Below are positions 1-64,000 of a stretch of 64,000 nucleotides of DNA, in pieces (position 1 is the first letter of the stretch; each line of letters begins with the position of its first letter). The translations under genes and the position numbers were made by a program. The DNA is from an uncultured Prevotellaceae bacterium (lineage in GTDB: Bacteria; Bacteroidota; Bacteroidia; Bacteroidales; Bacteroidaceae), in assembly GCA_900316685.1 (NCBI GenBank), contig ONDS01000014.1, positions 1-64,000 on the forward strand. Reading direction: 5' to 3'. The notes below the pieces were generated by a model that was not told the origin of the DNA, made no database searches, and saw only the letters and a program-made list of their open reading frames with translations.

Positions 1-18
1 TAAACACTGCAAACGGAG

Positions 19-83
19 TAATGTCCTCTATCTTCCGCTGCCGAAAAGCGGCTATCTTCATTTATCTTCCTTTATCTTCTAAA
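19..83 (+). repeat. Pyrimidine-rich decamer arm (3' half of a stem-loop element)
   Basis: The stretch opens with TAATGTC and continues with imperfect 10-nt units of the type TTTATCTTCC, interrupted by a short GC hairpin (GCCG/CGGC). The same TAATGTC boundary followed by pyrimidine decamers closes the four-helix-bundle element at 48793. This is therefore probably the right arm of a similar element whose left part lies outside the window. Confidence 0.5.
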
Positions 84-334
84 CATGCGGAAGTTGAATG
101 ACGAAGTTTTTATTTTTATTGTTGAGGCGCCGCCTATCTTATGAAAACAACATTAACAACTTGTCACAACATTGCACACCCTGTAGCAACTATTCAACAT
201 ATTGGCCGCAAACGGCTTATCTTTATGTCTTTCCTAAATCATCCATTGGCTGAACAGTTACCCAGTGCCCATGGCACTATATTAAAAAATGCTAATTATG
301 GAGGAGAATCGTGCTACTATTACGCTATCGTGTG

Positions 335-342
335 TAATTTTG
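335..342 (+). promoter_or_regulatory. TAnnTTTG promoter box upstream of the MATE gene
   Basis: TAATTTTG matches the Bacteroidota -7 consensus TAnnTTTG. It lies about 90 nt before the chosen ATG at 432, which argues that the open frame further upstream (141-431) is leader and not protein. Confidence 0.5.
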
Positions 343-431
343 CAGCCCATTTCAACAATAAGTGTATGCGCGACACTAAAAACACGCGCAATGAACCTAT
401 AAGGGCGAGGAGAACCAAGGATAACAACAAC

Positions 432-1106
432 ATGTGCGACCATTCACTCAAGCGTCAACTGAAGACGCTCACCATACCGGTATTCATTGAGATGGCACTC
501 GTCATGATGATGGGCGCCGTAGACACCGTCATGCTGAGCCGATACAGCGACAACAGCGTGGCGGCAGTAGGCCTCGACAACCAACTCATCTCGTTGGTGT
601 TCCTGGTTTACCAGTTTTTCTCGATGGGGGCGGCCATCCTCTGCGCACAATATCTCGGAGCAGGACTGCGCAAACGGTTTGTCCAGGTGGTGGGCTTGGC
701 CTTGGTGGTCAACCTGTTGCTCGGCTCGGTGCTCATGGCCTTTTCAGGCAAGGGAATACTCAGCGCGTTCACCGACAACCAGGAAATCATCGCCATGGGA
801 TGCTGGGTGCTCGTCATCAACTGCATCTTAGAGATAGGCCGCTCGGCGAACATCTTCGCCGTGGGCACCCTGCGCGCCACGGGCGACGCCATCTATCCAG
901 TGTGTATCGGCATCATCTTCCAATGGTCGGTAGCCGTGGCCCTGAGTTACCTTGTAGGCGTAGAGTTCGGCTATGGTCTGGTGGGTATGTGGGTATGTTT
1001 CGCCCTCGACGAGAACCTGCGCGGAGTGATACTCATGCGTCGCTGGCGCTCAGGAAAATGGAAGACGAAAGGGTTTGTCAAGATAGAAAAAAGTAGATGG
1101 AGTTAA
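432..1106 (+). CDS. Half-length MATE family efflux transporter (internally deleted)
   Basis: Encodes 224 residues against about 440-460 for MATE (multidrug and toxin extrusion) transporters. The first roughly 90 residues match transmembrane helices 1-3 of the N-terminal half (motifs MMMGAVDTVMLSRYSDN, AILCAQYLGAG). The rest matches the last three helices (EIGRSANIFAVGTLRATGD, GMWVCFALDENLRG, RRWRSGKW). The middle six helices are missing and the frame is uninterrupted, so the gene looks like an in-frame deletion between the two pseudo-symmetric halves. The start at 432 is chosen because similarity begins there; the 97 open codons upstream look non-coding. The last codons and stop (W-S-stop) fall inside the repeat arm beginning at 1099. 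Function is doubtful: it could be a decayed transporter or, less likely, a half-transporter that dimerises. Confidence 0.75.
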   Translation: MCDHSLKRQLKTLTIPVFIEMALVMMMGAVDTVMLSRYSDNSVAAVGLDNQLISLVFLVYQFFSMGAAILCAQYLGAGLRKRFVQVVGLALVVNLLLGSVLMAFSGKGILSAFTDNQEIIAMGCWVLVINCILEIGRSANIFAVGTLRATGDAIYPVCIGIIFQWSVAVALSYLVGVEFGYGLVGMWVCFALDENLRGVILMRRWRSGKWKTKGFVKIEKSRWS

Positions 1107-1208
1107 AAGAAGACGGAAGAAGGTAAATGAAGTTAAAAGAAGATAGAAGACGAGTCTCCTGCCTTCGTTATGGGGAAAAGGTATTGTCCTTTACCTCCCT
1201 TTCTCTTC
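1099..1208 (+). repeat. ORF-less stem-loop of decamer repeats
   Basis: A purine-rich arm of five 10-nt units (GGAGTTAAAA, GAAGACGGAA, GAAGGTAAAT and so on) ending in GAC runs from 1099 to 1151. A short loop follows, then a pyrimidine arm TGTCCTTTACC...CTCTTC at 1185-1208. Sixteen of 24 inner positions are complementary. The element fills the space between two convergent genes and supplies the stop codon of the MATE gene. It resembles the arms of the element at 48371-48839 but carries no gene. Confidence 0.5.
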
Positions 1209-1211
1209 GAA

Positions 1212-1985
1212 TCACTCAAATGTCGCCCCGAACCGCTTGAGGTAATCATAATCGGTCACATCGGTGCGAGTGGGCGTGATGGCCACATAGCCATGGGTGA
1301 CGGCCCAGTTGTCGGTATCCTCGGCTTCCGGCTCATCGTTTTTGTATTCACCCACCATCCAGAAATAGTCATAGCCACGGGGATGATGTTCCTTCACACA
1401 CTCGTTGAACCATGTGCCCTTGGCCATACGGCATAGCCGTATGCCACGATAAGAGGGTATGGCAGGACAGTTCACGTTGAGACACACCCCCAGGGGAAGC
1501 CCCTCGCGAAGCACACGCTCCACCACCCTTCTGACAACGGGTCGCATGGGCGAGAAATCGGCGTCGGCCCTGAAGTCGCAGAGCGAGAACGCCACCGAAG
1601 GGATATATTTCATGCAGCCCTCAAGAGCTATGCCCATGGTACCGGAATAATGCACGTTCACCGTGCCGTTCTCGCCATGATTGATGCCTGCCACCACCAT
1701 ATCGGGCCTGCGGTCGACGAAGAACTGGTTGAGCGCCAGCTTCAGGCAGTCGACAGGCGTGCCGTTCGACACCCACACCTCAAGTCCCGGTTCACGATGC
1801 TGCAAACGAAGTGTGAGCGGCGTATGTGCCGAGAAGGCCAAGGCCTGTCCGGAACGAGACCCGTCGGGTGCGCACACCACGAGGTCGGCCATATCGCGCA
1901 ACATATCGACGAGGGAATTGATACCCTTGGCCTGATAGCCATCGTCGTTGGATATAAGAATTAACGGTTTTTCACTTTTCTTCAT
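1212..1985 (-). CDS. surE: 5'/3'-nucleotidase SurE
   Basis: A metal-dependent nucleoside monophosphatase of the SurE family, 257 residues, the normal size. The N-terminus carries the family signature ISNDDG (about residues 11-16), whose two aspartates bind the divalent metal. The second signature is GINHGENGTVNVHYSGTMG, equivalent to the usual SGINxGxN...YSGTVGAA. SurE hydrolyses nucleoside 5'- and 3'-monophosphates in the cytoplasm and is linked to stationary-phase survival. The gene is divergent from parA across a 185-nt spacer holding back-to-back promoter boxes, and convergent with the MATE gene. No anomaly is seen. Confidence 0.95.
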   Translation of the reverse strand: MKKSEKPLILISNDDGYQAKGINSLVDMLRDMADLVVCAPDGSRSGQALAFSAHTPLTLRLQHREPGLEVWVSNGTPVDCLKLALNQFFVDRRPDMVVAGINHGENGTVNVHYSGTMGIALEGCMKYIPSVAFSLCDFRADADFSPMRPVVRRVVERVLREGLPLGVCLNVNCPAIPSYRGIRLCRMAKGTWFNECVKEHHPRGYDYFWMVGEYKNDEPEAEDTDNWAVTHGYVAITPTRTDVTDYDYLKRFGATFE

Positions 1986-2003
1986 ATACTGTCAATTTAA
2001 GTG

Positions 2004-2011
2004 CAAAAATA
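2004..2011 (-). promoter_or_regulatory. TAnnTTTG promoter box for surE
   Basis: On the minus strand TATTTTTG lies 18 nt upstream of the surE start, giving a very short leader. Confidence 0.55.
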
Positions 2012-2064
2012 CGAAAAAAGGTTTAAACGTCTGCCTTCTCCTGTAAAATCTCGCATAAAATATG

Positions 2065-2072
2065 TAACTTTG
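2065..2072 (+). promoter_or_regulatory. TAnnTTTG promoter box for parA
   Basis: TAACTTTG matches the -7 consensus, about 100 nt before the parA start. It probably drives the parA-parB-DUF5683-mltD-rsh run. Confidence 0.55.
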
Positions 2073-2170
2073 CAAACGATTTCCGCATTATAAGATGCGT
2101 TTTCAATAGAATTGCCGCCATTGGGCGGTAGTTGCCATCTATGGCACAACCCTAATTAGCAACAGACCCT

Positions 2171-2944
2171 ATGGGAAAAATCATATCATTAGCCAACCAA
2201 AAAGGCGGGGTGGGAAAGACCACCACCACCATCAACCTGGCCGCCTCGCTGGCCACCCTCGAGAAAAAAGTGCTCGTGGTGGACGGCGACCCACAGGCCA
2301 ACGCATCGAGCGGCTTGGGTGTGGACATACAGGAGGTGGACAATAGCCTGTATGAATGCATCATCGACCATGTCGACGTTCACGATGCCATCTACACCAC
2401 CGATATCGAGTCGCTCGACATCATACCCAGCCACATCGACTTGGTAGGAGCGGAGATTGAGATGCTCAACCTGCCGGCACGCGAGAAAGTCATCAGCCGG
2501 ATGCTCCAGCCCATCAAGGACGACTACGACTATATCCTCATCGACTGTTCGCCGTCGCTCGGTCTCATCACCGTCAACGCCCTCACCGCCGCCGACTCGG
2601 TGATCATCCCCGTACAATGTGAGTATTTCGCCCTTGAGGGTATCAGCAAATTGCTCAACACCATCAAGATCATCAAGAGCAAGCTCAACCCGAAGCTGGA
2701 AATCGAGGGGTTCCTCCTCACCATGTACGACAGCCGTCTGCGGCTGGCCAACCAGATATACGATGAAGTGAAGCGCCATTTCCAGGAATTGGTGTTCAAG
2801 ACCGTCATCCAGCGTAATGTGAAACTGAGTGAGAGTCCCAGCCATGGTCTCCCCGTGATTCTCTACGATGCCGACTCCACAGGCAGCAAGAACCACTTAG
2901 CCTTGGCAAAGGAGATTATCAGTAAGGAAGTTAGGATGAAGTGA
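2171..2944 (+). CDS. parA: Chromosome partitioning ATPase ParA (Soj)
   Basis: A ParA/Soj family Walker ATPase of 257 residues. The deviant Walker A motif KGGVGKTT is at residues 11-18, the A' region VDGDPQANAS follows near 38, and the Walker B-like ILIDCSPSLG is near 123. ParA binds nucleoid DNA in its ATP form and is released by ParB bound at parS, which moves replicated origins apart. The length and lack of an N-terminal HTH fit a chromosomal ParA. parB follows after 85 nt of repeat-rich spacer. No convincing parS palindrome was seen in the window, so the origin is not located here. Confidence 0.95.
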   Translation: MGKIISLANQKGGVGKTTTTINLAASLATLEKKVLVVDGDPQANASSGLGVDIQEVDNSLYECIIDHVDVHDAIYTTDIESLDIIPSHIDLVGAEIEMLNLPAREKVISRMLQPIKDDYDYILIDCSPSLGLITVNALTAADSVIIPVQCEYFALEGISKLLNTIKIIKSKLNPKLEIEGFLLTMYDSRLRLANQIYDEVKRHFQELVFKTVIQRNVKLSESPSHGLPVILYDADSTGSKNHLALAKEIISKEVRMK

Positions 2945-3029
2945 GAGGTGAGAGGTGAGAGAATACCCCACTGACAATTTTTCTTAACTCTTAACTCTTA
3001 ATTCTTAACTCATAACACTCAACAAAAAT
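2945..3029 (+). repeat. Heptamer-repeat intercistronic module (parA-parB)
   Basis: GTGAGAG heptamers directly follow the parA stop. Next comes the linker AATACCCCACTGACAATTTT, then pyrimidine-rich heptamers TTAACTC/TTAATTC up to the parB start. The same three-part order recurs at 9999-10140 and, with a variant linker, at 8780-9011. Confidence 0.6.
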
Positions 3030-3911
3030 ATGGCAAAGAAGAAATTCCATGCATTAGGTCGCGGTCTGGATGCTCTCATCTCGACCGACGACGTGAGCAC
3101 ACAGGGCAGCAGCACCATCAGCGAAGTGCCCATCGACCAGATAGAAGCCAATCCCAACCAACCGCGTCGCGACTTCGACGACGCCTCGTTGCAGGAACTG
3201 GCCAACAGCCTGCGGCAGATAGGCATCATACAGCCTATCACCCTTCGTCAGACAGGCATCGACCGTTACCAGATAGTAGCCGGCGAGCGCCGCTGGCGTG
3301 CCGCCCGCATGGCAGGCATCGACACCATCCCCGCCTATATCCGCACCATCGACGACGAACAGGTGATGGAGATGGCGCTCATCGAGAACATCCAGCGCGA
3401 AGACCTCAACGCGATTGAGATAGCCTTGGCCTACGCCCACCTCTTGGAGAGTGAGGGGATGACCCAGGAAAAGGTGTCGGAGCGCGTGGGCAAGAGCCGT
3501 GTGGCGGTGGCCAATTACCTCCGTCTGCTGAAGTTGCCCGCCCAGGTGCAGATGGCTCTTCAGAAACGAACCATCGACATGGGACATGCCCGTGCGTTGC
3601 TCTCCTTGGACAGCCCTTCGCAGCAGTTGGAGGTGTTCGAGGAACTACAGAAAAACGGCTGGTCAGTGCGCCAGGTGGAGGATGTGGTGAAAAAGCTGAA
3701 AAGCGGCGAAACGCTGCAAATGGGCAAGAAGAAAATCGCCGGCTCGCCCATATCCAAGGAGTTCAGCGTGCTGCGCGACAGCCTGAGCGCCTTCCTCAAC
3801 ACCAAGGTGTCGCTCAGCGTGTCGCCCTCCGGCAAGGGCAAGATCAGCATCCCCTTCTCCAACGAAGAGGAACTTGAGCATATCATGCACGTATTCGACC
3901 AACTGAAATAA
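3030..3911 (+). CDS. parB: ParB/RepB/Spo0J family partition protein
   Basis: A 293-residue ParB, the CTP-dependent DNA clamp that loads at parS sites and stimulates ParA. The N-terminal ParB/Srx domain shows the ANPNQPRRDF box (near residues 42-51) and the nucleotide-binding box GERRWRAARMAG (near 87-98). The HTH follows with EKVSERVGKSRVAVANYLRL (near 151-170), and the C-terminal dimerisation region begins after a basic linker. The gene is co-directional with parA and only 8 nt ahead of the DUF5683 gene. Confidence 0.95.
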   Translation: MAKKKFHALGRGLDALISTDDVSTQGSSTISEVPIDQIEANPNQPRRDFDDASLQELANSLRQIGIIQPITLRQTGIDRYQIVAGERRWRAARMAGIDTIPAYIRTIDDEQVMEMALIENIQREDLNAIEIALAYAHLLESEGMTQEKVSERVGKSRVAVANYLRLLKLPAQVQMALQKRTIDMGHARALLSLDSPSQQLEVFEELQKNGWSVRQVEDVVKKLKSGETLQMGKKKIAGSPISKEFSVLRDSLSAFLNTKVSLSVSPSGKGKISIPFSNEEELEHIMHVFDQLK

Positions 3912-3919
3912 GGATTACG

Positions 3920-4615
3920 GTGAAGGGCATACGTAGTCATATATCAGTCCTGATTGCCATCGTCAGCCTCTCCCTGGGTTGTCTGTCCGTCCATGCCCAA
4001 GTGTCGGACACCCTGACCTTCGTCGACACCGACACCTTAGGCAATGAGCAGTTGGCTTCCATCAAGGGCGAGGCTCCCGAGAAGACCAAGAAAGGACGCG
4101 ACTGGTCCACTTGGCGCCCCGACCCCAAGCGCGCCCTCTGGTTGGCCATCGTCCTGCCCGGAGCCGGACAGATATATAACCGCAAGTATTGGAAACTGCC
4201 CATCGTGTACGGGGGATTCGTGGGATGCATCTATGCCATACGCTGGAACAACATGATGTACCAGGACTATTCGCAGGCCTATCTCGACCTCGTGGACAAC
4301 GACCCCAACACGCAGAGTTACAACCAATTCCTGCACTTGGGAGCCAAGATAGACTCGAAAAACGCGAGTCGTTATGAGCCGATCTTCAAGAAGCGCAAGG
4401 ACTATTACCGTCGCTATCGCGACCTTAGTTTCTTCATCTTGGTGGGCGTATATGCCCTCTCCGTCATCGACGCTTATGTCGATGCCTCTCTCTCCGATTT
4501 CGACATTTCCGACGATTTGTCGATGCATGTGGGTCCAACGGTCATCAGCACCTCGCAGAAGGAACTACCCTTCAAGTCGACAGGAGTAGGTGTACGTTGC
4601 GCCCTGACATTCTAA
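3920..4615 (+). CDS. DUF5683 domain-containing membrane protein
   Basis: A 231-residue protein starting at GTG, 8 nt after parB. An N-terminal signal sequence or anchor (about residues 1-26, ending VHAQ) is followed by the DUF5683 core: WLAIVLPGAGQIYNRKYWK, a hydrophobic hairpin, and a second membrane helix (SFFILVGVYALSVIDAYV, near 171-188). The family is common in Bacteroidota, and by established gene order it sits between parB and a membrane-bound lytic transglycosylase. The biochemical role is unknown. The context suggests an envelope function co-expressed with chromosome partitioning, which is inference only. Confidence 0.85.
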   Translation: MKGIRSHISVLIAIVSLSLGCLSVHAQVSDTLTFVDTDTLGNEQLASIKGEAPEKTKKGRDWSTWRPDPKRALWLAIVLPGAGQIYNRKYWKLPIVYGGFVGCIYAIRWNNMMYQDYSQAYLDLVDNDPNTQSYNQFLHLGAKIDSKNASRYEPIFKKRKDYYRRYRDLSFFILVGVYALSVIDAYVDASLSDFDISDDLSMHVGPTVISTSQKELPFKSTGVGVRCALTF

Positions 4616-4678
4616 AGGTCTTGTCACAAGGGCTTGACCATCAAACAAAAAGAAACCCCAAAAAAAGAAAAGAAAGTA

Positions 4679-6451
4679 ATGAGTAAGAGATTCAGCACAT
4701 TGTTATTAGGCATCATTTTAGGTAGCACCTGTTCTACTTACGCTCAGATTTACGAAGACGATTCAGAGATTGAGTTCACCGATGAACGTGGCCGTCATGA
4801 GAAGATAGAGTATCCGCCATCGATGAACCCAATGTACAATGAGTTGGACAGTCTGCTTGCCACCTATCATGCCATGACCTACCTGAGCATGAGCAACGAC
4901 TGCGAACCCGCCTCATCAAGTCCACAATACGACCGCGAGGTATACATCGACCGTCTGCAGCGCATGAGCACGGTGATCGAGATGCCCTACAACGACATCG
5001 TGCGCCGGTTCATCGACCGCTACGCCATACGCCTGCGCCGCCAGGTGAGTGCCATGTTGGGAGCCGCCAATTTCTACATGCCCATTTTCGAGGAAGCCCT
5101 TGAGTCGTACGGTGTGCCCCTGGAACTGAAGTACCTGCCCGTGATAGAGTCGGCCCTCAATCCCAAAGCCGTATCACGCGCCGGCGCCACCGGACTGTGG
5201 CAGTTCATGCTGGCCACAGGCAAGCAGTATGGACTGCGTGTGAACTCGCTGGTCGACGACCGTCGCGACCCCATCCGCGCCTCTTATGCCGCCGCCCGTT
5301 ACCTGCGCGACCTGAACCGCATCTTCGGCGACTGGACCTTGGCCTTGGCCGCCTATAACTGCGGTCCCGAGAACGTGAACCGCGCCATCCGCCGCAGCGG
5401 TGGCAGTCGCGACTACTGGCGCATCTACCCCTACCTGCCAGCCGAGACCCGAGGCTATGTGCCGGCCTTCATCGCCGCCAATTATATCATGACCTATTAT
5501 TGCGATCATAATATCTGTCCGATGAGTGCCGTGTTGCCGGAAAAGACCGACACCATCATGGTGACGCGCGACTTGAACATGCGGCAAATCACACAGTTCT
5601 GCGATATCGACATCAACCTGCTCAGGGAGCTGAACCCACAGTATCGCCGCGACATCATCAACGGAGCCAGCGAACCCGCCATCCTGAGGATGCCCATCGC
5701 CTCGTGTAACAAGTTCGCCGAGAACGAGCAAGCCATCTACAACTACCACCGCAGCAGCTACCTCACCCACCGTCCCGAGGTGGAGGTGAGCGAGAGCCGC
5801 TCCAGTGCGTCGAGCAGCCGGCGTTCCTATCGCAGCGAGAGCACGGAGCAGCGCAGCAGTAGCAGCGAACGCTCCAGCTCAAGTTATGGAAGTAGTAGCG
5901 GCAGTAGCGGAGAGAGTTATTCGCGCGGCCGACACAGTCGTAGTAGCCGATACGGCCGTTATCATAGCGAGAGCTCCGGTCGTTACTCGCGTGGTGAGTC
6001 TTCCTCGTCGCGCCATAGCAGTCGCCACTCCGAACCAGCCGCCACGTCGAAGAGCGGCAAGGGAGCCAAACAGCAGGCAGCCGAGCCCGCCACCTCGAAG
6101 AGCGGCAAGGGAGCCAAGCATCAGGCAGCCGAACCCGCCACCTCGAAGAAGGGAGGCAAGGGAGCCAAGCAGCAGGCAGCCGAACCCGCCACCTCGAAGA
6201 AGGGAGGCAAGGGAGCCAAGCAGCAGGCAGCCGAACCCGCCACCTCGAAGAAGGGAGGCAAGGGAACCAAGCAGCAGGCAGCCGAACCCGCCACCAAGTC
6301 AAAGGGCAAGGGCAAGCAACAGGCAGCAGCACCCGCCACCTCGAAGAGCAGCAAGGGAGGTAAGCAGCAGGCTGCACCTGCATCTTCCTCCAAGAGCAGC
6401 AAAGGCAGTGCCAGCAAGTCGTCGGGCAGCAAAGGCAAGAGCAAGAAATAA
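4679..6451 (+). CDS. mltD: Lytic transglycosylase (MltD-like) with long low-complexity tail
   Basis: A secreted or periplasmic murein lytic transglycosylase that cleaves the MurNAc-GlcNAc bond to give anhydro-muropeptides. The start at 4679 gives a clean signal peptide (MSKRFSTLLLGIILG...TYAQ); an upstream TTG would add a charged leader with no signal character. The SLT domain spans about residues 120-300, with the catalytic glutamate E157 in PVIESALNP and the motifs AGATGLWQFM and ALAAYNCGPENV. A LysM-like segment (ITQFCDIDINLLRELNP) follows near 300-345. From about residue 370 the protein is a serine/arginine tract, and then 16-17-residue repeats of type EPATSKKGGKGAKQQAA. The basic tail is unusual for MltD proteins and may bind wall polymers or the cell surface. 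It lies between the DUF5683 gene and rsh. Confidence 0.9.
   Translation: MSKRFSTLLLGIILGSTCSTYAQIYEDDSEIEFTDERGRHEKIEYPPSMNPMYNELDSLLATYHAMTYLSMSNDCEPASSSPQYDREVYIDRLQRMSTVIEMPYNDIVRRFIDRYAIRLRRQVSAMLGAANFYMPIFEEALESYGVPLELKYLPVIESALNPKAVSRAGATGLWQFMLATGKQYGLRVNSLVDDRRDPIRASYAAARYLRDLNRIFGDWTLALAAYNCGPENVNRAIRRSGGSRDYWRIYPYLPAETRGYVPAFIAANYIMTYYCDHNICPMSAVLPEKTDTIMVTRDLNMRQITQFCDIDINLLRELNPQYRRDIINGASEPAILRMPIASCNKFAENEQAIYNYHRSSYLTHRPEVEVSESRSSASSSRRSYRSESTEQRSSSSERSSSSYGSSSGSSGESYSRGRHSRSSRYGRYHSESSGRYSRGESSSSRHSSRHSEPAATSKSGKGAKQQAAEPATSKSGKGAKHQAAEPATSKKGGKGAKQQAAEPATSKKGGKGAKQQAAEPATSKKGGKGTKQQAAEPATKSKGKGKQQAAAPATSKSSKGGKQQAAPASSSKSSKGSASKSSGSKGKSKK
6032..6385 (+). repeat. In-frame 48/51-bp repeats in the transglycosylase tail
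   Basis: About six or seven imperfect copies encode EPATSK(K/S)GGKGAKQQAA. Copies three to five are almost identical at DNA level, pointing to recent slippage or unequal exchange. Lys, Ala and Gln dominate. Confidence 0.85.
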
Positions 6452-6478
6452 GCACACCATATCCCAGACCTTCCATCC

Positions 6479-8779
6479 ATGAACAAAGAACACGCCATCA
6501 CCGAAGAAGAGAAAGCCCGCCAAGAAGAAGAGATGGTGGACAACGCTTTCCAGAAACTCTTGGATTCCTACCTATCTTCTCCCCACCGTAAGAAGGTAGA
6601 CAGGATCACCAAGGCTTTCAACTTCGCCAAGCAAGCACATAAGGGAGTGCGCCGATTGTCAGGCGAGCCTTATATCATGCACCCCATCGCCGTGGCCATG
6701 ATCGCCTCGAGCGAGATGGGACTGGGCAGTACGAGTATCTGTTCGGCGTTGTTGCACGATGTGGTGGAAGACACCGATTATACGGTGGAAGACATAGAGA
6801 ATATCTTCGGCAGCAAGATAGCCCAGATCGTCGACGGCCTGACCAAGATCAGCGGTGGCATCTTCGGCGAACAAGCCTCGGCACAGGCCGAGAACTTCAA
6901 GAAACTGCTGCTCACCATGAGTGACGATATCCGCGTGATCCTCATCAAGATATGCGACCGTCTGCACAACATGCGCACCCTGGCGAGCCAACCCGCCAAC
7001 AAGCAGTACAAGATAGCCGGCGAGACGCTCTATATCTACGCCCCGTTGGCGAACCGCTTAGGACTCAACAAGATCAAGAACGAGTTGGAAGACCTGAGTT
7101 TCCGCTATGAGCATCCCGAGGAATACCAGAGCATCAAGCAGAAACTGGCCTCCAGCCAAGATTCGCTGAACGAACAATTCGACCAGTTCACCCAACCCAT
7201 CCGTGCCGCCTTGGACAAGATGGGATTCAAGTATGAACTGAAGGCGCGGGTCAAATCCCCCTACTCCATCTGGACCAAGATGCAGAACAAGCATGTCACC
7301 TTCGATGAGATATACGACATCTTGGCCGTGCGCATCATCTTCACCCCGAAAAACCGTGAAGACGAAATCAACGAGTGTTTCCAGATCTATGTGGCCATCA
7401 ACAAGATATACAAGTCGCACCCCGACCGTATGCGCGACTGGGTGAACAACCCCAAGGCCAACGGCTACCAAGCCATCCACCTGACACAGATGTCGAAACA
7501 AGGCAAATGGGTGGAGGTGCAGATACGTTCCGACCGTATGAACGAGATAGCCGAGCAAGGATTTGCCGCCCACTGGAAGTACAAGGAGGGATCGGTGGTG
7601 ACCGAGGATGAAGGCGAGCTGAACGACTGGCTGCGCACCATCAAGGAGATACTCGACGACCCGCAGCCCGATGCCATGGATTTCCTCGATGCCATCAAAC
7701 TGAACCTCTTCGCTTCGGAAATCTTCGTGTTCACGCCCAAGGGCGAGATCATGACGATGCCCGCAGGCTGCACGGCCCTCGACTTCGCCTTCCAGATACA
7801 CACCTTCCTCGGCAGCCATTGCATCGGTGCCAAGGTGAACCACAAACTCGTACCCTTGAGCCATAAGTTGCAGAGTGGCGACCAAGTGGAAATCCTGACA
7901 TCGAAGACCCAGCATGTGCAGCCCCAATGGATCAACTTCGCCTCGACAGCCAAGGCCAAGGGCAAGATACAAGCCATCCTGCGCCGCGATGGCCGCGAAT
8001 TGCAGAAACGGGGTGAGGAAGCTCTACGCACCTTCCTTGAGAGCCATGGATTGGAGCTCACCACCAGCACCCTTGACAAGCTTTGCGCTTTCCACGATAT
8101 TACCAAGCATGAGAAACTGTTTCAGAACTTAGGGCAGAAGAAGATCGTGCTCGGCGATAAGGATGTGGATATCCTGCTGGCGAAAAAGAGCGGGAGCAGT
8201 TCCGGATGGCGCAAGTACGTGCCTTTCCTCAGCAGCGGCGACAACAAGAAAGAGGTAAAGAAAACATCGGACGACAACAACGAAGGCAACACCTCCAAGG
8301 AGCTCATCGTAGTGACCAAGGACTTCAACCGCAAGAAGCCCATCTACATCAACGAAGACAATATCCTCCGCTACGTCTTCCCCTCCTGTTGCCATGCCAT
8401 CCCCGGCGACGATGCCCTGGGATTCATCGACAACAAGCAACATATCGAGATACACCAACGCTCGTGTCCCGTGGCCGCCAAATTGAAGACCAGTTTCGGC
8501 AACCGCATCATCGACGCCAAATGGGACATGCACCACCAATTGTACTTCGACGCCACCATCCAAGTGCGTGGCATAGACCGCATCGGTCTGCTCAACGACC
8601 TCACACAAGTGCTCTCCGGCCAGCTGAAAGTGAATATCCGCAAGATTTCCATCTCCTGCGAAGACAATATCTTCGACGGAACCATCCAGATGCGTATCCA
8701 CGACCGCGACGAGGTGGAGATGGTGACAAGCAAGCTCAAGAAGATAGATGGGCTGACGGAGATATTGCAGATAAAATAA
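6479..8779 (+). CDS. rsh: Bifunctional (p)ppGpp synthetase/hydrolase (RelA/SpoT)
   Basis: A full-length Rsh protein of 766 residues controlling the stringent response. The hydrolase domain has the intact HDxxED box (HDVVEDT, H93-D94) and GEPYIMHP. The synthetase domain has YDILAVRIIF and EVQIRSDRMNEIAEQGFAAHWKYK. The TGS domain starts at IFVFTPKGEIMTMPAG and the C-terminal ACT domain at VRGIDRIGLLNDLTQVL. Both catalytic halves look functional, so the enzyme should both make and degrade (p)ppGpp. It starts 27 nt after the transglycosylase and is followed by a 232-nt repeat spacer. Confidence 0.93.
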   Translation: MNKEHAITEEEKARQEEEMVDNAFQKLLDSYLSSPHRKKVDRITKAFNFAKQAHKGVRRLSGEPYIMHPIAVAMIASSEMGLGSTSICSALLHDVVEDTDYTVEDIENIFGSKIAQIVDGLTKISGGIFGEQASAQAENFKKLLLTMSDDIRVILIKICDRLHNMRTLASQPANKQYKIAGETLYIYAPLANRLGLNKIKNELEDLSFRYEHPEEYQSIKQKLASSQDSLNEQFDQFTQPIRAALDKMGFKYELKARVKSPYSIWTKMQNKHVTFDEIYDILAVRIIFTPKNREDEINECFQIYVAINKIYKSHPDRMRDWVNNPKANGYQAIHLTQMSKQGKWVEVQIRSDRMNEIAEQGFAAHWKYKEGSVVTEDEGELNDWLRTIKEILDDPQPDAMDFLDAIKLNLFASEIFVFTPKGEIMTMPAGCTALDFAFQIHTFLGSHCIGAKVNHKLVPLSHKLQSGDQVEILTSKTQHVQPQWINFASTAKAKGKIQAILRRDGRELQKRGEEALRTFLESHGLELTTSTLDKLCAFHDITKHEKLFQNLGQKKIVLGDKDVDILLAKKSGSSSGWRKYVPFLSSGDNKKEVKKTSDDNNEGNTSKELIVVTKDFNRKKPIYINEDNILRYVFPSCCHAIPGDDALGFIDNKQHIEIHQRSCPVAAKLKTSFGNRIIDAKWDMHHQLYFDATIQVRGIDRIGLLNDLTQVLSGQLKVNIRKISISCEDNIFDGTIQMRIHDRDEVEMVTSKLKKIDGLTEILQIK

Positions 8780-9011
8780 GAGGTGAGAAGTGAGGGGTGA
8801 GAAGTGAGAAGTGAGGGGTGAGGAGTGAGGGGTGAGAGAATAGTCCACAGCGGAGTAATGTCTAAACTCCTAAACTCCCAAACTCCTTAAATAAACAGAG
8901 TAATTTTCTTAACTCTTAATTCTTAATTCTTAACTCTTAATTCTTAACTCTTAACTCTTAACTCTTAATTTTTAACTCTCAACTAAGAAGTCTTAAAACA
9001 AACATAAAACG
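8780..9011 (+). repeat. Compound heptamer/octamer repeat spacer (rsh-pectinesterase)
   Basis: The 232-nt spacer holds no gene. It begins with about eight GTGAG(A/G)(A/G) heptamers and a linker GAGAGAATAGTCCACAG. It then has GGAGTAATGTC followed by three CTAAACTC-type octamers (8862-8892), and finally about eleven TTAACTC/TTAATTC heptamers before the next start. The TAATGTC boundary is shared with 19 and 48793, linking the heptamer and decamer repeat families. Confidence 0.65.
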
Positions 9012-9998
9012 ATGAAAGCATTACGGAGATTCGGCTTAGGGCTGATGAGCCTAATGGTGTTGTCAGCCCAGGCCGCCAATCCCTACGACAATCCCGACAC
9101 CATCGTGGTGGCCCGCGATGGCACGGGACAGTTCCGCAACATAGACGAGGCCATCGAGGTATGCCGTGCCTTCATGGACTACCATAAGGTCATCTATGTG
9201 AAAAAAGGTCATTACAAGGAGAAGCTGATCATCCCCTCGTGGCTCGACCACATCGAAATCGTGGGCGAAGATGTGAACAGCACCGTCATCACCTTCGACG
9301 ACCATGCCAACATCCGCAGGGAAGGAACAGAAAAGGGGATGGGCACCTTCCGCACCTACACGGTCAAGATAGAAGGCAATGACATCACGCTGAAGAACAT
9401 CACCGTGGAGAACAACTCCGCCCGTCTGGGACAAGCCGTCGCCCTGCATACCGAAGGCGACAGGCTACGGTTCATCGGATGCCGCTTCCTGGGCCATCAG
9501 GATACCATCTACACGGGCAAGGCCAACACCCGCCTGTATTTCCAGGACTGCTATATAGAAGGGACTACCGACTTCATCTTCGGTCCCTCCACCGCCTGGT
9601 TCGAGCGTTGTGAGATACACAGCAAGGCCAACTCCTACGTCACCGCCGCCTCCACACCCCAGGACATCGAATATGGTTACGTGTTCAACCGCTGCCGGCT
9701 GACCGCCGACGAGGGTATCGACAAGGTGTATTTAGGCAGGCCGTGGCGTCCCTACGCCTATACGCTCTTCATGAACTGCGAACTGGGCAAGCATATCGTA
9801 GGAGCAGGATGGCACAATTGGAACAATGCCGACAACGAGCGCACCGCCAGATACCTGGAGCACAACAACACGGGCGAGGGTGCCGCCACGGCACAACGGG
9901 TCCCCTGGAGCCGTCAACTCACGAAGAAAGAAGCCGAGAAGATCACCCCCGAAGCGGTGTTCAACACCACCCCACAGCGGTTTGTGTTGAAGGAGTGA
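9012..9998 (+). CDS. Secreted pectinesterase (CE8)
   Basis: A 328-residue pectin methylesterase that removes methyl groups from homogalacturonan and makes it accessible to lyases. A signal peptide (about residues 1-21, ending SAQA) precedes a single right-handed beta-helix domain. Family motifs are present: GHQDTIY, the catalytic TTDFIFG (D187), and LGRPW with the conserved arginine. GAGWHNWN lies near the C-terminus. It is a compact single-domain form, unlike the 1093-residue enzyme at 19737-23018. Neighbours (rsh, nadE) are housekeeping, so it is not in a recognisable polysaccharide utilisation locus. Confidence 0.93.
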   Translation: MKALRRFGLGLMSLMVLSAQAANPYDNPDTIVVARDGTGQFRNIDEAIEVCRAFMDYHKVIYVKKGHYKEKLIIPSWLDHIEIVGEDVNSTVITFDDHANIRREGTEKGMGTFRTYTVKIEGNDITLKNITVENNSARLGQAVALHTEGDRLRFIGCRFLGHQDTIYTGKANTRLYFQDCYIEGTTDFIFGPSTAWFERCEIHSKANSYVTAASTPQDIEYGYVFNRCRLTADEGIDKVYLGRPWRPYAYTLFMNCELGKHIVGAGWHNWNNADNERTARYLEHNNTGEGAATAQRVPWSRQLTKKEAEKITPEAVFNTTPQRFVLKE

Positions 9999-10140
9999 GA
10001 GGTGAGGGGTGAGAGGTGAGAGAATACCCCACAGACATTTTTTCGCAATTCATCACTCATCACTCAACACTCATCACTCAACACTCATCACTCATCACTC
10101 AACACTCATCACTCAACACTCAACACTCAACATTCAAAAT
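9999..10140 (+). repeat. Heptamer-repeat intercistronic module (pectinesterase-nadE)
   Basis: The stop codon is followed by GTGAGAG/GTGAGGG heptamers, then the linker AATACCCCACAGACATTTTT. About twelve ACTCATC/ACTCAAC heptamers end right before the nadE ATG. The linker is nearly identical to that at 2961-2980. Confidence 0.7.
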
Positions 10141-10998
10141 ATGAACTACAAGAAAGTATTTGATACGATGGTGGTTGAAACCGCCCGCTATCTCGCTGAC
10201 AACGGACTGAAAACCATGGTGCTCGGTCTCTCCGGCGGTCTGGACTCCACGGTCACCGCCGCCATCTGCCACGAGGTGGTGAACCGCTATCCGGAACAGG
10301 GGTTCAGTTTCATCGGGGTGAGCCTGCCCTGCACCTCCAACTCGGTGGAGGAGAACGACTCCGCCCTCCTGGCCATGAAAGCCTTCTGCAACGAATACTG
10401 GGTGGAAAACCTGCAAGGCCAATACCTCCTGGTGAGAGCCACCTGTGAGCAACGTTATGCCTCCACGCCCATCTCACAGGGCAACATCAAGGCACGCCTT
10501 CGCATGATTTACCTCTACAACCTGGCTTCTGTGACTGGCGGACTGGTGATGGACACCGACAACCTGACGGAGCACAACCTGGGCTTCTGGACCATCCATG
10601 GCGATGTGGCGGACTACAATCCCATCGGCGGACTGTGGAAACATGAGGTCTACGAACTGTGCAAGGAACTGTTCACCCACTTGTATGCCGACGATGCCGA
10701 CACCCGCCACCAGGCTCTTCATGCCGCCTATGTCATCCTGCCCACCGACGGCAACGGCGTGGCGGTGGGCGGCGACATGGCACAGATAGCCCCCGGCCAC
10801 ACCTATGAGGAGGTGGACGATATCCTCAACTCCTATTTATTGACAAAAGAGGAGCCCGAACAACTTGAGTCGACGATGCAGCGGCTGAACAAAGCGTATG
10901 GAGAAGAAACCGTGGAGCGTGTGCTCAAGCGCCACCGCGGATCGGAATTCAAAAGGAAGAGGATGCCGCTGGTCATCCCGCGCAACCTATATGAATGA
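10141..10998 (+). CDS. nadE: NAD(+) synthase (ammonia-type length)
   Basis: A 285-residue NadE that adenylates and amidates nicotinic acid adenine dinucleotide, the last step of NAD synthesis. The PP-loop SGGLDST is at residues 31-37, and DTDNLTEHNLG marks the substrate-binding region. The protein lacks the N-terminal glutaminase domain, so it is the short form using ammonia or a separate amidotransferase. The start at 10141 is chosen because conserved sequence begins there; codons upstream would translate the heptamer repeat. A short remnant overlaps its stop codon and a terminator hairpin lies at 11176. Confidence 0.93.
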   Translation: MNYKKVFDTMVVETARYLADNGLKTMVLGLSGGLDSTVTAAICHEVVNRYPEQGFSFIGVSLPCTSNSVEENDSALLAMKAFCNEYWVENLQGQYLLVRATCEQRYASTPISQGNIKARLRMIYLYNLASVTGGLVMDTDNLTEHNLGFWTIHGDVADYNPIGGLWKHEVYELCKELFTHLYADDADTRHQALHAAYVILPTDGNGVAVGGDMAQIAPGHTYEEVDDILNSYLLTKEEPEQLESTMQRLNKAYGEETVERVLKRHRGSEFKRKRMPLVIPRNLYE

Positions 10999-11141
10999 CT
11001 AAGCCATCGACCATCACGCCACATACGGAATCGCCACGCGGAGAGGAACGCTTCGTGGCTGCCGGAGGCACCTGCGCCTGCTATCTGCTGCGTAGGCACG
11101 GTCGGTTGTTGGCAAAGCCCCAACATAATGGTCTCTCTTGA
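10995..11141 (+). pseudogene. 48-codon frame overlapping nadE stop; possible kinase-like N-terminal remnant
   Basis: The frame starts at ATG 10995, overlapping the nadE TGA, and ends at 11141. Its middle (RFVAAGGTCACYLLRRHGRL) resembles, by eye only, the glycine-rich first strands of Bacteroidota protein-kinase-like proteins, where a GGxxxxY loop precedes a basic strand. Nothing follows that could complete such a fold. It may be a remnant, a small translated product coupled to nadE, or chance. Confidence 0.25.
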
Positions 11142-11175
11142 TAATCATTGCCTCCGACAGTGTTAATGCAAATAT

Positions 11176-11198
11176 GGTCGAACTATTCGACCGTTTTT
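11176..11198 (+). terminator. Rho-independent terminator after nadE
   Basis: GGTCGAA-CTA-TTCGACC forms a perfect 7-bp stem with a 3-nt loop, followed by GTTTTT. Confidence 0.75.
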
Positions 11199-11492
11199 GC
11201 AGTGCAAAAGTATGGTGTTTTTTGAAACTTGCAAGAAAAGAGACACTTATTTGCTTTTTAGCCTTGATTATTACGGGTTTGAACGGATTCGCCCTATTCT
11301 TGAATTAGCAAACTACATTACGATCTTGTTAACTATACCGATTTTGGGGTTTCTTTTTCAATGCACTTTAGCGATATAAGGAAATTCCGACACATGGACA
11401 GAAGGATATATCCAACTATCGTAAACTTACACCACATTATTTTGACTATTGGGTAAAATGAATATATAATCACCCAAAAAAGTGGGAAAACA
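11199..11492. other. AT-rich intergenic stretch, no gene recognised
   Basis: This stretch between the nadE terminator and the AAA ATPase promoter is clearly more AT-rich than its surroundings. A 60-codon frame (11197-11379) has no recognisable similarity or start context and is not called. Confidence 0.5.
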
Positions 11493-11524
11493 TTTGCTTT
11501 ATAATAAGATTATAATTATCTTTG
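11493..11524 (+). promoter_or_regulatory. TTTG / TAnnTTTG promoter for the AAA ATPase
   Basis: TTTG at 11493-11496 and TATCTTTG at 11517-11524 are separated by 20 nt, matching the Bacteroidota -33/-7 layout. The ATG follows 32 nt later. Confidence 0.65.
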
Positions 11525-11556
11525 CATAATCGTATGTAAATATCAATCCTACAGCT

Positions 11557-12678
11557 ATGAACATCACCAACCCGTTCGTCACCAGCGGCTATGTCTCTCC
11601 GCATTACTTCTGCGACCGCGTGGAAGAAACCGACATGTTGACCAATGTCCTTACCAACGGTAATCATGTAGCCCTTATTTCACCGCGTCGTTTTGGGAAA
11701 ACAGGGTTGATATACCACTGCTTCAACCAAGAAGCCATCAAGGACAGTTACTACACGTTCGTCGTCGACATCTATGCCACGAAAAATCTCCAGGAGTTTG
11801 TGTTCGAACTGGGAAAGGCTGTATTGGGAACTTTGAAGTCGAAAGGACGAAAAGTTTGGGAACTGTTCCTGAACACACTGAGTTCACTCCGTGGCAGCAT
11901 CTCGTTCGACATCAATGGCAACCCAGAATGGGGCATCGGAATCGGAGATATCAGTGTGCCCGAAGTGACACTTGATGAAATCTTCACCTACCTCGAACAA
12001 GCAAACAAGCCTTGTCTTGTCGCCATCGACGAGTTTCAGTCCATCATCCATTATCCAGAGAAGAACGTGGAGGCAATTCTCCGTACCCGTATGCAGAAAT
12101 GCCGCAATGTGTGGTTTGTCTTTGCAGGTTCACAGCGGCACATGATGTCGGAGATGTTTGTCTCACCCTCGCGTCCTTTCTATCAGAGCACGAGGCTGAT
12201 GTCATTGGCACCCATCGACTGCGAGCAATATGTGGCATTCGCTCAGGACCTGTTTAGGGAATACAATAAAGACATCTCCCGCGACACCGTGGTGGCCATC
12301 TACGACCGTTACGAGGGGGTGACATGGTATGTACAGTCCGTGCTCAACGCCCTGTTCACCTTGACGGATACCGGTTCGCTCTGCGCACCTGATAGAATGG
12401 AGGCCGCCATACAACAGATTATCGCTCAGCAGAGTTTTGCATACGAGTCGCTGCTCTATCAGTTGCCCCCTAAACAAAAAGAGGTGCTGATGGCCATCTG
12501 CAAGGAAAAGAAGGCATCGAATGTCACGTCTCGACCTTTCCTGCAGCGTCACAAACTAACAGCAAGCACTGTGCAGGGCGCCATCAAGGGGCTGTTGGAA
12601 AAAGACTTCATCACCCTCGACTTGGGCACCTATACCCTCTACGACCAATTTTTCGCCCAATGGCTGCTGAAGCAATGA
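11557..12678 (+). CDS. AAA family ATP-binding protein (ATPase_2-like, orphan)
   Basis: A 373-residue ATPase of the type abundant in Bacteroidota and archaea (STAND/ATPase_2-like). The N-terminal NPFVTSGYVSPHYFCDR segment is typical of the group. Walker A is ISPRRFGKTG (41-50) and Walker B is LVAIDEFQS (D158, E159). A sensor region (VWFVFAGSQRHMM) follows, and a winged-helix-like C-terminus (RPFLQRHKLTASTVQGAIKGLLEKDFI) ends the protein. Substrate and partners are unknown. The gene stands alone with its own promoter in an AT-rich patch, followed by a tandem repeat array, which suggests an accessory gene. Confidence 0.85.
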   Translation: MNITNPFVTSGYVSPHYFCDRVEETDMLTNVLTNGNHVALISPRRFGKTGLIYHCFNQEAIKDSYYTFVVDIYATKNLQEFVFELGKAVLGTLKSKGRKVWELFLNTLSSLRGSISFDINGNPEWGIGIGDISVPEVTLDEIFTYLEQANKPCLVAIDEFQSIIHYPEKNVEAILRTRMQKCRNVWFVFAGSQRHMMSEMFVSPSRPFYQSTRLMSLAPIDCEQYVAFAQDLFREYNKDISRDTVVAIYDRYEGVTWYVQSVLNALFTLTDTGSLCAPDRMEAAIQQIIAQQSFAYESLLYQLPPKQKEVLMAICKEKKASNVTSRPFLQRHKLTASTVQGAIKGLLEKDFITLDLGTYTLYDQFFAQWLLKQ

Positions 12679-12769
12679 TGATCTATATGACACCCTCCCC
12701 GGCCCTCCCAAGGGAGGGAGATGGAAAAAAAGGTTAGGTCATTATTTGACAAACCACCCCGGCCCCTCC

Positions 12770-12957
12770 TTTGGAAAAGGAGGGGAGTGAAGATGCTTTG
12801 GAAAAGGAGGGGAGTGAAGATGCTTTGGAAAAGGAGAGGAGTGAGGATGCTTTGGAAAAGGAGGGGAGTGAGGATGCTTTGGAAAAGGAGGGGAGTGAAG
12901 ATGCTTTGGAAAAGGAGGGGAGTGAGGATGCTTTGGAAAAGGAGGGGAAAGCACTAA
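12770..12957 (+). repeat. 27-bp tandem repeat, seven copies
   Basis: Copies begin at 12770, 12797, 12824, 12851, 12878, 12905 and 12932. The unit is TTTGGAAAAGGAGGGG plus AGTG(A/G)(A/G)GATGC, the last copy truncated. The unit core CCTTTGGAAAAGG is hairpin-like with the preceding CCCCTCC. A related hairpin, CCCTCCCAAGGGAGGG, lies just upstream (12705-12720). The 27-bp length leaves several frames open on both strands, but the peptides look like translated repeat and are not called as genes. Confidence 0.9.
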
Positions 12958-12978
12958 AGAAGGACACTAAAGAAGCCT

Positions 12979-13326
12979 CTATGACAGGCCGTCCAACTGC
13001 GCCTTCAACGCTTTCAGCTCGTCGCGCACGATGATGAGGCTGTCGATGATGCGGGCATGCTGGTCGCTGCCGTCGCGGTTCTCGTTGAGCATCTTGCGTG
13101 CGGAAGCAATCTTGAAGCCCCGCACCTTCACCAAATTATAAATCAACTTGATCTGCTCGATATCCTTGTCGGTATACTGGCGGATCTTGTTGCCCGTGGT
13201 CTTAGGCTTCAGGTGGGGGAACTGCGTTTCCCAATACCTGAGCAAACTCTCCTTCACGTCGAACATGGCCGCCACCTCTTTGATGGAGTAATATATTTTC
13301 AGATTTTTACCACCTGTTTCACTCAT
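12979..13326 (-). CDS. MerR family transcriptional regulator
   Basis: A 115-residue MerR-type regulator. The winged-helix N-terminus reads YYSIKEVAAMFDVKESLLRYWE (about residues 12-33), followed by the wing KIRQYTDKDIEQIKLIYNL and a short helical dimerisation tail. It lacks an evident effector domain and metal-binding cysteines, so the inducer cannot be predicted. It is divergent from alaS across 136 nt, with back-to-back TAnnTTTG boxes. Regulation of alaS is possible but not shown. Confidence 0.88.
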   Translation of the reverse strand: MSETGGKNLKIYYSIKEVAAMFDVKESLLRYWETQFPHLKPKTTGNKIRQYTDKDIEQIKLIYNLVKVRGFKIASARKMLNENRDGSDQHARIIDSLIIVRDELKALKAQLDGLS

Positions 13327-13353
13327 ACTGCTGTTGCTGAATTATTCGAGATG

Positions 13354-13361
13354 CAAAAATA
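13354..13361 (-). promoter_or_regulatory. TAnnTTTG promoter box for the MerR gene
   Basis: TATTTTTG on the minus strand, 27 nt upstream of the start. Confidence 0.55.
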
Positions 13362-13414
13362 CAAAAAATTCCCAACATTCCTCCTGAAAAGCGTGAGATT
13401 TGGGATTTTTTCAG

Positions 13415-13422
13415 TATTTTTG
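13415..13422 (+). promoter_or_regulatory. TAnnTTTG promoter box for alaS
   Basis: TATTTTTG, about 40 nt before the alaS start and about 54 nt from the divergent MerR box. Confidence 0.55.
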
Positions 13423-13462
13423 CAGGTTGAAACACAATGAAAACCAAAAAACTACAAAAATA

Positions 13463-16084
13463 ATGATGACAGCGAATGAAATCCGCGACTCGTTCAAGAA
13501 ATTCTTTGAGTCGAAAGGACACGCCATCGTGCCCTCCGCACCGATGGTCGTCAAAGATGACCCCACCCTAATGTTCACCAATGCCGGCATGAACCAATGG
13601 AAAGATATCATCCTCGGCACACGCGACCCCGAACCACGTCGCAGGGCCGACTCGCAGAAATGCCTCCGCGTGAGCGGCAAGCACAACGACCTGGAGGAAG
13701 TGGGGCACGACACCTACCACCATACCATGTTCGAGATGCTGGGCAACTGGAGTTTCGGCGATTACTTCAAGGAAGAAGCCATCGACTGGGGGTGGGAATA
13801 TCTTGTCGATGTGCTCCACCTCAACCCCAAAGATCTCTACGTAACGGTGTTCGAGGGGTCGGAGGAAGAAGGTCTGACGCGCGATGACGAGGCAGCCGCC
13901 TTCTGGGCCAAGCATGTGCCCGCCGACCATATACTCAACGGCAACAAACACGACAATTTCTGGGAGATGGGCGACACAGGACCTTGTGGCCCCTGCTCTG
14001 AGATACACCTCGACTCACGTAGTCCGGAAGAGAAGGCAAAGGTGCCCGGCAGGGACTTGGTGAACAAGGACGACCCACAGGTGATAGAAATCTGGAACCT
14101 CGTGTTCATGCAATACAACCGCAAGGCCGATGGCAGCCTGGAGAAACTCTCCATGAACGTCATCGACACCGGTATGGGCTTCGAGCGTCTGGTGCGAGCC
14201 ATCCAAGGCAAACACTCCAACTACGACACCGACATCTTCCAGCCCTTCATCCAGGAGATCTCCCGCCTGTCGGGATTGGAATATGGCAAAGACGAGCCTA
14301 CGGATGTCGCCATGCGCGTAGTGAGCGACCACCTGCGTGCCGTGGCCTTCTCCATCGCCGACGGCCAGTTGCCCGGCAACGCCAAGGCAGGCTATGTCAT
14401 CCGCCGCATCCTCCGTCGCGCCGTGCGCTACGCATACACGTTCCTCGGCCAGAAGGAAGCCTTCATCTACAAGCTCATCCCCACCCTCGTGGCCGAGATG
14501 GGCGACTCCTACCCCGAGCTCAAGGGCCAGCACGAACTCATCGTGAAGGTCATCAAGGAAGAGGAAGACGCCTTCCTGCGCACCTTGGACAAAGGTATCG
14601 CCCTGTTAGGCTCCGCCATAGACGAGGTGAAGGGCAAAGGCGAGAAGGTGCTTGACGGCACCAGAGCCTTCCGGCTGTTCGACACTTACGGATTCCCCCT
14701 CGACCTGACCCAACTCATCTGCCGCGAGAACGGCCTGACAGTCGACGAAGCACAGTTCCAGGTGGAGATGCAGAAACAGAAAGACCGTGCGCGCAACGCC
14801 GCCGCCGTGGAGAACAGCGACTGGACGGAATTGCAGCCCGGCGAACAGAAGTTCGTGGGTTATGATTACAACGAACACGACTGCCATATCCTGCGTTACC
14901 GCCAAGTGACCCAGAAGAAGAACACCTTCTATGAACTGGTGTTCGACACCACCCCCTTCTATGGAGAGATGGGTGGACAGGTGGGCGACCGCGGCGTCAT
15001 CGTGAGCGAATACGAGACCGTAGAGATTATCGACACCAAGCGCGAGAACGGACAGAGCATCCATATCGTGAAGCAACTGCCCCAGCATCCCGAGGCCACC
15101 TTCATGGCCTGCGTCAACACCGAGAGCCGAGCCGCCTCGGCAGCCAACCACACCGCCACCCACCTATTGCACCTGGCCCTGAAAGAGGTGCTGGGCAACC
15201 ATGTGGAGCAGAAAGGCTCATTCGTCAGTCCCGACACCCTGCGTTTCGACTTCTCCCACTTCCAGAAAGTGACCGACGAGGAGTTGCGCAAGGTGGAGCA
15301 CAAGGTGAACGAGATGGTACGCGCCAACTACCCCATCGACGAGCATCGCGACACCCCCATCGAAGAGGCCAAGTCGATGGGTGCCGTGGCCCTGTTCGGC
15401 GAGAAGTACGGCGACAAGGTGCGCGTGGTGCGTTTCGGTCCCAGTTGTGAGCTCTGTGGTGGCATCCATGCCCACAGCACCGGCAATATCGGTTTCTTCA
15501 AGATCGTCGGCGAGAGCAGCGTGGCAGCAGGCATCCGCCGTATCGAAGCCAAGACCGGCAAAGAGTGTGAGGATCTCATCTACGCCACCGAAGACTACCT
15601 GAGAGCCTTGAGGTCGTTGTTCAACAACTCCAAGGACCTGATGGGAGTAATCTCTAAATACATTGAGGAGAATGAGAGCATGAAGAAGGAGATAGAGGCT
15701 TACGAGTCGCAAGCCTTGGAGCAACTCAAGACCCGCCTTTTGGAGAACGCCCGTCTGGTGAACGGTGTGACCGTAATCAGTGGCATCTTCACCATCGATG
15801 GCAAGGAAGCCAAGGACCTCGCCTTCAAGATCCGCCAATCGGTGCCCGACCATCTGCTGTGCGCCTTGGGAAGCAACGCCGACAACAAGCCGTCGCTTAC
15901 CTTGATGCTCAGCGACGATATGGTAAAAGACCATGGCCTGAACGCAGGACAGATGGTGCGCGAGGCTGCCAAGCTCATACAGGGCGGTGGCGGTGGCCAA
16001 CCCCATTTCGCCACTGCCGGCGGCAAGAACTTCGACGGACTGTCGTCAGCTGTCGACAAGCTGATCGAATTAGCACAATTATAA
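13463..16084 (+). CDS. alaS: Alanine--tRNA ligase
   Basis: An 873-residue AlaRS that charges tRNA-Ala and edits mischarged Ser/Gly. The class II catalytic core starts with [19 protein letters not shown]. The editing domain has HTATH (H563, H567) and [10 protein letters not shown] (C662, H669), the four zinc ligands. A C-terminal DHHA1 domain with [14 protein letters not shown] closes the protein. Two adjacent ATGs (13463 and 13466) are possible starts. Codons further upstream translate the promoter region and are not used. Confidence 0.96.
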
Positions 16085-16102
16085 CCTCAAGACCACACCC
16101 CT

Positions 16103-17368
16103 ATGAAGAAGTATTCCCTGCGCCTTTTGGCCGCCATCATCGTCCTGGCCCTCTGCCTACCGTCAGGAGCCATCGACATCAAGTTCCTGAAGAAGAACCG
16201 CACCATCATCGACGGCATCGCCTATCAGGTGAACCAGAAGAAGGAGAGCGCCGTCGTCGTGAAGAACCCCGACGGATACAATGGCGACATCGTCATACCC
16301 GAGAAAGTGGAAAACGATTCACTCACCTTCTATGTGGAAGGTATCGCCTCGGGAGCGTTCTCTGAATGCAGTGGCATGACCTCCATCTCCATTCCCCGCA
16401 CAGTGACGAGCATTGGCTCCGGGGCTTTTGAGGGTTGCTCGTCGCTCACGAGTATCCAATTGCCCCAGGCCATCCAAGAACTGGCACCGAACCTTTTCAA
16501 GGAATGTTCATCGCTTCGCACCATCGACATGTCGCCGAGTGTGAAGAAGATGGGGTCGGGAGTATTCATGGGCTGCAAGTCGCTCGACATGATTACGCTG
16601 CCCACCACTTTGGATGCCATCCCTTCGGGAGCCTTTGCAGAATGCAGCAACCTCATCTTCGTGGGTATACCCACCGGACTGAAATCCATCGGCACGGGAG
16701 CGTTCAAGGATTGCAGCAGCTTGGAAGCCATAGAGATACCCACCGGCATCAAGACCATCGGCAGCAGCGCCTTTGAGGGTTGCAGCAGCCTGCGCACCTT
16801 CGTCTTCCCAGGCAGTGTGAGTGTGGTGTCGAACGAGCTTTTCGAGAACTGCACCTCGCTGACCAGCGTCACCCTGCCCAACAGCATCAAGAAGATCGAG
16901 CACGACGCTTTTCATGGTTGCACAAGCCTGGAGACCATCGAGATACCCAACAGCGTGAAGGACCTGGGTTCGAGCGTGTTCGAAGGGTGCAGCAGTCTCC
17001 AGTCTGTCCGTCTGTCGAACAGCATCAAAGAGATTACTTCGGATATGTTCAAGGACTGTCATAGCCTGGAAAGCATCGCCCTTCCCAACTCCATCAAGGC
17101 GATAGGCAGCAGCGCTTTCGAGGGATGCACCTCGCTGTCGGCCATCACCATCCCCATCGGTGTGAAGAGCATCGGTGGCAGCGCTTTTGACAAATGCGCC
17201 AACCTGATGGATGTGACCATGATGGGCATCACGCCCCCGAAAATCAGCAACAGCACCTTTTCCAAGACCACCGAGAAGGAAGGCATCCTCCACGTGAAAT
17301 CCAATGCTTACAACGCCTACACCGCCAACAAGCAATGGAGCAGGTTCCTGACCATTGAGAAGAAGTAA
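16103..17368 (+). CDS. BspA-type leucine-rich repeat surface protein
   Basis: A 421-residue secreted protein with a signal peptide (about residues 1-24, ending SGAID) and roughly eleven LRR_5/BspA-type repeats of 22-24 residues (pattern IPxxIKxIGSxAFxGCxSLxxI). Related proteins in oral and gut Bacteroidota bind host proteins or other bacteria. No C-terminal sorting signal is clear, as it ends soon after a short cap (KEGILHVKSNAYNAYTANKQ). It starts 18 nt after alaS and is followed by a strong terminator, so it may be co-transcribed with alaS. Confidence 0.88.
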   Translation: MKKYSLRLLAAIIVLALCLPSGAIDIKFLKKNRTIIDGIAYQVNQKKESAVVVKNPDGYNGDIVIPEKVENDSLTFYVEGIASGAFSECSGMTSISIPRTVTSIGSGAFEGCSSLTSIQLPQAIQELAPNLFKECSSLRTIDMSPSVKKMGSGVFMGCKSLDMITLPTTLDAIPSGAFAECSNLIFVGIPTGLKSIGTGAFKDCSSLEAIEIPTGIKTIGSSAFEGCSSLRTFVFPGSVSVVSNELFENCTSLTSVTLPNSIKKIEHDAFHGCTSLETIEIPNSVKDLGSSVFEGCSSLQSVRLSNSIKEITSDMFKDCHSLESIALPNSIKAIGSSAFEGCTSLSAITIPIGVKSIGGSAFDKCANLMDVTMMGITPPKISNSTFSKTTEKEGILHVKSNAYNAYTANKQWSRFLTIEKK

Positions 17369-17372
17369 TTCT

Positions 17373-17414
17373 AAAGGAGCGGAGGAGTTAGAAGGAGTGA
17401 AGGAGTGAAGACAA
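17373..17414 (+). repeat. Purine-rich octamer arm after a stop codon
   Basis: Units GGAGTTAGAA, GGAGTGAA, GGAGTGAA end in GACA, immediately after the leucine-rich protein. The unit is the complement of the TTCACTCC-like octamers and the GACA end pairs with the TAATGTC boundary seen elsewhere. Here only the left arm is present. Confidence 0.45.
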
Positions 17415-17416
17415 AA

Positions 17417-17451
17417 GCGGGCACCGCCATGAAGTGGTGCCCGCTTTTTTT
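17417..17451 (+). terminator. Rho-independent terminator
   Basis: GCGGGCACC and GGTGCCCGC form a perfect 9-bp stem with a 10-nt loop, followed by seven T. Confidence 0.92.
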
Positions 17452-17472
17452 GATCCGTAGGATGAGCAACGT

Positions 17473-18084
17473 TTAATGTGTCATATCGAAGCCCAGACGC
17501 AAGCCATTGTAGTTCTTGCTTAGTTCGCCGATGGCGGAGAGTGTGCCATTGCCACTCATCGAAGCCACGGTCTGCATGATGCTTAACAGTTTGCTTCCCT
17601 CGAAGAGCAGTGCGATGCCATTGGTGGTGCCCTTGATGTAACCCTTGAGGTTGATGAGCGTCGCCTTCATGTTGATCTCACCCGTCGACTCCGAATAGGT
17701 GTATGTTCCGGAGAGGGGCACACCCATCATTTTGCCGGCGAACTGTCCACTGTTGTCGAACTGGAAGGCCGTGTTGGAAGAGCTTACTCCTACGCTGCTG
17801 TAAACGGAAGCCAGCTTCGACTTGATTTGCGAGGCAGCCACCTCACCACCAGCCTGTGCCAAGAGGTTGTCGCTGGTGAAGGCGCAACCGGGCTGTGAAT
17901 AACGCCACGTGCCCACCAACTGGGCGGCAGAGAGTTTATCAAGACCGAGCACGCTGGTCAACACACTACCTGCGGTGCTTAGGCCGTTATTACCGAGGAT
18001 ACCACTGAGGATACTGCTACCCGTACCGCCGCAACTGGCCAGCATGATGCAACCAGCGGCAAAAGCCATAAATGTTTTTTTCAT
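17473..18084 (-). CDS. DUF4923 family lipoprotein
   Basis: A 203-residue lipoprotein. The lipobox LASC places the lipidated cysteine at C18, followed by a Gly/Ser-rich linker and the DUF4923 core (LVGTWRYSQPGCAF ... LSGTYTYSESTGEI). Lipocalin-like beta strands are suggested by the alternating pattern. The family is restricted to Bacteroidales and its function is unknown. It stands alone, convergent with the leucine-rich gene, with its own promoter box at 18140. Confidence 0.85.
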   Translation of the reverse strand: MKKTFMAFAAGCIMLASCGGTGSSILSGILGNNGLSTAGSVLTSVLGLDKLSAAQLVGTWRYSQPGCAFTSDNLLAQAGGEVAASQIKSKLASVYSSVGVSSSNTAFQFDNSGQFAGKMMGVPLSGTYTYSESTGEINMKATLINLKGYIKGTTNGIALLFEGSKLLSIMQTVASMSGNGTLSAIGELSKNYNGLRLGFDMTH

Positions 18085-18139
18085 AATTCAGCTTTTTGTT
18101 TATTTAGTTTATAAATTGATAAGTTAAAAAGAGTAGTCG

Positions 18140-18147
18140 CAAATATA
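18140..18147 (-). promoter_or_regulatory. TAnnTTTG promoter box for the DUF4923 gene
   Basis: TATATTTG on the minus strand, about 55 nt upstream of the start. Confidence 0.55.
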
Positions 18148-18236
18148 AACAATAATTTCGAAAAATCAGACATTTGCGATATTTTTTTCCTGTTTTTTCA
18201 ATAGACACGCATATTTTACCGACAGATGAAGATACT

Positions 18237-19661
18237 TCACTGTTCTTCCACCTGTTTCTCGGGCCAATTCACCAGGAACAATTTCTCCGTGGCCCTCGTA
18301 AAGGCGGTGTACAGCCAATGCAGGTAATCGGGAGTGAGCATCTCGTCGGTCATATAACCTTGGTCGACATAGACATGTGCCCATTGTCCACCCTGCGCCT
18401 TATGGCAAGTAACGGCATAGGCGTATTTGATTTGCAAGGCATTGTAATAGATATCCTTACGCATCTGTTCCATTCGTTCCGACTTGGTGGGCAGGTCGGC
18501 GTAATCCTCCATCACGGCATTGAACAGTGCCTCATGCTGTTCGGCGGTTAGTGCCGGAGCCCCTGTCTGCAAGGTATCGAGCAAGACGGTGCATGTGAGT
18601 TCCACGTCATCGTAGTCGGGCATCTGCATGGTCACATCGGCAAAATGGAAACCATAGAATGAGCGTTGGTTGCGCACACGCATCACCCGCGCCCTGTCGC
18701 CATTGGCGATGAACTCCAAGTTGATTTTCTCTTTTTCAGCCCAGAAATAATTATTGCGCACCACCATCACCATATCGCCCGAGGAGAGCTCTTCCTCGCG
18801 TCCGAGTACACGCCCACGTATACCATTGTTGTAAATACCCGCCCGTTTGTTGCTGCGCGTCACCACGATGGTCTCGTCGGCACCCACCTCGGTATGACTG
18901 GTGTAAAGCGATTCTATCAACTCGTCGCCCGGCACACGCACGATATCGGCGAAGCCATGGAAACGGATCTTGGGCAACATCGTCTCTTCATCACGCTCCA
19001 ACAATCCGCGCACCACGGTGGCGTTGAAGAGGATGCCTGACTGTGTCTGCTGCCGCAGCACTTGGCTGAGCCTCACCTCGAAGACCTTCAAGCCATAGCC
19101 CCCCATCACCTGAGGCGACAAGGCGGGCGAGGTTTCCTCGCCTACCGGCGGCAACTGTGCCCAATCGCCGATGAGCACCAGTTTGCAGTTCTCCCCTCCG
19201 AACACATACTGCACGAGGTCGTCGAGCAACCGCCCACTGCCGAACATCGCATCGAAGCCTCCGCTGTTGCTGATCATCGAAGCTTCGTCGACCAAGACCA
19301 CGGCATCGCGCATCTTGGCGTAGTTGAGTTTGAAAGAGCTATGTTCAGGACTGTCCAACTGCCCACGGTAGATGCGTCGATGAATGGTGTAAGCAGGATG
19401 ACCACTCGCCAAGGAGAACACCTTCGCTGCCCTTCCCGTAGGAGCCAGCAATAGGATTTTCTGCCGTAGGGCGACAAGCGTCTTCACGAAAGTGGCCGCC
19501 ACCTCAGTCTTACCCGTTCCGGCGGCACCTTTGAGGATGAGCACCGAGGAACTTTCTTCATCGAGGAAACGAACGAAGGCGGAGAAAGCCTCCTGCTGTT
19601 CGACAGTGGGAGTGAAAGGAAACGACTCCGACAATATCCGTTCAAGTTCTTGCGCTATCAT
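18237..19661 (-). CDS. RecD-like ATP-dependent DNA helicase
   Basis: A 474-residue superfamily 1B helicase. Walker A is GAAGTGKT (residues 45-52), motif II is VLVDEASMIS, and the C-terminal UvrD_C2/RecD signature is AVTCHKAQGGQWAHVYVD. It lacks the N-terminal domain of RecD and RecD2, so it is a compact RecD-like or Dda-like 5'-3' helicase. Partners are unknown. The start at 19661 gives MIAQELERIL. A -7 box ends only 4 nt upstream of this ATG, suggesting a leaderless transcript. Confidence 0.9.
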   Translation of the reverse strand: MIAQELERILSESFPFTPTVEQQEAFSAFVRFLDEESSSVLILKGAAGTGKTEVAATFVKTLVALRQKILLLAPTGRAAKVFSLASGHPAYTIHRRIYRGQLDSPEHSSFKLNYAKMRDAVVLVDEASMISNSGGFDAMFGSGRLLDDLVQYVFGGENCKLVLIGDWAQLPPVGEETSPALSPQVMGGYGLKVFEVRLSQVLRQQTQSGILFNATVVRGLLERDEETMLPKIRFHGFADIVRVPGDELIESLYTSHTEVGADETIVVTRSNKRAGIYNNGIRGRVLGREEELSSGDMVMVVRNNYFWAEKEKINLEFIANGDRARVMRVRNQRSFYGFHFADVTMQMPDYDDVELTCTVLLDTLQTGAPALTAEQHEALFNAVMEDYADLPTKSERMEQMRKDIYYNALQIKYAYAVTCHKAQGGQWAHVYVDQGYMTDEMLTPDYLHWLYTAFTRATEKLFLVNWPEKQVEEQ

Positions 19662-19665
19662 GCCA

Positions 19666-19673
19666 CAAAAATA
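19666..19673 (-). promoter_or_regulatory. TAnnTTTG box abutting the helicase start
   Basis: TATTTTTG on the minus strand, 4 nt before the ATG, so transcription would begin at or next to the start codon. Confidence 0.5.
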
Positions 19674-19683
19674 CAAAATAAAA

Positions 19684-19715
19684 AGGAAAGAGCGGCAATG
19701 ATGCCGCCCTTTCCT
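19684..19715 (-). terminator. Terminator of the large pectinesterase gene
   Basis: On the minus strand AGGAAAG-GGCGGCA-TCAT-TGCCGCT-CTTTCCT forms a 14-bp stem with one mismatch, followed by TTTTTATTTTG. It lies immediately upstream of the helicase promoter box. Confidence 0.85.
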
Positions 19716-19736
19716 AAAAAAAGATTGACGTGTGGA

Positions 19737-22700
19737 TTATTCCACCACCACCTTTTCAGTTATTTTCCGTCCATCCGCAGTGGTCTTCACCACGATGTTC
19801 AGGCCATGCTGCAGAGCGTTCTGGCGCACCCCGTTGGCGGAGAATACTTCCATCCTTACCGTATCGGCATTGCCGGTCAGGGTCTCGATGCCTGTGGCGA
19901 CGGTCACCTCGGCAGCTTCGCCGAAGCCACCGCAAGCATTGGCGGCACGCACGGTGTAACCATCCGTCGCCTCACCCTCCACGGTGTAAGTAGCATCGTC
20001 GGTCAGTGCCACGAACTCACCATCTTTCTCCACGAGATATTTCACGGCACCCTCTACGGCCTCCCAGGAAATCTGGTTGCCCGTCAATTTGGCGTTCGAC
20101 GGAGCCCCCATCTGCATGGTCAGCGCGGCAGGATCCCAGTCGGTGAACATCTTGTCGTAAGCATATCCGGCAGCCTGCTCGGCTGAGAGGATGGTTTCGA
20201 AGGTACCCCCATGCGAAGTGATGACATTGCTGGCAGGCGTGATGTCGGTACCATTGGCATCCATGGTATGATACTCGCCGAACACTTTCGGGTCTTTGTT
20301 GTTCATACCCTTCTGTGTCCAACGCGAAGCGACCAAGGTGGCCTTGGCATTGTTGTCGAGCGTGGTGTTCAGGAACACACATATCGGGTTGTTTTGCCAT
20401 GTACGACCAAAATTCCAGTCGCCCTTGCCTTCCGCCAAGTCGACCACCTTACAACCGTCGAACACATAACCGAAGTTGGTGGTAGTGGTAGGCGCCGTGA
20501 TGGTACGTCCGCCGGTTCCATTGGCATTACGTTTCTCCAACGAGATGGTCGTGTTCTGGAAGCGCACATCGCCGCCACCGCAGATGAAGTCCACCGTGCC
20601 GTGGATGTCGCAGTCCTCCCAATAGCCTTGCTTGGTCGACTGGCTGTAATAGGTGTCCTGATAGGAGAGCAACGTGACATTCTTGAACACGGCGCGGTCG
20701 CCCTTGTCTTCGAAGCAGGCGGCACGTCCACCCACCTGTCCGCCACTAATGGCTCCGTAGTAATCGAGGTCGTTCTTCAGCGTGAGATCTTGGAAGTAGA
20801 GGTTCTTTCCCGAGCTTTGCAACAGGGCAGCCTTGCCCAGGCCCTCTATCTCCCTCTCGGGAGCGTTTCTGATGATGGTCTTCTCGCGGTTCTCGCCGAT
20901 GAACGACACGTTATTGCCACTGATCATCGTGAGCACGGTGTAACCCAGGTCGTAGGTGCCGTTGGGCAGGAACACGTAAGCCCTCTCGGCATCCGCAGCG
21001 GCATTGTTGCCATTGACGGCATCGATCACGTCGAGCAGGCTGGAAGCGTCGCCCGGTTTGACGAAGTACCACTGTCCTTCGGCTGTATAGTTGGTCTCGG
21101 CGTTGTTGATGATCTTCAGGTTGTGGAGGTAGTTCTCTCCAGTGGTCACATACTCCATATAGATGGTGCCCGGGTTGCCCTCATATTGGAAAGCCTTCAC
21201 CGCGCCGTCGGAGTCGGCATCGATGGCAGGAACACGTCCCAGCTCATTACCCGCCTCATCGTAGAACACGATTTCCGCATCGGCCTTACCATACTTGCAC
21301 ACACCAAGGAATATGTCGGCCTTAGGACCCACGAGCAGCGCCACGCGCTCGCCATTGTGGAATGCCCATCCATGCTGTTTGTCATGCCAGTAGCTGGCCG
21401 AGCTCAGCGGAGTGAAAGCCTCATGATCTTCGGGTTCGAAGTCGGCATCGGTCAGGTCGTAGGTATACTTCTTATGCGTGCTCGACACCTCTATCTCGGT
21501 GGCGAAGGCATAGAGTGCGGTGTTGCCTGTAATCACATCCGTTACCTTGTACTTACGTCCGCCGCTTATCTTCTCGTACCAGCCACGGACCTTATAACCC
21601 TCCTCGCAGGTGGCTCCGCTGAAGTCGACCTCGAAGGCACCGATGGCCGCATCTTTCTCCACAGTCTGCGTGCCCATCACACTTCGGTCGGTATTATAAT
21701 AGGTCAGGGTGAAGTCGGGTTTTTGCACCACGTTAAGCACATAGTCGACGCTCACGTCGCCGGCAGTCATCGGTATGGTCACCACGCAGTGCGTGTCATC
21801 GCCGTCGTATGCGATGACGCCTATCTCGCCATTGGCGGCTGTCACATCGGTCAGGGGGTTGGAGGCACTGATCATCGTCTCGGTCTTCGACACCTCGATG
21901 GAACCAGTGAACTGGTCGCCATCGGCGACGAACACATCATCCGCCTGGTAGGTCACGCCATTGGCTGTGAACGCCCCGAGGATAGGCATATCCTTCTCCT
22001 CGCCGTTGAGCACGCCCGTGATGACGATGTCGGCAAAGCCTATCTGCTTGCCTTCTTGCAGGTGATAGAGGTTGACCACGAGGCCACAAGCGCCCTCGGC
22101 AGGTGTGGCACCGGTGATGGTATAGGACAGTTGACCTACGGGATTCGTTTCGTTGTTGCGCACAGGCTTCACCTCGGTGGCCAGGGGCACCGTCGTACCG
22201 TCGGGATTGAGCCATGCGATGTCAAGCAGGCCATTGTCGGTACCGAAGCGTGTGGTCTTGAGCGACACGCTCTGCGGCGTGAAAGCGAAGCCGGCCTTGG
22301 GCTGGATGACGAAACGGATCTCGTTTGTCGCGTCAGCCGTGTTGTTCTGGCTGTAGGGTTCGAAACGTGTCTCTGTCACCCCCCCGATGGTGTAGGCATC
22401 CTTGATCCACAAGCCTTCGCCGTAGGTCACCTTGCTGCCGAGGAAATAGTCGGCGGCTTCGCCGAAGGTGGCCGTTTGTTTCTCAGGACCCAGGTTGAAG
22501 GGGAAGGTGGCGGTGGCCGCCTCGTCGTTGAGCACTACCGGCGGCTGCTGCGCCGCCTGGACAACGGAGATGCTATAGTAATAATTGTTGTTGTCGAGAG
22601 AAGTCACGGCCACGTATCCTTGCGACACATCGGAATTCTTGGCCTTGTAGGTGTTCTCGTTGTTCAGTTCGGTAGTGTTGTTGCCAATGGCATAATGCGA

Positions 22701-23018
22701 ATAGCTGGGATAGCCCTTCACGGTGACCACATCGTCGGTGCTCTTGACGGGCACCTTGAATACAGCCCCGGCACGCACCTGGATATTGTTGCCATTGTTA
22801 CGGAAAGCGGCTCCATTGGCCTCGACGGTCATCTTCAGTCCGTTGCCCTCGATGGCATCCACTGTACCGGAGCCCGTGCTTCCCGAGAGCGCCATGGTCT
22901 GGTCCATGACATCGGCATTGGCAAAGTCCCACGTGCCGGTCACGTCCTGCGCCTCAGCCCCCACGGCCAAGCACGCCAAGAGGCACATCATGCCCCATCG
23001 TTGTAGTTGTTTTCTCAT
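19737..23018 (-). CDS. Large multidomain secreted pectinesterase
   Basis: A 1093-residue secreted enzyme with a signal peptide (residues 1-23, ending AEAQ). The N-terminal 600 residues are beta-rich modules likely to bind glycan, including a segment starting VTGTWDFANADV and an InlB/Flg_new-like repeat (FTLTYYNTDRSVMGTQTVEKDAAIG, here split by a linker). The CE8 catalytic beta-helix covers about 640-960: FIGENREKTII, YQDTYYSQ, the catalytic D810 in TVDFICGG, and FGRTWQNN in place of LGRPW. An Fn3-like segment (VKYLVEKDGEFVALTDDATY) follows, and then a Por/T9SS-like C-terminal signal rich in V and K. It presumably acts outside the cell on pectin. The catalytic arginine is kept while the Pro of RPW is replaced. 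Confidence 0.88.
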   Translation of the reverse strand: MRKQLQRWGMMCLLACLAVGAEAQDVTGTWDFANADVMDQTMALSGSTGSGTVDAIEGNGLKMTVEANGAAFRNNGNNIQVRAGAVFKVPVKSTDDVVTVKGYPSYSHYAIGNNTTELNNENTYKAKNSDVSQGYVAVTSLDNNNYYYSISVVQAAQQPPVVLNDEAATATFPFNLGPEKQTATFGEAADYFLGSKVTYGEGLWIKDAYTIGGVTETRFEPYSQNNTADATNEIRFVIQPKAGFAFTPQSVSLKTTRFGTDNGLLDIAWLNPDGTTVPLATEVKPVRNNETNPVGQLSYTITGATPAEGACGLVVNLYHLQEGKQIGFADIVITGVLNGEEKDMPILGAFTANGVTYQADDVFVADGDQFTGSIEVSKTETMISASNPLTDVTAANGEIGVIAYDGDDTHCVVTIPMTAGDVSVDYVLNVVQKPDFTLTYYNTDRSVMGTQTVEKDAAIGAFEVDFSGATCEEGYKVRGWYEKISGGRKYKVTDVITGNTALYAFATEIEVSSTHKKYTYDLTDADFEPEDHEAFTPLSSASYWHDKQHGWAFHNGERVALLVGPKADIFLGVCKYGKADAEIVFYDEAGNELGRVPAIDADSDGAVKAFQYEGNPGTIYMEYVTTGENYLHNLKIINNAETNYTAEGQWYFVKPGDASSLLDVIDAVNGNNAAADAERAYVFLPNGTYDLGYTVLTMISGNNVSFIGENREKTIIRNAPEREIEGLGKAALLQSSGKNLYFQDLTLKNDLDYYGAISGGQVGGRAACFEDKGDRAVFKNVTLLSYQDTYYSQSTKQGYWEDCDIHGTVDFICGGGDVRFQNTTISLEKRNANGTGGRTITAPTTTTNFGYVFDGCKVVDLAEGKGDWNFGRTWQNNPICVFLNTTLDNNAKATLVASRWTQKGMNNKDPKVFGEYHTMDANGTDITPASNVITSHGGTFETILSAEQAAGYAYDKMFTDWDPAALTMQMGAPSNAKLTGNQISWEAVEGAVKYLVEKDGEFVALTDDATYTVEGEATDGYTVRAANACGGFGEAAEVTVATGIETLTGNADTVRMEVFSANGVRQNALQHGLNIVVKTTADGRKITEKVVVE

Positions 23019-23107
23019 TTGCTTTAGTTTTTAAGTTTGTTATGTAGTGAAATAATATGCAACAGGAAAATATAGGCTCTCGAAAAGGCAATTTATCAAT
23101 ACATCGG

Positions 23108-23115
23108 CAAAAATA
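23108..23115 (-). promoter_or_regulatory. TAnnTTTG promoter box for the large pectinesterase
   Basis: TATTTTTG on the minus strand, about 90 nt upstream of the start. Confidence 0.5.
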
Positions 23116-23253
23116 CAAAAAATATTTGGCACAGCAAATTTTCCAGTGTTTTTTTCACACTTATTTTTGCGATTATGTCCATAGAGAACAAAGCCTTAAG
23201 ATGCGCCGACAACATTTCTTGTTGCCATCCATCCGAATATCGGATTTTTTAAT

Positions 23254-23261
23254 TACTTTTG
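23254..23261 (+). promoter_or_regulatory. TAnnTTTG promoter box for the 23281 gene
   Basis: TACTTTTG, 19 nt before the ATG. It probably drives the three-gene run up to rsmD. Confidence 0.6.
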
Positions 23262-23280
23262 CAGCGAACAAACAGCGAAC

Positions 23281-23757
23281 ATGCACATCAGAACGAACCA
23301 CCTCCTGACCCTTGCCATACTCTTGTTGGCAGTCATCGCTTACCTAAGCGTATCGCGCCCCCTGCGGTTCGACGACCAGCGCAAGGAAAGGGAACAGACG
23401 GTGCAACAGCGATTGGTCGCCATCCGCGAGGCCGCCGAGCACTATCGTGCCGACTCGGGACGATATGCCAGGCTGCTGGAGGAGTTGGTGGAAGCCCGCT
23501 ATCTCGCCGACAGCCTACGTTTTATTCCCTACTCACAGGGTGAGACCTTCTCGCTGAAAACCTCCATCCTGACCAACGCCTTAGGTGAGGAGGAGCCGCT
23601 GATGGAGTGCGGTGCCGAATATGCGCAGTACCTGAAAGGACTGTCCGAAGAGGAGATCACGGCCTTGACGGAGAAGACCTTGGCACAAGGCGCCTTCCCA
23701 GGCCTACGCATCGGTTCGCTGTCGGAAAACAACCAGAATGCCGGCAATTGGGAATAA
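23281..23757 (+). CDS. Small membrane-anchored protein of unknown function
   Basis: A 158-residue protein with one N-terminal membrane helix (LLTLAILLLAVIAYLSV, about residues 8-24) and a soluble helical part. The basic REAAEHYRADSGRYARLLEELVE segment resembles, by eye, the helix-plus-linker of pseudopilin-like proteins. I do not recognise a named family. It lies 22 nt ahead of the DUF3822 gene and 0.9 kb ahead of rsmD, so the three are likely one operon. Confidence 0.75.
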   Translation: MHIRTNHLLTLAILLLAVIAYLSVSRPLRFDDQRKEREQTVQQRLVAIREAAEHYRADSGRYARLLEELVEARYLADSLRFIPYSQGETFSLKTSILTNALGEEEPLMECGAEYAQYLKGLSEEEITALTEKTLAQGAFPGLRIGSLSENNQNAGNWE

Positions 23758-23779
23758 TTGCCAGACAAAAAACATTATC

Positions 23780-24598
23780 ATGCAAGCCACATTATCACAA
23801 CCAGCCACCTCCCTGTACTGTATCCGCATCTCAGACAAGGCACTGTGCATCGCCCACACCGACGGTGCCCTGGAGCCCCAAATACATTTCACCGCCTACG
23901 CCCTGAAATCAGGCATCGACCAAGCCAGCCAGGTGAAGGCCATCCTCGAGAACACCGAGGTGGTGCCCACCGACTGTCAGGAAGCCACAATCCTGGTAGA
24001 CAGCGAGGTGATGCTCGTACCCAATGACGAGTATGAGGCATCAGCCATTGCCGAGATGTACGACCAGACCATCACGGGTCACACCCAGGATGAGAAATTG
24101 GCGGCCAGTGTCGATGTGCTGTCGAGTATGGCGGTCTTTCCCCTCAAACGTGAGACACACCAAGTGCTTAGCCAACGGTTCGGCACACTGCACATCCATC
24201 CCACCATGTGGTCGCTGTGGTGCCATTTTCTTTCCACAAACCAACACCTGCACCGCAATCCCCTCTACGGCTATTTCCACGACAATCATCTTGATATCTT
24301 CCGTTTTCAGCACGAGAGATTCCGTTTTTACAATCGTTTCGCGGTGGAACAAGCCCCCGACGCCTTGTATTTCCTGCTATACGTATGGCGCCAGTTGGGC
24401 ATGGACGCCGAGACCGACCACATGGTGCTCATCGGCAACCAACCTGCGGAATTAGCAGGGCGCTTGGAGCGCCACTTGCGGCATGTGAGTTCACTTCAGC
24501 CTGCCGAAGAATTCATGAACGCTCCAGCCAGCCATATCGCCGAGATGCCTTACGACCTTTTGGTATTTCTGGAAGGAACCCTCAACACTAAACACTAA
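23780..24598 (+). CDS. DUF3822 family protein
   Basis: A 272-residue cytoplasmic protein of the Bacteroidota family DUF3822. The fold appears related to the actin-like/ASKHA or pilus-assembly PilM type (an acidic beta-rich N-half SLYCIRISDKALCIAH and a second half DALYFLLYVWRQLGM), which is inference. Established gene order pairs this family with rsmD, as here. The start at 23780 fits the onset of similarity; an upstream in-frame ATG at 23738 would overlap the previous gene. Function is unknown. Confidence 0.8.
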   Translation: MQATLSQPATSLYCIRISDKALCIAHTDGALEPQIHFTAYALKSGIDQASQVKAILENTEVVPTDCQEATILVDSEVMLVPNDEYEASAIAEMYDQTITGHTQDEKLAASVDVLSSMAVFPLKRETHQVLSQRFGTLHIHPTMWSLWCHFLSTNQHLHRNPLYGYFHDNHLDIFRFQHERFRFYNRFAVEQAPDALYFLLYVWRQLGMDAETDHMVLIGNQPAELAGRLERHLRHVSSLQPAEEFMNAPASHIAEMPYDLLVFLEGTLNTKH

Positions 24599-24683
24599 AC
24601 CCTAAACACTAAACCCTAAACCCTCAACACTAAACCCTCAACACTAAACCCTCAACATTAAACCCTCAACACTAAACCCTCCA
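24599..24683 (+). repeat. ACTAAAC/CCCTAAA heptamer tract before rsmD
   Basis: About eleven heptamers alternating ACTAAAC, CCCTAAA and CCTCAAC occupy the whole DUF3822-rsmD spacer and stop at the rsmD start. Some runs read CCCTAAA, as in plant telomeres, by coincidence. Confidence 0.8.
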
Positions 24684-24686
24684 AAA

Positions 24687-25235
24687 GTGCGCATTATCAC
24701 AGGAAAATACAAAGGCAGGCGTTTCGACGTGCCCCATTCGTTCAAGGCACGTCCCACCACCGATTTCGCCAAGGAAAACCTATTCAACGTACTGTCAGGA
24801 CAGCTCGACCTCGATGGGACCGACGCCCTCGACCTGTTCTGCGGCACGGGGAGCATCACGCTCGAGCTGCTCTCTCGTGGTTGCCGCACGGTGACCGCCG
24901 TGGAACTCGACCGCGACCATTGTGCATTCATCCGCAGTTGCCTGACGAAATTAGGTGCCGACAATGCTTTCCTGTTGCGTTCGGATGTGTTCCGTTACCT
25001 GAGGCAATGCAAACAACAGTTCGACCTGGTGTTTGCCGACCCACCCTACCAACTGCCCCACTTAGACACCCTGCCCGACCAAGTGCTCTCACACAACCTG
25101 TTGAAAACAGACGGTCTGTTCGTGCTCGAACATGGCAAGCAGAACGATTTTTCCGACCATCCACATTTTGTGGACCATCGCAGCTATGGCAGCGTGAATT
25201 TCAGTTTTTTTAGGAAAGCGGAAAATGGGGAATGA
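24687..25235 (+). CDS. rsmD: 16S rRNA (guanine(966)-N(2))-methyltransferase RsmD
   Basis: A 182-residue class I methyltransferase modifying G966 of 16S rRNA in the 30S subunit. It starts at GTG 24687 with MRIITGKYKGRRF, the family start. The SAM-binding motif is LDLFCGTGSITLELLSRG and the catalytic (D/N)PPY motif is VFADPPY. Length is typical. Spacer repeats lie on both sides. Confidence 0.93.
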   Translation: MRIITGKYKGRRFDVPHSFKARPTTDFAKENLFNVLSGQLDLDGTDALDLFCGTGSITLELLSRGCRTVTAVELDRDHCAFIRSCLTKLGADNAFLLRSDVFRYLRQCKQQFDLVFADPPYQLPHLDTLPDQVLSHNLLKTDGLFVLEHGKQNDFSDHPHFVDHRSYGSVNFSFFRKAENGE

Positions 25236-25254
25236 CTCACGCCCAACATTCAGG

Positions 25255-25322
25255 ACAACGAATTAGACGAATTTCGCGAATTCCGACAGTACACTAAACC
25301 CTAAGCCCTCTACCCTAAACCT
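25255..25322 (+). repeat. 45-bp dispersed module plus heptamers
   Basis: A module beginning ACAACGAAT, with ACGAATT and CGAATTC units and ending ACACTAAAC (25255-25299), is followed by CCCTAAG/CCCTCTA heptamers. The same module with about 85% identity is at 46003-46047. It lies between convergent rsmD and cls. Confidence 0.7.
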
Positions 25323-26747
25323 TCAAAGCAACGGAGAGAAGAGGCGAACGATTGATTCCCATAGTCGGCTGAAGAACGAGCGGTTCTCGATATCCTTCAG
25401 GTCCTTGACAGCCACACAATGCTCCAGATCATCCAGGAACACCTGCTTCATCCGTTTGGTCACCTCATGGTCGTAGAAGAAGATGTTGCTCTCGAAATTG
25501 TTGTCGAAACTGCGGAAATCAATATTGGTGGAGCCACACGAGCATAAGGTATCATCGGCGATGAGCAGTTTGGAGTGGTTGAACCCATCTTCATAAAGTC
25601 TTACATCCACCCCATCTTCAAGAGCCTGCATGACATAGGAGCGACTGGCCCACTCCACCACCTTGGCGTCCGCTTTCGATGGGATCATCAACTTGACATC
25701 CACCCCCGAGAGCGCACAGATACGAAGGGCCGAGGTGAAGGTTTCGGTAGGCAGGAAATAAGGCGTTTCCATATATACATAATTCTTGGCCTGCAAGAGA
25801 ATACGCACATAGGCATTCATGATTTCCGGCCATTCGCTGGTGGGATTGCTGGTAACCACCTGTGCCAGGCAGTCGTTGTGGTCCTGGTTATCGATTTCCG
25901 GATAATACCTGCGGTCGGAAATCAGGGTACGGTCGACGAAGAACCAGTCGACGAGGAAAGCACTCTGTATGCCATACACCGCTCCCCCCACGACACGCAG
26001 GTGCGTATCGCGCCATTTCCTGCCATTGCGCCCGGTAACGTAACGAGCGGCGATGTTCATGCCCCCGATGAATCCCACCTTGCCGTCGACGACGCACAAC
26101 TTGCGGTGGTTGCGGTAGTTCACCTTGCTGGTAAAAGCCGGGAACTTCACCGGCATGAAGGCATGCACATCGACACCTGCATCCCTCATGCGCTCGAAGA
26201 ATGAGCTTTTCACGCTCCACGAGCCCACACTATCGTAGATGACACGCACTTCGACACCCTCGTTGGCCTTGTCGATGAGTGCATCGGCCACCACCTGTCC
26301 CAACGCATCGTCGTTGAAGATATAGGTGTCGATATGTATATGGTGCTTGGCCTGCGCTATCTCGCGGAGAAGAGCTGGGAAGAACTGGTATCCATCGGTG
26401 AAAATCTCCACCTCGTTGTTCTTGAAGGGCAATGCCCACCCCTCGTGAGCCAGCATCCGCATCAGCGGCTTATACTCCTCGGGCACCGACAGGTTTTTCT
26501 GCTCCACATAGCCCATCATCGACCGACGCGACAGTTCGTCGAGGCTCTGCCTGCTGATAATACGCTCCTTGCGTGTGTTCTGCCCGAAAAAGAAATAGAG
26601 CACGATGCCCAGCACGGGAACGAACACGAGCACAAGCAACCATACCAACGCCTTGGTGGGCTGGCGGTTCTCCATCAGTACAGTCAGTCCCACGCCAAGG
26701 GCCACCAGGCCATAGATGAGGAAGAAAATCCAGTTGATGTAGAGCAT
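25323..26747 (-). CDS. cls: Cardiolipin synthase
   Basis: A 474-residue phospholipase D superfamily membrane enzyme condensing phosphatidylglycerol into cardiolipin. Two N-terminal membrane helices (about residues 3-25 and 33-53) are followed by two HKD motifs: HRKLCVVDG (H214) and HSKLLIADD (H391). Length and spacing are those of bacterial ClsA-type enzymes. It lies 51 nt downstream of the unrecognised TPR-like gene on the same strand. Confidence 0.93.
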   Translation of the reverse strand: MLYINWIFFLIYGLVALGVGLTVLMENRQPTKALVWLLVLVFVPVLGIVLYFFFGQNTRKERIISRQSLDELSRRSMMGYVEQKNLSVPEEYKPLMRMLAHEGWALPFKNNEVEIFTDGYQFFPALLREIAQAKHHIHIDTYIFNDDALGQVVADALIDKANEGVEVRVIYDSVGSWSVKSSFFERMRDAGVDVHAFMPVKFPAFTSKVNYRNHRKLCVVDGKVGFIGGMNIAARYVTGRNGRKWRDTHLRVVGGAVYGIQSAFLVDWFFVDRTLISDRRYYPEIDNQDHNDCLAQVVTSNPTSEWPEIMNAYVRILLQAKNYVYMETPYFLPTETFTSALRICALSGVDVKLMIPSKADAKVVEWASRSYVMQALEDGVDVRLYEDGFNHSKLLIADDTLCSCGSTNIDFRSFDNNFESNIFFYDHEVTKRMKQVFLDDLEHCVAVKDLKDIENRSFFSRLWESIVRLFSPLL

Positions 26748-26798
26748 GGTCAGTGAAGAGTTAGAAGTTACGGATGACAGGTTAAGTTAGACACTATT

Positions 26799-28487
26799 TC
26801 AGGAAGGCAGTTTCTCCTCGTCAGTATCTTTGCGCGCATCAGGATTGTTTTCCTCCTGTTGCTTGATATATGCCAATTCCTGTATGGCGAAATCGGCGTT
26901 TTCGGGTTCGTTGAGCATCTCACGCAAGTTGCTGCGTGCGGCAGCGAACTTCCCCTTTTCGATATATAGGTAGACCTTGCGTCGGCGGAGGAAATTGCGG
27001 AACCCCGCCACTTGGGGAGGCACCCCTTCCTCTTCGTCATAGCGTTTCGGATCGGTCTGCATCAGTAATTCGTTGACGATGTTTTCCGCCCGCACATCGC
27101 CGCTGTTGCACAAGCTATTGATATACTCCATGGTATAATTGATGCGATGGAGCGGCATGAGGATATCGAGATAGTAGGCTGCCTGTGCGAAATGACGCAG
27201 TTCGCAATGGCAGAAACCAATATGGTAGACCACCTCGAAGAACGCATCCTTCATCGATGCGGAGTAGGAGTCGTAACCAGGTTGCATGAGTTGGAACGCG
27301 TGTTCGAGCGGTACGAGAGCCTCGGCAAACCGTTTCTGCAAGAACAGACGTGTACCACGGTAAATGAAACCCGCCACGTTCTCGTCCATGATCTCACACA
27401 CCAACCGCTGTTCTTCGGTCATCTGGTCATCCTCCCCCTTCTTGTGCATCTCCACCGCCTCTTTCCACATATAGCGGAACTCATCATGCCGCAGTTTGGC
27501 ATCGCGTTTGTCACAGGCCACCACGAAGCTTATGGCATCGTCGGCATTGGTCTGATAGCCCACACTTGCCGCCGTTTCATTGTCTACCTTATGGCACGAC
27601 ATGCGGAAATAGGCAGCCTGTTCATCCTCGCCATCGGCCTTGAGTGCGATGCTCACATCGTAGCGCCGCTCCTCATGTTCGGTGGGCTGCAATTCCACCA
27701 TGGCCATGAGATAATCGCCGCGGTTCAGCTGGCGCCCCTTGGCCAAAAGGTCGTATTTCGCTATACGTTCCGACCGCTCCTCCACCTCCCGTTGTTGCCC
27801 GATCCATACCGTCAGGCGCTGGAAAGGTTTCTCCACTCCCAATACGGTGCGCAGCAACTCTCCCAGCAACAGCGGTTCGCGGGGTGGTTCAGCAGTGCGC
27901 AGGTTGCCCTGTGGTTGGTGGAACAGCTCCGCCTCTCTCATCAAACTCAGTTCACGAGCCCACTCCTGCTTATGTCTCTCCGGGTCGCGAGCCTTGTCGG
28001 ATTCCGACTGCTTGAGTAGTTGTTCAAATCTCCTCACGAAAGCGTTCTGCCATCCGAACATGCGTCCCATGGCACGAACGAGTACGGGTTCTACGACATC
28101 AGGCAGGGCCAATATGCTCGACAGCACATGTATGTCGATCTCGCTTTTCTCACCATTGGTGGAATAGACCACCTTCTCATTGTCGCCATTGATATTACTT
28201 TCGTTGCAAATATGGCGCACCAACTGAAGGTTGTCCATCTTGGTGGTGTAAACAAAGGGATACAGCAGGCGCACATAGGGATTGTTCTTCTCTATGCGCA
28301 ACTGGAAATGGCCGTTTTGGTAATCATAGTTGGCCACACGGTCTCCCTCCTCATCGTTCCACTCCGCCTTGATATTGAGGGACGTCAAAGCCTGTTCGAC
28401 GTTCTGCGCCCGTGAAGGCACGTCCTCAGACAGGACGTGTGGGACATTTTGAGTTTGCTGTTTGAAAATTTTTTGCCAAAGGTTCAT
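26799..28487 (-). CDS. YbjN-like/TPR-like cytoplasmic protein of unknown function
   Basis: A 562-residue soluble protein. Residues about 25-150 resemble YbjN/CesT-type chaperone-like domains (NYDYQNGHFQLRIEK ... YPFVYTTKMDNLQLVRHICNE). The C-terminal third (about 385-540) is helical with TPR-like spacing (FIYRGTRLFLQKRFAEALVPLEHAF; KGKFAAARSNLREML). No catalytic motif is seen. The gene ends 51 nt before cls and starts 10 nt after dnaG, so it is likely co-transcribed with dnaG. Any link to replication is inference. Confidence 0.75.
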   Translation of the reverse strand: MNLWQKIFKQQTQNVPHVLSEDVPSRAQNVEQALTSLNIKAEWNDEEGDRVANYDYQNGHFQLRIEKNNPYVRLLYPFVYTTKMDNLQLVRHICNESNINGDNEKVVYSTNGEKSEIDIHVLSSILALPDVVEPVLVRAMGRMFGWQNAFVRRFEQLLKQSESDKARDPERHKQEWARELSLMREAELFHQPQGNLRTAEPPREPLLLGELLRTVLGVEKPFQRLTVWIGQQREVEERSERIAKYDLLAKGRQLNRGDYLMAMVELQPTEHEERRYDVSIALKADGEDEQAAYFRMSCHKVDNETAASVGYQTNADDAISFVVACDKRDAKLRHDEFRYMWKEAVEMHKKGEDDQMTEEQRLVCEIMDENVAGFIYRGTRLFLQKRFAEALVPLEHAFQLMQPGYDSYSASMKDAFFEVVYHIGFCHCELRHFAQAAYYLDILMPLHRINYTMEYINSLCNSGDVRAENIVNELLMQTDPKRYDEEEGVPPQVAGFRNFLRRRKVYLYIEKGKFAAARSNLREMLNEPENADFAIQELAYIKQQEENNPDARKDTDEEKLPS

Positions 28488-28497
28488 GTTGCTCCTT

Positions 28498-30486
28498 TCA
28501 TCTAATGTTATTGCCTAGTTTTTTTGCGATGGCATTTCTCAGTTCCTCCTCCTCGCGTATCTCCTTGATCACTTCCATCATCTTGTCGGTATCGGTTTGC
28601 ACCTCGCCGAGTTGTTTGCGAAGCGTTTTCAGTCGTTTTTCCACGCGGTTGAGTTTATAATCGAGCACGAGATGTACCGCTTGGTTGCGCAGGAACTCCT
28701 CGTCGCGGTTGAGTTGCAGGCTCTTGGTCAGCTGCACGGCGTCGGAACACAAGGACGCAGCCTCGCTGCTGATGTTGAAATCGGCATGTTTGGTGAAATA
28801 AGATTCCGCCACAAAATCGGCATTGCCCGACTGCTCTACCGCCTCGGTCAATATCTGATTGTATATAGGGTTCTGCAACGTCATCTCATCCGTCGCCAAA
28901 TCATAATACAAATATTGTGCCAAATTGATATTGATGAGGGTGCCATCCGCCTCGTTCTTCACATCGTGGTAGATGACGGTATCACCGAACCTCACCACTA
29001 TCTCGGCAATCATACGTTCCAGCTGTACGTCTTTTTCCTCATGGGTCATCGGCTGACGCGGACTGAGACGTAAGGGAGTCTTGGAAATGGTTGTCGCCGA
29101 CGGCTCAACAGCCTGCGCACCATTCTCAGGTTGCATCCTTTCCGCCTCGCGTTGCCTTTCCTTAGCCCATTGCTCCCTGTCGGCCCGAATGAATTTGTTC
29201 ATCTGCTGGATGAGCGTCTGTTCATTGTAGCCGATCCGCTGTGCACAGTCCTGCACATAGGTGGCCCTGACGATAGGATCGGGAATCACCGATATGCTTT
29301 TGACGATATCGGAGATGGCGCTCGACCGCTTGATGGGGTCGTTCACACCTTTGAGCGTCACGTTGGTCTTGAACTCGATGAAGTCGGCTTGGTGTGCTTC
29401 AATGTATTTGCGGAAGTCCTCAGCCGTATGCTTGCGGGCAAAACTGTCGGGATCGTCTTGGTCGGGCAGAAGAAGCACTTTCACGTTCATACCCTCGGCG
29501 AGCAACATGTCGGTGCCCCTCATGGCGGCATGGATGCCCGCCTCGTCGCCGTCGTAGAGCAGCACGATGTTCTGCGTGAACCGCCGGAGCAGCTTGATCT
29601 GGTGGATGCTCAACGCCGTGCCCGAGTTGGCCACCACATTCTCGATGCCGCACTGGTGCATGGAGATGACGTCGGTATAGCCTTCCACCATGAACACACA
29701 ATCCTCCTTGACGATGGCTTTTTTCGCCTGGAAGATACCATAGAGCTCATGGTCCTTATGGTAGATATCGGAGTCGGGCGAGTTGACGTATTTCTGGCTC
29801 ACCCCTTTGGTGCGCGCATCGAGCAGTCGTCCACCGAAGGCCGTCACCTTGCCTCCCACACCAATCCATGGGAAGATGACCCTACCGGCAAAGCGGTCGT
29901 ACAACGTGCCATCGTCGCGCTGTCCGCAAAGTCCCGTCTTCACCAGAAATTCCTTCTTGTAACCTTTCTTGAGGGCTTCCTCGGCCAAGGCCTGTCGCTT
30001 TGAGGGTGCGAAACCCAGCTGGAACCGCTGGATGATGTCGTCGCGGAACCCGCGTCCGCGGAAATAGCGCAGACCGATGGTCTTTCCCTCCTCGGTGTCG
30101 GCCATCTGCTCCTGGAAGAACTTCACCGCCCACTCGTTGACAATGAAGAGCGAGTCGCGCTCCGTCTGCGCCGCCTTCTCCTCGGGAGTGAGTTCCTTCT
30201 CCTTCACCTCAATGTGATACTTGTTGGCCAACCATTTCAAGGCATCGGGATAGGTCATCTGCTCATGCTCCATGATGAAGTTGACCACATTGCCCGCCTT
30301 GCCGCAGGCGAAACATTTATACACCCCTTTAGCCGGTGAGACGGAGAACGACGGTGTGCTGTCATCGTGGAAAGGGCACAGGCCTTTATAACTCGTGCCC
30401 TTCTTGCGGAGCGACACGAAGTCGGAGATGACGTCGACGATGTTCGCCGCGTCCATGATTCGGTCTATGGTCGGTCTGTCAATCAT
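28498..30486 (-). CDS. dnaG: DNA primase
   Basis: A 662-residue DnaG that makes RNA primers at the replication fork. The CHC2 zinc finger has C37, H40, C58 and C61 (LCPFHDDSTPSF, YKCFACGKAG). The Toprim domain contains VEGYTDVISMHQ and LLYDGDEAGIHAAMRG. The C-terminal part, beyond about 440, is a DnaB-binding helical bundle. Promoter box at 30522. Confidence 0.95.
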   Translation of the reverse strand: MIDRPTIDRIMDAANIVDVISDFVSLRKKGTSYKGLCPFHDDSTPSFSVSPAKGVYKCFACGKAGNVVNFIMEHEQMTYPDALKWLANKYHIEVKEKELTPEEKAAQTERDSLFIVNEWAVKFFQEQMADTEEGKTIGLRYFRGRGFRDDIIQRFQLGFAPSKRQALAEEALKKGYKKEFLVKTGLCGQRDDGTLYDRFAGRVIFPWIGVGGKVTAFGGRLLDARTKGVSQKYVNSPDSDIYHKDHELYGIFQAKKAIVKEDCVFMVEGYTDVISMHQCGIENVVANSGTALSIHQIKLLRRFTQNIVLLYDGDEAGIHAAMRGTDMLLAEGMNVKVLLLPDQDDPDSFARKHTAEDFRKYIEAHQADFIEFKTNVTLKGVNDPIKRSSAISDIVKSISVIPDPIVRATYVQDCAQRIGYNEQTLIQQMNKFIRADREQWAKERQREAERMQPENGAQAVEPSATTISKTPLRLSPRQPMTHEEKDVQLERMIAEIVVRFGDTVIYHDVKNEADGTLININLAQYLYYDLATDEMTLQNPIYNQILTEAVEQSGNADFVAESYFTKHADFNISSEAASLCSDAVQLTKSLQLNRDEEFLRNQAVHLVLDYKLNRVEKRLKTLRKQLGEVQTDTDKMMEVIKEIREEEELRNAIAKKLGNNIR

Positions 30487-30521
30487 TGGGTCTTTGCTAC
30501 CTTCCTTACGTTATCGACCTA

Positions 30522-30529
30522 CAAAAATA
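30522..30529 (-). promoter_or_regulatory. TAnnTTTG promoter box for dnaG
   Basis: TATTTTTG on the minus strand, about 36 nt upstream of the start. Confidence 0.55.
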
Positions 30530-30630
30530 CAACATTTTTCCGAAAAACAAGACAATCTCAGAAAACGTTTCTCCCTGTTGTGGAAAAATCATCCAAACCG
30601 CCGCCGGAGGTGATGGGCAGAGAGAAACGG

Positions 30631-33177
30631 CTATCCGAAGAGTTTGCCCACCAGATTGAGTATGTTTTTCACCGTCTGTTTGTCGGCCACAGGGATGCGG
30701 AGTGTGGTTTCCCCCTTCTCGTCGGTCTCCACGAACGTATCGACGAGTTGGGCTGTGGCCTCGGGCGACTGCAGCGTCTTGGCCAAGCCCGAGAGGAACG
30801 ACATGCCCTGCGCCACTAGGGCCTTGGGTGTCTGCTGTCCGGTTGTATGCTGGTCTGGCCTTTCATCTGGAGCGGGTGATGCCGATGCGGCAGGCGTAAG
30901 AGGAGGCTGGTGGGTGTTGTCATCCTCTTCGAAGGGCAAGTTGAGCATCCTGTCGTCGGTATCCTTTTCCTGCGAGGCATCAGGCTGTTCAGCCTTCAGG
31001 TCCTCCTCATTTTCCTGTCCCACCTCACCCTGGTCGGATGTTTTTCCGGTCTGTACTTCCATCATCTCATTCAGGTCGTCCATCATGGCCTGCAGTTTCG
31101 ACTGGTCGCCGATGAAGATAGTGTCCTCGCCGTTGTCGAGCACCCCTTCGAACATGGCCGTCTTGAAGCGCAACTTGTCGAGCATCTGTTCCTCGAAAGT
31201 CTCATGGGCCACCAGGTTGATGACCTGTACCGGCCGTTGCTGTCCCAGTCGGTAGATACGCGCTATGCGCTGTTCAAGAACGGCGGGGTTCCACGGCAAG
31301 TCGATATTGATGAGTGTGGAAGCCACTTGCAGGTTCAGGCCTGTGCTGCCCGCATCGGTAGAGAGGAATACGCGGCAGTTGGGGTCGTCGCAGAAATTGT
31401 CGATGATGGCGCGTCGCTTTTTCGAGGGCACCATGCCGTTGAGGTTTTCGTAACCTATGCCTCGCTTTTCCAGTTCACGTGCTATGATACGCGTCATACG
31501 CTCCCACTGGCTGAAGATGACCACCTTTTCCTCATTGTTGCCCTCGAAGAGGTCGCCCAGGATGTTCATCACCTCATCAACCTTCGTGTCGAAACGCGTT
31601 TTCTGGTCGATGACATACGTACTGTCGCACACCATGCGCATCTGCGACAACAGTTTAAGCAGTCTCATCCTATCGGCTTCGGAGATGAAATGCGTCGCAT
31701 TCCATTTCTTTACGATGAGCGACACCTTGAACGCACATTCCTCGTGTATGCCCTGCTGTTCGAGGGTCATGGGTACCAACAGGTTCTTGTCTTGCCGTTT
31801 AGGCATCTGCAGCGCCACCTGCTTCTTAGTCCGTCGGATGAGTCGGCCGCCAACCCGTCGCCCTATATCGTTGAGGTTCTGATAGCCTATCACCTTGCCA
31901 TTGCCATCCGTCTTGATATAGTCGTTTCGGAATTGGTAATAAGGGCTTAGGCAGAACTGGTCGACCAGCTCCATGACAGAATAGAGTTCCTCCAGTTTGT
32001 TCTCAAGCGGTGTGCCCGAGAGTGCCACCAGATAGCGGGTCTGTATCTTTCGTGCCGCCTTGGCTATCTGTGTGTCCCAGTTCTTGAGTCGCTGTACCTC
32101 GTCCATCACCAGCATGTCCGTTTCGAGCGAGCCCAGGATCTTTATGTCGTTGCAGGCACTGTTGTAGGAGATGATTTTATAGGGAGCATCGCACTGATAC
32201 TGTTTCACCCTGTTGAGGTGATGGCCTTCTATCACATGCACCTTGCTTTGGGTGAACCTTTGAATCTCACGGCTCCATTGGTATTTGAGCGAGGTAGGAC
32301 AGATGATGAGCACCGAGGCGACCAGATGTTCACGCCGGAGCATCTCTGCCGTGGCTATGGCTTGGATGGTCTTACCCAGACCCATTTCATCGGCGATGAC
32401 CACCTTGCCCCGTTCGAAGGCGAAGCGCACCCCTTCACGCTGATAGGGATAAAGGGAGGCATTACATACCAAGCCATCGAGGTCGTCGTCGGAATAATGT
32501 TCCAACATTCTACTACGCATATCGCGTTCGCGCGCCTCCAGGATATAGTCGAGGGCATCCTGGTAGAACCGGAAGGAGTTGTCAATGCTGTTGGCCTCGA
32601 TGAGCAGTTCGCCCAATTGGGCGTAGGCCGAGGGGCGCAGCACGTCGTGATGGTCAAAGAACCTGGCCGCCAACTTACGGTATTCCTCCTGGTGGTCGGC
32701 CCCGATACGTATTTTCACCTCCCTGCCGTTTTTATAGGAGAGATAGACGGAGGTGTACGACGGTATCTCCGTTTGCACCCTTTGCCTTTTGCTGCCCGAG
32801 ATCCATCGTCGCACAGCTTCCATGTGCTTGCAAGTGCCTAAGCGCGAGGTCTTGAAATCCATGCATGAGCAGTAGTTCCATTCACTTTTCACACCCCGAT
32901 AGACCACCTTGTATTCCTGTCGTGTCGACGCGTTGCTTACCCGGTATTCGCCGGGGCTGTCGCCGGCGGATATGGCATATCTTTCCTTGGCCGCCATCTG
33001 TCGGCGCAAGGCCACCTGCCAGTTGCGCAGGGTCATGTTTTCCGGTTTGACAGTGGGAAGCACTTTTACGGCCTTGGCTTTCTTCCTGGTGCCGGTTTTG
33101 CGGGAAGTCTTGTCTTTGGTTTTCGAAATAGGCCTGCTGTGGGTTTTCATTATTGTCTTGCTGTCGGTTTTAGGCAT
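30631..33177 (-). CDS. SWIM zinc-finger SNF2-family helicase
   Basis: An 848-residue Swi2/Snf2 ATPase. The N-terminus is basic (TKDKTSRKTGTRKKAKAVK), followed by a SWIM finger with C103, C105, C116 and H118. The SNF2_N domain has DEMGLGKT (K269) and DEVQRLKNW in place of DEAQ. The helicase C domain shows STDAGSTGLNLQ and RIYRLGQQRPV. The acidic C-terminal 150 residues (from about 690) are low complexity (EENEEDLKAEQPDASQ...), ending in a small conserved helix. Such proteins are widespread in Bacteroidota; they remodel DNA or RNAP complexes, but the substrate is unknown. Monocistronic, with a promoter box at 33237. Confidence 0.9.
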   Translation of the reverse strand: MPKTDSKTIMKTHSRPISKTKDKTSRKTGTRKKAKAVKVLPTVKPENMTLRNWQVALRRQMAAKERYAISAGDSPGEYRVSNASTRQEYKVVYRGVKSEWNYCSCMDFKTSRLGTCKHMEAVRRWISGSKRQRVQTEIPSYTSVYLSYKNGREVKIRIGADHQEEYRKLAARFFDHHDVLRPSAYAQLGELLIEANSIDNSFRFYQDALDYILEARERDMRSRMLEHYSDDDLDGLVCNASLYPYQREGVRFAFERGKVVIADEMGLGKTIQAIATAEMLRREHLVASVLIICPTSLKYQWSREIQRFTQSKVHVIEGHHLNRVKQYQCDAPYKIISYNSACNDIKILGSLETDMLVMDEVQRLKNWDTQIAKAARKIQTRYLVALSGTPLENKLEELYSVMELVDQFCLSPYYQFRNDYIKTDGNGKVIGYQNLNDIGRRVGGRLIRRTKKQVALQMPKRQDKNLLVPMTLEQQGIHEECAFKVSLIVKKWNATHFISEADRMRLLKLLSQMRMVCDSTYVIDQKTRFDTKVDEVMNILGDLFEGNNEEKVVIFSQWERMTRIIARELEKRGIGYENLNGMVPSKKRRAIIDNFCDDPNCRVFLSTDAGSTGLNLQVASTLINIDLPWNPAVLEQRIARIYRLGQQRPVQVINLVAHETFEEQMLDKLRFKTAMFEGVLDNGEDTIFIGDQSKLQAMMDDLNEMMEVQTGKTSDQGEVGQENEEDLKAEQPDASQEKDTDDRMLNLPFEEDDNTHQPPLTPAASASPAPDERPDQHTTGQQTPKALVAQGMSFLSGLAKTLQSPEATAQLVDTFVETDEKGETTLRIPVADKQTVKNILNLVGKLFG

Positions 33178-33236
33178 GATCGGTTATTATTTGGTGATGG
33201 GTAAAGATACGTCCACAGGATGATAGAACGGAGTTG

Positions 33237-33244
33237 CAAAGATA
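33237..33244 (-). promoter_or_regulatory. TAnnTTTG promoter box for the SNF2 helicase
   Basis: TATCTTTG on the minus strand, about 60 nt upstream of the start. Confidence 0.5.
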
Positions 33245-33365
33245 ATGCAAAGAGAGTGGACGACAAAACAAAAAAGCGGTTTTTAGGGAAAAAATGCGGT
33301 AAAGCGGCGAAAGAACGGTGATTTGATAAAGCTCTTTGAATCTAAATCCACGGGGAAATTTGCAG

Positions 33366-33396
33366 GTTATGATTTTTTCCCGTATTTTTGCATGTA
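33366..33396 (+). repeat. 31-bp direct repeat copy 1 with promoter box
   Basis: A 31-nt sequence containing the -7 box TATTTTTG (33383-33390) is exactly repeated at 34836-34866. It drives the AlbA_2 gene 36 nt downstream. Confidence 0.9.
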
Positions 33397-33431
33397 GAAT
33401 CTATATCGAATGGAATTATAATGGAGCTTCA

Positions 33432-34820
33432 ATGAATAGGGAAAACCAAAATATAGAGTACAAAGAATCGTGGCGCGACGAATACCTGAAATGGGTTTGC
33501 GGCTTTGCCAATGGGCAGGGCGGTAAACTTTATATTGGTATTGATGATAGAGGAAACGTCTGCGGAGTGGATAATGCACACCGTCTTTCAGAAGACATTC
33601 CCAACAAGATTGTCGCTCTATTGGGTGTTGTGGCAGATGTGAATTTATTGAATGAAGAAGGTAAGGACTACTTAGAAATTGAAGTAACTCCAAGCAATGT
33701 CCCCATCAGCTATAAGGGTAAATACTATTACCGTTCGGGTAGCACCATGCAAGAACTGAATGGGGCTGCTCTGCAAAACTTTGTCATAAAGAAGATGGGA
33801 CGTTCATGGGATGATATGGTGCATGAACGTGCCATGGTTGACGACCTCGATCGTGCTGCCATCGACTTTTTCTTGCGTAAAGGTATTCAAGCGGGACGTA
33901 TTGACCCTTCTGAAGTTAATGCACCTACGGCAACCGTGCTACAGAATTTGAATCTCGTAGATGATGAAGGGCGCTTGAAGAACGCTGCACTACTTTTGTT
34001 CTGTAAGAAACCTGGTCGCTATTTTACAGGCACGGAATTTAAGATTGGACGGTTCCATTCCAATATGGCGGATTTGGTTTCACAGGAAATGATAGAAGGC
34101 AGCATCATCCAGATGGCCGACCGTGTGGTGAGAATGCTCAAAGACAAATTCCTTACCATGCCTATCCATTATGAAGGGCTACAACGTATTGAAAGGTTGG
34201 AGATACCAGAAGATGCTCTGCGTGAGATTCTCTATAATGCCATTTGCCATAAGGACTATTTGGGACCGCAGATTCAAATGCGTGTCTGGGATCATCATGT
34301 AGAGATATGGAACGATGGCGAATTGCCTGCTGCAATCACTCCTGAAAACATAGAGAACGTTCATGCCTCTTATCCGCGAAACAAAAACCTCGCTTTTGCT
34401 TTCTATAAAGCAGGATTCATCGAATCATGGGGACGTGGTTGGCAAAAGATTTGCGATGGTTTTACTGCGGCAGGGCTGCCCAAACCCACCATTGAATCAG
34501 CGCAAGGAGGTGTCTTGGTTACATTTCAGAGAAATAATGTGAATATTGTCAAACCGAACTCTACAGGCGCTCAAGATGTCGCAGATGGTGTCGCAGTAAA
34601 TGTCGCAGAAGAACTAACTGAAAGACAGTGTTTTATTATAGAGCTGGTTAAGAATGGTGTCGCACTAAATGTCGCAGTAAACACAAAATATCTATCGGAG
34701 AAACTGAATGTAAACAGAAAAACCATTCAGCGAGATATAGCATACTTGCAAGAGAGAAAACTCATACAATGGGTCGGATCTGACAAGAATGGCCATTGGG
34801 AAATTATTAATGAGAAGTAA
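33432..34820 (+). CDS. AlbA_2 / HATPase_c_4 transcriptional regulator-like protein
   Basis: A 462-residue protein of the AlbA_2 (Schlafen AlbA-like) group. The N-terminus has NIEYKESWRDEYLKWVCGFA and GKLYIGIDDRGNV (about residues 6-60). The central HATPase_c_4-like domain shows ALREILYNAICHKDY and EIWNDGELP. The C-terminus is a winged helix (YLSEKLNVNRKTIQRDIAYL), preceded by two VALNVAV/VAVNVAE repeats. Such proteins are proposed DNA-binding regulators, often in accessory or defence regions. The start at 33432 matches the onset of similarity. The gene is AT-rich compared with neighbours and lies between the two 31-bp repeats, suggesting acquisition. Confidence 0.85.
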   Translation: MNRENQNIEYKESWRDEYLKWVCGFANGQGGKLYIGIDDRGNVCGVDNAHRLSEDIPNKIVALLGVVADVNLLNEEGKDYLEIEVTPSNVPISYKGKYYYRSGSTMQELNGAALQNFVIKKMGRSWDDMVHERAMVDDLDRAAIDFFLRKGIQAGRIDPSEVNAPTATVLQNLNLVDDEGRLKNAALLLFCKKPGRYFTGTEFKIGRFHSNMADLVSQEMIEGSIIQMADRVVRMLKDKFLTMPIHYEGLQRIERLEIPEDALREILYNAICHKDYLGPQIQMRVWDHHVEIWNDGELPAAITPENIENVHASYPRNKNLAFAFYKAGFIESWGRGWQKICDGFTAAGLPKPTIESAQGGVLVTFQRNNVNIVKPNSTGAQDVADGVAVNVAEELTERQCFIIELVKNGVALNVAVNTKYLSEKLNVNRKTIQRDIAYLQERKLIQWVGSDKNGHWEIINEK

Positions 34821-34835
34821 GACTATGGGAGTGAC

Positions 34836-34866
34836 GTTATGATTTTTTCCCGTATTTTTGCATGTA
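34836..34866 (+). repeat. 31-bp direct repeat copy 2 with promoter box
   Basis: Identical to 33366-33396. Its box TATTTTTG (34853-34860) lies 60 nt before the HsdM-like gene, so both genes have the same core promoter. Confidence 0.9.
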
Positions 34867-34920
34867 ATATGTCATTTCCTTAAAAGAAAGCATTTTTCCT
34901 GATGTCTGAAAGTTTTAAAT

Positions 34921-35799
34921 ATGGCAAAGAAAGCAACAAAAAAAACAGACACCCTGAATCTTGAAGCGATACTGTTCAAGTGCAGAGATATATTGAGGCA
35001 GGCAAAGAACTCCGGGTCGTTCTTTGAGAAGCGCGACATGATGCTGACTCTCGTGTTCCTCCGCTTTATGGGCGAGAAATACGAGGATGGAGTGGCTTCA
35101 CTTCGTCAACGACTCATTGAGGAAGGGTTAGATCCAGACAACGAGGAGATTATCAAGGCTTTCTTCGATGATGCCACTTTTGCTGATGGTACCTTCGATT
35201 TGCCGGTAGAGGCTCGTTGGTCAACTATCATCAATACTGCTGCTCCCCAACTGAATGTGGCTCTTGACACAGAAGCAGCTGGTTATGATGCCGACGAAAT
35301 GTATCGCGGGGCAACTGTCATACCAGTCCATTCGTATAGTTATAATGATGAGGGTTCTCCTGAATACAGTAAGGCAGCAGAGTCTTTCATTCCTGCAAAT
35401 GAATTGACAGAGGAGCAGAGAATAGATGTACTTCGTAAGAGTATTATTAAGATGATGAATCATGGTGGATATCGGGCTTCGGATAAAACTTTCTGCAAGC
35501 AACGTCATTGGATTGCCGTTTACCGTATCACAGCAGATGAAGGTTTTACCATTGACGGAGATTTCCATTACTTCAAACACATTGTGGACGGTATGGAATT
35601 ACCAACAGCAGATATTCCACTCAAGGAAGATACGCTGGCGCAGACCATCAAAGGTGTATATGCCTCATCATTTGCCGACTGGAAGAGTGATGGTTTGAGT
35701 GGAAGACGGCTCAATGAGTATAACGACATCCATCATTGTGCAGAAGTTTTTGCGAAGATTTTGGCGGAGAACAGGCCGAGGAAGATATGGAACGGATAA
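34921..35799 (+). CDS. HsdM N-terminal domain fused to an unrecognised C-terminal domain
   Basis: A 292-residue protein. Residues about 12-120 match the helical N-terminal domain of type I restriction methylase HsdM (LEAILFKCRDILRQAKNSG, MLTLVFLRFMGEKYED, DLPVEARWSTI). The methyltransferase domain with its SAM motif and NPPF is absent. From about residue 125 (DADEMYRGATVIPVHSY) the sequence changes to a domain I do not recognise, containing IIKMMNHGGYRASDKTF and LSGRRLNEYNDIHHCAEVF. No hsdS or hsdR is nearby. It may be a chimera left by loss of an R-M locus, or a dedicated small protein using the HsdM dimer/DNA-recognition fold. AT-rich. Confidence 0.7.
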   Translation: MAKKATKKTDTLNLEAILFKCRDILRQAKNSGSFFEKRDMMLTLVFLRFMGEKYEDGVASLRQRLIEEGLDPDNEEIIKAFFDDATFADGTFDLPVEARWSTIINTAAPQLNVALDTEAAGYDADEMYRGATVIPVHSYSYNDEGSPEYSKAAESFIPANELTEEQRIDVLRKSIIKMMNHGGYRASDKTFCKQRHWIAVYRITADEGFTIDGDFHYFKHIVDGMELPTADIPLKEDTLAQTIKGVYASSFADWKSDGLSGRRLNEYNDIHHCAEVFAKILAENRPRKIWNG

Positions 35800-35841
35800 G
35801 GAAAAATGTGAGAAAAATTTGGCTGTTGTCATATAAACCAT

Positions 35842-35849
35842 TACTTTTG
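35842..35849 (+). promoter_or_regulatory. TAnnTTTG promoter box for the serine hydrolase
   Basis: TACTTTTG, 29 nt before the ATG. Confidence 0.6.
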
Positions 35850-35878
35850 CAGGAAATCATCAAGTTACCTATAACCTC

Positions 35879-36949
35879 ATGAAAAAATCATTGTTGTTCG
35901 TTACACTGGCCGCCCTATGGATGGTCGGTTGCCAAAAAGAAAAAGTGAAAGAAGTGATCGACCTGCCCCGGGCCGAAGCATCAGCCGAGGTGAAAGCTGC
36001 CGTGGATTCATTCATCCATGCCACGGAGACTCGGCCCACAGCCCCCGACTCCATCACCCTCCACAGCATCATGATAGTGAAACATGGCGAGGTGATCATG
36101 GAGAGATGGTTCAACGGGCAAACGGCGGAGACGCCTCATGCCATGCACTCCGTGAGCAAGACCTTCACCGCCATAGCCGTAGGACTGGCCATCGATGAAG
36201 GCAAGCTCCATCTCAACGATTCCGTAGTGAAATTCTTCCCGGATAAAGTACCGGCAGAACAGAGCGATAATCTCAAGGCGATGACCGTGCGCGACCTGCT
36301 CACCATGACCTGCGGACATGACGAGGAACCCAACAGCCTGCGCAAGGACTCCGTCGACTGGGTGAAAGGTTTCCTTTCGTGGCCTGTCAAACATAAGCCC
36401 GGAGAATATTACCTCTACAACTCGGTGGGCACCTACATGCTCTCCGCCATCGTGCAGAAGGTGACGGGCGAGAAACTCATCGACTATCTCGACACACGCC
36501 TCTTTCAGCCTCTGCATATCACCCGTCCTGAATGGGAGGAGAGTCCTCAAGGCATCAACTGCGGCGGTTGGGGCCTCCAACTGAAGACCGAGGATATGGC
36601 CAAGTTAGGGCAGTTGTTCCTGCAAAAAGGCTTGTGGAACGGCAAGCAGCTTGTTCCCGAGCAGTGGCTCAAGGAGATGTCGAGCTACCAAGTGCCTTCC
36701 GCCCCCTCGGGCACCCGTTTCGAGGATATCGAAAAGGCCGGACTCAGCAAAGACAACAACGAATGGGTGCAGGGCTACGGTTATCAGATGTGGATATGCC
36801 GTCACAACGCCTACCGCGCCGACGGCTATGCCGGACAATACATCATCATATTCCCCGAGCGCGATGCCGTGTTGGTGCTCACCACCGCCTCCACCCTCTA
36901 CCAGCCCTATCTCGACTTGGTGTGGGAATATCTGCTCCCCGTGTTGTAA
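35879..36949 (+). CDS. Serine hydrolase lipoprotein (beta-lactamase/esterase fold)
   Basis: A 356-residue class C beta-lactamase-like hydrolase. The lipobox VGC (C18) indicates a lipoprotein. The catalytic SxxK is SVSK (S91, K94) and the YxN motif is YNS (Y180). The third motif (HTG/KTG) is replaced near YAGQYIIIFPE. Members act as esterases, peptidases or penicillin-binding proteins, and the substrate cannot be told. Downstream lies the tail of a beta-mannosidase in the same reading frame, so the gene may sit on the scar of a deleted glycosidase locus. Confidence 0.88.
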   Translation: MKKSLLFVTLAALWMVGCQKEKVKEVIDLPRAEASAEVKAAVDSFIHATETRPTAPDSITLHSIMIVKHGEVIMERWFNGQTAETPHAMHSVSKTFTAIAVGLAIDEGKLHLNDSVVKFFPDKVPAEQSDNLKAMTVRDLLTMTCGHDEEPNSLRKDSVDWVKGFLSWPVKHKPGEYYLYNSVGTYMLSAIVQKVTGEKLIDYLDTRLFQPLHITRPEWEESPQGINCGGWGLQLKTEDMAKLGQLFLQKGLWNGKQLVPEQWLKEMSSYQVPSAPSGTRFEDIEKAGLSKDNNEWVQGYGYQMWICRHNAYRADGYAGQYIIIFPERDAVLVLTTASTLYQPYLDLVWEYLLPVL

Positions 36950-36982
36950 TCGGCACCGCCTGCGCACGTAAACCACAGGACA

Positions 36983-37153
36983 CTCTGCCTAAGTGTCGAC
37001 GATAAAGAAAGCCACCTGGACAACAATTACTTCGACTTGTTGCCAGGTGTGCCCGTACGCTGTTTCCTCCAGACATCATTGTCGGCGGAGGATGTCAGGA
37101 AAAGCCTGTCCATGCAGAGCCTGAACCAGATGAGCGGTCATACCATGAAATAG
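36983..37153 (+). pseudogene. C-terminal remnant of a GH2 beta-mannosidase-like protein
   Basis: Without its own start, codons 36983-37153 read LCLSVDDKESHLDNNYFDLL, then PGVPVRCFLQTSLSAEDVR and SLSMQSLNQ before a TAG. This matches the terminal Ig-like strands of GH2 beta-mannosidases (the NYFDLLPGxPV motif followed by the SLNQM-type end). No other part of the enzyme is present. It follows the serine hydrolase stop in the same frame, with about 11 extra codons between. Confidence 0.6.
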
Positions 37154-37193
37154 CCCATCTGTTCAGGCTTCGCCGCACCCTTTCGGGCAAGTA

Positions 37194-37811
37194 TCAATAA
37201 ATCTTCAATATCTCGTCCAGGCCCCTATGCTGAGGTCGTTTGGGTTCATCTGCCCTGTAACCTAAGGCGATAACCGCCATGACACTCTCGTTGGAAGGGA
37301 TGGCAAACAGTTCACGCAAGGGGTCGGCATCGCGCATACCCATAATCAGCGTGTCGAAGCCCATGGCACGTGCCTTCATGATCAGATAGCAGTTGCTCAG
37401 ACCGTTGTCGTAGGCTCCCCATCCATCGCCAACCTCATTGACTGGCTCATCGCCATGGAAGCCCGACTTGCCCCGTTCAAACGTGGAAACGATGAGCACG
37501 GGAGCATTGGCTATCCGTTCCTTGTTTTGGCCCACGAGGTTCTGCACCGCCTTCAACTTCTCTTCACTCATGGCCACATAATACTTCGAGGGTTGCTGGT
37601 TGGCCCATGAGGGAGCATCTTGAACGGCGGCAAACAGTTCCTTGACCTGTGCTTCGGAGATTTTTTTCGTGGCATCATAGCTCCTTACGCTTCTCCTCGA
37701 TGCGAGCACTTCGTCGAACGAGAGTGAGGAGGATGCAGGTTCCTGGTTGCCGGAGCAACTTGCCAATGCCATCAACACGGCGGCAGCACTCAATAGAATG
37801 GTCTTTTTCAT
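37194..37811 (-). CDS. Nitroreductase family lipoprotein
   Basis: A 205-residue flavin-dependent nitroreductase-like protein. A lipoprotein signal (MKKTILLSAAAVLMALASC, C19) precedes the domain, which is unusual for a family that is mostly cytoplasmic. The core shows ASRRSVRSYDATKKISE, QDAPSWANQQPSKYYV, and a C-terminal NESVMAVIALGYRADEPKRP. The start at 37811 is chosen for the clean signal; codons upstream translate a duplicated spacer. Promoter box at 37842. Confidence 0.9.
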   Translation of the reverse strand: MKKTILLSAAAVLMALASCSGNQEPASSSLSFDEVLASRRSVRSYDATKKISEAQVKELFAAVQDAPSWANQQPSKYYVAMSEEKLKAVQNLVGQNKERIANAPVLIVSTFERGKSGFHGDEPVNEVGDGWGAYDNGLSNCYLIMKARAMGFDTLIMGMRDADPLRELFAIPSNESVMAVIALGYRADEPKRPQHRGLDEILKIY

Positions 37812-37841
37812 TGTTTTTTGGTTTAATTGAACAAATAATGG

Positions 37842-37849
37842 CAAAGATA
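37842..37849 (-). promoter_or_regulatory. TAnnTTTG promoter box for the nitroreductase
   Basis: TATCTTTG on the minus strand, 30 nt upstream of the start. The second copy of the duplicated unit has TATCTTTA at the same position, so only this copy has the full box. Confidence 0.6.
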
Positions 37850-37988
37850 CGGAAAATCGAGAGGAGAATAAAATGAACCCTTTCATTTTTTATCCCGAGA
37901 TGGAGTATCTTATCTAAAGATACGGAAAATCGAGAGGAGAATAAAATGAACCCTTTCATTTTTTATCCCGAGATGGAGTATCTTATCT
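37843..37988 (-). repeat. 73-bp perfect tandem duplication in the nitroreductase leader/upstream region
   Basis: Two identical 73-bp copies (37843-37915 and 37916-37988), with the first 5-6 nt of a third. Each contains the hairpin AAAATGAA-CCCT-TTCATTTT. The copies are identical, so the duplication is recent. Confidence 0.95.
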
Positions 37989-38038
37989 AAAGATTGTTTT
38001 TTTCTCAGTCATTACAATAGATTACCAAACATTTGTAT

Positions 38039-38046
38039 TATCTTTG
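38039..38046 (+). promoter_or_regulatory. TAnnTTTG promoter box for the Memo-AMMECR1 operon
   Basis: TATCTTTG, 29 nt before the ATG, with ATTTG upstream near 38031. Confidence 0.6.
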
Positions 38047-38075
38047 TGGTGCATGTAACATCTATCTGAACTACT

Positions 38076-39506
38076 ATGAATACATCCAACCAACAACAAG
38101 GAAAAGAACCTGTGGTAAGAACCGCCACACAGGCAGGACGATTCTACGACGACGACCCGCGGCGACTCGCCCATGAGGTGGACCTTCTCTTGGAACAGCA
38201 TGCCGAGGACAGGACATACGCCGACGTGGCAGCGCTCATCGTCCCACACGCCGGTTATTATTTTTCGGGGAATGTGGCGGCAACAGCCTATATGTCGATA
38301 CCAAAGGAAAAGACGTATCAGCGCATCTTCCTCTTGGGCCCCAGCCATCATGAGTGGCTCAACGGAGCCTCGGTAAACAGTGCCGCGGATTATTATTCCA
38401 CACCGTTAGGACAGGTGGCCGTGGACCGTGAGACAGCACATAAGTTGATAGCCGCCGACAACGTGTTCACCTATCGCCCCGAGGCACACGACAGGGAGCA
38501 TTGCATTGAGGTGCAGTTGCCGTTGCTGCAACGACGTTTTCAGTTGGTGCCACCCATCGTACCGATCATCATATCCACCAACGACTTCCGAAAACTGAAG
38601 CGCATGGCCGACGTGCTGAAGCCATACCTGACAGCCGACAACCTGTTCATCGTAAGCAGCGACTTCTCGCATTACCCTAAATACGAGGATGCCTGCAAAG
38701 TGGATGCGCTTACGGCCAAGGCCATAGAGAGCGGCGATGTGGAGGAATTCATCGCCGCCATCGAGGAAAACGAACGAAGCGGTGTGAGGAACCTGGCCAC
38801 CAGTGCCTGTGGCGAGCTGGCCATCGCCACGCTCCTGATGATGATGGATGGGCAATACGAAGTGAAGCACCTACTGTACCAGAACTCCGGCGATGCCGAT
38901 GAATCCGACCATCGGCGCGTGGTAGGTTATCACGCCTTCGCCATCGTGCGGCGGTCAGAGGAGGCCTTCTCACTGACCGAAGAGGATAAACGCCTGCTGA
39001 AGGAGATAGCCCTGAGGAGTATCGAAGATTCCCTGGCAGACAAAACCATCCGTCCCCATGCCTCGTTGGAGCGTCATCCTCACCTGCTCCGTAAGTGCGG
39101 GGCTTTCGTTTCCCTGCATAAGCAGGGCCGGTTACGTGGCTGCATCGGCCATTTCGGCGAGGATATACCTCTGCATAAGACCGTGGCGGAGATGGCGCGC
39201 GCCGCCGCCTTCGACGACCCGCGGTTCATGCCGGTGACACGGAGTGAACTGGCCGATATCGACATCGAGATTTCCGTGCTCACACCCATGCGACGCATAC
39301 GGAGCCTCGACGAGTTTGAACTGCACCGCCACGGCATCTATATCCGCAAGGGTTACCGCAGCGGCACTTTCCTGCCCCAGGTGGCCGACGAGGTGGACTG
39401 GACGAAAGAAGAGTTTGTGGGCCATTGTTCGCAAGACAAGGCCGGCATCGGCTGGAACGGTTGGAAGGATGCCGAACTATATGTCTATGAAGCCATCGTA
39501 TTCTGA
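38076..39506 (+). CDS. amrB: AmmeMemoRadiSam system fusion: Memo domain + AMMECR1 domain
   Basis: A 476-residue fusion of two usually separate proteins. Residues about 13-280 are the Memo domain (dioxygenase-like), with VPHAGYYFSGNVAATAYM, LGPSHHEW and SSDFSHYPKYEDA. Residues about 295-476 are the AMMECR1 domain, with LRGCIGHFGEDIPL and AAFDDPRFMPVT. These and the downstream radical SAM enzyme form the conserved AmmeMemoRadiSam set, whose chemistry is unknown. Human MEMO1 has been linked to copper handling. The ATG of the next gene overlaps the stop (TGATG). Confidence 0.9.
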   Translation: MNTSNQQQGKEPVVRTATQAGRFYDDDPRRLAHEVDLLLEQHAEDRTYADVAALIVPHAGYYFSGNVAATAYMSIPKEKTYQRIFLLGPSHHEWLNGASVNSAADYYSTPLGQVAVDRETAHKLIAADNVFTYRPEAHDREHCIEVQLPLLQRRFQLVPPIVPIIISTNDFRKLKRMADVLKPYLTADNLFIVSSDFSHYPKYEDACKVDALTAKAIESGDVEEFIAAIEENERSGVRNLATSACGELAIATLLMMMDGQYEVKHLLYQNSGDADESDHRRVVGYHAFAIVRRSEEAFSLTEEDKRLLKEIALRSIEDSLADKTIRPHASLERHPHLLRKCGAFVSLHKQGRLRGCIGHFGEDIPLHKTVAEMARAAAFDDPRFMPVTRSELADIDIEISVLTPMRRIRSLDEFELHRHGIYIRKGYRSGTFLPQVADEVDWTKEEFVGHCSQDKAGIGWNGWKDAELYVYEAIVF

Positions 39507-40378
39507 TGAAAGCCTACGAATGTAAATACTACCAACGAATGGCTGACGGGAGGGTGGAATGCCAGCTGTGTCCACATCATTGCCGTATTGCCGATGGCAA
39601 AACAGGCATCTGCCGTAGCCGTCGCAATGAGGGAGGCAAACTTATCAGCGATGTGTACGGCCGGCCCTGTTCGCTGGCCATCGACCCGATAGAAAAGAAA
39701 CCGCTGTATCATTTCCATCCCGGCACCACCTGTCTATCACTCGCTTGCACGGGTTGCAACTTCCGTTGCCTGAACTGCCAGAACCACGACATATCCCAGG
39801 CCAAGCCTTCGGATGTCGGGTATTACGAGCTCTCGCCCGAGGCAGTGGTCCGTCTCTGCTTGGAGCATCACTGCCCAGGCATCGCCTATACCTACACCGA
39901 GCCACTGACCTACATCGAGTATATCACCGACACGGCCCGTCTGGCCCATGAGAAGGGGCTTTGGAACATCCTCGTCACGGCAGGTTATGTCTGTCAGGAG
40001 CCCCTTGCCGACCTGCTGCCATATCTGGATGCCGCCAACATCGACTTGAAATCGTTCTCCGACGATATTTACTTACGTATCAGCGGAGGCCATCTCCAGC
40101 CCGTGCTCGATACCATCCTCGCCATGCGCGATGCCGGGGTATGGATAGAACTCACCAACCTCATCATCCCAGGCATCAACGACGACATGGATATGATACG
40201 ACGGATGTGCCGATGGATCGTCAACAACGGCCTGGCCAACAATCCCCTGCATTTCAGCCGTTTTTTCCCACGCTACAAGATGAAGGACAGTCCTCCCACT
40301 CCGCTCCAGACGCTGAAAGCCGCCAAGCAGATAGCCCTCGACGAAGGGATAGAAAAGGTGTATTTGGGGAATGTCTGA
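39506..40378 (+). CDS. amrS: AmmeMemoRadiSam system radical SAM enzyme
   Basis: A 290-residue radical SAM protein. CNFRCLNCQN supplies the CxxxCxxC cluster ligands C84, C88 and C91. An additional N-terminal cysteine pair, CQLCPHHCRI, is typical of the AmrS/PflA-like group. HFSRFFPRYKMKD near the end is a family motif. It shares an overlapping stop/start with the Memo-AMMECR1 gene, so the two products are made together. The substrate is unknown. Confidence 0.92.
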   Translation: MKAYECKYYQRMADGRVECQLCPHHCRIADGKTGICRSRRNEGGKLISDVYGRPCSLAIDPIEKKPLYHFHPGTTCLSLACTGCNFRCLNCQNHDISQAKPSDVGYYELSPEAVVRLCLEHHCPGIAYTYTEPLTYIEYITDTARLAHEKGLWNILVTAGYVCQEPLADLLPYLDAANIDLKSFSDDIYLRISGGHLQPVLDTILAMRDAGVWIELTNLIIPGINDDMDMIRRMCRWIVNNGLANNPLHFSRFFPRYKMKDSPPTPLQTLKAAKQIALDEGIEKVYLGNV

Positions 40379-40550
40379 GCATAGACTCCACCCCTGACTT
40401 TCCACAAAGTTTGAAATCATTTTTTCTCTTGCGTTGCATTAGTTATGAGGGATTGGTAATCGAAATGCAAGTATAAGAGAAAAGAACGGAACAGCAAAAA
40501 GAAAGCCAGGAAAAGGAGCCGTTTTTCAGCAGCCTCGGCCATGATGCACG

Positions 40551-40757
40551 TTATCCGAAGGTCTCCTCGGAGATATCCTTGAAGAAGTCGTGATGGAGGA
40601 TGAGGGAGATGCGCCTCAGTAGAAGCACATCGATACTGTCGCGCTTAAGCAACTTGTATGCTCCCGTGCGCTCACACGGAATTTGTTCGGACAACCACCT
40701 TACCGAACGACCTTGGTCGGTTAACACTCTTCTGATTTTTGTTCCTATGCCTATCAT
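40551..40757 (-). CDS. Small HTH regulator-like protein
   Basis: A 68-residue XRE-like helix-turn-helix protein (VRWLSEQIPCERTGAYKLLK, with a hydrophobic C-terminus LLLRRISLILHHDFFKDIS). Proteins of this pattern are common in Bacteroidales, usually monocistronic, with no known ligand. The upstream box TACTTTTG (40777-40784) supports expression. Confidence 0.75.
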   Translation of the reverse strand: MIGIGTKIRRVLTDQGRSVRWLSEQIPCERTGAYKLLKRDSIDVLLLRRISLILHHDFFKDISEETFG

Positions 40758-40776
40758 AATTGTCTATATTTTGTGG

Positions 40777-40784
40777 CAAAAGTA
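40777..40784 (-). promoter_or_regulatory. TAnnTTTG promoter box for the small HTH gene
   Basis: TACTTTTG on the minus strand, 19 nt upstream of the start. Confidence 0.6.
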
Positions 40785-40866
40785 ACCACAAAAGACAATC
40801 CCTGCAAGGAAAAAAGAATCCCAAACCTTGTGAAACGTGCATTTTCTTGCGGAAAGGCACATCAAC

Positions 40867-40902
40867 GAAGAGGCGGGGTAGATTTATCCGCCCCGCCTCT
40901 TC
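40867..40902 (-). terminator. Hairpin downstream of the amylase/small-protein pair
   Basis: GAAGAGGCGGGG and CCCCGCCTCTTC form a perfect 12-bp stem with a 12-nt loop. There is no U-tract on the minus strand, so it may stabilise the 3' end as well as terminate. Confidence 0.6.
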
Positions 40903-40918
40903 ATCATATCATGCTCGT

Positions 40919-41104
40919 CTATTCCTCTTCTTGTGAAACAGGATGATCCCATTCACAGTCCCAAACGGAACTGCTGTTACCTCCCAGTTCCTCGCCGTCG
41001 TCAACGACGGGAGCCTCGTTCGGGCTCTCCACGATAGTGTCCATCAAGGGGTCGGCAAAGGCCATCATCGCCATACGGGGCTGTATATATGCTTGTTTTT
41101 CCAT
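40919..41104 (-). CDS. Small acidic protein, M[ED]KxxYxxP family (unrecognised)
   Basis: A 61-residue acidic protein (MEKQAYIQPRMAMMAF ... NSSSVWDCEWDHPVSQEEE). It has no signal peptide or membrane helix. It shares the N-terminal pattern M[ED]KxxYxxP[RK] and the C-terminal NSxx[VL]WD with the protein at 54392-54577, which has the same length. The start is placed at 41104 by that alignment. Two upstream in-frame ATGs (41113, 41116) overlap the stop of the amylase gene as TGATG, so translation is coupled whichever is used. Function unknown. Confidence 0.7.
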   Translation of the reverse strand: MEKQAYIQPRMAMMAFADPLMDTIVESPNEAPVVDDGEELGGNSSSVWDCEWDHPVSQEEE

Positions 41105-41112
41105 GTTGCTCA

Positions 41113-43644
41113 TCATTTGATTACGATTTTACGATTGTTCTGGATATAAACGCCACGGGGCAGGCCCTCGCCGTGTCCGTCAGCATCAACCACTCGCCCA
41201 TCGAGGGTATAGATGGCGGCTGACGGGTCAGAGAAATGACGCACCGACGAGATACCATCTGTCGTTTCCTGGAATACCGCCGTGGGGGCCGCCGAAGCCT
41301 TGTCGGCCGGTATGGAGAAGAAACAGCGATAAGCGGAGATATTGGCACCGCCACCCGTGCCCACCTTCACGAAGGAGCCGTCGCTGGCCTTGTAGCCGTA
41401 ATACACCACCTTGTCGGTCGACACCAGGTGCTTACGCTCTATGGTACCCGTAAAGGTGTAATCGCCTGCGGTCACTTCGATGGGTTCACCCTCCGTCAAC
41501 TGCTTGTTGCTGAACTGCTGGAAGCATTTGCCCGTGGTGTTGGCGATGAAAATATAAGGTTTGTAAGCCTGAATGCTGCTGACCGAGGAGAACACCAGTT
41601 GGTCGTTCTCAAACGATGTCAGCTCATACGCCGTACCATCCACCAGTTGCATCTCCTCTTCGCTCAGGCTGAGCGGCAGACAGATGGTGTTGCGCTGGTC
41701 CTTGACGAACTCGCGGTCGAAGATGCCCGTGATGTTCAGTCCCATGCCCGAGAGTCCTGTCGACTTATAGTAACCACCATTGGTGAAGGCGAAGTCGGCC
41801 GTCTGTTGCGTGTTCTCACTCTCGCCGTTGTTGAAGATAATGCCTGTTGGCATAGAGGTGAGCGTTCCTGTGTAGGTCCATTTCCAGATGTTCAGTCCAT
41901 CGGCGGTCTGTCCCACCACCTCGCATTGTTGTCCCGGCCAGGAGTCGCCCGTGTAGTTGTCGGTATCGTTCCATGCCCAGCACATCACGTTGGTCCAGGG
42001 CAGCGGAGCCTCGAAGAAGGCGCATATCTCGTCGTCGGTATAAGTGACATTGCTGATGGGAGTCACCTCCTTGTCTTTCTCTGTCGCCGTCACGTCGGTG
42101 GCGCCGGTCGAACCGTTGTAGGTGAGGTACACATCCTCGGTGAACCCCGTCAGGTCGGCGGTCTGGTTGCCATTGCCGTCGTTGCAGATGCAGTTGAGCA
42201 GACCCTCCGAGGTGCTGAAGGTAGCGTAATAATACGGTTCGTCGCCTACGAAACACCGTTTGGTCATGAGCGTGCCCGGCCAAGCCCCGTTGAGCTGGTT
42301 GCCGCTGTTCTCCCACACATAGAGATAGGGAGCCTTGTCGGCCTTCACATAAACGGTGATGTCGGTCTTCTCGGCGGTGGAGATATAGAACGCGTAGTTG
42401 GGGTTTTCGGCTGTGCCCGAGCTCACCAGTTCATAGCCCGTGAGATCCACGCCCTGCGGATAGCCACTGATAACGAGGATGTTTTTCTTCGAGCCCTGGA
42501 CGACGGTCACATAGCCACCCTCGTATTCCTGTTCTACGAGCACCTTGCTCTGGCTGGTGATGCCTGCCTCCTTACGAGCGGCTATCATCTTCTTGAGTTC
42601 TTCCTTATAGGCGGTCCAATGGGGCCAGAACACGCAGGGAGTGCCCGGCATGGCGAGAATGAAGGCATTGGCAGCCAGCACATTCGAGGTGATGCGGTTG
42701 TCGTTGCGGTAGGTGTCGTGGTTGTCGACGAAGGTCACCACATACGGACTCATCTTCGGGTCACCCACCACTCCTTTGTTGGACAGCCCGCTCCAGTTGC
42801 CGTTCTTGAACACGTTCTGCATGGAGGCCTGCAGGGGGAAGTCGAAAGCGTTCGACGCATAGCCCGTGCCGGCGATCCATCCCACGAGGTTGTCGTAGTT
42901 GGTGTCCCAGTACTCACCCACCGAATAAGTCGGTTTGGCCTGCATGTTATACATGGCCACATACTTGGCGCCAAAGCCCTTCACCATATCGTAACGGAAT
43001 CCCGAATAGCCCAGTTCGTTGACTAAGAAATCGAGATAGGTGTGTATGTTCTCCTGCACCGCGGCGTTGGTATGGTCGAGGTCACGGTATCCGTCAAAGT
43101 TGTCGCCGGTGTCGGGATTGCCCCCACAAAGATAGCCGTAATTGACCTGAGCCTCGTCGTTGCTGCAGATGGCGGTGTTACCCACGTTGTCCCACGTGAT
43201 GGTATAGGTCACACCGGTATTCTGTCCCGTCACGCTCTCGTCCACGAAGTCGGTCCAGTTGGAAATGCCGTTCTTATGGTTCACCACCACATCCTCCATC
43301 ACAGCCACGCCCTTGGCTTTAAATGTCTGTATCATGGAGCGCAACTGCTCTTCGGTGCCGAAGCAAGAATTGTGGTTGAGCCAGAAGCAGGGGTCGTAAC
43401 CATTGCTCTTATAGGTGTTGTCGTAATAATAGCCCGACGGCATGCCCGAGTTGGGCACCCAGATGATGTCGAAATACTCCGACAGTTCGTCGGCAGCGTT
43501 TTCCAACGAAGTCCAGTTGGTTTCGTCGTAAGAGTCCCAATAGAACCCTTGCAGCATCACCCCACCATAGTTCGACGGCCATCCTTGGGCCCTAAGCCCT
43601 ATCACGGCGACGATGGCCAAAAACAGCGTAAAGATTTTTTTCAT
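41113..43644 (-). CDS. Secreted alpha-amylase (GH13) with starch-binding modules
   Basis: An 843-residue extracellular amylase. After the signal peptide (residues 1-19, ending LRAQ) the GH13 barrel has the nucleophile D219 (GFRYDMVKGF), the acid/base E244 (SVGEYWD) and D310 (FVDNHDT). At least two CBM26-like starch-binding modules follow (YLYVWENSGNQLNGAWPG near 445; MCWAWNDTDNYTGDSWPGQQ near 560). The protein ends GVYIQNNRKIVIK, a Por-type C-terminal signature. It probably degrades starch outside the cell without a nearby Sus transporter. Confidence 0.92.
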   Translation of the reverse strand: MKKIFTLFLAIVAVIGLRAQGWPSNYGGVMLQGFYWDSYDETNWTSLENAADELSEYFDIIWVPNSGMPSGYYYDNTYKSNGYDPCFWLNHNSCFGTEEQLRSMIQTFKAKGVAVMEDVVVNHKNGISNWTDFVDESVTGQNTGVTYTITWDNVGNTAICSNDEAQVNYGYLCGGNPDTGDNFDGYRDLDHTNAAVQENIHTYLDFLVNELGYSGFRYDMVKGFGAKYVAMYNMQAKPTYSVGEYWDTNYDNLVGWIAGTGYASNAFDFPLQASMQNVFKNGNWSGLSNKGVVGDPKMSPYVVTFVDNHDTYRNDNRITSNVLAANAFILAMPGTPCVFWPHWTAYKEELKKMIAARKEAGITSQSKVLVEQEYEGGYVTVVQGSKKNILVISGYPQGVDLTGYELVSSGTAENPNYAFYISTAEKTDITVYVKADKAPYLYVWENSGNQLNGAWPGTLMTKRCFVGDEPYYYATFSTSEGLLNCICNDGNGNQTADLTGFTEDVYLTYNGSTGATDVTATEKDKEVTPISNVTYTDDEICAFFEAPLPWTNVMCWAWNDTDNYTGDSWPGQQCEVVGQTADGLNIWKWTYTGTLTSMPTGIIFNNGESENTQQTADFAFTNGGYYKSTGLSGMGLNITGIFDREFVKDQRNTICLPLSLSEEEMQLVDGTAYELTSFENDQLVFSSVSSIQAYKPYIFIANTTGKCFQQFSNKQLTEGEPIEVTAGDYTFTGTIERKHLVSTDKVVYYGYKASDGSFVKVGTGGGANISAYRCFFSIPADKASAAPTAVFQETTDGISSVRHFSDPSAAIYTLDGRVVDADGHGEGLPRGVYIQNNRKIVIK

Positions 43645-43689
43645 AGCTTATAAAGTGATGATTGTTAGAAGATTCTGAAAAACACCCTG

Positions 43690-43697
43690 CAAATTTA
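43690..43697 (-). promoter_or_regulatory. TAnnTTTG promoter box for the amylase
   Basis: TAAATTTG on the minus strand, 45 nt upstream of the start. Confidence 0.55.
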
Positions 43698-43837
43698 TCA
43701 TTTTTAGCCATAGGATGAACGCAACGTGTGGTTAATTATTCCACAACGGTCGCGCAATCGGTTGCACAATCGGAGCAATCGGATAATCCTATATGAACTT
43801 TTCATGTTTTTTTTTCGGTTATTCGAAATAAAAAATG

Positions 43838-43845
43838 TAATTTAG
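43838..43845 (+). promoter_or_regulatory. Near-consensus -7 box abutting the subtilase start
   Basis: TAATTTAG differs from TAnnTTTG at one position and ends 4 nt before the ATG. Confidence 0.3.
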
Positions 43846-43849
43846 CGAC

Positions 43850-45979
43850 ATGATTCGTATTCGCAAGATATCAGCCTTCTTTTTCATATCGGCATTTCTT
43901 TGGGGAATGGCGGCGAAGGCCTTGGCACAAGAAGTTGGTTCCAGCCATCGGTTGTCGCCCCATCTGGCCCTGCTCCTCCAGCAACCCGAGGGACGCCCCG
44001 ACAGCATCGACGTGCTCGTGCGGTTCGGCGATGCGGCGATGGGCGAAACGACCATACAACGCCATGGTTGCCGGCTGATGACATGGATAGGCCGGGTGGC
44101 GGTGGTACGCGGCACCCTTACCGACCTGACCGACATGGCCACCGACCATCAAGTGCTTCGGATGGAAGGCGAACCTTTCGGTCGGGCGCAGACCGATGTG
44201 AGCGGGCGGATCATTCATGCCACGGAGGTTCACAACGGCACATCGCTGCCTCGCGCCTTCACGGGCAAGGGGGTATGCTGCGCCATCCTCGACCATGGTC
44301 TCGACTTCACCCACCCGGCTTTCCATGATGAGGAAGGACGGCTACGCATCACCTATTTCCACGACTGCACAACCGGCGAGACCTACGAAGGGGCCGACCT
44401 CATCGCTGCTCAGCAAGGGTCGTCGACCATCGAGCGCTCCTACCACGGTTCACACGTATTGGGCATCATGGCAGGCTCACCCGTCGGCCCTTTCTGCGGC
44501 ATGGCTCCCGGGGCCACCATCCTCGCCGCCGATTTCGACGGCTACGCCCGCAACTTCGAAGGAGGGTCGGCGGCCACCATCCTTCTTGCCATGAAGCGGC
44601 TGTTCGACCATGCCGACGCCCTGGGCCAGCCCTGCGTGCTCAACTTCAGCAGCAGCGTGGGCTACCTCGCCGGCAGTCCACGCCCCCTCGAAGAAGAATG
44701 TCTGGCTGCGATGACCGGACCGGGACATATCATCGTGGCGGCAGCCTCGAACAGGGGAGCCAAACGCTGCTGTATGCACAAGCAAGAGGGACAGCCCCGA
44801 GCAGGAGCCATCATGAATAATGTGACCAGCAACTATAGCGGCATCGTGGAATGGGACCTCTACACCGACGGCGACATCGACATGACCATCGCACTGCTTG
44901 GCAGCGACCTCGCCACTGAAAAGCTGCGGTTGTCGGTAAGCACCAACGACATAGACCAAGCCGAAGGGCGGAGTTGGAGCCAAACAGCCACGTACAATGT
45001 CACCCATTTCACGCTCACTGGAACGGATATGGGCATGATGGGGACTAAGCGGTTGTACCATTTCGTCTTGACCCCCGACAGGGGGAGCCTGCGTACCATC
45101 ATCGCCCTGCATCTCGACGGACAGGCAGAAGCCACGGTCTTCACCAACGCCGACGTGAGCGATTTCCTCGACACGCCCACCCCCGAGGGTTATGCCGACG
45201 GCACCCTCGGCGGCACCATAGGATGGCCCGCCATCAGCCCATCGGTCATCGCCGTGGGTGCCACCGCCCACACGCTGGCTTTCACCAACCTAATGGGTGA
45301 GGAGCAAGACGAGAGCGGCGATGCGCCCAACGGTACGGGAAAAACTGCCATCTTCTCCGGGCGCGGCCCTTTGTATCCGGGCAGCCCAGTCAAACCCGAG
45401 TCATGCGCCCCAGGCACAGCCGTCAAGGCTCCACTCAATCACTTCTACCCCCTGACCGACAAGTTGCGCTCCCAGCTGGTGTGGCAGACCGACGACGAGA
45501 CGCCCTACTACTGGATGGCACAAAGTGGCACTTCGATGGCGGCTCCAATGGTGGCAGGCATCATCGCCCTGTGGTTGGAGGCGCAACCCGACCTATCGCC
45601 TGACGATGTGCGCGAACTGCTGGCCTTGTCGTGCACCCATCCCGACGACACCCTGCCCTACCCCAACGACCTCTACGGACATGGCGAAATCGACGCCCAC
45701 CGAGGCATACTCCACTTGCTGGGTCTCGACGGCATCGAGGACATCCCATGCCACCCCTTGCACGAGGGATGGCTGAAGAAGGAAGGCAAGCAACTGGTGC
45801 TGATACCGCAAGAAGGCTCCCCGGCGCTCTCTTTGCGTATTTACAATACACAAGGACAATTGGTTACTACGACGACTCTCACCACCGACTGCCCTGCCCT
45901 CGACCTCTCGGCATTTCCCTCCGGCATCTACGTGATAGCCACCCAACAAGGCAGCCTGATTCTAAACACCAAACCCTAA
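43850..45979 (+). CDS. Secreted S8 family serine peptidase (subtilase)
   Basis: A 709-residue subtilisin-like protease. After the signal peptide (about residues 1-27, ending ALAQ) and a short prodomain comes the triad: D148 (AILDHGLDFTHP), H202 (GSHVLGIMAG) and S562 (SGTSMAAPMVAG). A long insert between H and S is typical of Bacteroidota subtilases. The C-terminus (LRIYNTQGQLV ... FPSGIYVIATQQG) resembles a T9SS type A sorting domain, indicating surface or secreted location. Confidence 0.92.
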   Translation: MIRIRKISAFFFISAFLWGMAAKALAQEVGSSHRLSPHLALLLQQPEGRPDSIDVLVRFGDAAMGETTIQRHGCRLMTWIGRVAVVRGTLTDLTDMATDHQVLRMEGEPFGRAQTDVSGRIIHATEVHNGTSLPRAFTGKGVCCAILDHGLDFTHPAFHDEEGRLRITYFHDCTTGETYEGADLIAAQQGSSTIERSYHGSHVLGIMAGSPVGPFCGMAPGATILAADFDGYARNFEGGSAATILLAMKRLFDHADALGQPCVLNFSSSVGYLAGSPRPLEEECLAAMTGPGHIIVAAASNRGAKRCCMHKQEGQPRAGAIMNNVTSNYSGIVEWDLYTDGDIDMTIALLGSDLATEKLRLSVSTNDIDQAEGRSWSQTATYNVTHFTLTGTDMGMMGTKRLYHFVLTPDRGSLRTIIALHLDGQAEATVFTNADVSDFLDTPTPEGYADGTLGGTIGWPAISPSVIAVGATAHTLAFTNLMGEEQDESGDAPNGTGKTAIFSGRGPLYPGSPVKPESCAPGTAVKAPLNHFYPLTDKLRSQLVWQTDDETPYYWMAQSGTSMAAPMVAGIIALWLEAQPDLSPDDVRELLALSCTHPDDTLPYPNDLYGHGEIDAHRGILHLLGLDGIEDIPCHPLHEGWLKKEGKQLVLIPQEGSPALSLRIYNTQGQLVTTTTLTTDCPALDLSAFPSGIYVIATQQGSLILNTKP

Positions 45980-46250
45980 ACACTCTTCCTTAACCCTTCA
46001 AAACAACGAATCTAACGAATTACACGAATTCTCACAGAACACTAAACACTCTACACTAAACATTCTACACTCAACACTCTACACTAAACACTAAACACTC
46101 AACACTCAACATTCTACACTCAACACTCTACACTCAACACTAAACATTCAACACTATACACTAAACCCTAAACACTCAACACTAAACATTCAACACTCAA
46201 CACTAAACACTCTACACTAAACACTAAACATTCTACACTCAACACTCAAC
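45980..46250 (+). repeat. Long heptamer tract upstream of etfB, with the 45-bp module
   Basis: The tract contains the ACAACGAAT...ACTAAAC module (46003-46047), then some 28 heptamers ACTAAAC, ACTCTAC, ATTCTAC and ACTCAAC up to about 46250. With the promoter region it makes a 480-nt gene-free stretch. Confidence 0.85.
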
Positions 46251-46342
46251 CATTTCTTGCACAAAAAGGGGGAAATGTGCACAAAAAGAGTATAAATGTG
46301 CATTTTTAATTACAAATCCTTTGTCACACGCTGAAAAATGAG

Positions 46343-46350
46343 TACTTTTG
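46343..46350 (+). promoter_or_regulatory. TAnnTTTG promoter box for the etf operon
   Basis: TACTTTTG, about 112 nt before the etfB start. Two GCACAAAAAG direct repeats lie just upstream (46258-46288). Confidence 0.55.
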
Positions 46351-46462
46351 CAGCCGAAAACTGCAAAGGGCTTGTTGTGCTTGCCCTCGACAGTTGGAAG
46401 AGAACAAGCCACAAGCTACATTTGGATGTTTTTGGAATAACCATTTTTTATCAAAAAATAAT

Positions 46463-47335
46463 ATGAGTTTGAAAATTGTTGTACTTGCCAAGCAAGTACC
46501 TGACACACGCAACGTGGGCAAGGACGCCATGACTGCCGAAGGCACCGTCAACCGCGCCGCCCTGCCCGCCATCTTCAATCCTGAAGACCTGAATGCCCTG
46601 GAGCAAGCCCTCCGTCTGAAGGAGCAGCATCCTGGTTCCACCGTAGGCATCCTCACGATGGGTCCTCCACGTGCCGGTGAAATCATCCGCCAAGGTCTCT
46701 ATCGTGGAGCCGACACCGGTTGGCTCTTGACCGACCGTCTGTTCGCAGGAGCCGACACGTTGGCCACTTCTTACGCCTTAGCCACCGCCATCAAGAAGAT
46801 TGGCGATGTGGACATTGTGATCGGTGGTCGTCAGGCCATCGATGGCGACACCGCCCAAGTGGGTCCGCAGGTAGCCCAGAAACTGGGTCTGAACCAAGTG
46901 ACCTACGCAGAGGAAATCCTGAAGATTGAAGACGGCAAAGCCACCATCCGCCGCCATATCGACGGTGGTGTGGAGACGGTGGAAGCCCCGCTGCCCGTGG
47001 TCATCACCGTCAACGGCAGCGCCGCACCCTGTCGTCCCTGCAATGCCAAACTGGTGATGAAATACAAGCGTGCCACCTGTCCGATGGAACGCCCTGCTGA
47101 GGGAACGTCATACGATTACCTCTATGAGGAGCGTCCCTACCTGACCCTGAACCAGTGGTCAGTGGCCGATGTCGACGGCGATGCCAACCAATGCGGTCTG
47201 GCCGGTTCGCCCACCAAGGTGAAAGCAGTGAAGAACATCGTGTTCCAGGCTAAGGAGTCGAAGACTTTGACGGCTTCCGATGCCGATGTCGAGAGTATGA
47301 TCAAAGAATTGTTGGAAGAAAAGATTATAGGATAA
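46463..47335 (+). CDS. etfB: Electron transfer flavoprotein subunit beta
   Basis: A 290-residue EtfB (MSLKIVVLAKQVPDTR, NPEDLNALEQALRL, GRQAIDGDTAQVGPQ, PCRPCNAKLVMKYKRA). With EtfA it forms the FAD/AMP heterodimer that accepts electrons from acyl-CoA dehydrogenase. The start at 46463 matches the conserved N-terminus; codons upstream translate the leader. etfA starts 4 nt after the stop. Confidence 0.94.
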   Translation: MSLKIVVLAKQVPDTRNVGKDAMTAEGTVNRAALPAIFNPEDLNALEQALRLKEQHPGSTVGILTMGPPRAGEIIRQGLYRGADTGWLLTDRLFAGADTLATSYALATAIKKIGDVDIVIGGRQAIDGDTAQVGPQVAQKLGLNQVTYAEEILKIEDGKATIRRHIDGGVETVEAPLPVVITVNGSAAPCRPCNAKLVMKYKRATCPMERPAEGTSYDYLYEERPYLTLNQWSVADVDGDANQCGLAGSPTKVKAVKNIVFQAKESKTLTASDADVESMIKELLEEKIIG

Positions 47336-47339
47336 AGCC

Positions 47340-48365
47340 ATGCAGAACGTTTTTGTATATGTAGAAATAGAAGGCACCCAGGTACAGGAAGTATCTCAGG
47401 AGCTGCTGACCAAGGGTCGCAAGCTGGCCAATGAACTGAACGTTGAACTGCATGCCGTGGTCATCGGCACCGACATCAAGGGCAAGGTGGAAGACCAGAT
47501 ACTTCCCTACGGCGTAGACAAGTTGTTCGTCTTCGACGGAGAGGGACTGTTCCCCTACACCTCAGCACCCCACACCGACATCCTCGTCAACCTGTTCAAG
47601 GAGGAGGAACCGCAGATTTGTCTGATGGGCGCCACCGTCATCGGTCGCGACCTCGGTCCCCGCGTCTCCTCGTCGCTGACCAGCGGTCTGACCGCCGACT
47701 GCACGCAGTTGGAGATTGGCGAGTATGACGAGAAGAAGACAGGCAAGCACTATGACAACCTGCTCTATCAGATCCGTCCCGCCTTCGGTGGCAACATCGT
47801 GGCCACCATCGTCAATCCCGACCATCGTCCACAGATGGCCACCGTGCGCTCGGGCGTGATGCAAAAAGCCATCTACGAGGGCGACTGCCGCAAAGAAGTG
47901 GTCTATCCCGACGTGGCTAAATATGTGGATATGGCTGTGGCTGGCGTCGTCAAGGTGCTCGACCACCATGTGGAAGCCGCCAAGCACAACCTCAAGGGTG
48001 CTCCCATCGTGGTGGCGGGAGGTTACGGCATGGGCTCGAAAGAAGGTTTCGACATGCTCTTCGACCTGGCCAAGGTGCTCCACGGCGAGGTGGGTGGCTC
48101 ACGTGCCGCCGTCGATGCTGGTTTCTGCGACCATGACCGTCAGATTGGTCAGACAGGTGTGACCGTCCATCCCAAGGTGTATATCGCCTGTGGTATCTCC
48201 GGTCAGATCCAGCACATCGCCGGTATGCAGGACTCTGGTATCATCATCTCTGTGAACTCCGATCCCGAGGCTCCCATCAACAAGATTGCCGACTACGTGA
48301 TTGTGGGCACGGTGGAGGAAGTTGTTCCGAAACTGATTAAGTATTATAAGCAGAATAGTAAATAA
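47340..48365 (+). CDS. etfA: Electron transfer flavoprotein subunit alpha
   Basis: A 341-residue EtfA. The C-terminal FAD domain has GGSRAAVDAGFCDHDRQIGQ, VYIACGISGQIQH, and SVNSDPEAPINKIADYVIVG. It pairs with EtfB upstream. Between it and its partner dehydrogenase lies the four-helix-bundle element, so the operon is interrupted. Confidence 0.95.
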   Translation: MQNVFVYVEIEGTQVQEVSQELLTKGRKLANELNVELHAVVIGTDIKGKVEDQILPYGVDKLFVFDGEGLFPYTSAPHTDILVNLFKEEEPQICLMGATVIGRDLGPRVSSSLTSGLTADCTQLEIGEYDEKKTGKHYDNLLYQIRPAFGGNIVATIVNPDHRPQMATVRSGVMQKAIYEGDCRKEVVYPDVAKYVDMAVAGVVKVLDHHVEAAKHNLKGAPIVVAGGYGMGSKEGFDMLFDLAKVLHGEVGGSRAAVDAGFCDHDRQIGQTGVTVHPKVYIACGISGQIQHIAGMQDSGIIISVNSDPEAPINKIADYVIVGTVEEVVPKLIKYYKQNSK

Positions 48366-48370
48366 TTACA

Positions 48371-48839
48371 GGAGATAGAAGAAGTTAGGAGAAGTTAGAA
48401 GAAGATAAAGGACAAATGCTATGACGCGGACATTTGAAGAAGTTGGAGCCTGGCAAAAATCCCATGAGTTTGTACTGATGGTATATAATGCCACAAAGTC
48501 ATTCCCTGACTTTGAAAGGTTCGGACTTTGTTCTCAATTTCAACGTGCCGCAGTATCCATAGCAGCAAATATCGCTGAAGGTTATAAAAAAATAAGCAAG
48601 GCAGATAAACTTCGCTTTTTCAACATTTCGCAAGGTAGTATGGAAGAATGCAGATACTATTGCATTCTCTCCAAAGATCTTGGTTATATCGACGAAATGA
48701 CATTTTCCCAATTACAAAATGCATTGAACTCTGCAAGTTATATGTTGAACGCATATATTAACAGCATTGTCGATAATAAAGGAATAACTGACTAATGTCC
48801 TTTATCTTCCTTTACCTTCTTTTACCTTCCTTTAACTCC
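48371..48839 (+). mobile_element. IVS-like element: 44-bp inverted repeat enclosing a four-helix-bundle gene
   Basis: The left arm is 48371-48414 and the right arm 48796-48839. They are 44 nt each, aligned without gaps: 35 Watson-Crick plus 4 G-U pairs. The inner 14 bp are perfect (GAAGATAAAGGACA with its complement). Each arm is four in-register 10-nt units plus four bases. The enclosed gene starts 6 nt after the left arm and its stop TAA touches the right arm. S23/IVP genes in 23S rRNA intervening sequences sit in the same kind of long stem. Mobility is inference. Confidence 0.6.
48421..48795 (+). CDS. Four-helix-bundle protein (23S rRNA intervening-sequence protein family)
   Basis: A 124-residue protein of the S23/IVP family (TIGR02436 type). 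Its motifs are EEVGAWQKSHEFVLMVYNAT, QFQRAAVSIAANIAEGYKK and SQGSMEECRYYCILSKDLGYI. Family members are pentameric helical bundles, encoded in 23S rRNA intervening sequences, next to diversity-generating retroelements (Avd), or as solo genes. Function here is unknown. The gene is more AT-rich than etfA and acd, and sits within the inverted-repeat element. Confidence 0.9.
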   Translation: MTRTFEEVGAWQKSHEFVLMVYNATKSFPDFERFGLCSQFQRAAVSIAANIAEGYKKISKADKLRFFNISQGSMEECRYYCILSKDLGYIDEMTFSQLQNALNSASYMLNAYINSIVDNKGITD

Positions 48840-48857
48840 ATATAAAAGAACAAACCA

Positions 48858-50597
48858 ATGGCAAACTATTATAGCGATCATCCTGAGATCGGGTTCTACT
48901 TGAACCACCCCCTGATGAAAAGAATTGTCGAGCTGAAGGAAAAAGGCTTCGTCGACAAAGACCAATATGCCGATGCACCCGTTGACTTCGACGATGCCAT
49001 CGAGAACTACAAACAAATTTTGGAAATCACGGGCGACGTGGCCGCCAACATCATCGAGCCCAACTCGGAGAGTGTCGACCTGGAAGGTCCGCACCTCGAG
49101 AACGGACGCATGATCTACGCCTCGAAGACTTTCGAGAACCTCGATGCCACCCGCAAGGCGGGTCTGCATGGTGTGAGTATGCCTCGCCGTTACGGCGGTC
49201 TGAACCTGCCCAATGCCGTCTTCTCGATGCTGAGCGAGGTGATAGCCGCCGCAGATGCCGGATTCCAGAACATCTGGAGTCTTCAGAGCTGTATCGACAC
49301 GCTCTATGAGTTCGGAAGCGAGGAACAGCGCGAGAAATACATCCCTCGCGTGTGCGCTGGCGAGACCATGTCGATGGACCTCACCGAACCCGATGCCGGT
49401 AGCGACCTGCAACGCGTGATGCTCAAGGCCACCTACGACGAGAAAGAGGATTGCTGGCGCCTGAACGGCGTGAAGCGCTTCATCACCAATGGCGACTCTG
49501 ACATCCACCTTGTGCTCGCCCGTTCGGAGGAAGGCACGAAAGACGGCCGTGGCCTGTCGATGTTCATCTACGACAAGCGTCAGGGCGGTGTCAACGTGCG
49601 CCACATCGAGCACAAGCTCGGCATCCACGGTTCACCTACCTGCGAGTTGACCTACAAGAACGCCAAGGCTGAACTTTGCGGAAGCACCCGCATGGGTCTC
49701 ATCAAATATGTGATGGCACTGATGAACGGCGCCCGCCTCGGGATCGCCGCGCAGAGTGTGGGTGTGGAGCAGGAAGCCTACAACGAAGGACTGAAATACG
49801 CCAAGGAGCGTCAGCAGTTCGGTCAGAAGATCATCGAGTTCCCCGCTGTCTACGACATGCTCGCCCGTATGAAAGCCAAGTTGGACGCCGGTCGTTCGCT
49901 GCTCTACCAGACTGCCTGCCATGTAGACATCTACAAGGCCCTGGAGGATATCCAGCGCGACCGCAAGCTTGAGGCCGAGGAGCGTCAGGAACTGAAGAAA
50001 TACCAGCGTCTGGCCGATGCCTTCACACCTCTGGCCAAGGGTATGAACTCCGAATATGCCAACCAGAACGCCTACGATGCCATCAGCATCCACGGCGGTT
50101 CGGGCTTCATCATGGAGTATAAGAGCCAACGACTGTTCCGCGATGCCCGTATCTTCTCCATCTACGAAGGTACGACGCAGTTGCAGGTGGTGGCCGCCAT
50201 CCGCTACATCACCAACGGTACCTATCTCGGCATCATGAAAGAGATGCTCGAGCAGGAGGTGAGCGCCGACATGCTTCCCCTCAAGAAGCGTATTGAGGGC
50301 ATGGTGGCCCAGTATGAGGCAGCCCTCAACTATGTGAAGGAAGCCCAGAACCAGGAGATGCAGGACTTCCTGGCCCGCCGTCTGTACGACATGACGGGCG
50401 ACATCATCATGTCGCTGCTCATCATCGGCGATGCCAGCAAAGCCCCCGAGCTTTTCGGCAAGAGCGCCCAGGTGTATGTGCGCATGGCCGAGGAAGACGT
50501 GATGGGCAAGGCCATCTACGTGCGCCACTTCACTCCCGAGGAGTTGCCCAGTTTCCGTGCCAAGGAAGAAGAGGCAGAGGAAGCGGCCGAGGCATGA
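48858..50597 (+). CDS. Acyl-CoA dehydrogenase (long form)
   Basis: A 579-residue flavin enzyme, longer than the about 380-residue mitochondrial type because of a C-terminal extension. Motifs: SMDLTEPDAGSDLQRVMLKA (substrate/FAD loop), NDAISIHGGSGF-like (AYDAISIHGGSGFIMEYKSQ), and RIFSIYEGTTQLQ. It oxidises an acyl-CoA to the enoyl-CoA and passes electrons to EtfAB, encoded just upstream. Its Glu/Ala-rich tail (EEAEEAAEA) overlaps the MGMT gene by an ATGA. Confidence 0.92.
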   Translation: MANYYSDHPEIGFYLNHPLMKRIVELKEKGFVDKDQYADAPVDFDDAIENYKQILEITGDVAANIIEPNSESVDLEGPHLENGRMIYASKTFENLDATRKAGLHGVSMPRRYGGLNLPNAVFSMLSEVIAAADAGFQNIWSLQSCIDTLYEFGSEEQREKYIPRVCAGETMSMDLTEPDAGSDLQRVMLKATYDEKEDCWRLNGVKRFITNGDSDIHLVLARSEEGTKDGRGLSMFIYDKRQGGVNVRHIEHKLGIHGSPTCELTYKNAKAELCGSTRMGLIKYVMALMNGARLGIAAQSVGVEQEAYNEGLKYAKERQQFGQKIIEFPAVYDMLARMKAKLDAGRSLLYQTACHVDIYKALEDIQRDRKLEAEERQELKKYQRLADAFTPLAKGMNSEYANQNAYDAISIHGGSGFIMEYKSQRLFRDARIFSIYEGTTQLQVVAAIRYITNGTYLGIMKEMLEQEVSADMLPLKKRIEGMVAQYEAALNYVKEAQNQEMQDFLARRLYDMTGDIIMSLLIIGDASKAPELFGKSAQVYVRMAEEDVMGKAIYVRHFTPEELPSFRAKEEEAEEAAEA

Positions 50598-50935
50598 GAG
50601 ACTATCCCAGCCACATGACGCCACAGCAGGCACGCGCCTTTGGTGAGGACGTGCTCAGCGTGGTGGCCCAGATACCGAGCGGCAGTGTGACCACCTATGG
50701 TCACATTGCCGCTCTCATTGGTTGGCCCAGCCATGCCCGCTTGGTGGGTCGCACCCTACGTTACACCCCCGGCGCCGAACGGGTTCCCTGTCACCGTGTG
50801 GTCAACGCCGTGGGTCGCACCGCCCCCGGTTGGTCGGCCCAGCGTGAGATGCTCGAGCGCGAAGGTGTCACGTTCAAGGCCAACGGCCATGTCGACATGA
50901 CCCGCCACCTGTGGGAACCGGAAATTGAATGTTGA
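50594..50935 (+). CDS. MGMT family DNA-binding domain protein (alkyltransferase-like)
   Basis: A 113-residue protein containing only the C-terminal DNA-binding domain of O6-alkylguanine-DNA alkyltransferase. The active-site PCHRVV is kept (C66), so it could transfer alkyl groups, unlike Atl proteins in which Cys is replaced. RYTPGAERVPCHRV and the arginine finger region (HARLVGRTL) are present. Translation is coupled to acyl-CoA dehydrogenase (ATGA overlap at 50594-50597). Why a DNA repair gene is joined to that operon is unclear. Confidence 0.88.
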   Translation: MRDYPSHMTPQQARAFGEDVLSVVAQIPSGSVTTYGHIAALIGWPSHARLVGRTLRYTPGAERVPCHRVVNAVGRTAPGWSAQREMLEREGVTFKANGHVDMTRHLWEPEIEC

Positions 50936-51054
50936 GTGTTGAGTGTTGAGTGTTGAATGGTCGTTTCGCGATGATTCAATGTGAGCCTGTAGGGGCTTAC
51001 TTTATGTATGCCCAAAAACACAAGGCCGCACGGGCAAGACAAGCATGCCCCTAC
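50936..51054 (+). repeat. Purine heptamers plus GTAGGGGC-terminated palindrome
   Basis: GTTGAGT/GTTGAAT heptamers follow the MGMT stop (50936-50957). After 30 nt comes a segment bounded by GTAGGGGC (50989-50996) and GCCCCTAC (51047-51054). The same GTAGGGGC terminus marks REP-like sequences at 57854 and 60790. Confidence 0.6.
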
Positions 51055-51072
51055 GTTGAAGTGTTGTTTCTT

Positions 51073-52071
51073 TCAGGAAGAGACCGTGGCGATGAGTTTC
51101 TCCACTAACCGCGGAACGGCATATCGATCGAGGTCGGTCTCCTCCACCCAGAAATAATCGTCGGGCAGAGAAGGGAAGTCGTCTGCCTCCGCTAAGTAAA
51201 AATCAGCCATGATGATGCGGTGCGTGAGCACATGCTTCACCCCACCACGCAAGAATCTGAGCCGGACATTATCACCCTCCGGTATGAAGGTCAGCGGTTC
51301 ATACAGTCCCTGCCAGATGTCGCCCGCGCCCCTCCGCCGCAGCACCGTCTTTCCCTGGCAGCGCAAATAGACGTACACCATCCGCCGCTCCTTCACCTTC
51401 AGCCTCTTCTCTTTCACTGGCAGCACCTCCACCTTATTATTATGTAATGCCTCGCAGCGGTCGGCCAAAGGACAGTCGGTGCAATGAGGCGCGGTGGGTG
51501 TACACACCACCGACCCGAAATCCATCATCGCCTGGTTGAAGTCGTGTGGCCGTTCTGTGGGCAGGAGCGATTGCGCCAGTTGGGTGAATTCCTTTTTCCC
51601 ACGAGTGGTATTGATGGGCGTGGAGATGCCAAAGACACGCGCCAGCACGCGATAGGCATTGCCGTCGACCGCCGCCACGGGCAGATGGAAGGCGAACGAG
51701 GCGATGGCCGCCGCCGTATAGTCGCCCACCCCCTTCAGTCGTTTGATCTCATCGTAGGTGTCGGGAAAACGGCCCAGCGCCACTATCTGGCGCGCCGCGT
51801 GGTGCAGGTTGCGCGCCCGCGAATAATAACCCAGCCCCTGCCACATTTTGAGCACCTCGTCCTCCGAGGCCTCGGCCAACGACTGCACATCCGGGAAACG
51901 GTTTATGAACCTGTGCCAGTAGTCTATGCCTTGCGCCACGCGCGTCTGCTGGAGGATCACCTCGCTCAGCCAGATATGATACGCATTGCGCGAACCACGC
52001 CACGGCAGTTCGCGCCCATGCTGTTCAAACCACAACAGCAGTCGTATGGTGAAAGGGTCAAGCCTCGGCAT
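51073..52071 (-). CDS. mutY: A/G-specific adenine glycosylase MutY
   Basis: A 332-residue base excision repair glycosylase removing A opposite 8-oxoG. The catalytic Glu is in LSEVILQQTRV, the HhH-GPD hairpin is LKGVGDYTAAAIASFAF, the catalytic Asp is in AAVDGNAYRV, and the 4Fe-4S ligands are in CTPTAPHCTDCPLADRC. The C-terminal NUDIX-like domain (VYLRCQGKTVLRRRG) recognises 8-oxoG. The first 14 nt overlap the TerB-like gene. Confidence 0.94.
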   Translation of the reverse strand: MPRLDPFTIRLLLWFEQHGRELPWRGSRNAYHIWLSEVILQQTRVAQGIDYWHRFINRFPDVQSLAEASEDEVLKMWQGLGYYSRARNLHHAARQIVALGRFPDTYDEIKRLKGVGDYTAAAIASFAFHLPVAAVDGNAYRVLARVFGISTPINTTRGKKEFTQLAQSLLPTERPHDFNQAMMDFGSVVCTPTAPHCTDCPLADRCEALHNNKVEVLPVKEKRLKVKERRMVYVYLRCQGKTVLRRRGAGDIWQGLYEPLTFIPEGDNVRLRFLRGGVKHVLTHRIIMADFYLAEADDFPSLPDDYFWVEETDLDRYAVPRLVEKLIATVSS

Positions 52072-52558
52072 CGATACGTTGCAGGATGGTCACGTCGAAA
52101 TTAGGCAGGTTGATGTTCTTGAAATAGGAGTTGAAGAGCGCGAGGTAGTCACGTTTCACGTCTTTATCCGTGAAATGATGGGTAATGCCCTTGATTTCCC
52201 TCTTCAACACCTCGTCGTCGAAGGCCGGCAGGTTCTCACGTATGATCTTGAAGAAACGTATCTCGAAATAGTCCACCCTCTCGTCGGCCAGTTCCACATC
52301 CACGGCCACTTGCAGGATATCCAGTGCCTGCCGCTCATCTATCTGGCTGTTGCGTAGCGTCATGATATAATCGCGCAGGAAGCGCACGCCCCGTTGGTTG
52401 ATCTCAGCCACCCACTGGTTCAGGCACGCCTCCACGTCGAGCGAGGCAAAACGGTCATTGTGGGCGGCATAGGCACGTATGCGGTCCACCTCGGGTTGTA
52501 CTATCTCGCCGTCGCAAGCCATGCAGGCGAAAGCGGTTTTCAGGAGTAGTTCTTGCAT
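52058..52558 (-). CDS. TerB-like helical protein
   Basis: A 166-residue all-helical protein resembling TerB/DjlA-type domains (LLKTAFACMACDGEIVQPEVDRI near the N-terminus; ALDILQVAVDVELADERVDYFE in the middle). TerB-like domains bind metal through acidic residues. It precedes mutY with a 14-nt overlap, suggesting coupled expression. Function is unknown. Confidence 0.75.
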   Translation of the reverse strand: MQELLLKTAFACMACDGEIVQPEVDRIRAYAAHNDRFASLDVEACLNQWVAEINQRGVRFLRDYIMTLRNSQIDERQALDILQVAVDVELADERVDYFEIRFFKIIRENLPAFDDEVLKREIKGITHHFTDKDVKRDYLALFNSYFKNINLPNFDVTILQRIDAEA

Positions 52559-52589
52559 ACTCTTAATTTTGAATGTTGAGTGTTGAGGG
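52559..52589 (-). repeat. Heptamer tract before the TerB-like start
   Basis: On the minus strand CCCTCAA, CACTCAA, CATTCAA units end right before the ATG, consistent with pyrimidine-rich heptamers preceding starts. Confidence 0.6.
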
Positions 52590-53498
52590 TTATTGGCAAG
52601 CGAATTTGAAGATGAGGAAGATGGCGATGACGATGGCCCAGCCCAGGAGGTGATACTCCCAGCGGAAGCGTATCTTACCCCCTTGGTCGGTGTTGTTCAT
52701 GATCTGATTGAACACCGATGCCAGCCGGTTGCGGTTTTCAGAATATCGCCCAGCCTTGTATTCGGGCAACATGGCCATCACGTCGAGCTTCCTGAACAGG
52801 TTCATCGACACCATGATGGTATGTTTGATACGCGCCAGTCCCTCCTGCGTATCGGTATGCAGCAGCCGCTCGTTCACATCGTCGACGATGGTGCCGAGCA
52901 CGCTGTCCACCACCTTGGTCGACATCGCCAGGTAATAATGGTCGTCCGCCGCCGTGGCTTCCCTTATCTTGTCTAAAAGAGGCAAAGCCTTGCCCAGCGT
53001 CTGCTCGGCATAGCTCACCTCGTCGGGCAGCGCCGTGGCATCGATGAGGCATTGGCGCAGCAGGCCGTCCGTCTCCTTGAGTGCCAGGGGTGGCCGTTCC
53101 ACCTGCATTTGCCGTACCACACTGATATTGTCGTCGCACCGTTCCTCGGTGAACCGTGTCTGCGCTATCTCACGCGCATACTCCATCAGCGGCATGGCCT
53201 TCTGTGCCGCACTGTCGTCATCGGTGCCGTTCACATAGTCGATGGCGCACTGCAGTATCTCCTCCGCCATGTTCTCCGCCACCTGCCGATAGCGAGGGTC
53301 GTCAGCCCCCATCGCCGTGAGCATCTGTGCCAGGAAGGCCTTCGCCTCGTTGGCCAGTCGTTTGCCCGCCCCCCATCGCTCATCGGCGAAATGTCCGCGC
53401 GTTGCGCGCGCCTTCTCCAGGGCCTGCCCTGCCTGTTGTTGAAGAGCCGCCGTCTGCGTGCCCGTCATGTTATTGTTGTCGTCCATAGGTTCATCCAT
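52590..53498 (-). CDS. Tail-anchored coiled-coil protein of unknown function
   Basis: A 302-residue helical protein with a C-terminal membrane segment (LLGWAIVIAIFLIFKFACQ), so it is probably tail-anchored in the inner membrane. The body is helical with many Gln/Ala/Glu residues (LQQQAGQALEKARATRGHF; VDSVLGTIVDDVNERLL). I do not recognise a family. The start at 53498 (MDEPMDDNNN) is 13 nt after a -7 box; upstream codons overlap the promoter. It is followed by the TerB-like gene and mutY. Confidence 0.7.
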   Translation of the reverse strand: MDEPMDDNNNMTGTQTAALQQQAGQALEKARATRGHFADERWGAGKRLANEAKAFLAQMLTAMGADDPRYRQVAENMAEEILQCAIDYVNGTDDDSAAQKAMPLMEYAREIAQTRFTEERCDDNISVVRQMQVERPPLALKETDGLLRQCLIDATALPDEVSYAEQTLGKALPLLDKIREATAADDHYYLAMSTKVVDSVLGTIVDDVNERLLHTDTQEGLARIKHTIMVSMNLFRKLDVMAMLPEYKAGRYSENRNRLASVFNQIMNNTDQGGKIRFRWEYHLLGWAIVIAIFLIFKFACQ

Positions 53499-53511
53499 TT
53501 GCTTTACGATG

Positions 53512-53519
53512 CAAATATA
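53512..53519 (-). promoter_or_regulatory. TAnnTTTG promoter box for the 52590-53498 gene
   Basis: TATATTTG on the minus strand, 13 nt upstream of the chosen start. Confidence 0.55.
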
Positions 53520-53631
53520 CGAAAAAAAGGATAGGAACATCCACAAGCTCCTTTAGGCTCCGCAATGTGGCATAGCCGCCATCTCTTGCTGAGCACCTGT
53601 ATCAACTGCTGCTCCTGCGTCATCATCTTCC

Positions 53632-53874
53632 TCAGGCTACTTTCAGCAAGTCGAGTACGGAGTACACCCGTGTCATGTTCTCAAACGTAAAATACTGGTC
53701 ATCGAGCACCATCCACTTCTCTCGCTCCTTCACAGGCATCTGCTGGATGTCAGGAAAGAAACTTAAGGGTATCAGCACCTCGCGACCGTCGGTCAGACGC
53801 ACCAGCATCTTGCCGCGACGATACCTGAAGTTCAAGTCCCTTATACCAACGTTGACGTCTTTCATCTTACACAT
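53632..53874 (-). CDS. DUF2442 domain-containing protein
   Basis: An 80-residue DUF2442 protein (VRLTDGREVLIPLSFFPDIQ ... WMVLDDQYFTFE, though the usual WEE motif is replaced). It lies 21 nt after the DUF4160-like gene on the same strand. DUF2442 and DUF4160 proteins are often encoded together and are suspected toxin-antitoxin-like pairs. Confidence 0.85.
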   Translation of the reverse strand: MCKMKDVNVGIRDLNFRYRRGKMLVRLTDGREVLIPLSFFPDIQQMPVKEREKWMVLDDQYFTFENMTRVYSVLDLLKVA

Positions 53875-53895
53875 ATCTCGTCGACCTCCTACTTT

Positions 53896-54192
53896 TTATT
53901 TTTCTATATTGATTGAAACTGTCTTTTCTCCTTTGAATGCTTTGGTCACCTGTTCATTGATGGCCTCCCAGTGACGATTAATGGCGGCCACTATCATCTC
54001 GTTGTCTTTAGCGGATAGTTCCGACTCTGCTATTTCCACACACTGCTGTCCATTGCGCTCAATCCAGATCTTTGCCAGAGAATGCTGATGACGTTTGCCC
54101 TTGCGAAACACATGCACATGGCGACGATTATCATTCGCATCTATCGAGATAGCGACCAAAATAAACATCTGCAAGAAAGCCAATTGTCCCAT
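53896..54192 (-). CDS. DUF4160-like protein
   Basis: A 98-residue protein with SIDANDNRRHVHVFRKG, comparable to the PHFHA-type core of DUF4160, followed by a helical C-half (EMIVAAINRHWEAINEQV). It forms a tight pair with the DUF2442 gene. Promoter box at 54217. The divergent N-terminus means the family assignment is moderate. Confidence 0.7.
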   Translation of the reverse strand: MGQLAFLQMFILVAISIDANDNRRHVHVFRKGKRHQHSLAKIWIERNGQQCVEIAESELSAKDNEMIVAAINRHWEAINEQVTKAFKGEKTVSINIEK

Positions 54193-54216
54193 AAAGCATT
54201 ATTCCGATTACAAATG

Positions 54217-54224
54217 CAAAAATA
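54217..54224 (-). promoter_or_regulatory. TAnnTTTG promoter box for the DUF4160/DUF2442 pair
   Basis: TATTTTTG on the minus strand, 24 nt upstream of the start. A second candidate, TACATTTG (54353-54360), lies at the edge of the inverted repeat. Confidence 0.55.
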
Positions 54225-54310
54225 GGAATATTTACTTGTATTTCCAAATATTTCATGGGGTAAAATGTCAATTAAAGTGTTTTTACAGCAACCTCCTGAT
54301 TCCATATAAA

Positions 54311-54359
54311 ACATTTGCAGACCTAATCTGAGAAAAACACAGATTAGGCCTGCAAATGT
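54311..54359. repeat. 20-bp inverted repeat with 9-nt loop
   Basis: The left arm 54311-54330 and right arm 54340-54359 differ at one position: ACATTTGCAG(A/G)CCTAATCTG with loop AGAAAAACA. No T-tract follows. It may act as a bidirectional terminator or operator between the DUF4160 pair and the small acidic protein gene. Confidence 0.85.
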
Positions 54360-54391
54360 ACGTATGATAAAATTATCTTATTGCTTCAGCT

Positions 54392-54577
54392 TCAGTCTTC
54401 ATCCCAAAGATTGAACGAGTTGCTTCGTGCATCATCGGGATCCTCCGAATTACCGTTATAGTAGATGATAGCATCATTCTTGTGAAAGGCTCCCACTCGG
54501 GAAAATTGCACGCCACCCAGACGGCCGTCCACTTCCACTAACTCGCTTTTTGGAGCTCTGTATATATCTTTATCCAT
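54392..54577 (-). CDS. Small acidic protein, M[ED]KxxYxxP family (unrecognised)
   Basis: A 61-residue acidic protein (MDKDIYRAPKSELVEVDG ... RSNSFNLWDED). It shares length, the N-terminal M[ED]KxxYxxP[RK] and NSxx[VL]WD with the protein at 40919-41104. It starts 18 nt after the large secreted protein gene, so the two are probably co-transcribed. No signal peptide, no cysteines. Function unknown. Confidence 0.75.
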   Translation of the reverse strand: MDKDIYRAPKSELVEVDGRLGGVQFSRVGAFHKNDAIIYYNGNSEDPDDARSNSFNLWDED

Positions 54578-54595
54578 TGTTCTTTCCTCCTGACA

Positions 54596-57421
54596 TTATT
54601 TGATGACCATTTTCTTTCCATTCACAATATAGATGCCTTTGGGCAGGTTTTGCAGGCGTTCGCCTACATACTGACCTTGCACCGTGTAGACGGCACCTTG
54701 CTTGGCTTCCATCACGGGCATGCCGTCGATAGATGTCACCTCTTCGCCACCCACCTCGAAGAAGGCGGTGTTGATGGCGGCATCGGCGGCCAGCACATCG
54801 AAGCTCAGGTCGAAATAACAGCGAGTGGCGCGCAGGTTATTTGTCACGCTGGCATACACCAACTCATTGCCCGCCGACCCGAGGAACAACTTCGTACCAT
54901 CGTTGGCGGCAATCTGCGTGGGAGCGAGGATGCCTCGGTAGGTCACGGTGTAGGTCTCGCCGTTGAGCGTGATGCTCGCCGATTTGTCTTCACCCTTATC
55001 GGGATCAATGGTCACACGGGCGAACTTGGGATTCACAAGGTCTTCAGACAGATCCAATTTCACCAACAGTCGCTTATCGGTACCCGGGGTCGTGGCATTG
55101 CTTTCCGAGAAACGCATGAGGAGCGTGTTGCTGTTGGCATCCTTTTCAAGGCCGGTGAACTCCGAGAGAATGGCTCCCGACCCGAAAATGGAAAGGAAAT
55201 AATCTGTTGTGTTATGGAACGGCAGACGAAGGGTGTTCCAACCATCTTTGTAGAAGGTGCGCACCATACGGGCTGTTACATCTTTATAATTGTTGGCAGT
55301 AGGCAGGGCCATGGCTCGATTCTCGTCGAACACATACACGAAGCAACGGTGGTACTGAGTGGCACCCAATCCTTCGGAGTAGTCTATCAGATGGAGGGTA
55401 TTGCCGTTGTAAGCGATACCGCCTACATCGACATAAGCTCCCTCATAGGGAAGGGTATAGTTCTTAAACGCGGTGCTGGCGGTCAGCCCTCCTATCGTGC
55501 AGGTGGTGCCGTCGTTGGTGCAGGCCTGATCGGTCAGCACTACCGAGTTGCCACTATAATCGGCGATGTCGGTCAAGTCGCTGAGTTCTACGGGGGTTAC
55601 GTCACCACTGTTTTCCTTCCCTGGAACAGCAAGGGCGGCAATACAGTTCAGACGGTCTGCGGTGGCGGTCTTCTCACGCGTGCCGGTAAACGAGCCACTC
55701 ACGGTGTATTTGGCGGCGGCCCATTCGGGAGCGCTGCTCTCGCCAGCCAACAGGATCTCTATGGCCTGGTTGGCTTCCTTTCCGTCACGAACAAACACAT
55801 GACAACCTTCTGCATCTATATAGTTGCCCAAGACGGTGCTGCCATCAAGCGCCAGAACAGTACTTGTCTCATCAGCCAATTCACGGCATTCGGTGATCGT
55901 CACCTCTGCGGGAGGCGTGCCTTTCTTGAATATCTCCACGTCTCTTTGTGTTGCACCTCCATAACAGGCAAACAAACCATCATTTCCTGAATTATATTGT
56001 AATACATTGCGGGTGTTGGAACCTTGGAACACCACGCTGGCGATATAGCCGGAGAAACTGATGTTAGCCTTGGCATTATCGTCGGCTGTTGTCTCGGTGC
56101 GAAGGTAATTGCTCTTCGAAGATGCTGCATACAGATAACCACTGCCGGTATTGAAGTACCATCCGTTGGTGGCATCGCCCTCGAGGGTTATCACTTGCAC
56201 GTCAGCAGTGGCATACGCCGTGGAACCTTTGATGGTGATGCTCGTGGCACCGCGGTTGTTGCTTTTCTGGTTGGTGCTCATGGCCATCTTGTCGGCATAG
56301 TTCAAGAAGATGATCTCATCACCGGCGGCAAGGTTGTTGATATCCGTCACTAAAACATAGGTGTCCAAGCCACTCACATTCTGCACCGTCAGGGTGTAGC
56401 TGGCTGTTGCCGCCTTATAGTTGGCGGTACTTTCCACCGATGCCGTGATGGTCGTAGTGCCTATGCCTCCGGCAAGGGTCACTGCGCCCGTGCTCGCGTC
56501 AATAGTGGCCACAGAGGGGTTGCTGCTGCTGTAGGTCACCGTGCCATCACTGTTGTTGTTCAGTGTAGGAGCGGTGAACGCGTCGCCTACATGCAAAGTC
56601 ACCGCATTGGTGGACCAAGCAAAAGTCGGGGTAGAACGGGTATCGATGATACGGATAGTTGTAGTTGCCGTTCCTGCCGCATGGCTATCGGTCTCGGCGA
56701 TGTTTGCAGTTAACGTGAACGTGCCTTCGGTCTCACCGGCTGTCACATCCACCTTGCCTGTCCCATTGTTATAAGCGGCAGTCGTACCATTTGGCAACGA
56801 CGACGCATCCCACGAATACGTAATAGCTCCCGTCGATGCCGGATTGGCTGTCGAAGTGGCAGCAAAGGAGCCCGTGTTCAGGAACTGCACATTGTATGAT
56901 GTTTCCGGGAAAGCCAAGGCGGGATCTGATTTGCCGGATTCAATAGTGACTTCAATTGAAACAATACGCACCTGTTTTTCTGTCCAAAAATCTACACTAT
57001 TATAATCACCACCACTACTTCCTATAGTCCAAGTACCTTTATTATTGTTATTGCTAAGTTCAAATCTTCCAACGTTAGTACGAAGTCGATCGGCACCATA
57101 ACCATTAGAATGCGTAAAAACAATTTTTGTGATATTACCTATAGAAGAGGAAATGATGATATGACCGCCTGTATAGACACGGTAATCATTACCACCAAAG
57201 ATAGCACAAATATTACTACTAGTAGTAGAAGTTCCTTTAGTTCCTGTAATAGTAACTCCGTCTTTTGTTACCTCATCAGACCCGTCACCTTCTCTGTCAT
57301 TTTGTGTATAATTTCCCTTATCCGTCCCTGCGGTAAAGGTCACGACCGTCTGTCCTACCACCGACAAGGAGAACATCGATAGTAGTACCGACAAAAATGT
57401 AAGTTGTAATAGTTTTCTCAT
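54596..57421 (-). CDS. Large secreted protein with Big_2-like domains
   Basis: A 941-residue secreted protein. Signal peptide (about residues 1-23, ending VVGQ). The N-terminal 160 residues are a beta domain (VTITGTKGTSTTSSNICAI; IVSIEVTIESG). Two Ig-like/Big_2-like repeats follow (WSTNAVTLHVGDAFTAPTLN; VTYSSSNPSVATIDASTGAV). A DUF5689-like stretch and further beta modules come next. It ends KGIYIVNGKKMVIK, the same C-terminal signature as the amylase. No catalytic motif is seen, so it is likely an adhesin-like or carbohydrate-binding surface protein. The small acidic protein gene follows directly. Confidence 0.85.
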   Translation of the reverse strand: MRKLLQLTFLSVLLSMFSLSVVGQTVVTFTAGTDKGNYTQNDREGDGSDEVTKDGVTITGTKGTSTTSSNICAIFGGNDYRVYTGGHIIISSSIGNITKIVFTHSNGYGADRLRTNVGRFELSNNNNKGTWTIGSSGGDYNSVDFWTEKQVRIVSIEVTIESGKSDPALAFPETSYNVQFLNTGSFAATSTANPASTGAITYSWDASSLPNGTTAAYNNGTGKVDVTAGETEGTFTLTANIAETDSHAAGTATTTIRIIDTRSTPTFAWSTNAVTLHVGDAFTAPTLNNNSDGTVTYSSSNPSVATIDASTGAVTLAGGIGTTTITASVESTANYKAATASYTLTVQNVSGLDTYVLVTDINNLAAGDEIIFLNYADKMAMSTNQKSNNRGATSITIKGSTAYATADVQVITLEGDATNGWYFNTGSGYLYAASSKSNYLRTETTADDNAKANISFSGYIASVVFQGSNTRNVLQYNSGNDGLFACYGGATQRDVEIFKKGTPPAEVTITECRELADETSTVLALDGSTVLGNYIDAEGCHVFVRDGKEANQAIEILLAGESSAPEWAAAKYTVSGSFTGTREKTATADRLNCIAALAVPGKENSGDVTPVELSDLTDIADYSGNSVVLTDQACTNDGTTCTIGGLTASTAFKNYTLPYEGAYVDVGGIAYNGNTLHLIDYSEGLGATQYHRCFVYVFDENRAMALPTANNYKDVTARMVRTFYKDGWNTLRLPFHNTTDYFLSIFGSGAILSEFTGLEKDANSNTLLMRFSESNATTPGTDKRLLVKLDLSEDLVNPKFARVTIDPDKGEDKSASITLNGETYTVTYRGILAPTQIAANDGTKLFLGSAGNELVYASVTNNLRATRCYFDLSFDVLAADAAINTAFFEVGGEEVTSIDGMPVMEAKQGAVYTVQGQYVGERLQNLPKGIYIVNGKKMVIK

Positions 57422-57529
57422 ATTATATGGTTTGATTATTCGTTAGATCATCATAATGAAACGAGCCGTATCGCTATTGCGAATTTGACAGCATCTCAAT
57501 TATCCAGCATTATCCGTAGTTTGCGGTTG

Positions 57530-57537
57530 CAAAATTA
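57530..57537 (-). promoter_or_regulatory. TAnnTTTG promoter box for the 941-residue protein
   Basis: TAATTTTG on the minus strand, about 108 nt upstream of the start. Confidence 0.5.
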
Positions 57538-57853
57538 GCAATAATCCGTCTATAAGCCAAATAAAACTAAAAAAAAGTTGTATATTGTTCACAAACAATG
57601 ATTTAGGGGCTATTCTGGCAAGAAAGAATTTAATGATGTGGTGTTGAAGGGGGGGAAGTAACGCGAATTACCATAAATTGTCCATGTATTGTTCACAAAT
57701 ACGATGACTTCATGCCTTCAGAAACCAGAATAACGAGAACTAATAACTTTGCAACAAAATTTTTGGAGAAAAATTTGCGGGATTCAAAAAAACGTATTAC
57801 TTTTGCAGTGTACTATTAAAGTATTACACTATAACAGTGGTATGAATGTCGAG

Positions 57854-57884
57854 TTGCGGACGGGCACGGCGGCACCGCCCCTAC
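57854..57884 (-). repeat. REP-like GTAGGGGCGG element, copy 1 (minus orientation)
   Basis: The sequence ends in CCGCCCCTAC and contains GGGCACGG. It is the reverse complement, with two or three differences, of 60790-60819. The two copies flank the beta-barrel gene in opposite orientations. Confidence 0.75.
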
Positions 57885-58131
57885 GCGTGACGGATGAGGG
57901 CGGACATTAAGTCACTCCCTACGAGGAACAGATTAGGACAGAAATGTGCATAATGTACATAATTTACCAGAAATGGGAAGAAGAAATAGGATATATATTA
58001 TGTATAATTATTCTAATGATTCTAATTTCTTTCGGAACTTGTCCCTATATCTTTCCGAAATAAACACCAAAATGGTCGAAAAAAAACGGGTGTTTCATCG
58101 AAAAACCGTTGGGAAGACCTATAAAACAATG

Positions 58132-58139
58132 TAATTTTG
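58132..58139 (+). promoter_or_regulatory. TAnnTTTG promoter box for the beta-barrel gene
   Basis: TAATTTTG, 40 nt before the start. Confidence 0.6.
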
Positions 58140-58179
58140 CAGGCAGAAATAGAAATAACAACAAAAAAGACGAAAAGAC

Positions 58180-60684
58180 ATGAAAAGATCAATGATTCTG
58201 GCTCTCGCAGCCTTGTTCATCAGCTTCGCCGACCTATCCGCACAAACCATCATCAAAGGTGTGGTCAAGGACAGCATCACAGGCGAGACCGAGCCCTATG
58301 CAACCATCCGCGTGTTCAAGGGCAAAGACATGACGAAGGCCGTGGCCATGTCGCTCACCGACATCGACGGCAAGATACGCCAGGAGGTGACGGGCAACGG
58401 CCAGCATACCGTCACCATCTCATCGATGGGCAAGATGGATGTGCAGCGCACCGTGAACCTGAGCGGACAGCGCGAGATAGACCTCGGAACCATCCTGGTG
58501 AAGGACGACTCCAAGACGCTCCAGGGCGTGGAGGTGGTGGCACACAAACCGCTGGTGAAGATGGAGACCGACAAGATGAGCTACAACGTAGAGAACGACG
58601 CCGATGCCAAATCGCAGACCATTCTCGACATGTTGCGCAAGGTGCCCATGGTGACCGTCGACGCACAAGACAACATCAGCGTCAACGGCTCGTCGAACTT
58701 CAAGGTGTATGTCGACGGCAAGCCCAATCCCATGATGTCGAGCAACCCCTCGCAGATATTCAAGTCCATCCCCGCCTCGATGGTGAAGAACATCGAGGTG
58801 ATCACCAACCCCGGTGCCCGCTTCGATGCCGAGGGAGCAGGCGGTGTGCTCAACATCGTGATGCAACGCACCGGTCCCGACGGCAGCAGCGCCATGAGCC
58901 AGGTGAACGGCTACAGCGGCACCCTGCGCGGCCAAGCCAGCACCCGCGGCTTCGGTGGCGGTGCCTTCCTCAACATACAGCAGGGTAAGTTCACCATCAG
59001 CGCCAACACCTTCTTCAACCGTCAGAAGATGGACGGAACCGAGGTGGACATGACCCGGGAGCAGACCACCGACCTGGGCACCTCGACGATGAAGATGCAC
59101 CAGGAGGGTGAGACAAAGCTACCTTTCATGATGGCTAACGTGTCGGTGGGCTATGAGATAGACCCGATGAGCAGCATGAACGCCACCTTCGGCTTCACGC
59201 GGTTCAACATGCAGAACGACGGCCATCCCACCACCACGATGATCGGTGGCATGTACGGCGACGGCTTCACCTACGGCAACTTCTCGAAGACGGAGAACCT
59301 GAACCAGTCGTTCACGGGTAGCATCGACTACCAACGCTTCTTCAACACCGACCGCACCCGCCAGCTGACCATCAGCTACCAACTGACCCACTCGCCCGGA
59401 CATACCGAGAACTGGAGCGACTTCGACGCCAGCAGCACCGACGTACCCTTCTTCGACCTGACCGACCGCTATTCCGACAGCCATCAGAAGACCACGGAGC
59501 ATACCGTGCAGGTGGACTACAGCACACCTTTGGCGCCACAGCAGATACTCAACACGGGCGTGAAATATCTCAACCGCCACAACCATGCCGACTCTAAATA
59601 CTACCTAAGCGATGTGTACAACGAGATGATGAGCTCCGACTACCGCTACCAGAACAATATCGGCGCCGCCTACCTCGAATACGACGGACACTGGGGCAAC
59701 TGGGGCACCAAGGCGGGCGTGCGCTACGAACATACATGGCAGAAGGTGGAATACCTCTTGGGCACGGGCAGCGACTTCAGCACCAACTACGGCACGTTCG
59801 TGCCTTCCGGCACCCTCTCCTACTCGTTCTCGCCCACACAGAACCTCGGCCTGTCGTACAACATGCGCATCTCTCGCCCCGGCATCAGCTACCTCAACCC
59901 CTACATCAACCGTTCCGACCCCACGGCGCTGACCTACGGCAACTCCGACCTCGACGTGGAGAAGACGCATAACGTGAGTTTGGTGTTCAACAGCTTTTCG
60001 TCGAAATGGATGATGAACGCCACGCTGCGACACAGCTTCTGCGACAATGCCATCGAACAATACAGTTTCTATGACAGCAGCAACCTGCTCAATACCACCT
60101 ATGGAAATATCGTGAAACGCCATGTGACGAGCCTCAACTTCTACGCCAACTGGTCGGTGACCCGCGACACCCGACTGATGTTCAACGGCGGACTGAGCTA
60201 CAGCGACATGCGCAGCGACGCCCTCGACCTGAAGAACAGCGGATGGAGCTACAACATGATGATCAATGCACAGCAGAAACTGCCGTGGGACATGAACGCC
60301 AGCCTCTTCTGGATAGCCAACTCGAAGAGCTACACGCTGCAGGGATGGAGCACGGGCTTCAACATCCTGGGCCTGAACCTCTCGAAAGATATCATCAAGG
60401 ACAAGCTCTCGGTGAGCGTGATGGCCCTGACAGGTCTGGGTGCAGGCGGCAAGATACACATGGACTCCTACAGCCAAGGCCACGACTTCACCAGCAAACA
60501 GGAGATACACGTGCCCATCCGTCAGATTTCGCTCAACGTGAGCTTCAACTTCGGCAACCTGAAGAAACAGTTGATGCGCCATCAGTCGAAGGTGAACAGC
60601 GACTTCATCGAACAGCAGAACGCCGGCGAACAACTTAACAACATCGGCGGAGGCGGCATGGGCGGCGGTATGCCGGGGATGTAA
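58180..60684 (+). CDS. TonB-dependent receptor-like outer-membrane beta-barrel protein
   Basis: An 834-residue outer-membrane protein. Signal peptide (about residues 1-22, ending LSAQ). A carboxypeptidase-regulatory-like beta sandwich follows (IIKGVVKDSITGETEPYATI), then a plug-like segment (SILDMLRKVP-type: QTILDMLRKVPMVTVDAQ; VYVDGKPNPMMSS; VKNIEVITNPGARFDAEG). A large barrel of the OMP_b-brl_3 type completes it. The C-terminus is GGGGMGGGMPGM, frequent in this subgroup. There is no SusD partner, so the substrate is unknown. Confidence 0.9.
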   Translation: MKRSMILALAALFISFADLSAQTIIKGVVKDSITGETEPYATIRVFKGKDMTKAVAMSLTDIDGKIRQEVTGNGQHTVTISSMGKMDVQRTVNLSGQREIDLGTILVKDDSKTLQGVEVVAHKPLVKMETDKMSYNVENDADAKSQTILDMLRKVPMVTVDAQDNISVNGSSNFKVYVDGKPNPMMSSNPSQIFKSIPASMVKNIEVITNPGARFDAEGAGGVLNIVMQRTGPDGSSAMSQVNGYSGTLRGQASTRGFGGGAFLNIQQGKFTISANTFFNRQKMDGTEVDMTREQTTDLGTSTMKMHQEGETKLPFMMANVSVGYEIDPMSSMNATFGFTRFNMQNDGHPTTTMIGGMYGDGFTYGNFSKTENLNQSFTGSIDYQRFFNTDRTRQLTISYQLTHSPGHTENWSDFDASSTDVPFFDLTDRYSDSHQKTTEHTVQVDYSTPLAPQQILNTGVKYLNRHNHADSKYYLSDVYNEMMSSDYRYQNNIGAAYLEYDGHWGNWGTKAGVRYEHTWQKVEYLLGTGSDFSTNYGTFVPSGTLSYSFSPTQNLGLSYNMRISRPGISYLNPYINRSDPTALTYGNSDLDVEKTHNVSLVFNSFSSKWMMNATLRHSFCDNAIEQYSFYDSSNLLNTTYGNIVKRHVTSLNFYANWSVTRDTRLMFNGGLSYSDMRSDALDLKNSGWSYNMMINAQQKLPWDMNASLFWIANSKSYTLQGWSTGFNILGLNLSKDIIKDKLSVSVMALTGLGAGGKIHMDSYSQGHDFTSKQEIHVPIRQISLNVSFNFGNLKKQLMRHQSKVNSDFIEQQNAGEQLNNIGGGGMGGGMPGM

Positions 60685-60700
60685 AAAACTAAAGCCTGGA

Positions 60701-60736
60701 GCCTCCCCCCTACCCCCTCCCAAGGAGGGGGAAAGG
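60701..60736 (+). repeat. 35-bp C-rich inverted repeat, left copy
   Basis: CCCCCTACCCCCTCCCAAGG followed by AGGGGGAAAGG. It is repeated in inverted orientation at 60961-60995 with two or three differences. Between the two are the second REP-like copy and a bidirectional terminator. A shorter relative is at 12705. Confidence 0.8.
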
Positions 60737-60789
60737 AAAGGGGACGGGAAGATAAGAAAGAGAGGAATAGTATAAAGTGTTGGCTTGTG

Positions 60790-60819
60790 GTAGGGGCGGT
60801 CCACCGTGCCCGCCCGCAA
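60790..60819 (+). repeat. REP-like GTAGGGGCGG element, copy 2
   Basis: GTAGGGGCGGTCCACCGTGC followed by CCGCCCGCAA, inverse of 57854-57884. Confidence 0.75.
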
Positions 60820-60874
60820 AAGGAAGCCAAAATAGATGTTTCTATATGTAAGGTAAAAGGAGAAAGATAAGGAT

Positions 60875-60913
60875 AGCAAAAAGCGGAGGCACCATGGTGC
60901 TTCCGCTTTTGCT
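60875..60913. terminator. Bidirectional terminator between convergent genes
   Basis: AGCAAAAAGCGGAGGCACC pairs with GGTGCTTCCGCTTTTGCT with one mismatch and a one-base bulge. Each strand has an A-tract before and a T-tract after the stem. It serves the beta-barrel gene and aquaporin. Confidence 0.85.
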
Positions 60914-60960
60914 ATTTAATATTTCCCTTTTATATTTCCCTTTTACATTCCCTCCATTCG

Positions 60961-60995
60961 CTTTCCCCCTCCTTGGGAGGGGGGCAGGGGGAGGC
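60961..60995 (-). repeat. 35-bp C-rich inverted repeat, right copy
   Basis: CTTTCCCCCTCCTTGGGAGG followed by GGGGCAGGGGGAGGC, inverse of 60701-60736. It lies just downstream of the aquaporin stop. Confidence 0.8.
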
Positions 60996-61030
60996 TATAG
61001 GGGGCAAGGGGGAGGCCTTAGGAGGTTATC

Positions 61031-61708
61031 TTACTCCTTATCGGTAGAGATGCATTTCCAGATGACGGCGGCGATGGCACCACCGATGAACGGACCAACG
61101 ATGAAGACCCACAGTTCAGACAGAGCCTTGCCACCCTCGAAGAGAGCCGGACCGATGGAACGGGCGGGGTTGACAGAGGTACCAGTGAAGTGGATGCCCA
61201 CCAGGTGGATAAGGATGAGCGACAGACCGATAGCCAGACCGGCGAAGTTGTTGGTGGCACCATTGGTCTTCGAGGTGGCACCAAGCACCACGAGCACGAA
61301 GAGGGCGGTGAGCACAATCTCAACAATCAATCCGTTGGTCACGCCATAAGAGCAGGCGTTGGCACCGGTAGCTGTGGTGATGATCGGACTGGGATCGCCC
61401 GAAGCAACGATACCTGCCAGCACAGCGGCGGCCAGGATGGCACCGATGACCTGGAAAATAATGTACATACCACAATCCTTGGCACTGATCTTGCCACTGA
61501 GGAACACACCGAGGGTGATGGCGGGGTTGATGTGGCAACCCGAGATGCCACCGATGGTGTAGGCCATAGCCACAACAGACAGACCGAAAGCGAAAGCAGT
61601 ACCTACAATCGAAGCGGTGTCGGAACCGCAACCCAGAGCCACGGCTGCGCCGCAACCCAAGAATGTCAGCACGAATGTGCCAATCATTTCAGCTAAATAC
61701 TTTTTCAT
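61031..61708 (-). CDS. aqpZ: Aquaporin Z-like water channel
   Basis: A 225-residue major intrinsic protein with six membrane helices. NPA motifs are at 61-63 (HINPAITLG) and 180-182 (TSVNPARSIGPA). The selectivity-filter histidine occurs in LILIHLVGI, with the arginine after the second NPA, as in AqpZ, so it is predicted to conduct water and not glycerol. Single gene with its own promoter box at 61754. Confidence 0.93.
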   Translation of the reverse strand: MKKYLAEMIGTFVLTFLGCGAAVALGCGSDTASIVGTAFAFGLSVVAMAYTIGGISGCHINPAITLGVFLSGKISAKDCGMYIIFQVIGAILAAAVLAGIVASGDPSPIITTATGANACSYGVTNGLIVEIVLTALFVLVVLGATSKTNGATNNFAGLAIGLSLILIHLVGIHFTGTSVNPARSIGPALFEGGKALSELWVFIVGPFIGGAIAAVIWKCISTDKE

Positions 61709-61753
61709 ATATCCAAATGTTTTAATGAATAATAAATTCTAACTTTCAAAACG

Positions 61754-61761
61754 CAAAAATA
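61754..61761 (-). promoter_or_regulatory. TAnnTTTG promoter box for aqpZ
   Basis: TATTTTTG on the minus strand, 45 nt upstream of the start. Confidence 0.6.
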
Positions 61762-61802
61762 GTCAAATTATTTTAATTCGGCAACATTTTTTGCAAAAAA
61801 AA

Positions 61803-63380
61803 TCAAAATTTTTCTTCATAGTCATAATACTTGAAATAAGCCTCTGCCGGTTTGGGCGAAGCCGCATAAAGTCCGAGCACCACACCCGTAAAGCCTCCAG
61901 CCACCTCGCTGCTGAGCAGGAGGCAGTCGAGTGCTCCCACTTGTTGCCATTCCTTCCCCTCCTGGGCATACTCGAAATAATACATCGAGCCATCGCTGCG
62001 CACGCGCAGCCTTGTGTCGCCCGAAGCCTCGAAGGGTAGTTTGCATTCCGCCACAATATAATCGATAGCCTTGAGCTTGCAACGCAACGCCACCGACCGG
62101 CTCATATCCTCGTTGACGCGCACGAACAGGTCGTAGTGGCCGTCGTTGATCTGATAGACGGTAATGCCCGCCTCTGCTCCCACCGTCTTTGTCTCGAAGA
62201 TGGGCATCATCGTCTCCAGGGAGAACGCGGCGCTTTCCTGTCGCCGTCCGACGAAGGCAGGGCGGTCGTTCTCGGTGAGTGATTTGCCCGCCTTCAGGCG
62301 AAGGCATGAGTTGGCCGCCACACACGCCGCCATATCAGGTTGCGGGTTCTGCATGTAGAGCCATCCCGGATCCTCCATATCCTTGGGAAAGGTGAATCGT
62401 CCCGTGCGTCGTGGAGTGGGGTATTGGGGAAGCGTGGTCACCTGCATGAGCGTATCCACGGTACCGTTACCGTTGACCACCGGCCACCCTCCCTTGGGCC
62501 ATTTCACGGGAGCGAGGAATGTCTCACGCCCCATGTGATGGTAGTTGCCCCCATAGGTGCGGAAAGCGAGGAACACCATCCACAACGATCCATCTTCGGC
62601 CTCAACCAGGTCGGCATGTCCTGTGCCTTGAATCTGACTGCCCTGCGTGATGCGTCGTTGGTGGCAGAGGATGGGGTTGTCGGGATTGGGCGTGTAGGGG
62701 CCATAGATATTTCTGCTTCGGGCGATGGTGATCATGTGTCCATACTCCGTGCCCCCCTCCGAGATGAGGAGGTAGTAGAAGCCATCTTTCTTATAGAGGT
62801 GAGGTCCCTCGGGATAACGTCCCCCCGTTCCCTGCCACAGCTGGCGGCTCTCCGTCAGTTGTTCGCCCGTGGTGGGGTTGATCTCACAAAGCCAGATGGC
62901 GTCGCCCGGGTTGCTCACCATATAGCATTTGCCGTTTTCGAAATAGAGCGAAGGGTCTATACCCTGCTGTTGAAGCCATATGGGTTCACTCCACGGTCCG
63001 CGTGGGTCGGTGGCGGTGACCATGAAGTTGCCGCCATTGCCCACATTGGTGGTGATCATGTAATAGGTGCCCTCATGATAGCGTATGGTCGGCGCATAGA
63101 TACCCTGCCATGATGAGGCACCGGTGAGTGGCACCTGCGACTCCCTATCGAGCACATTGCCTATCTGCTCCCAGTTGACCAGGTCGCGACTATGGAAGAT
63201 GGGCACTCCCGGGAAATACTGAAACGAAGAATTGACCAGATAGAAGTCGGAACCGACACGGCACACGCTCGGGTCGGGATGATAACCTGGTATGACGGGG
63301 TTGCGATAACCCGCCGTCGACTGTGCCAAGCACGCGCCAACCGCCATGGTTGCCATCAAGGAAATAAAAAATCTACGCAT
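61803..63380 (-). CDS. GH43 family beta-xylosidase/arabinofuranosidase
   Basis: A 525-residue secreted glycoside hydrolase. Signal peptide (about residues 1-20, ending CLAQ), then the five-bladed propeller with the catalytic base D36 in HPDPS, a pKa-modulating Asp in GIDPSLYFE, and the general acid Glu in RYPEGPHLY. A C-terminal beta-sandwich (from about residue 330) matches GH43 subfamilies acting on xylan side chains. It is divergent from a CE2-like esterase gene, consistent with shared xylan degradation. Two promoter boxes with a terminator hairpin between them lie upstream. Confidence 0.92.
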   Translation of the reverse strand: MRRFFISLMATMAVGACLAQSTAGYRNPVIPGYHPDPSVCRVGSDFYLVNSSFQYFPGVPIFHSRDLVNWEQIGNVLDRESQVPLTGASSWQGIYAPTIRYHEGTYYMITTNVGNGGNFMVTATDPRGPWSEPIWLQQQGIDPSLYFENGKCYMVSNPGDAIWLCEINPTTGEQLTESRQLWQGTGGRYPEGPHLYKKDGFYYLLISEGGTEYGHMITIARSRNIYGPYTPNPDNPILCHQRRITQGSQIQGTGHADLVEAEDGSLWMVFLAFRTYGGNYHHMGRETFLAPVKWPKGGWPVVNGNGTVDTLMQVTTLPQYPTPRRTGRFTFPKDMEDPGWLYMQNPQPDMAACVAANSCLRLKAGKSLTENDRPAFVGRRQESAAFSLETMMPIFETKTVGAEAGITVYQINDGHYDLFVRVNEDMSRSVALRCKLKAIDYIVAECKLPFEASGDTRLRVRSDGSMYYFEYAQEGKEWQQVGALDCLLLSSEVAGGFTGVVLGLYAASPKPAEAYFKYYDYEEKF

Positions 63381-63436
63381 GGTTTGATGAGGGTTTAGAA
63401 TTTAACTGGGAAATGGAGAGTGAGGGGTGATGGATA

Positions 63437-63444
63437 CAAAGTTA
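63437..63444 (-). promoter_or_regulatory. Proximal TAnnTTTG box for the GH43 gene
   Basis: TAACTTTG on the minus strand, 56 nt upstream of the start and downstream of the hairpin at 63481. Confidence 0.5.
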
Positions 63445-63480
63445 AAGAAAAAGGCTATGTCGACCAAATTTTTTGGGCAT

Positions 63481-63505
63481 AAAAAAAGGAGTACCGCTGT
63501 ACTCC
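63481..63505 (-). terminator. Terminator-like hairpin in the GH43 upstream region
   Basis: On the minus strand GGAGTAC-AGCG-GTACTCC is followed by TTTTTTT, a perfect intrinsic terminator about 100 nt before the GH43 start. No minus-strand gene lies upstream inside the spacer, so it could attenuate a longer GH43 leader. Confidence 0.65.
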
Positions 63506-63548
63506 GACCTTTGTTAACCTTAAATCTAATACTATGAAAAACACATTG

Positions 63549-63556
63549 CAAATTTA
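63549..63556 (-). promoter_or_regulatory. Distal TAnnTTTG box for the GH43 gene
   Basis: TAAATTTG on the minus strand, upstream of the hairpin. A transcript from here would cross the terminator before GH43. Confidence 0.4.
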
Positions 63557-63726
63557 AAGCAAACGGCACGATTTTGCAATAATCTGAAAGTTTTTTGGAG
63601 GAAATTCCTCATTTTCTTGATTTAAATCAAGTCGGAGCGGTCGGATTTCACCGAATGAAGTCACCATTTTCGGGCAGAGGAAGAAGAAAAAGAGAATGAA
63701 AGACGATGATTAAAAGAAAAAAACAC

Positions 63727-63734
63727 TACCTTTG
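63727..63734 (+). promoter_or_regulatory. TAnnTTTG promoter box for the CE2-like gene
   Basis: TACCTTTG, 22 nt before the ATG. Confidence 0.6.
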
Positions 63735-63756
63735 CAACCAAACAAAAACAGCTTAT

Positions 63757-64000
63757 ATGAAAACAAGAAACATCCTCGCCAGCCTGCTCATCATGGCAAG
63801 CACCCTCACCACCATGGGTAGCACCACTCTGCCCCTGCAAGGCAGCATCATACCTGCCACAGACCCCAACATACAGTATATCGGGCGCATCAGTTTCAAA
63901 AATCCCGAAGCACCCCTGTTCACCTATCCCGGCGTGCAGATCAACGCCCGTTTCGAGGGCACCTCACTCCGTTTGCACTTCAAGCCCGAGAGCGGCTATT
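63757..64000 (+). CDS. CE2-like acetylxylan esterase, N-terminal part
   Basis: The gene runs off the window after 81 codons. It begins with a signal peptide (MKTRNILASLLIMASTLTTM). The sequence IQYIGRISFKNPEAPLFTYP and GVQINARFEGTSLRLHF matches the N-terminal beta-sandwich domain of CE2 acetyl esterases, in which IQYTGR and FEGTS are conserved. The SGNH catalytic domain should follow outside the window. With the divergent GH43 it would act on acetylated xylan or related glycans. Confidence 0.7.
   Translation, partial: MKTRNILASLLIMASTLTTMGSTTLPLQGSIIPATDPNIQYIGRISFKNPEAPLFTYPGVQINARFEGTSLRLHFKPESGY

Follow-up and report, generated by a model that had tools for sequence, protein, structure and literature searches.

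Proteins of the IVP/S23 family take their label from where they occur in 23S rRNA. What, then, is a gene of this family doing between two partner genes of a metabolic operon, framed by two long complementary repeats? The question is raised by a locus in a 64,000-nt stretch of DNA from an uncultured Prevotellaceae bacterium (GenBank assembly GCA_900316685.1, contig ONDS01000014.1, positions 1 to 64,000 of the forward strand), here called the window. A sequence-only reading had described the locus as an element resembling the intervening sequences (IVSs) of 23S rRNA. We argue that it is probably one copy of a mobile-type cassette, in which the IVP/S23 gene would be carried between inverted arrays of short units, these arrays being the ends of the cassette.

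The locus

The cassette (48371..48839, plus strand) lies between an etfA-like gene (47340..48365) and an acd-like gene (48858..50597), both from the list of open reading frames. The three genes follow one another on the plus strand, and this strand and spacing suggest that they are co-transcribed; the earlier placing of the element inside an operon is supported. These match electron-transfer-flavoprotein alpha-type NCBIfam models and acyl-CoA dehydrogenase-type models, respectively, in both cases under the curated equivalog cut-offs. The gene between them (48421..48795, plus strand, 124 aa) encodes a four-helix-bundle protein matching TIGR02436 with 122.3 bits (cut-off 24) and PF05635 with 125.3 bits (cut-off 33.8); solved relatives are 2GSC and 2RLD. 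Searches of this gene against Pfam and NCBIfam returned IVP/bAvd and hypothetical-protein families only, with no known transposase or recombinase; the PF22296 (bAvd) match has an E-value of 2.8e-5 and is below the curated cut-off.

Two arms enclose the gene: a left arm (48371..48414), purine-rich on the sense strand, and a right arm (48796..48839) that is its inverted complement, both on the plus strand and both built from 10-nt tandem units in register. Together they form an ungapped inverted repeat of 44 nt with 381 nt in between, of whose 44 positions 35 form Watson-Crick pairs, four are G-U and two are A-C. Six nucleotides separate the left arm from the ATG at 48421, and the right arm starts directly after the stop codon, which ends at 48795. 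Scored for pairing with gaps and G-U allowed, the locus reaches 57. No dinucleotide shuffle did so among 5000 of the 300-nt flanks (maximum 36) or among another 5000 of the 80-nt flanks only (maximum 46.5). The repeat stands as it was first described. As RNA, positions 48363-48860 fold with an energy of -146.8 kcal/mol (z = -8.6, 100 shuffles). This long stem, the terminal inverted repeats and an S23p ORF in sense make up the IVS-like anatomy that had been recognised at the outset.

An exact search with a Bacteroidota-type promoter motif gave no match in the etfA-acd spacer, the nearest plus-strand match lying at 46320-46350, upstream of etfB, and a scan for sigma-70-type promoters gave no more matches than in shuffles. 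Between 47300 and 49300 no terminator-like site was found 3' of the right arm other than a single one, at 48875, which falls inside acd. No Rfam model matched 44000-54000 above its gathering score, so the cassette does not lie inside an rRNA gene.

Inverted arms as a family trait

Of 60 sampled genomes of the window's genus, 52 have TIGR02436, as do 223 of 296 sampled across its phylum. The genus set comprised 95 IVP genes with flanks, the window's genome included; 60 of these stretches were taken roughly by E-value among the matches listed, and several matches were passed over (contig edge, internal stop, or no recorded reason). One locus at a contig edge (L016) was dropped, leaving 94. Flanks were called complementary at a pairing score of at least 30, which was reached by 89 of the 94 IVP genes versus 12 of 261 control genes, these being ordinary genes drawn from 20 stretches of 20 kb each. 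Among size-matched controls (100-180 aa) the count was one of 49, and when left and right flanks of different genus loci were paired with each other, 8.4% passed. The median scores were 54.25 for IVP loci, 22.5 for control genes and 21.5 for cross pairings. The sequence-only reading had proposed to look for inverted repeats at other TIGR02436 genes, and such arms indeed flank them too.

The five genus loci under the threshold are L072, L077, L093, L104 and L122. Of the 12 passing controls, five were inspected. Four of these have scores of 60 or more (L135 and L144 with one each, L142 with two), and their repeats suggest that they are host genes flanked by distinct arrays that carry no gene themselves. 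One ordinary gene in L142 (2312-2992), which by eye encodes a secreted hydrolase, is flanked by inverted repeats about 87 nt long.

Beyond the genus, 18 of 30 IVP genes pass in the phylum sample versus 6.6% of cross pairings; genes above 220 aa or with less than 150 nt of flank were excluded here and from the analysis of other cargo. Among named loci of several phyla, 68 of 79 pass, at least two of them being also in the genus set; one of the original 80 was dropped as short (L324), and two with wrongly called starts (L288, L289) were counted as misses. By group, 37 of 42 Bacteroidota, seven of nine Patescibacteria and 12 of 15 loci from 'other phyla' pass, with cross pairing of 15-22%. Eight of nine Desulfobacterota-like loci and four of four from Bacillota pass as well, with cross pairing of 79% and 58%, respectively; since nearly one and the same unit recurs at all these loci, they say nothing about locus specificity and add little.

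Many arms in the family have a short period. Across the genus set the mean best-lag identity is 0.67 versus 0.45 in shuffles, and by the lag test only 38 of 89 loci have clearly periodic arms, mostly with periods of 7, 8, 14 or 16 nt. In-register tandem units had been considered unlike transposon ends; since such arms are common around these genes, they do not speak against element ends. By eye, a small hairpin-like stretch sits at a similar position in both arms of L098, L084, L107, L073 and L082, its sequence differing between the arms as if the structure were kept.

Preferred places in the host genome

Gene strands, called from the longest ORFs, reveal a strong preference for sense placement. 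Both neighbours are co-directional at 84 of 94 IVP loci versus 145 of 270 control genes, and the upstream neighbour is so at 92 of 93 determinable loci versus 195 of 270. Where the arms are clear and the neighbour is co-directional, the median distance between the upstream stop and the beginning of the left arm is 0 nt (IQR -8 to +6, n=87), and a median of 8.5 nt separates the end of the right arm from the start of the following gene (n=82). The stop-to-start gap between neighbouring genes is typically taken up by the cassette. Examples are found at pta/ackA and sdhA/sdhB-type pairs, upstream of recA and after kduI. Another operon-like place is that of a four helix bundle gene in Flavobacterium columnare, which the consulted text of PMC5524665 places between the genes for guanylate kinase and nicotinate-nucleotide adenylyltransferase. 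A cassette with no promoter of its own would depend on the host operon for its expression, which would account for the bias towards sense placement.

The window's genome holds three full-length copies, which come after etfA-like, 2-oxoacid oxidoreductase beta-type and NADH:quinone oxidoreductase-type genes; at the latter two (L002, L003) the ORF called next downstream runs on the opposite strand. It also has three weaker TIGR02436 matches (L004, L005, L006). L004 lies in a 312-aa frame just at the PF05635 cut-off, with 9-nt arrays in direct orientation around it, and L005 is surrounded by inverted 8-nt arrays. In other genomes, several IVP genes lie close together on single contigs (L111 on G041:C42 and L086 on G044:C7), the second of these contigs carrying two IVP genes followed by a GxxExxY gene. 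Five contigs listed in a catalogue as viral (L266-L270) code for IVP relatives, too.

Arm units and their protein

The sequence of the arms follows that of the protein. Left-arm similarity, measured by shared 5-mers, correlates with protein identity (Mantel r 0.39, n=89; maximum of 2000 permutations 0.07), and in tree order the units differ by subfamily, for example GGAGTTA, GGTGAGA, AGTTGAC and TTTAGTCG. For protein identities of 0.45-0.65, the left-right match within a locus (mean 47-51) exceeds the similarity of the same arm between loci (21-36). The within-locus advantage is small at 0.65-0.70 (53.9 vs 48.7) and the order reverses above 0.70, because many such pairs represent the same site with similar flanks. 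This co-variation is what suggests that the IVP protein binds its arms, and in our model it would recognise its own repeat unit in both of them.

What is it, then, that selection maintains? The IVP protein is under strong purifying selection here, with dN/dS of at most 0.10 in the 14 pairs tried, dS being not estimable in seven of them. Synonymous differences in IVP pairs amount to 0.43-0.94, which is near saturation. In 12 pairs, with shifts of up to 4 nt allowed, mean identity is 70% for left arms and 74% for right arms, ranging from 0.33 to 1.00. One pair whose flanks are not shared (L034/L069) is among both the 14 and the 12.

These arms might be retained for their RNA. The locus would then be a strict mRNA intervening sequence, its stem kept by selection and the cassette excised by RNase III, separating etfBA from acd. 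The sense placement of the gene, the strong predicted stem and the anatomy shared with the 23S IVS of Coxiella (PMC4990558) agree with this idea, which we nevertheless regard as unlikely in view of how the arms change. If RNA pairing were under selection, G-U should exceed A-C on the sense strand, but across 90 loci there is no such excess (139 G-U versus 171 A-C), and the ratio within loci equals that in cross-locus pairings (0.81 versus 0.80). An excess of G-U over A-C is likewise missing from the phylum IVP set (28 vs 37), GxxExxY (38 vs 39) and DUF559 (17 vs 27). In 15 same-site pairs, 801 paired positions are unchanged and 166 carry single changes, against four double changes that keep pairing and seven that do not, with both directions counted, so that the numbers are not independent. 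They were obtained by subtracting two pairs with unshared flanks (L034/L069, L118/L106) from all 17, for which the counts are 916 unchanged, 186 single, eight double changes keeping pairing and eight not. With neither an excess of G-U nor one of compensatory changes, selection on an RNA stem is not supported and was dropped as the reason for the arms. Long stems may tolerate single mismatches, so that cutting stays plausible beside such counts.

As we see it, the units are conserved in both arms with no sign of pair-by-pair selection in these counts. Recognition of the units in double-stranded form by the cassette's own protein would explain this, and also the matching of arm and protein. Under the cassette reading, the transcript could still fold into a long stem, and by analogy with 23S rRNA IVSs its cutting by RNase III is plausible, even probable. 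Falling between two cistrons, the cut would be nearly harmless, a consequence of the arms and not what selection preserves.

Occupied and empty sites

The etfA-acd spacer itself offers a natural comparison. Across the genus, 57 genomes were compared (31, plus 26 with the acd closest in DNA), leaving out two loci without etfA (L044 and one other) and three repeats. Eight spacers hold an IVP gene (the window's own, G027, G045, G058, G046, G004, G007 and G451), which in G004 has an in-frame stop. Two are gutted, consisting of arms and the gene's tail only (G019, G658), five hold other cargo (three DUF559 and two GxxExxY; L249 and L265 judged by eye) and two appear by eye to be gene-less hairpins. 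The remaining spacers comprise 14 of 2-14 nt, two of 32 and 35 nt and 24 others, many with small ORFs. Near-empty sites, which the sequence-only reading had suggested looking for in relatives, are thus present, and the idea that the cassette is an element gains support. The nearest of them (L246) belongs to G477, whose acd protein is 96% identical to that of the window; its spacer has 14 nt in place of the full cassette and is A-rich, too short and simple to reveal a target-site duplication. By eye, a small ORF beginning with MKALDYFL or a like sequence occurs in the etfA-acd spacers of many relatives (L241, L242, L244, L257, L258 and L263 among them).

A single clade for the eight copies at this spacer was rejected with a p-AU of 0.011, which speaks against vertical inheritance alone, yet the rejection is lost without G045 (p-AU 0.08). 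The 25 rows of this test were chosen after the tree had been seen, and the site label was assigned from position. Rejection of one clade implies at least two arrivals of the cassette at the etfA-acd spacer, which we consider likely, not proved.

Protein identity is 0.70 or higher in 24 IVP pairs. Of these, 16 have flanking DNA in common (in one case examined on the downstream side only) and eight have essentially none. L081 and both copies in L086 come from different genomes, are 0.88-0.89 identical in protein and have unshared flanks. The flanks are also unshared between the two L086 copies, 0.84 identical and about 1.6 kb apart on one contig, and between L107 and L125, 0.75 identical and from the same genome. 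For L081/L086 and within L086, DNA similarity spans gene and arms and not the flanks, as expected if gene plus arms were the moving unit. The same site is the commonest case among close pairs, and movement would therefore be rare or old. We envisage a cassette that would move rarely and be inherited vertically between moves; its own protein matches no known recombinase.

The frequency of shared sites (16/24) might instead point to a domesticated regulatory or insulating module, whose protein would bind the repeats in its own operon and adjust expression or stability of the downstream partner. Low dN/dS would fit, as would the position between partner genes such as those of the pta-ackA and sdhA-sdhB types, and arms that remain 70% and 74% identical at a near-fixed distance from the gene though synonymous sites are near saturation. 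We judge such a role very unlikely, since the 14 genomes with a spacer of 2-14 nt and the five with other cargo evidently dispense with the module, and the IVP family adjoins unrelated genes. Pairing of purine-rich with pyrimidine-rich repeats by composition alone is scarcely credible: left arms are purine-rich (median 0.65, 89 loci) and some cross-locus pairings pass the threshold, but the composition-keeping shuffles, the control genes and the size-matched controls rule it out.

Other cargo in the same niche

The cassette architecture is shared by genes of other families. After the size and flank filter, 29 of 30 GxxExxY and 14 of 30 DUF559 loci from the window's genus were kept. Complementary flanks were found at 26 of 29 GxxExxY genes, with cross pairing of 8.5%, and at 13 of 14 DUF559 genes, where cross pairing is high (48%) because the arms are alike. 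Both neighbours are in sense at 21 of 29 and 14 of 14 loci, respectively. Clearly periodic arms are present at four of 26 GxxExxY loci and at none of 13 DUF559 loci, whose arms are by eye CCCCTCC-like and largely palindromic.

Relation to known systems

The closest counterpart is the 23S rRNA IVS. In Coxiella burnetii, as the consulted text of PMC4990558 has it, this consists of a sense S23p ORF with terminal inverted repeats, is excised by RNase III and contains heptameric repeats in its 5' region, ahead of the ORF; the solved structure of an S23p relative is given there as a homopentamer. The same text cites older ideas of IVSs as mobile and calls their function and origin still unclear after 25 years (PMC4990558). 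Cassette and IVS have in common the protein family, the sense ORF, stem-forming terminal inverted repeats, short tandem repeats on the 5' side and a sporadic presence. In contrast to the rRNA insertions, the cassette lies between two protein-coding genes and both its arms are tandem arrays. Its gene is under strong purifying selection, whereas reductive evolution is reported for Coxiella, and RNase III excision, a feature of the Coxiella IVS (PMC4990558), is no more than plausible for the cassette.

IVP, a domain named in PMC10910872, has been found in inserts of both 16S and 23S rRNA in CPR bacteria, where most annotated ORFs of rRNA inserts are homing endonucleases, according to the consulted text of PMC11270868. 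Avd is said in PMC10053308 to resemble PF05635. The bAvd/Avd proteins of diversity-generating retroelements (PF22296) are distant homologs of the window's IVP protein with a different context, the neighbours in the window being etfA-like and acd-like. Among 38 IVP loci outside Bacteroidota, the 20 searched for rRNA gave no match.

Transposons and MITEs have terminal inverted repeats. The cassette resembles them in its inverted ends around a gene and its gutted copies, and differs from them in that its gene matches no known transposase and its array-ends change their unit by subfamily. Closer in texture are the intergenic arrays of the TAACTGA heptamer in Beggiatoaceae, Cyanobacteria and some Bacteroidetes (PMC4679880), likewise short in period, intergenic and near gene starts; these are direct repeats with one inverted exception, whereas the cassette arms are inverted. 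The consulted main text of that report (PMC4679880) makes no mention of 23S, four helix or intervening sequence, and our searches of openly licensed PubMed Central papers brought up no description of IVP operon cassettes.

The repeat-gene-repeat unit recurs in intergenic positions of other operons and in other bacteria, and has the look of a mobile element of a kind that has drawn little notice. Were operon cassettes a main habitat of the family, they would provide many natural comparisons of full, gutted and empty sites and of matched and mismatched arms, which could show what the IVP protein binds and how the elements move. Core-metabolism operons of Prevotella and relatives may thus carry a passenger able to alter transcript processing between partners. 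A bolder proposal, in our view quite unlikely, would be a class of mobile elements that is spread across the bacteria, intercistronic and devoid of any known recombinase. Their inverted-array ends would have co-evolved with a pentameric protein that is not itself catalytic, and they would settle almost exclusively in sense, between co-transcribed genes. Such settling would suggest movement via the transcript, by integration at the RNA level and copying back. If this were true, 23S rRNA IVSs would be just one habitat, and the DUF559 and GxxExxY nuclease cassettes parallel classes in the same niche.

Gene-less arrays and other repeats

An inverted-repeat scan of 464 kb gave 72 matches and, at its threshold, missed the window's cassette; most matches are ordinary hairpins, so no count of gene-less cassettes can be drawn from it. 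In the window, 7-nt units form arrays that have no IVP gene with them at 2941-3016, 8783-8984, 9995-10137, 46038-46250 and 50925-50959. The first three contain GTGAGAGAATA followed by a CC-containing stretch and resemble left arms such as that of L023; the gene-less arrays may be remnants. Two further repeats in the window are a perfect 73-nt tandem duplication at 37843-37994 and, at 12769-12948, 6.7 copies of a 27-nt repeat with 96% identity.
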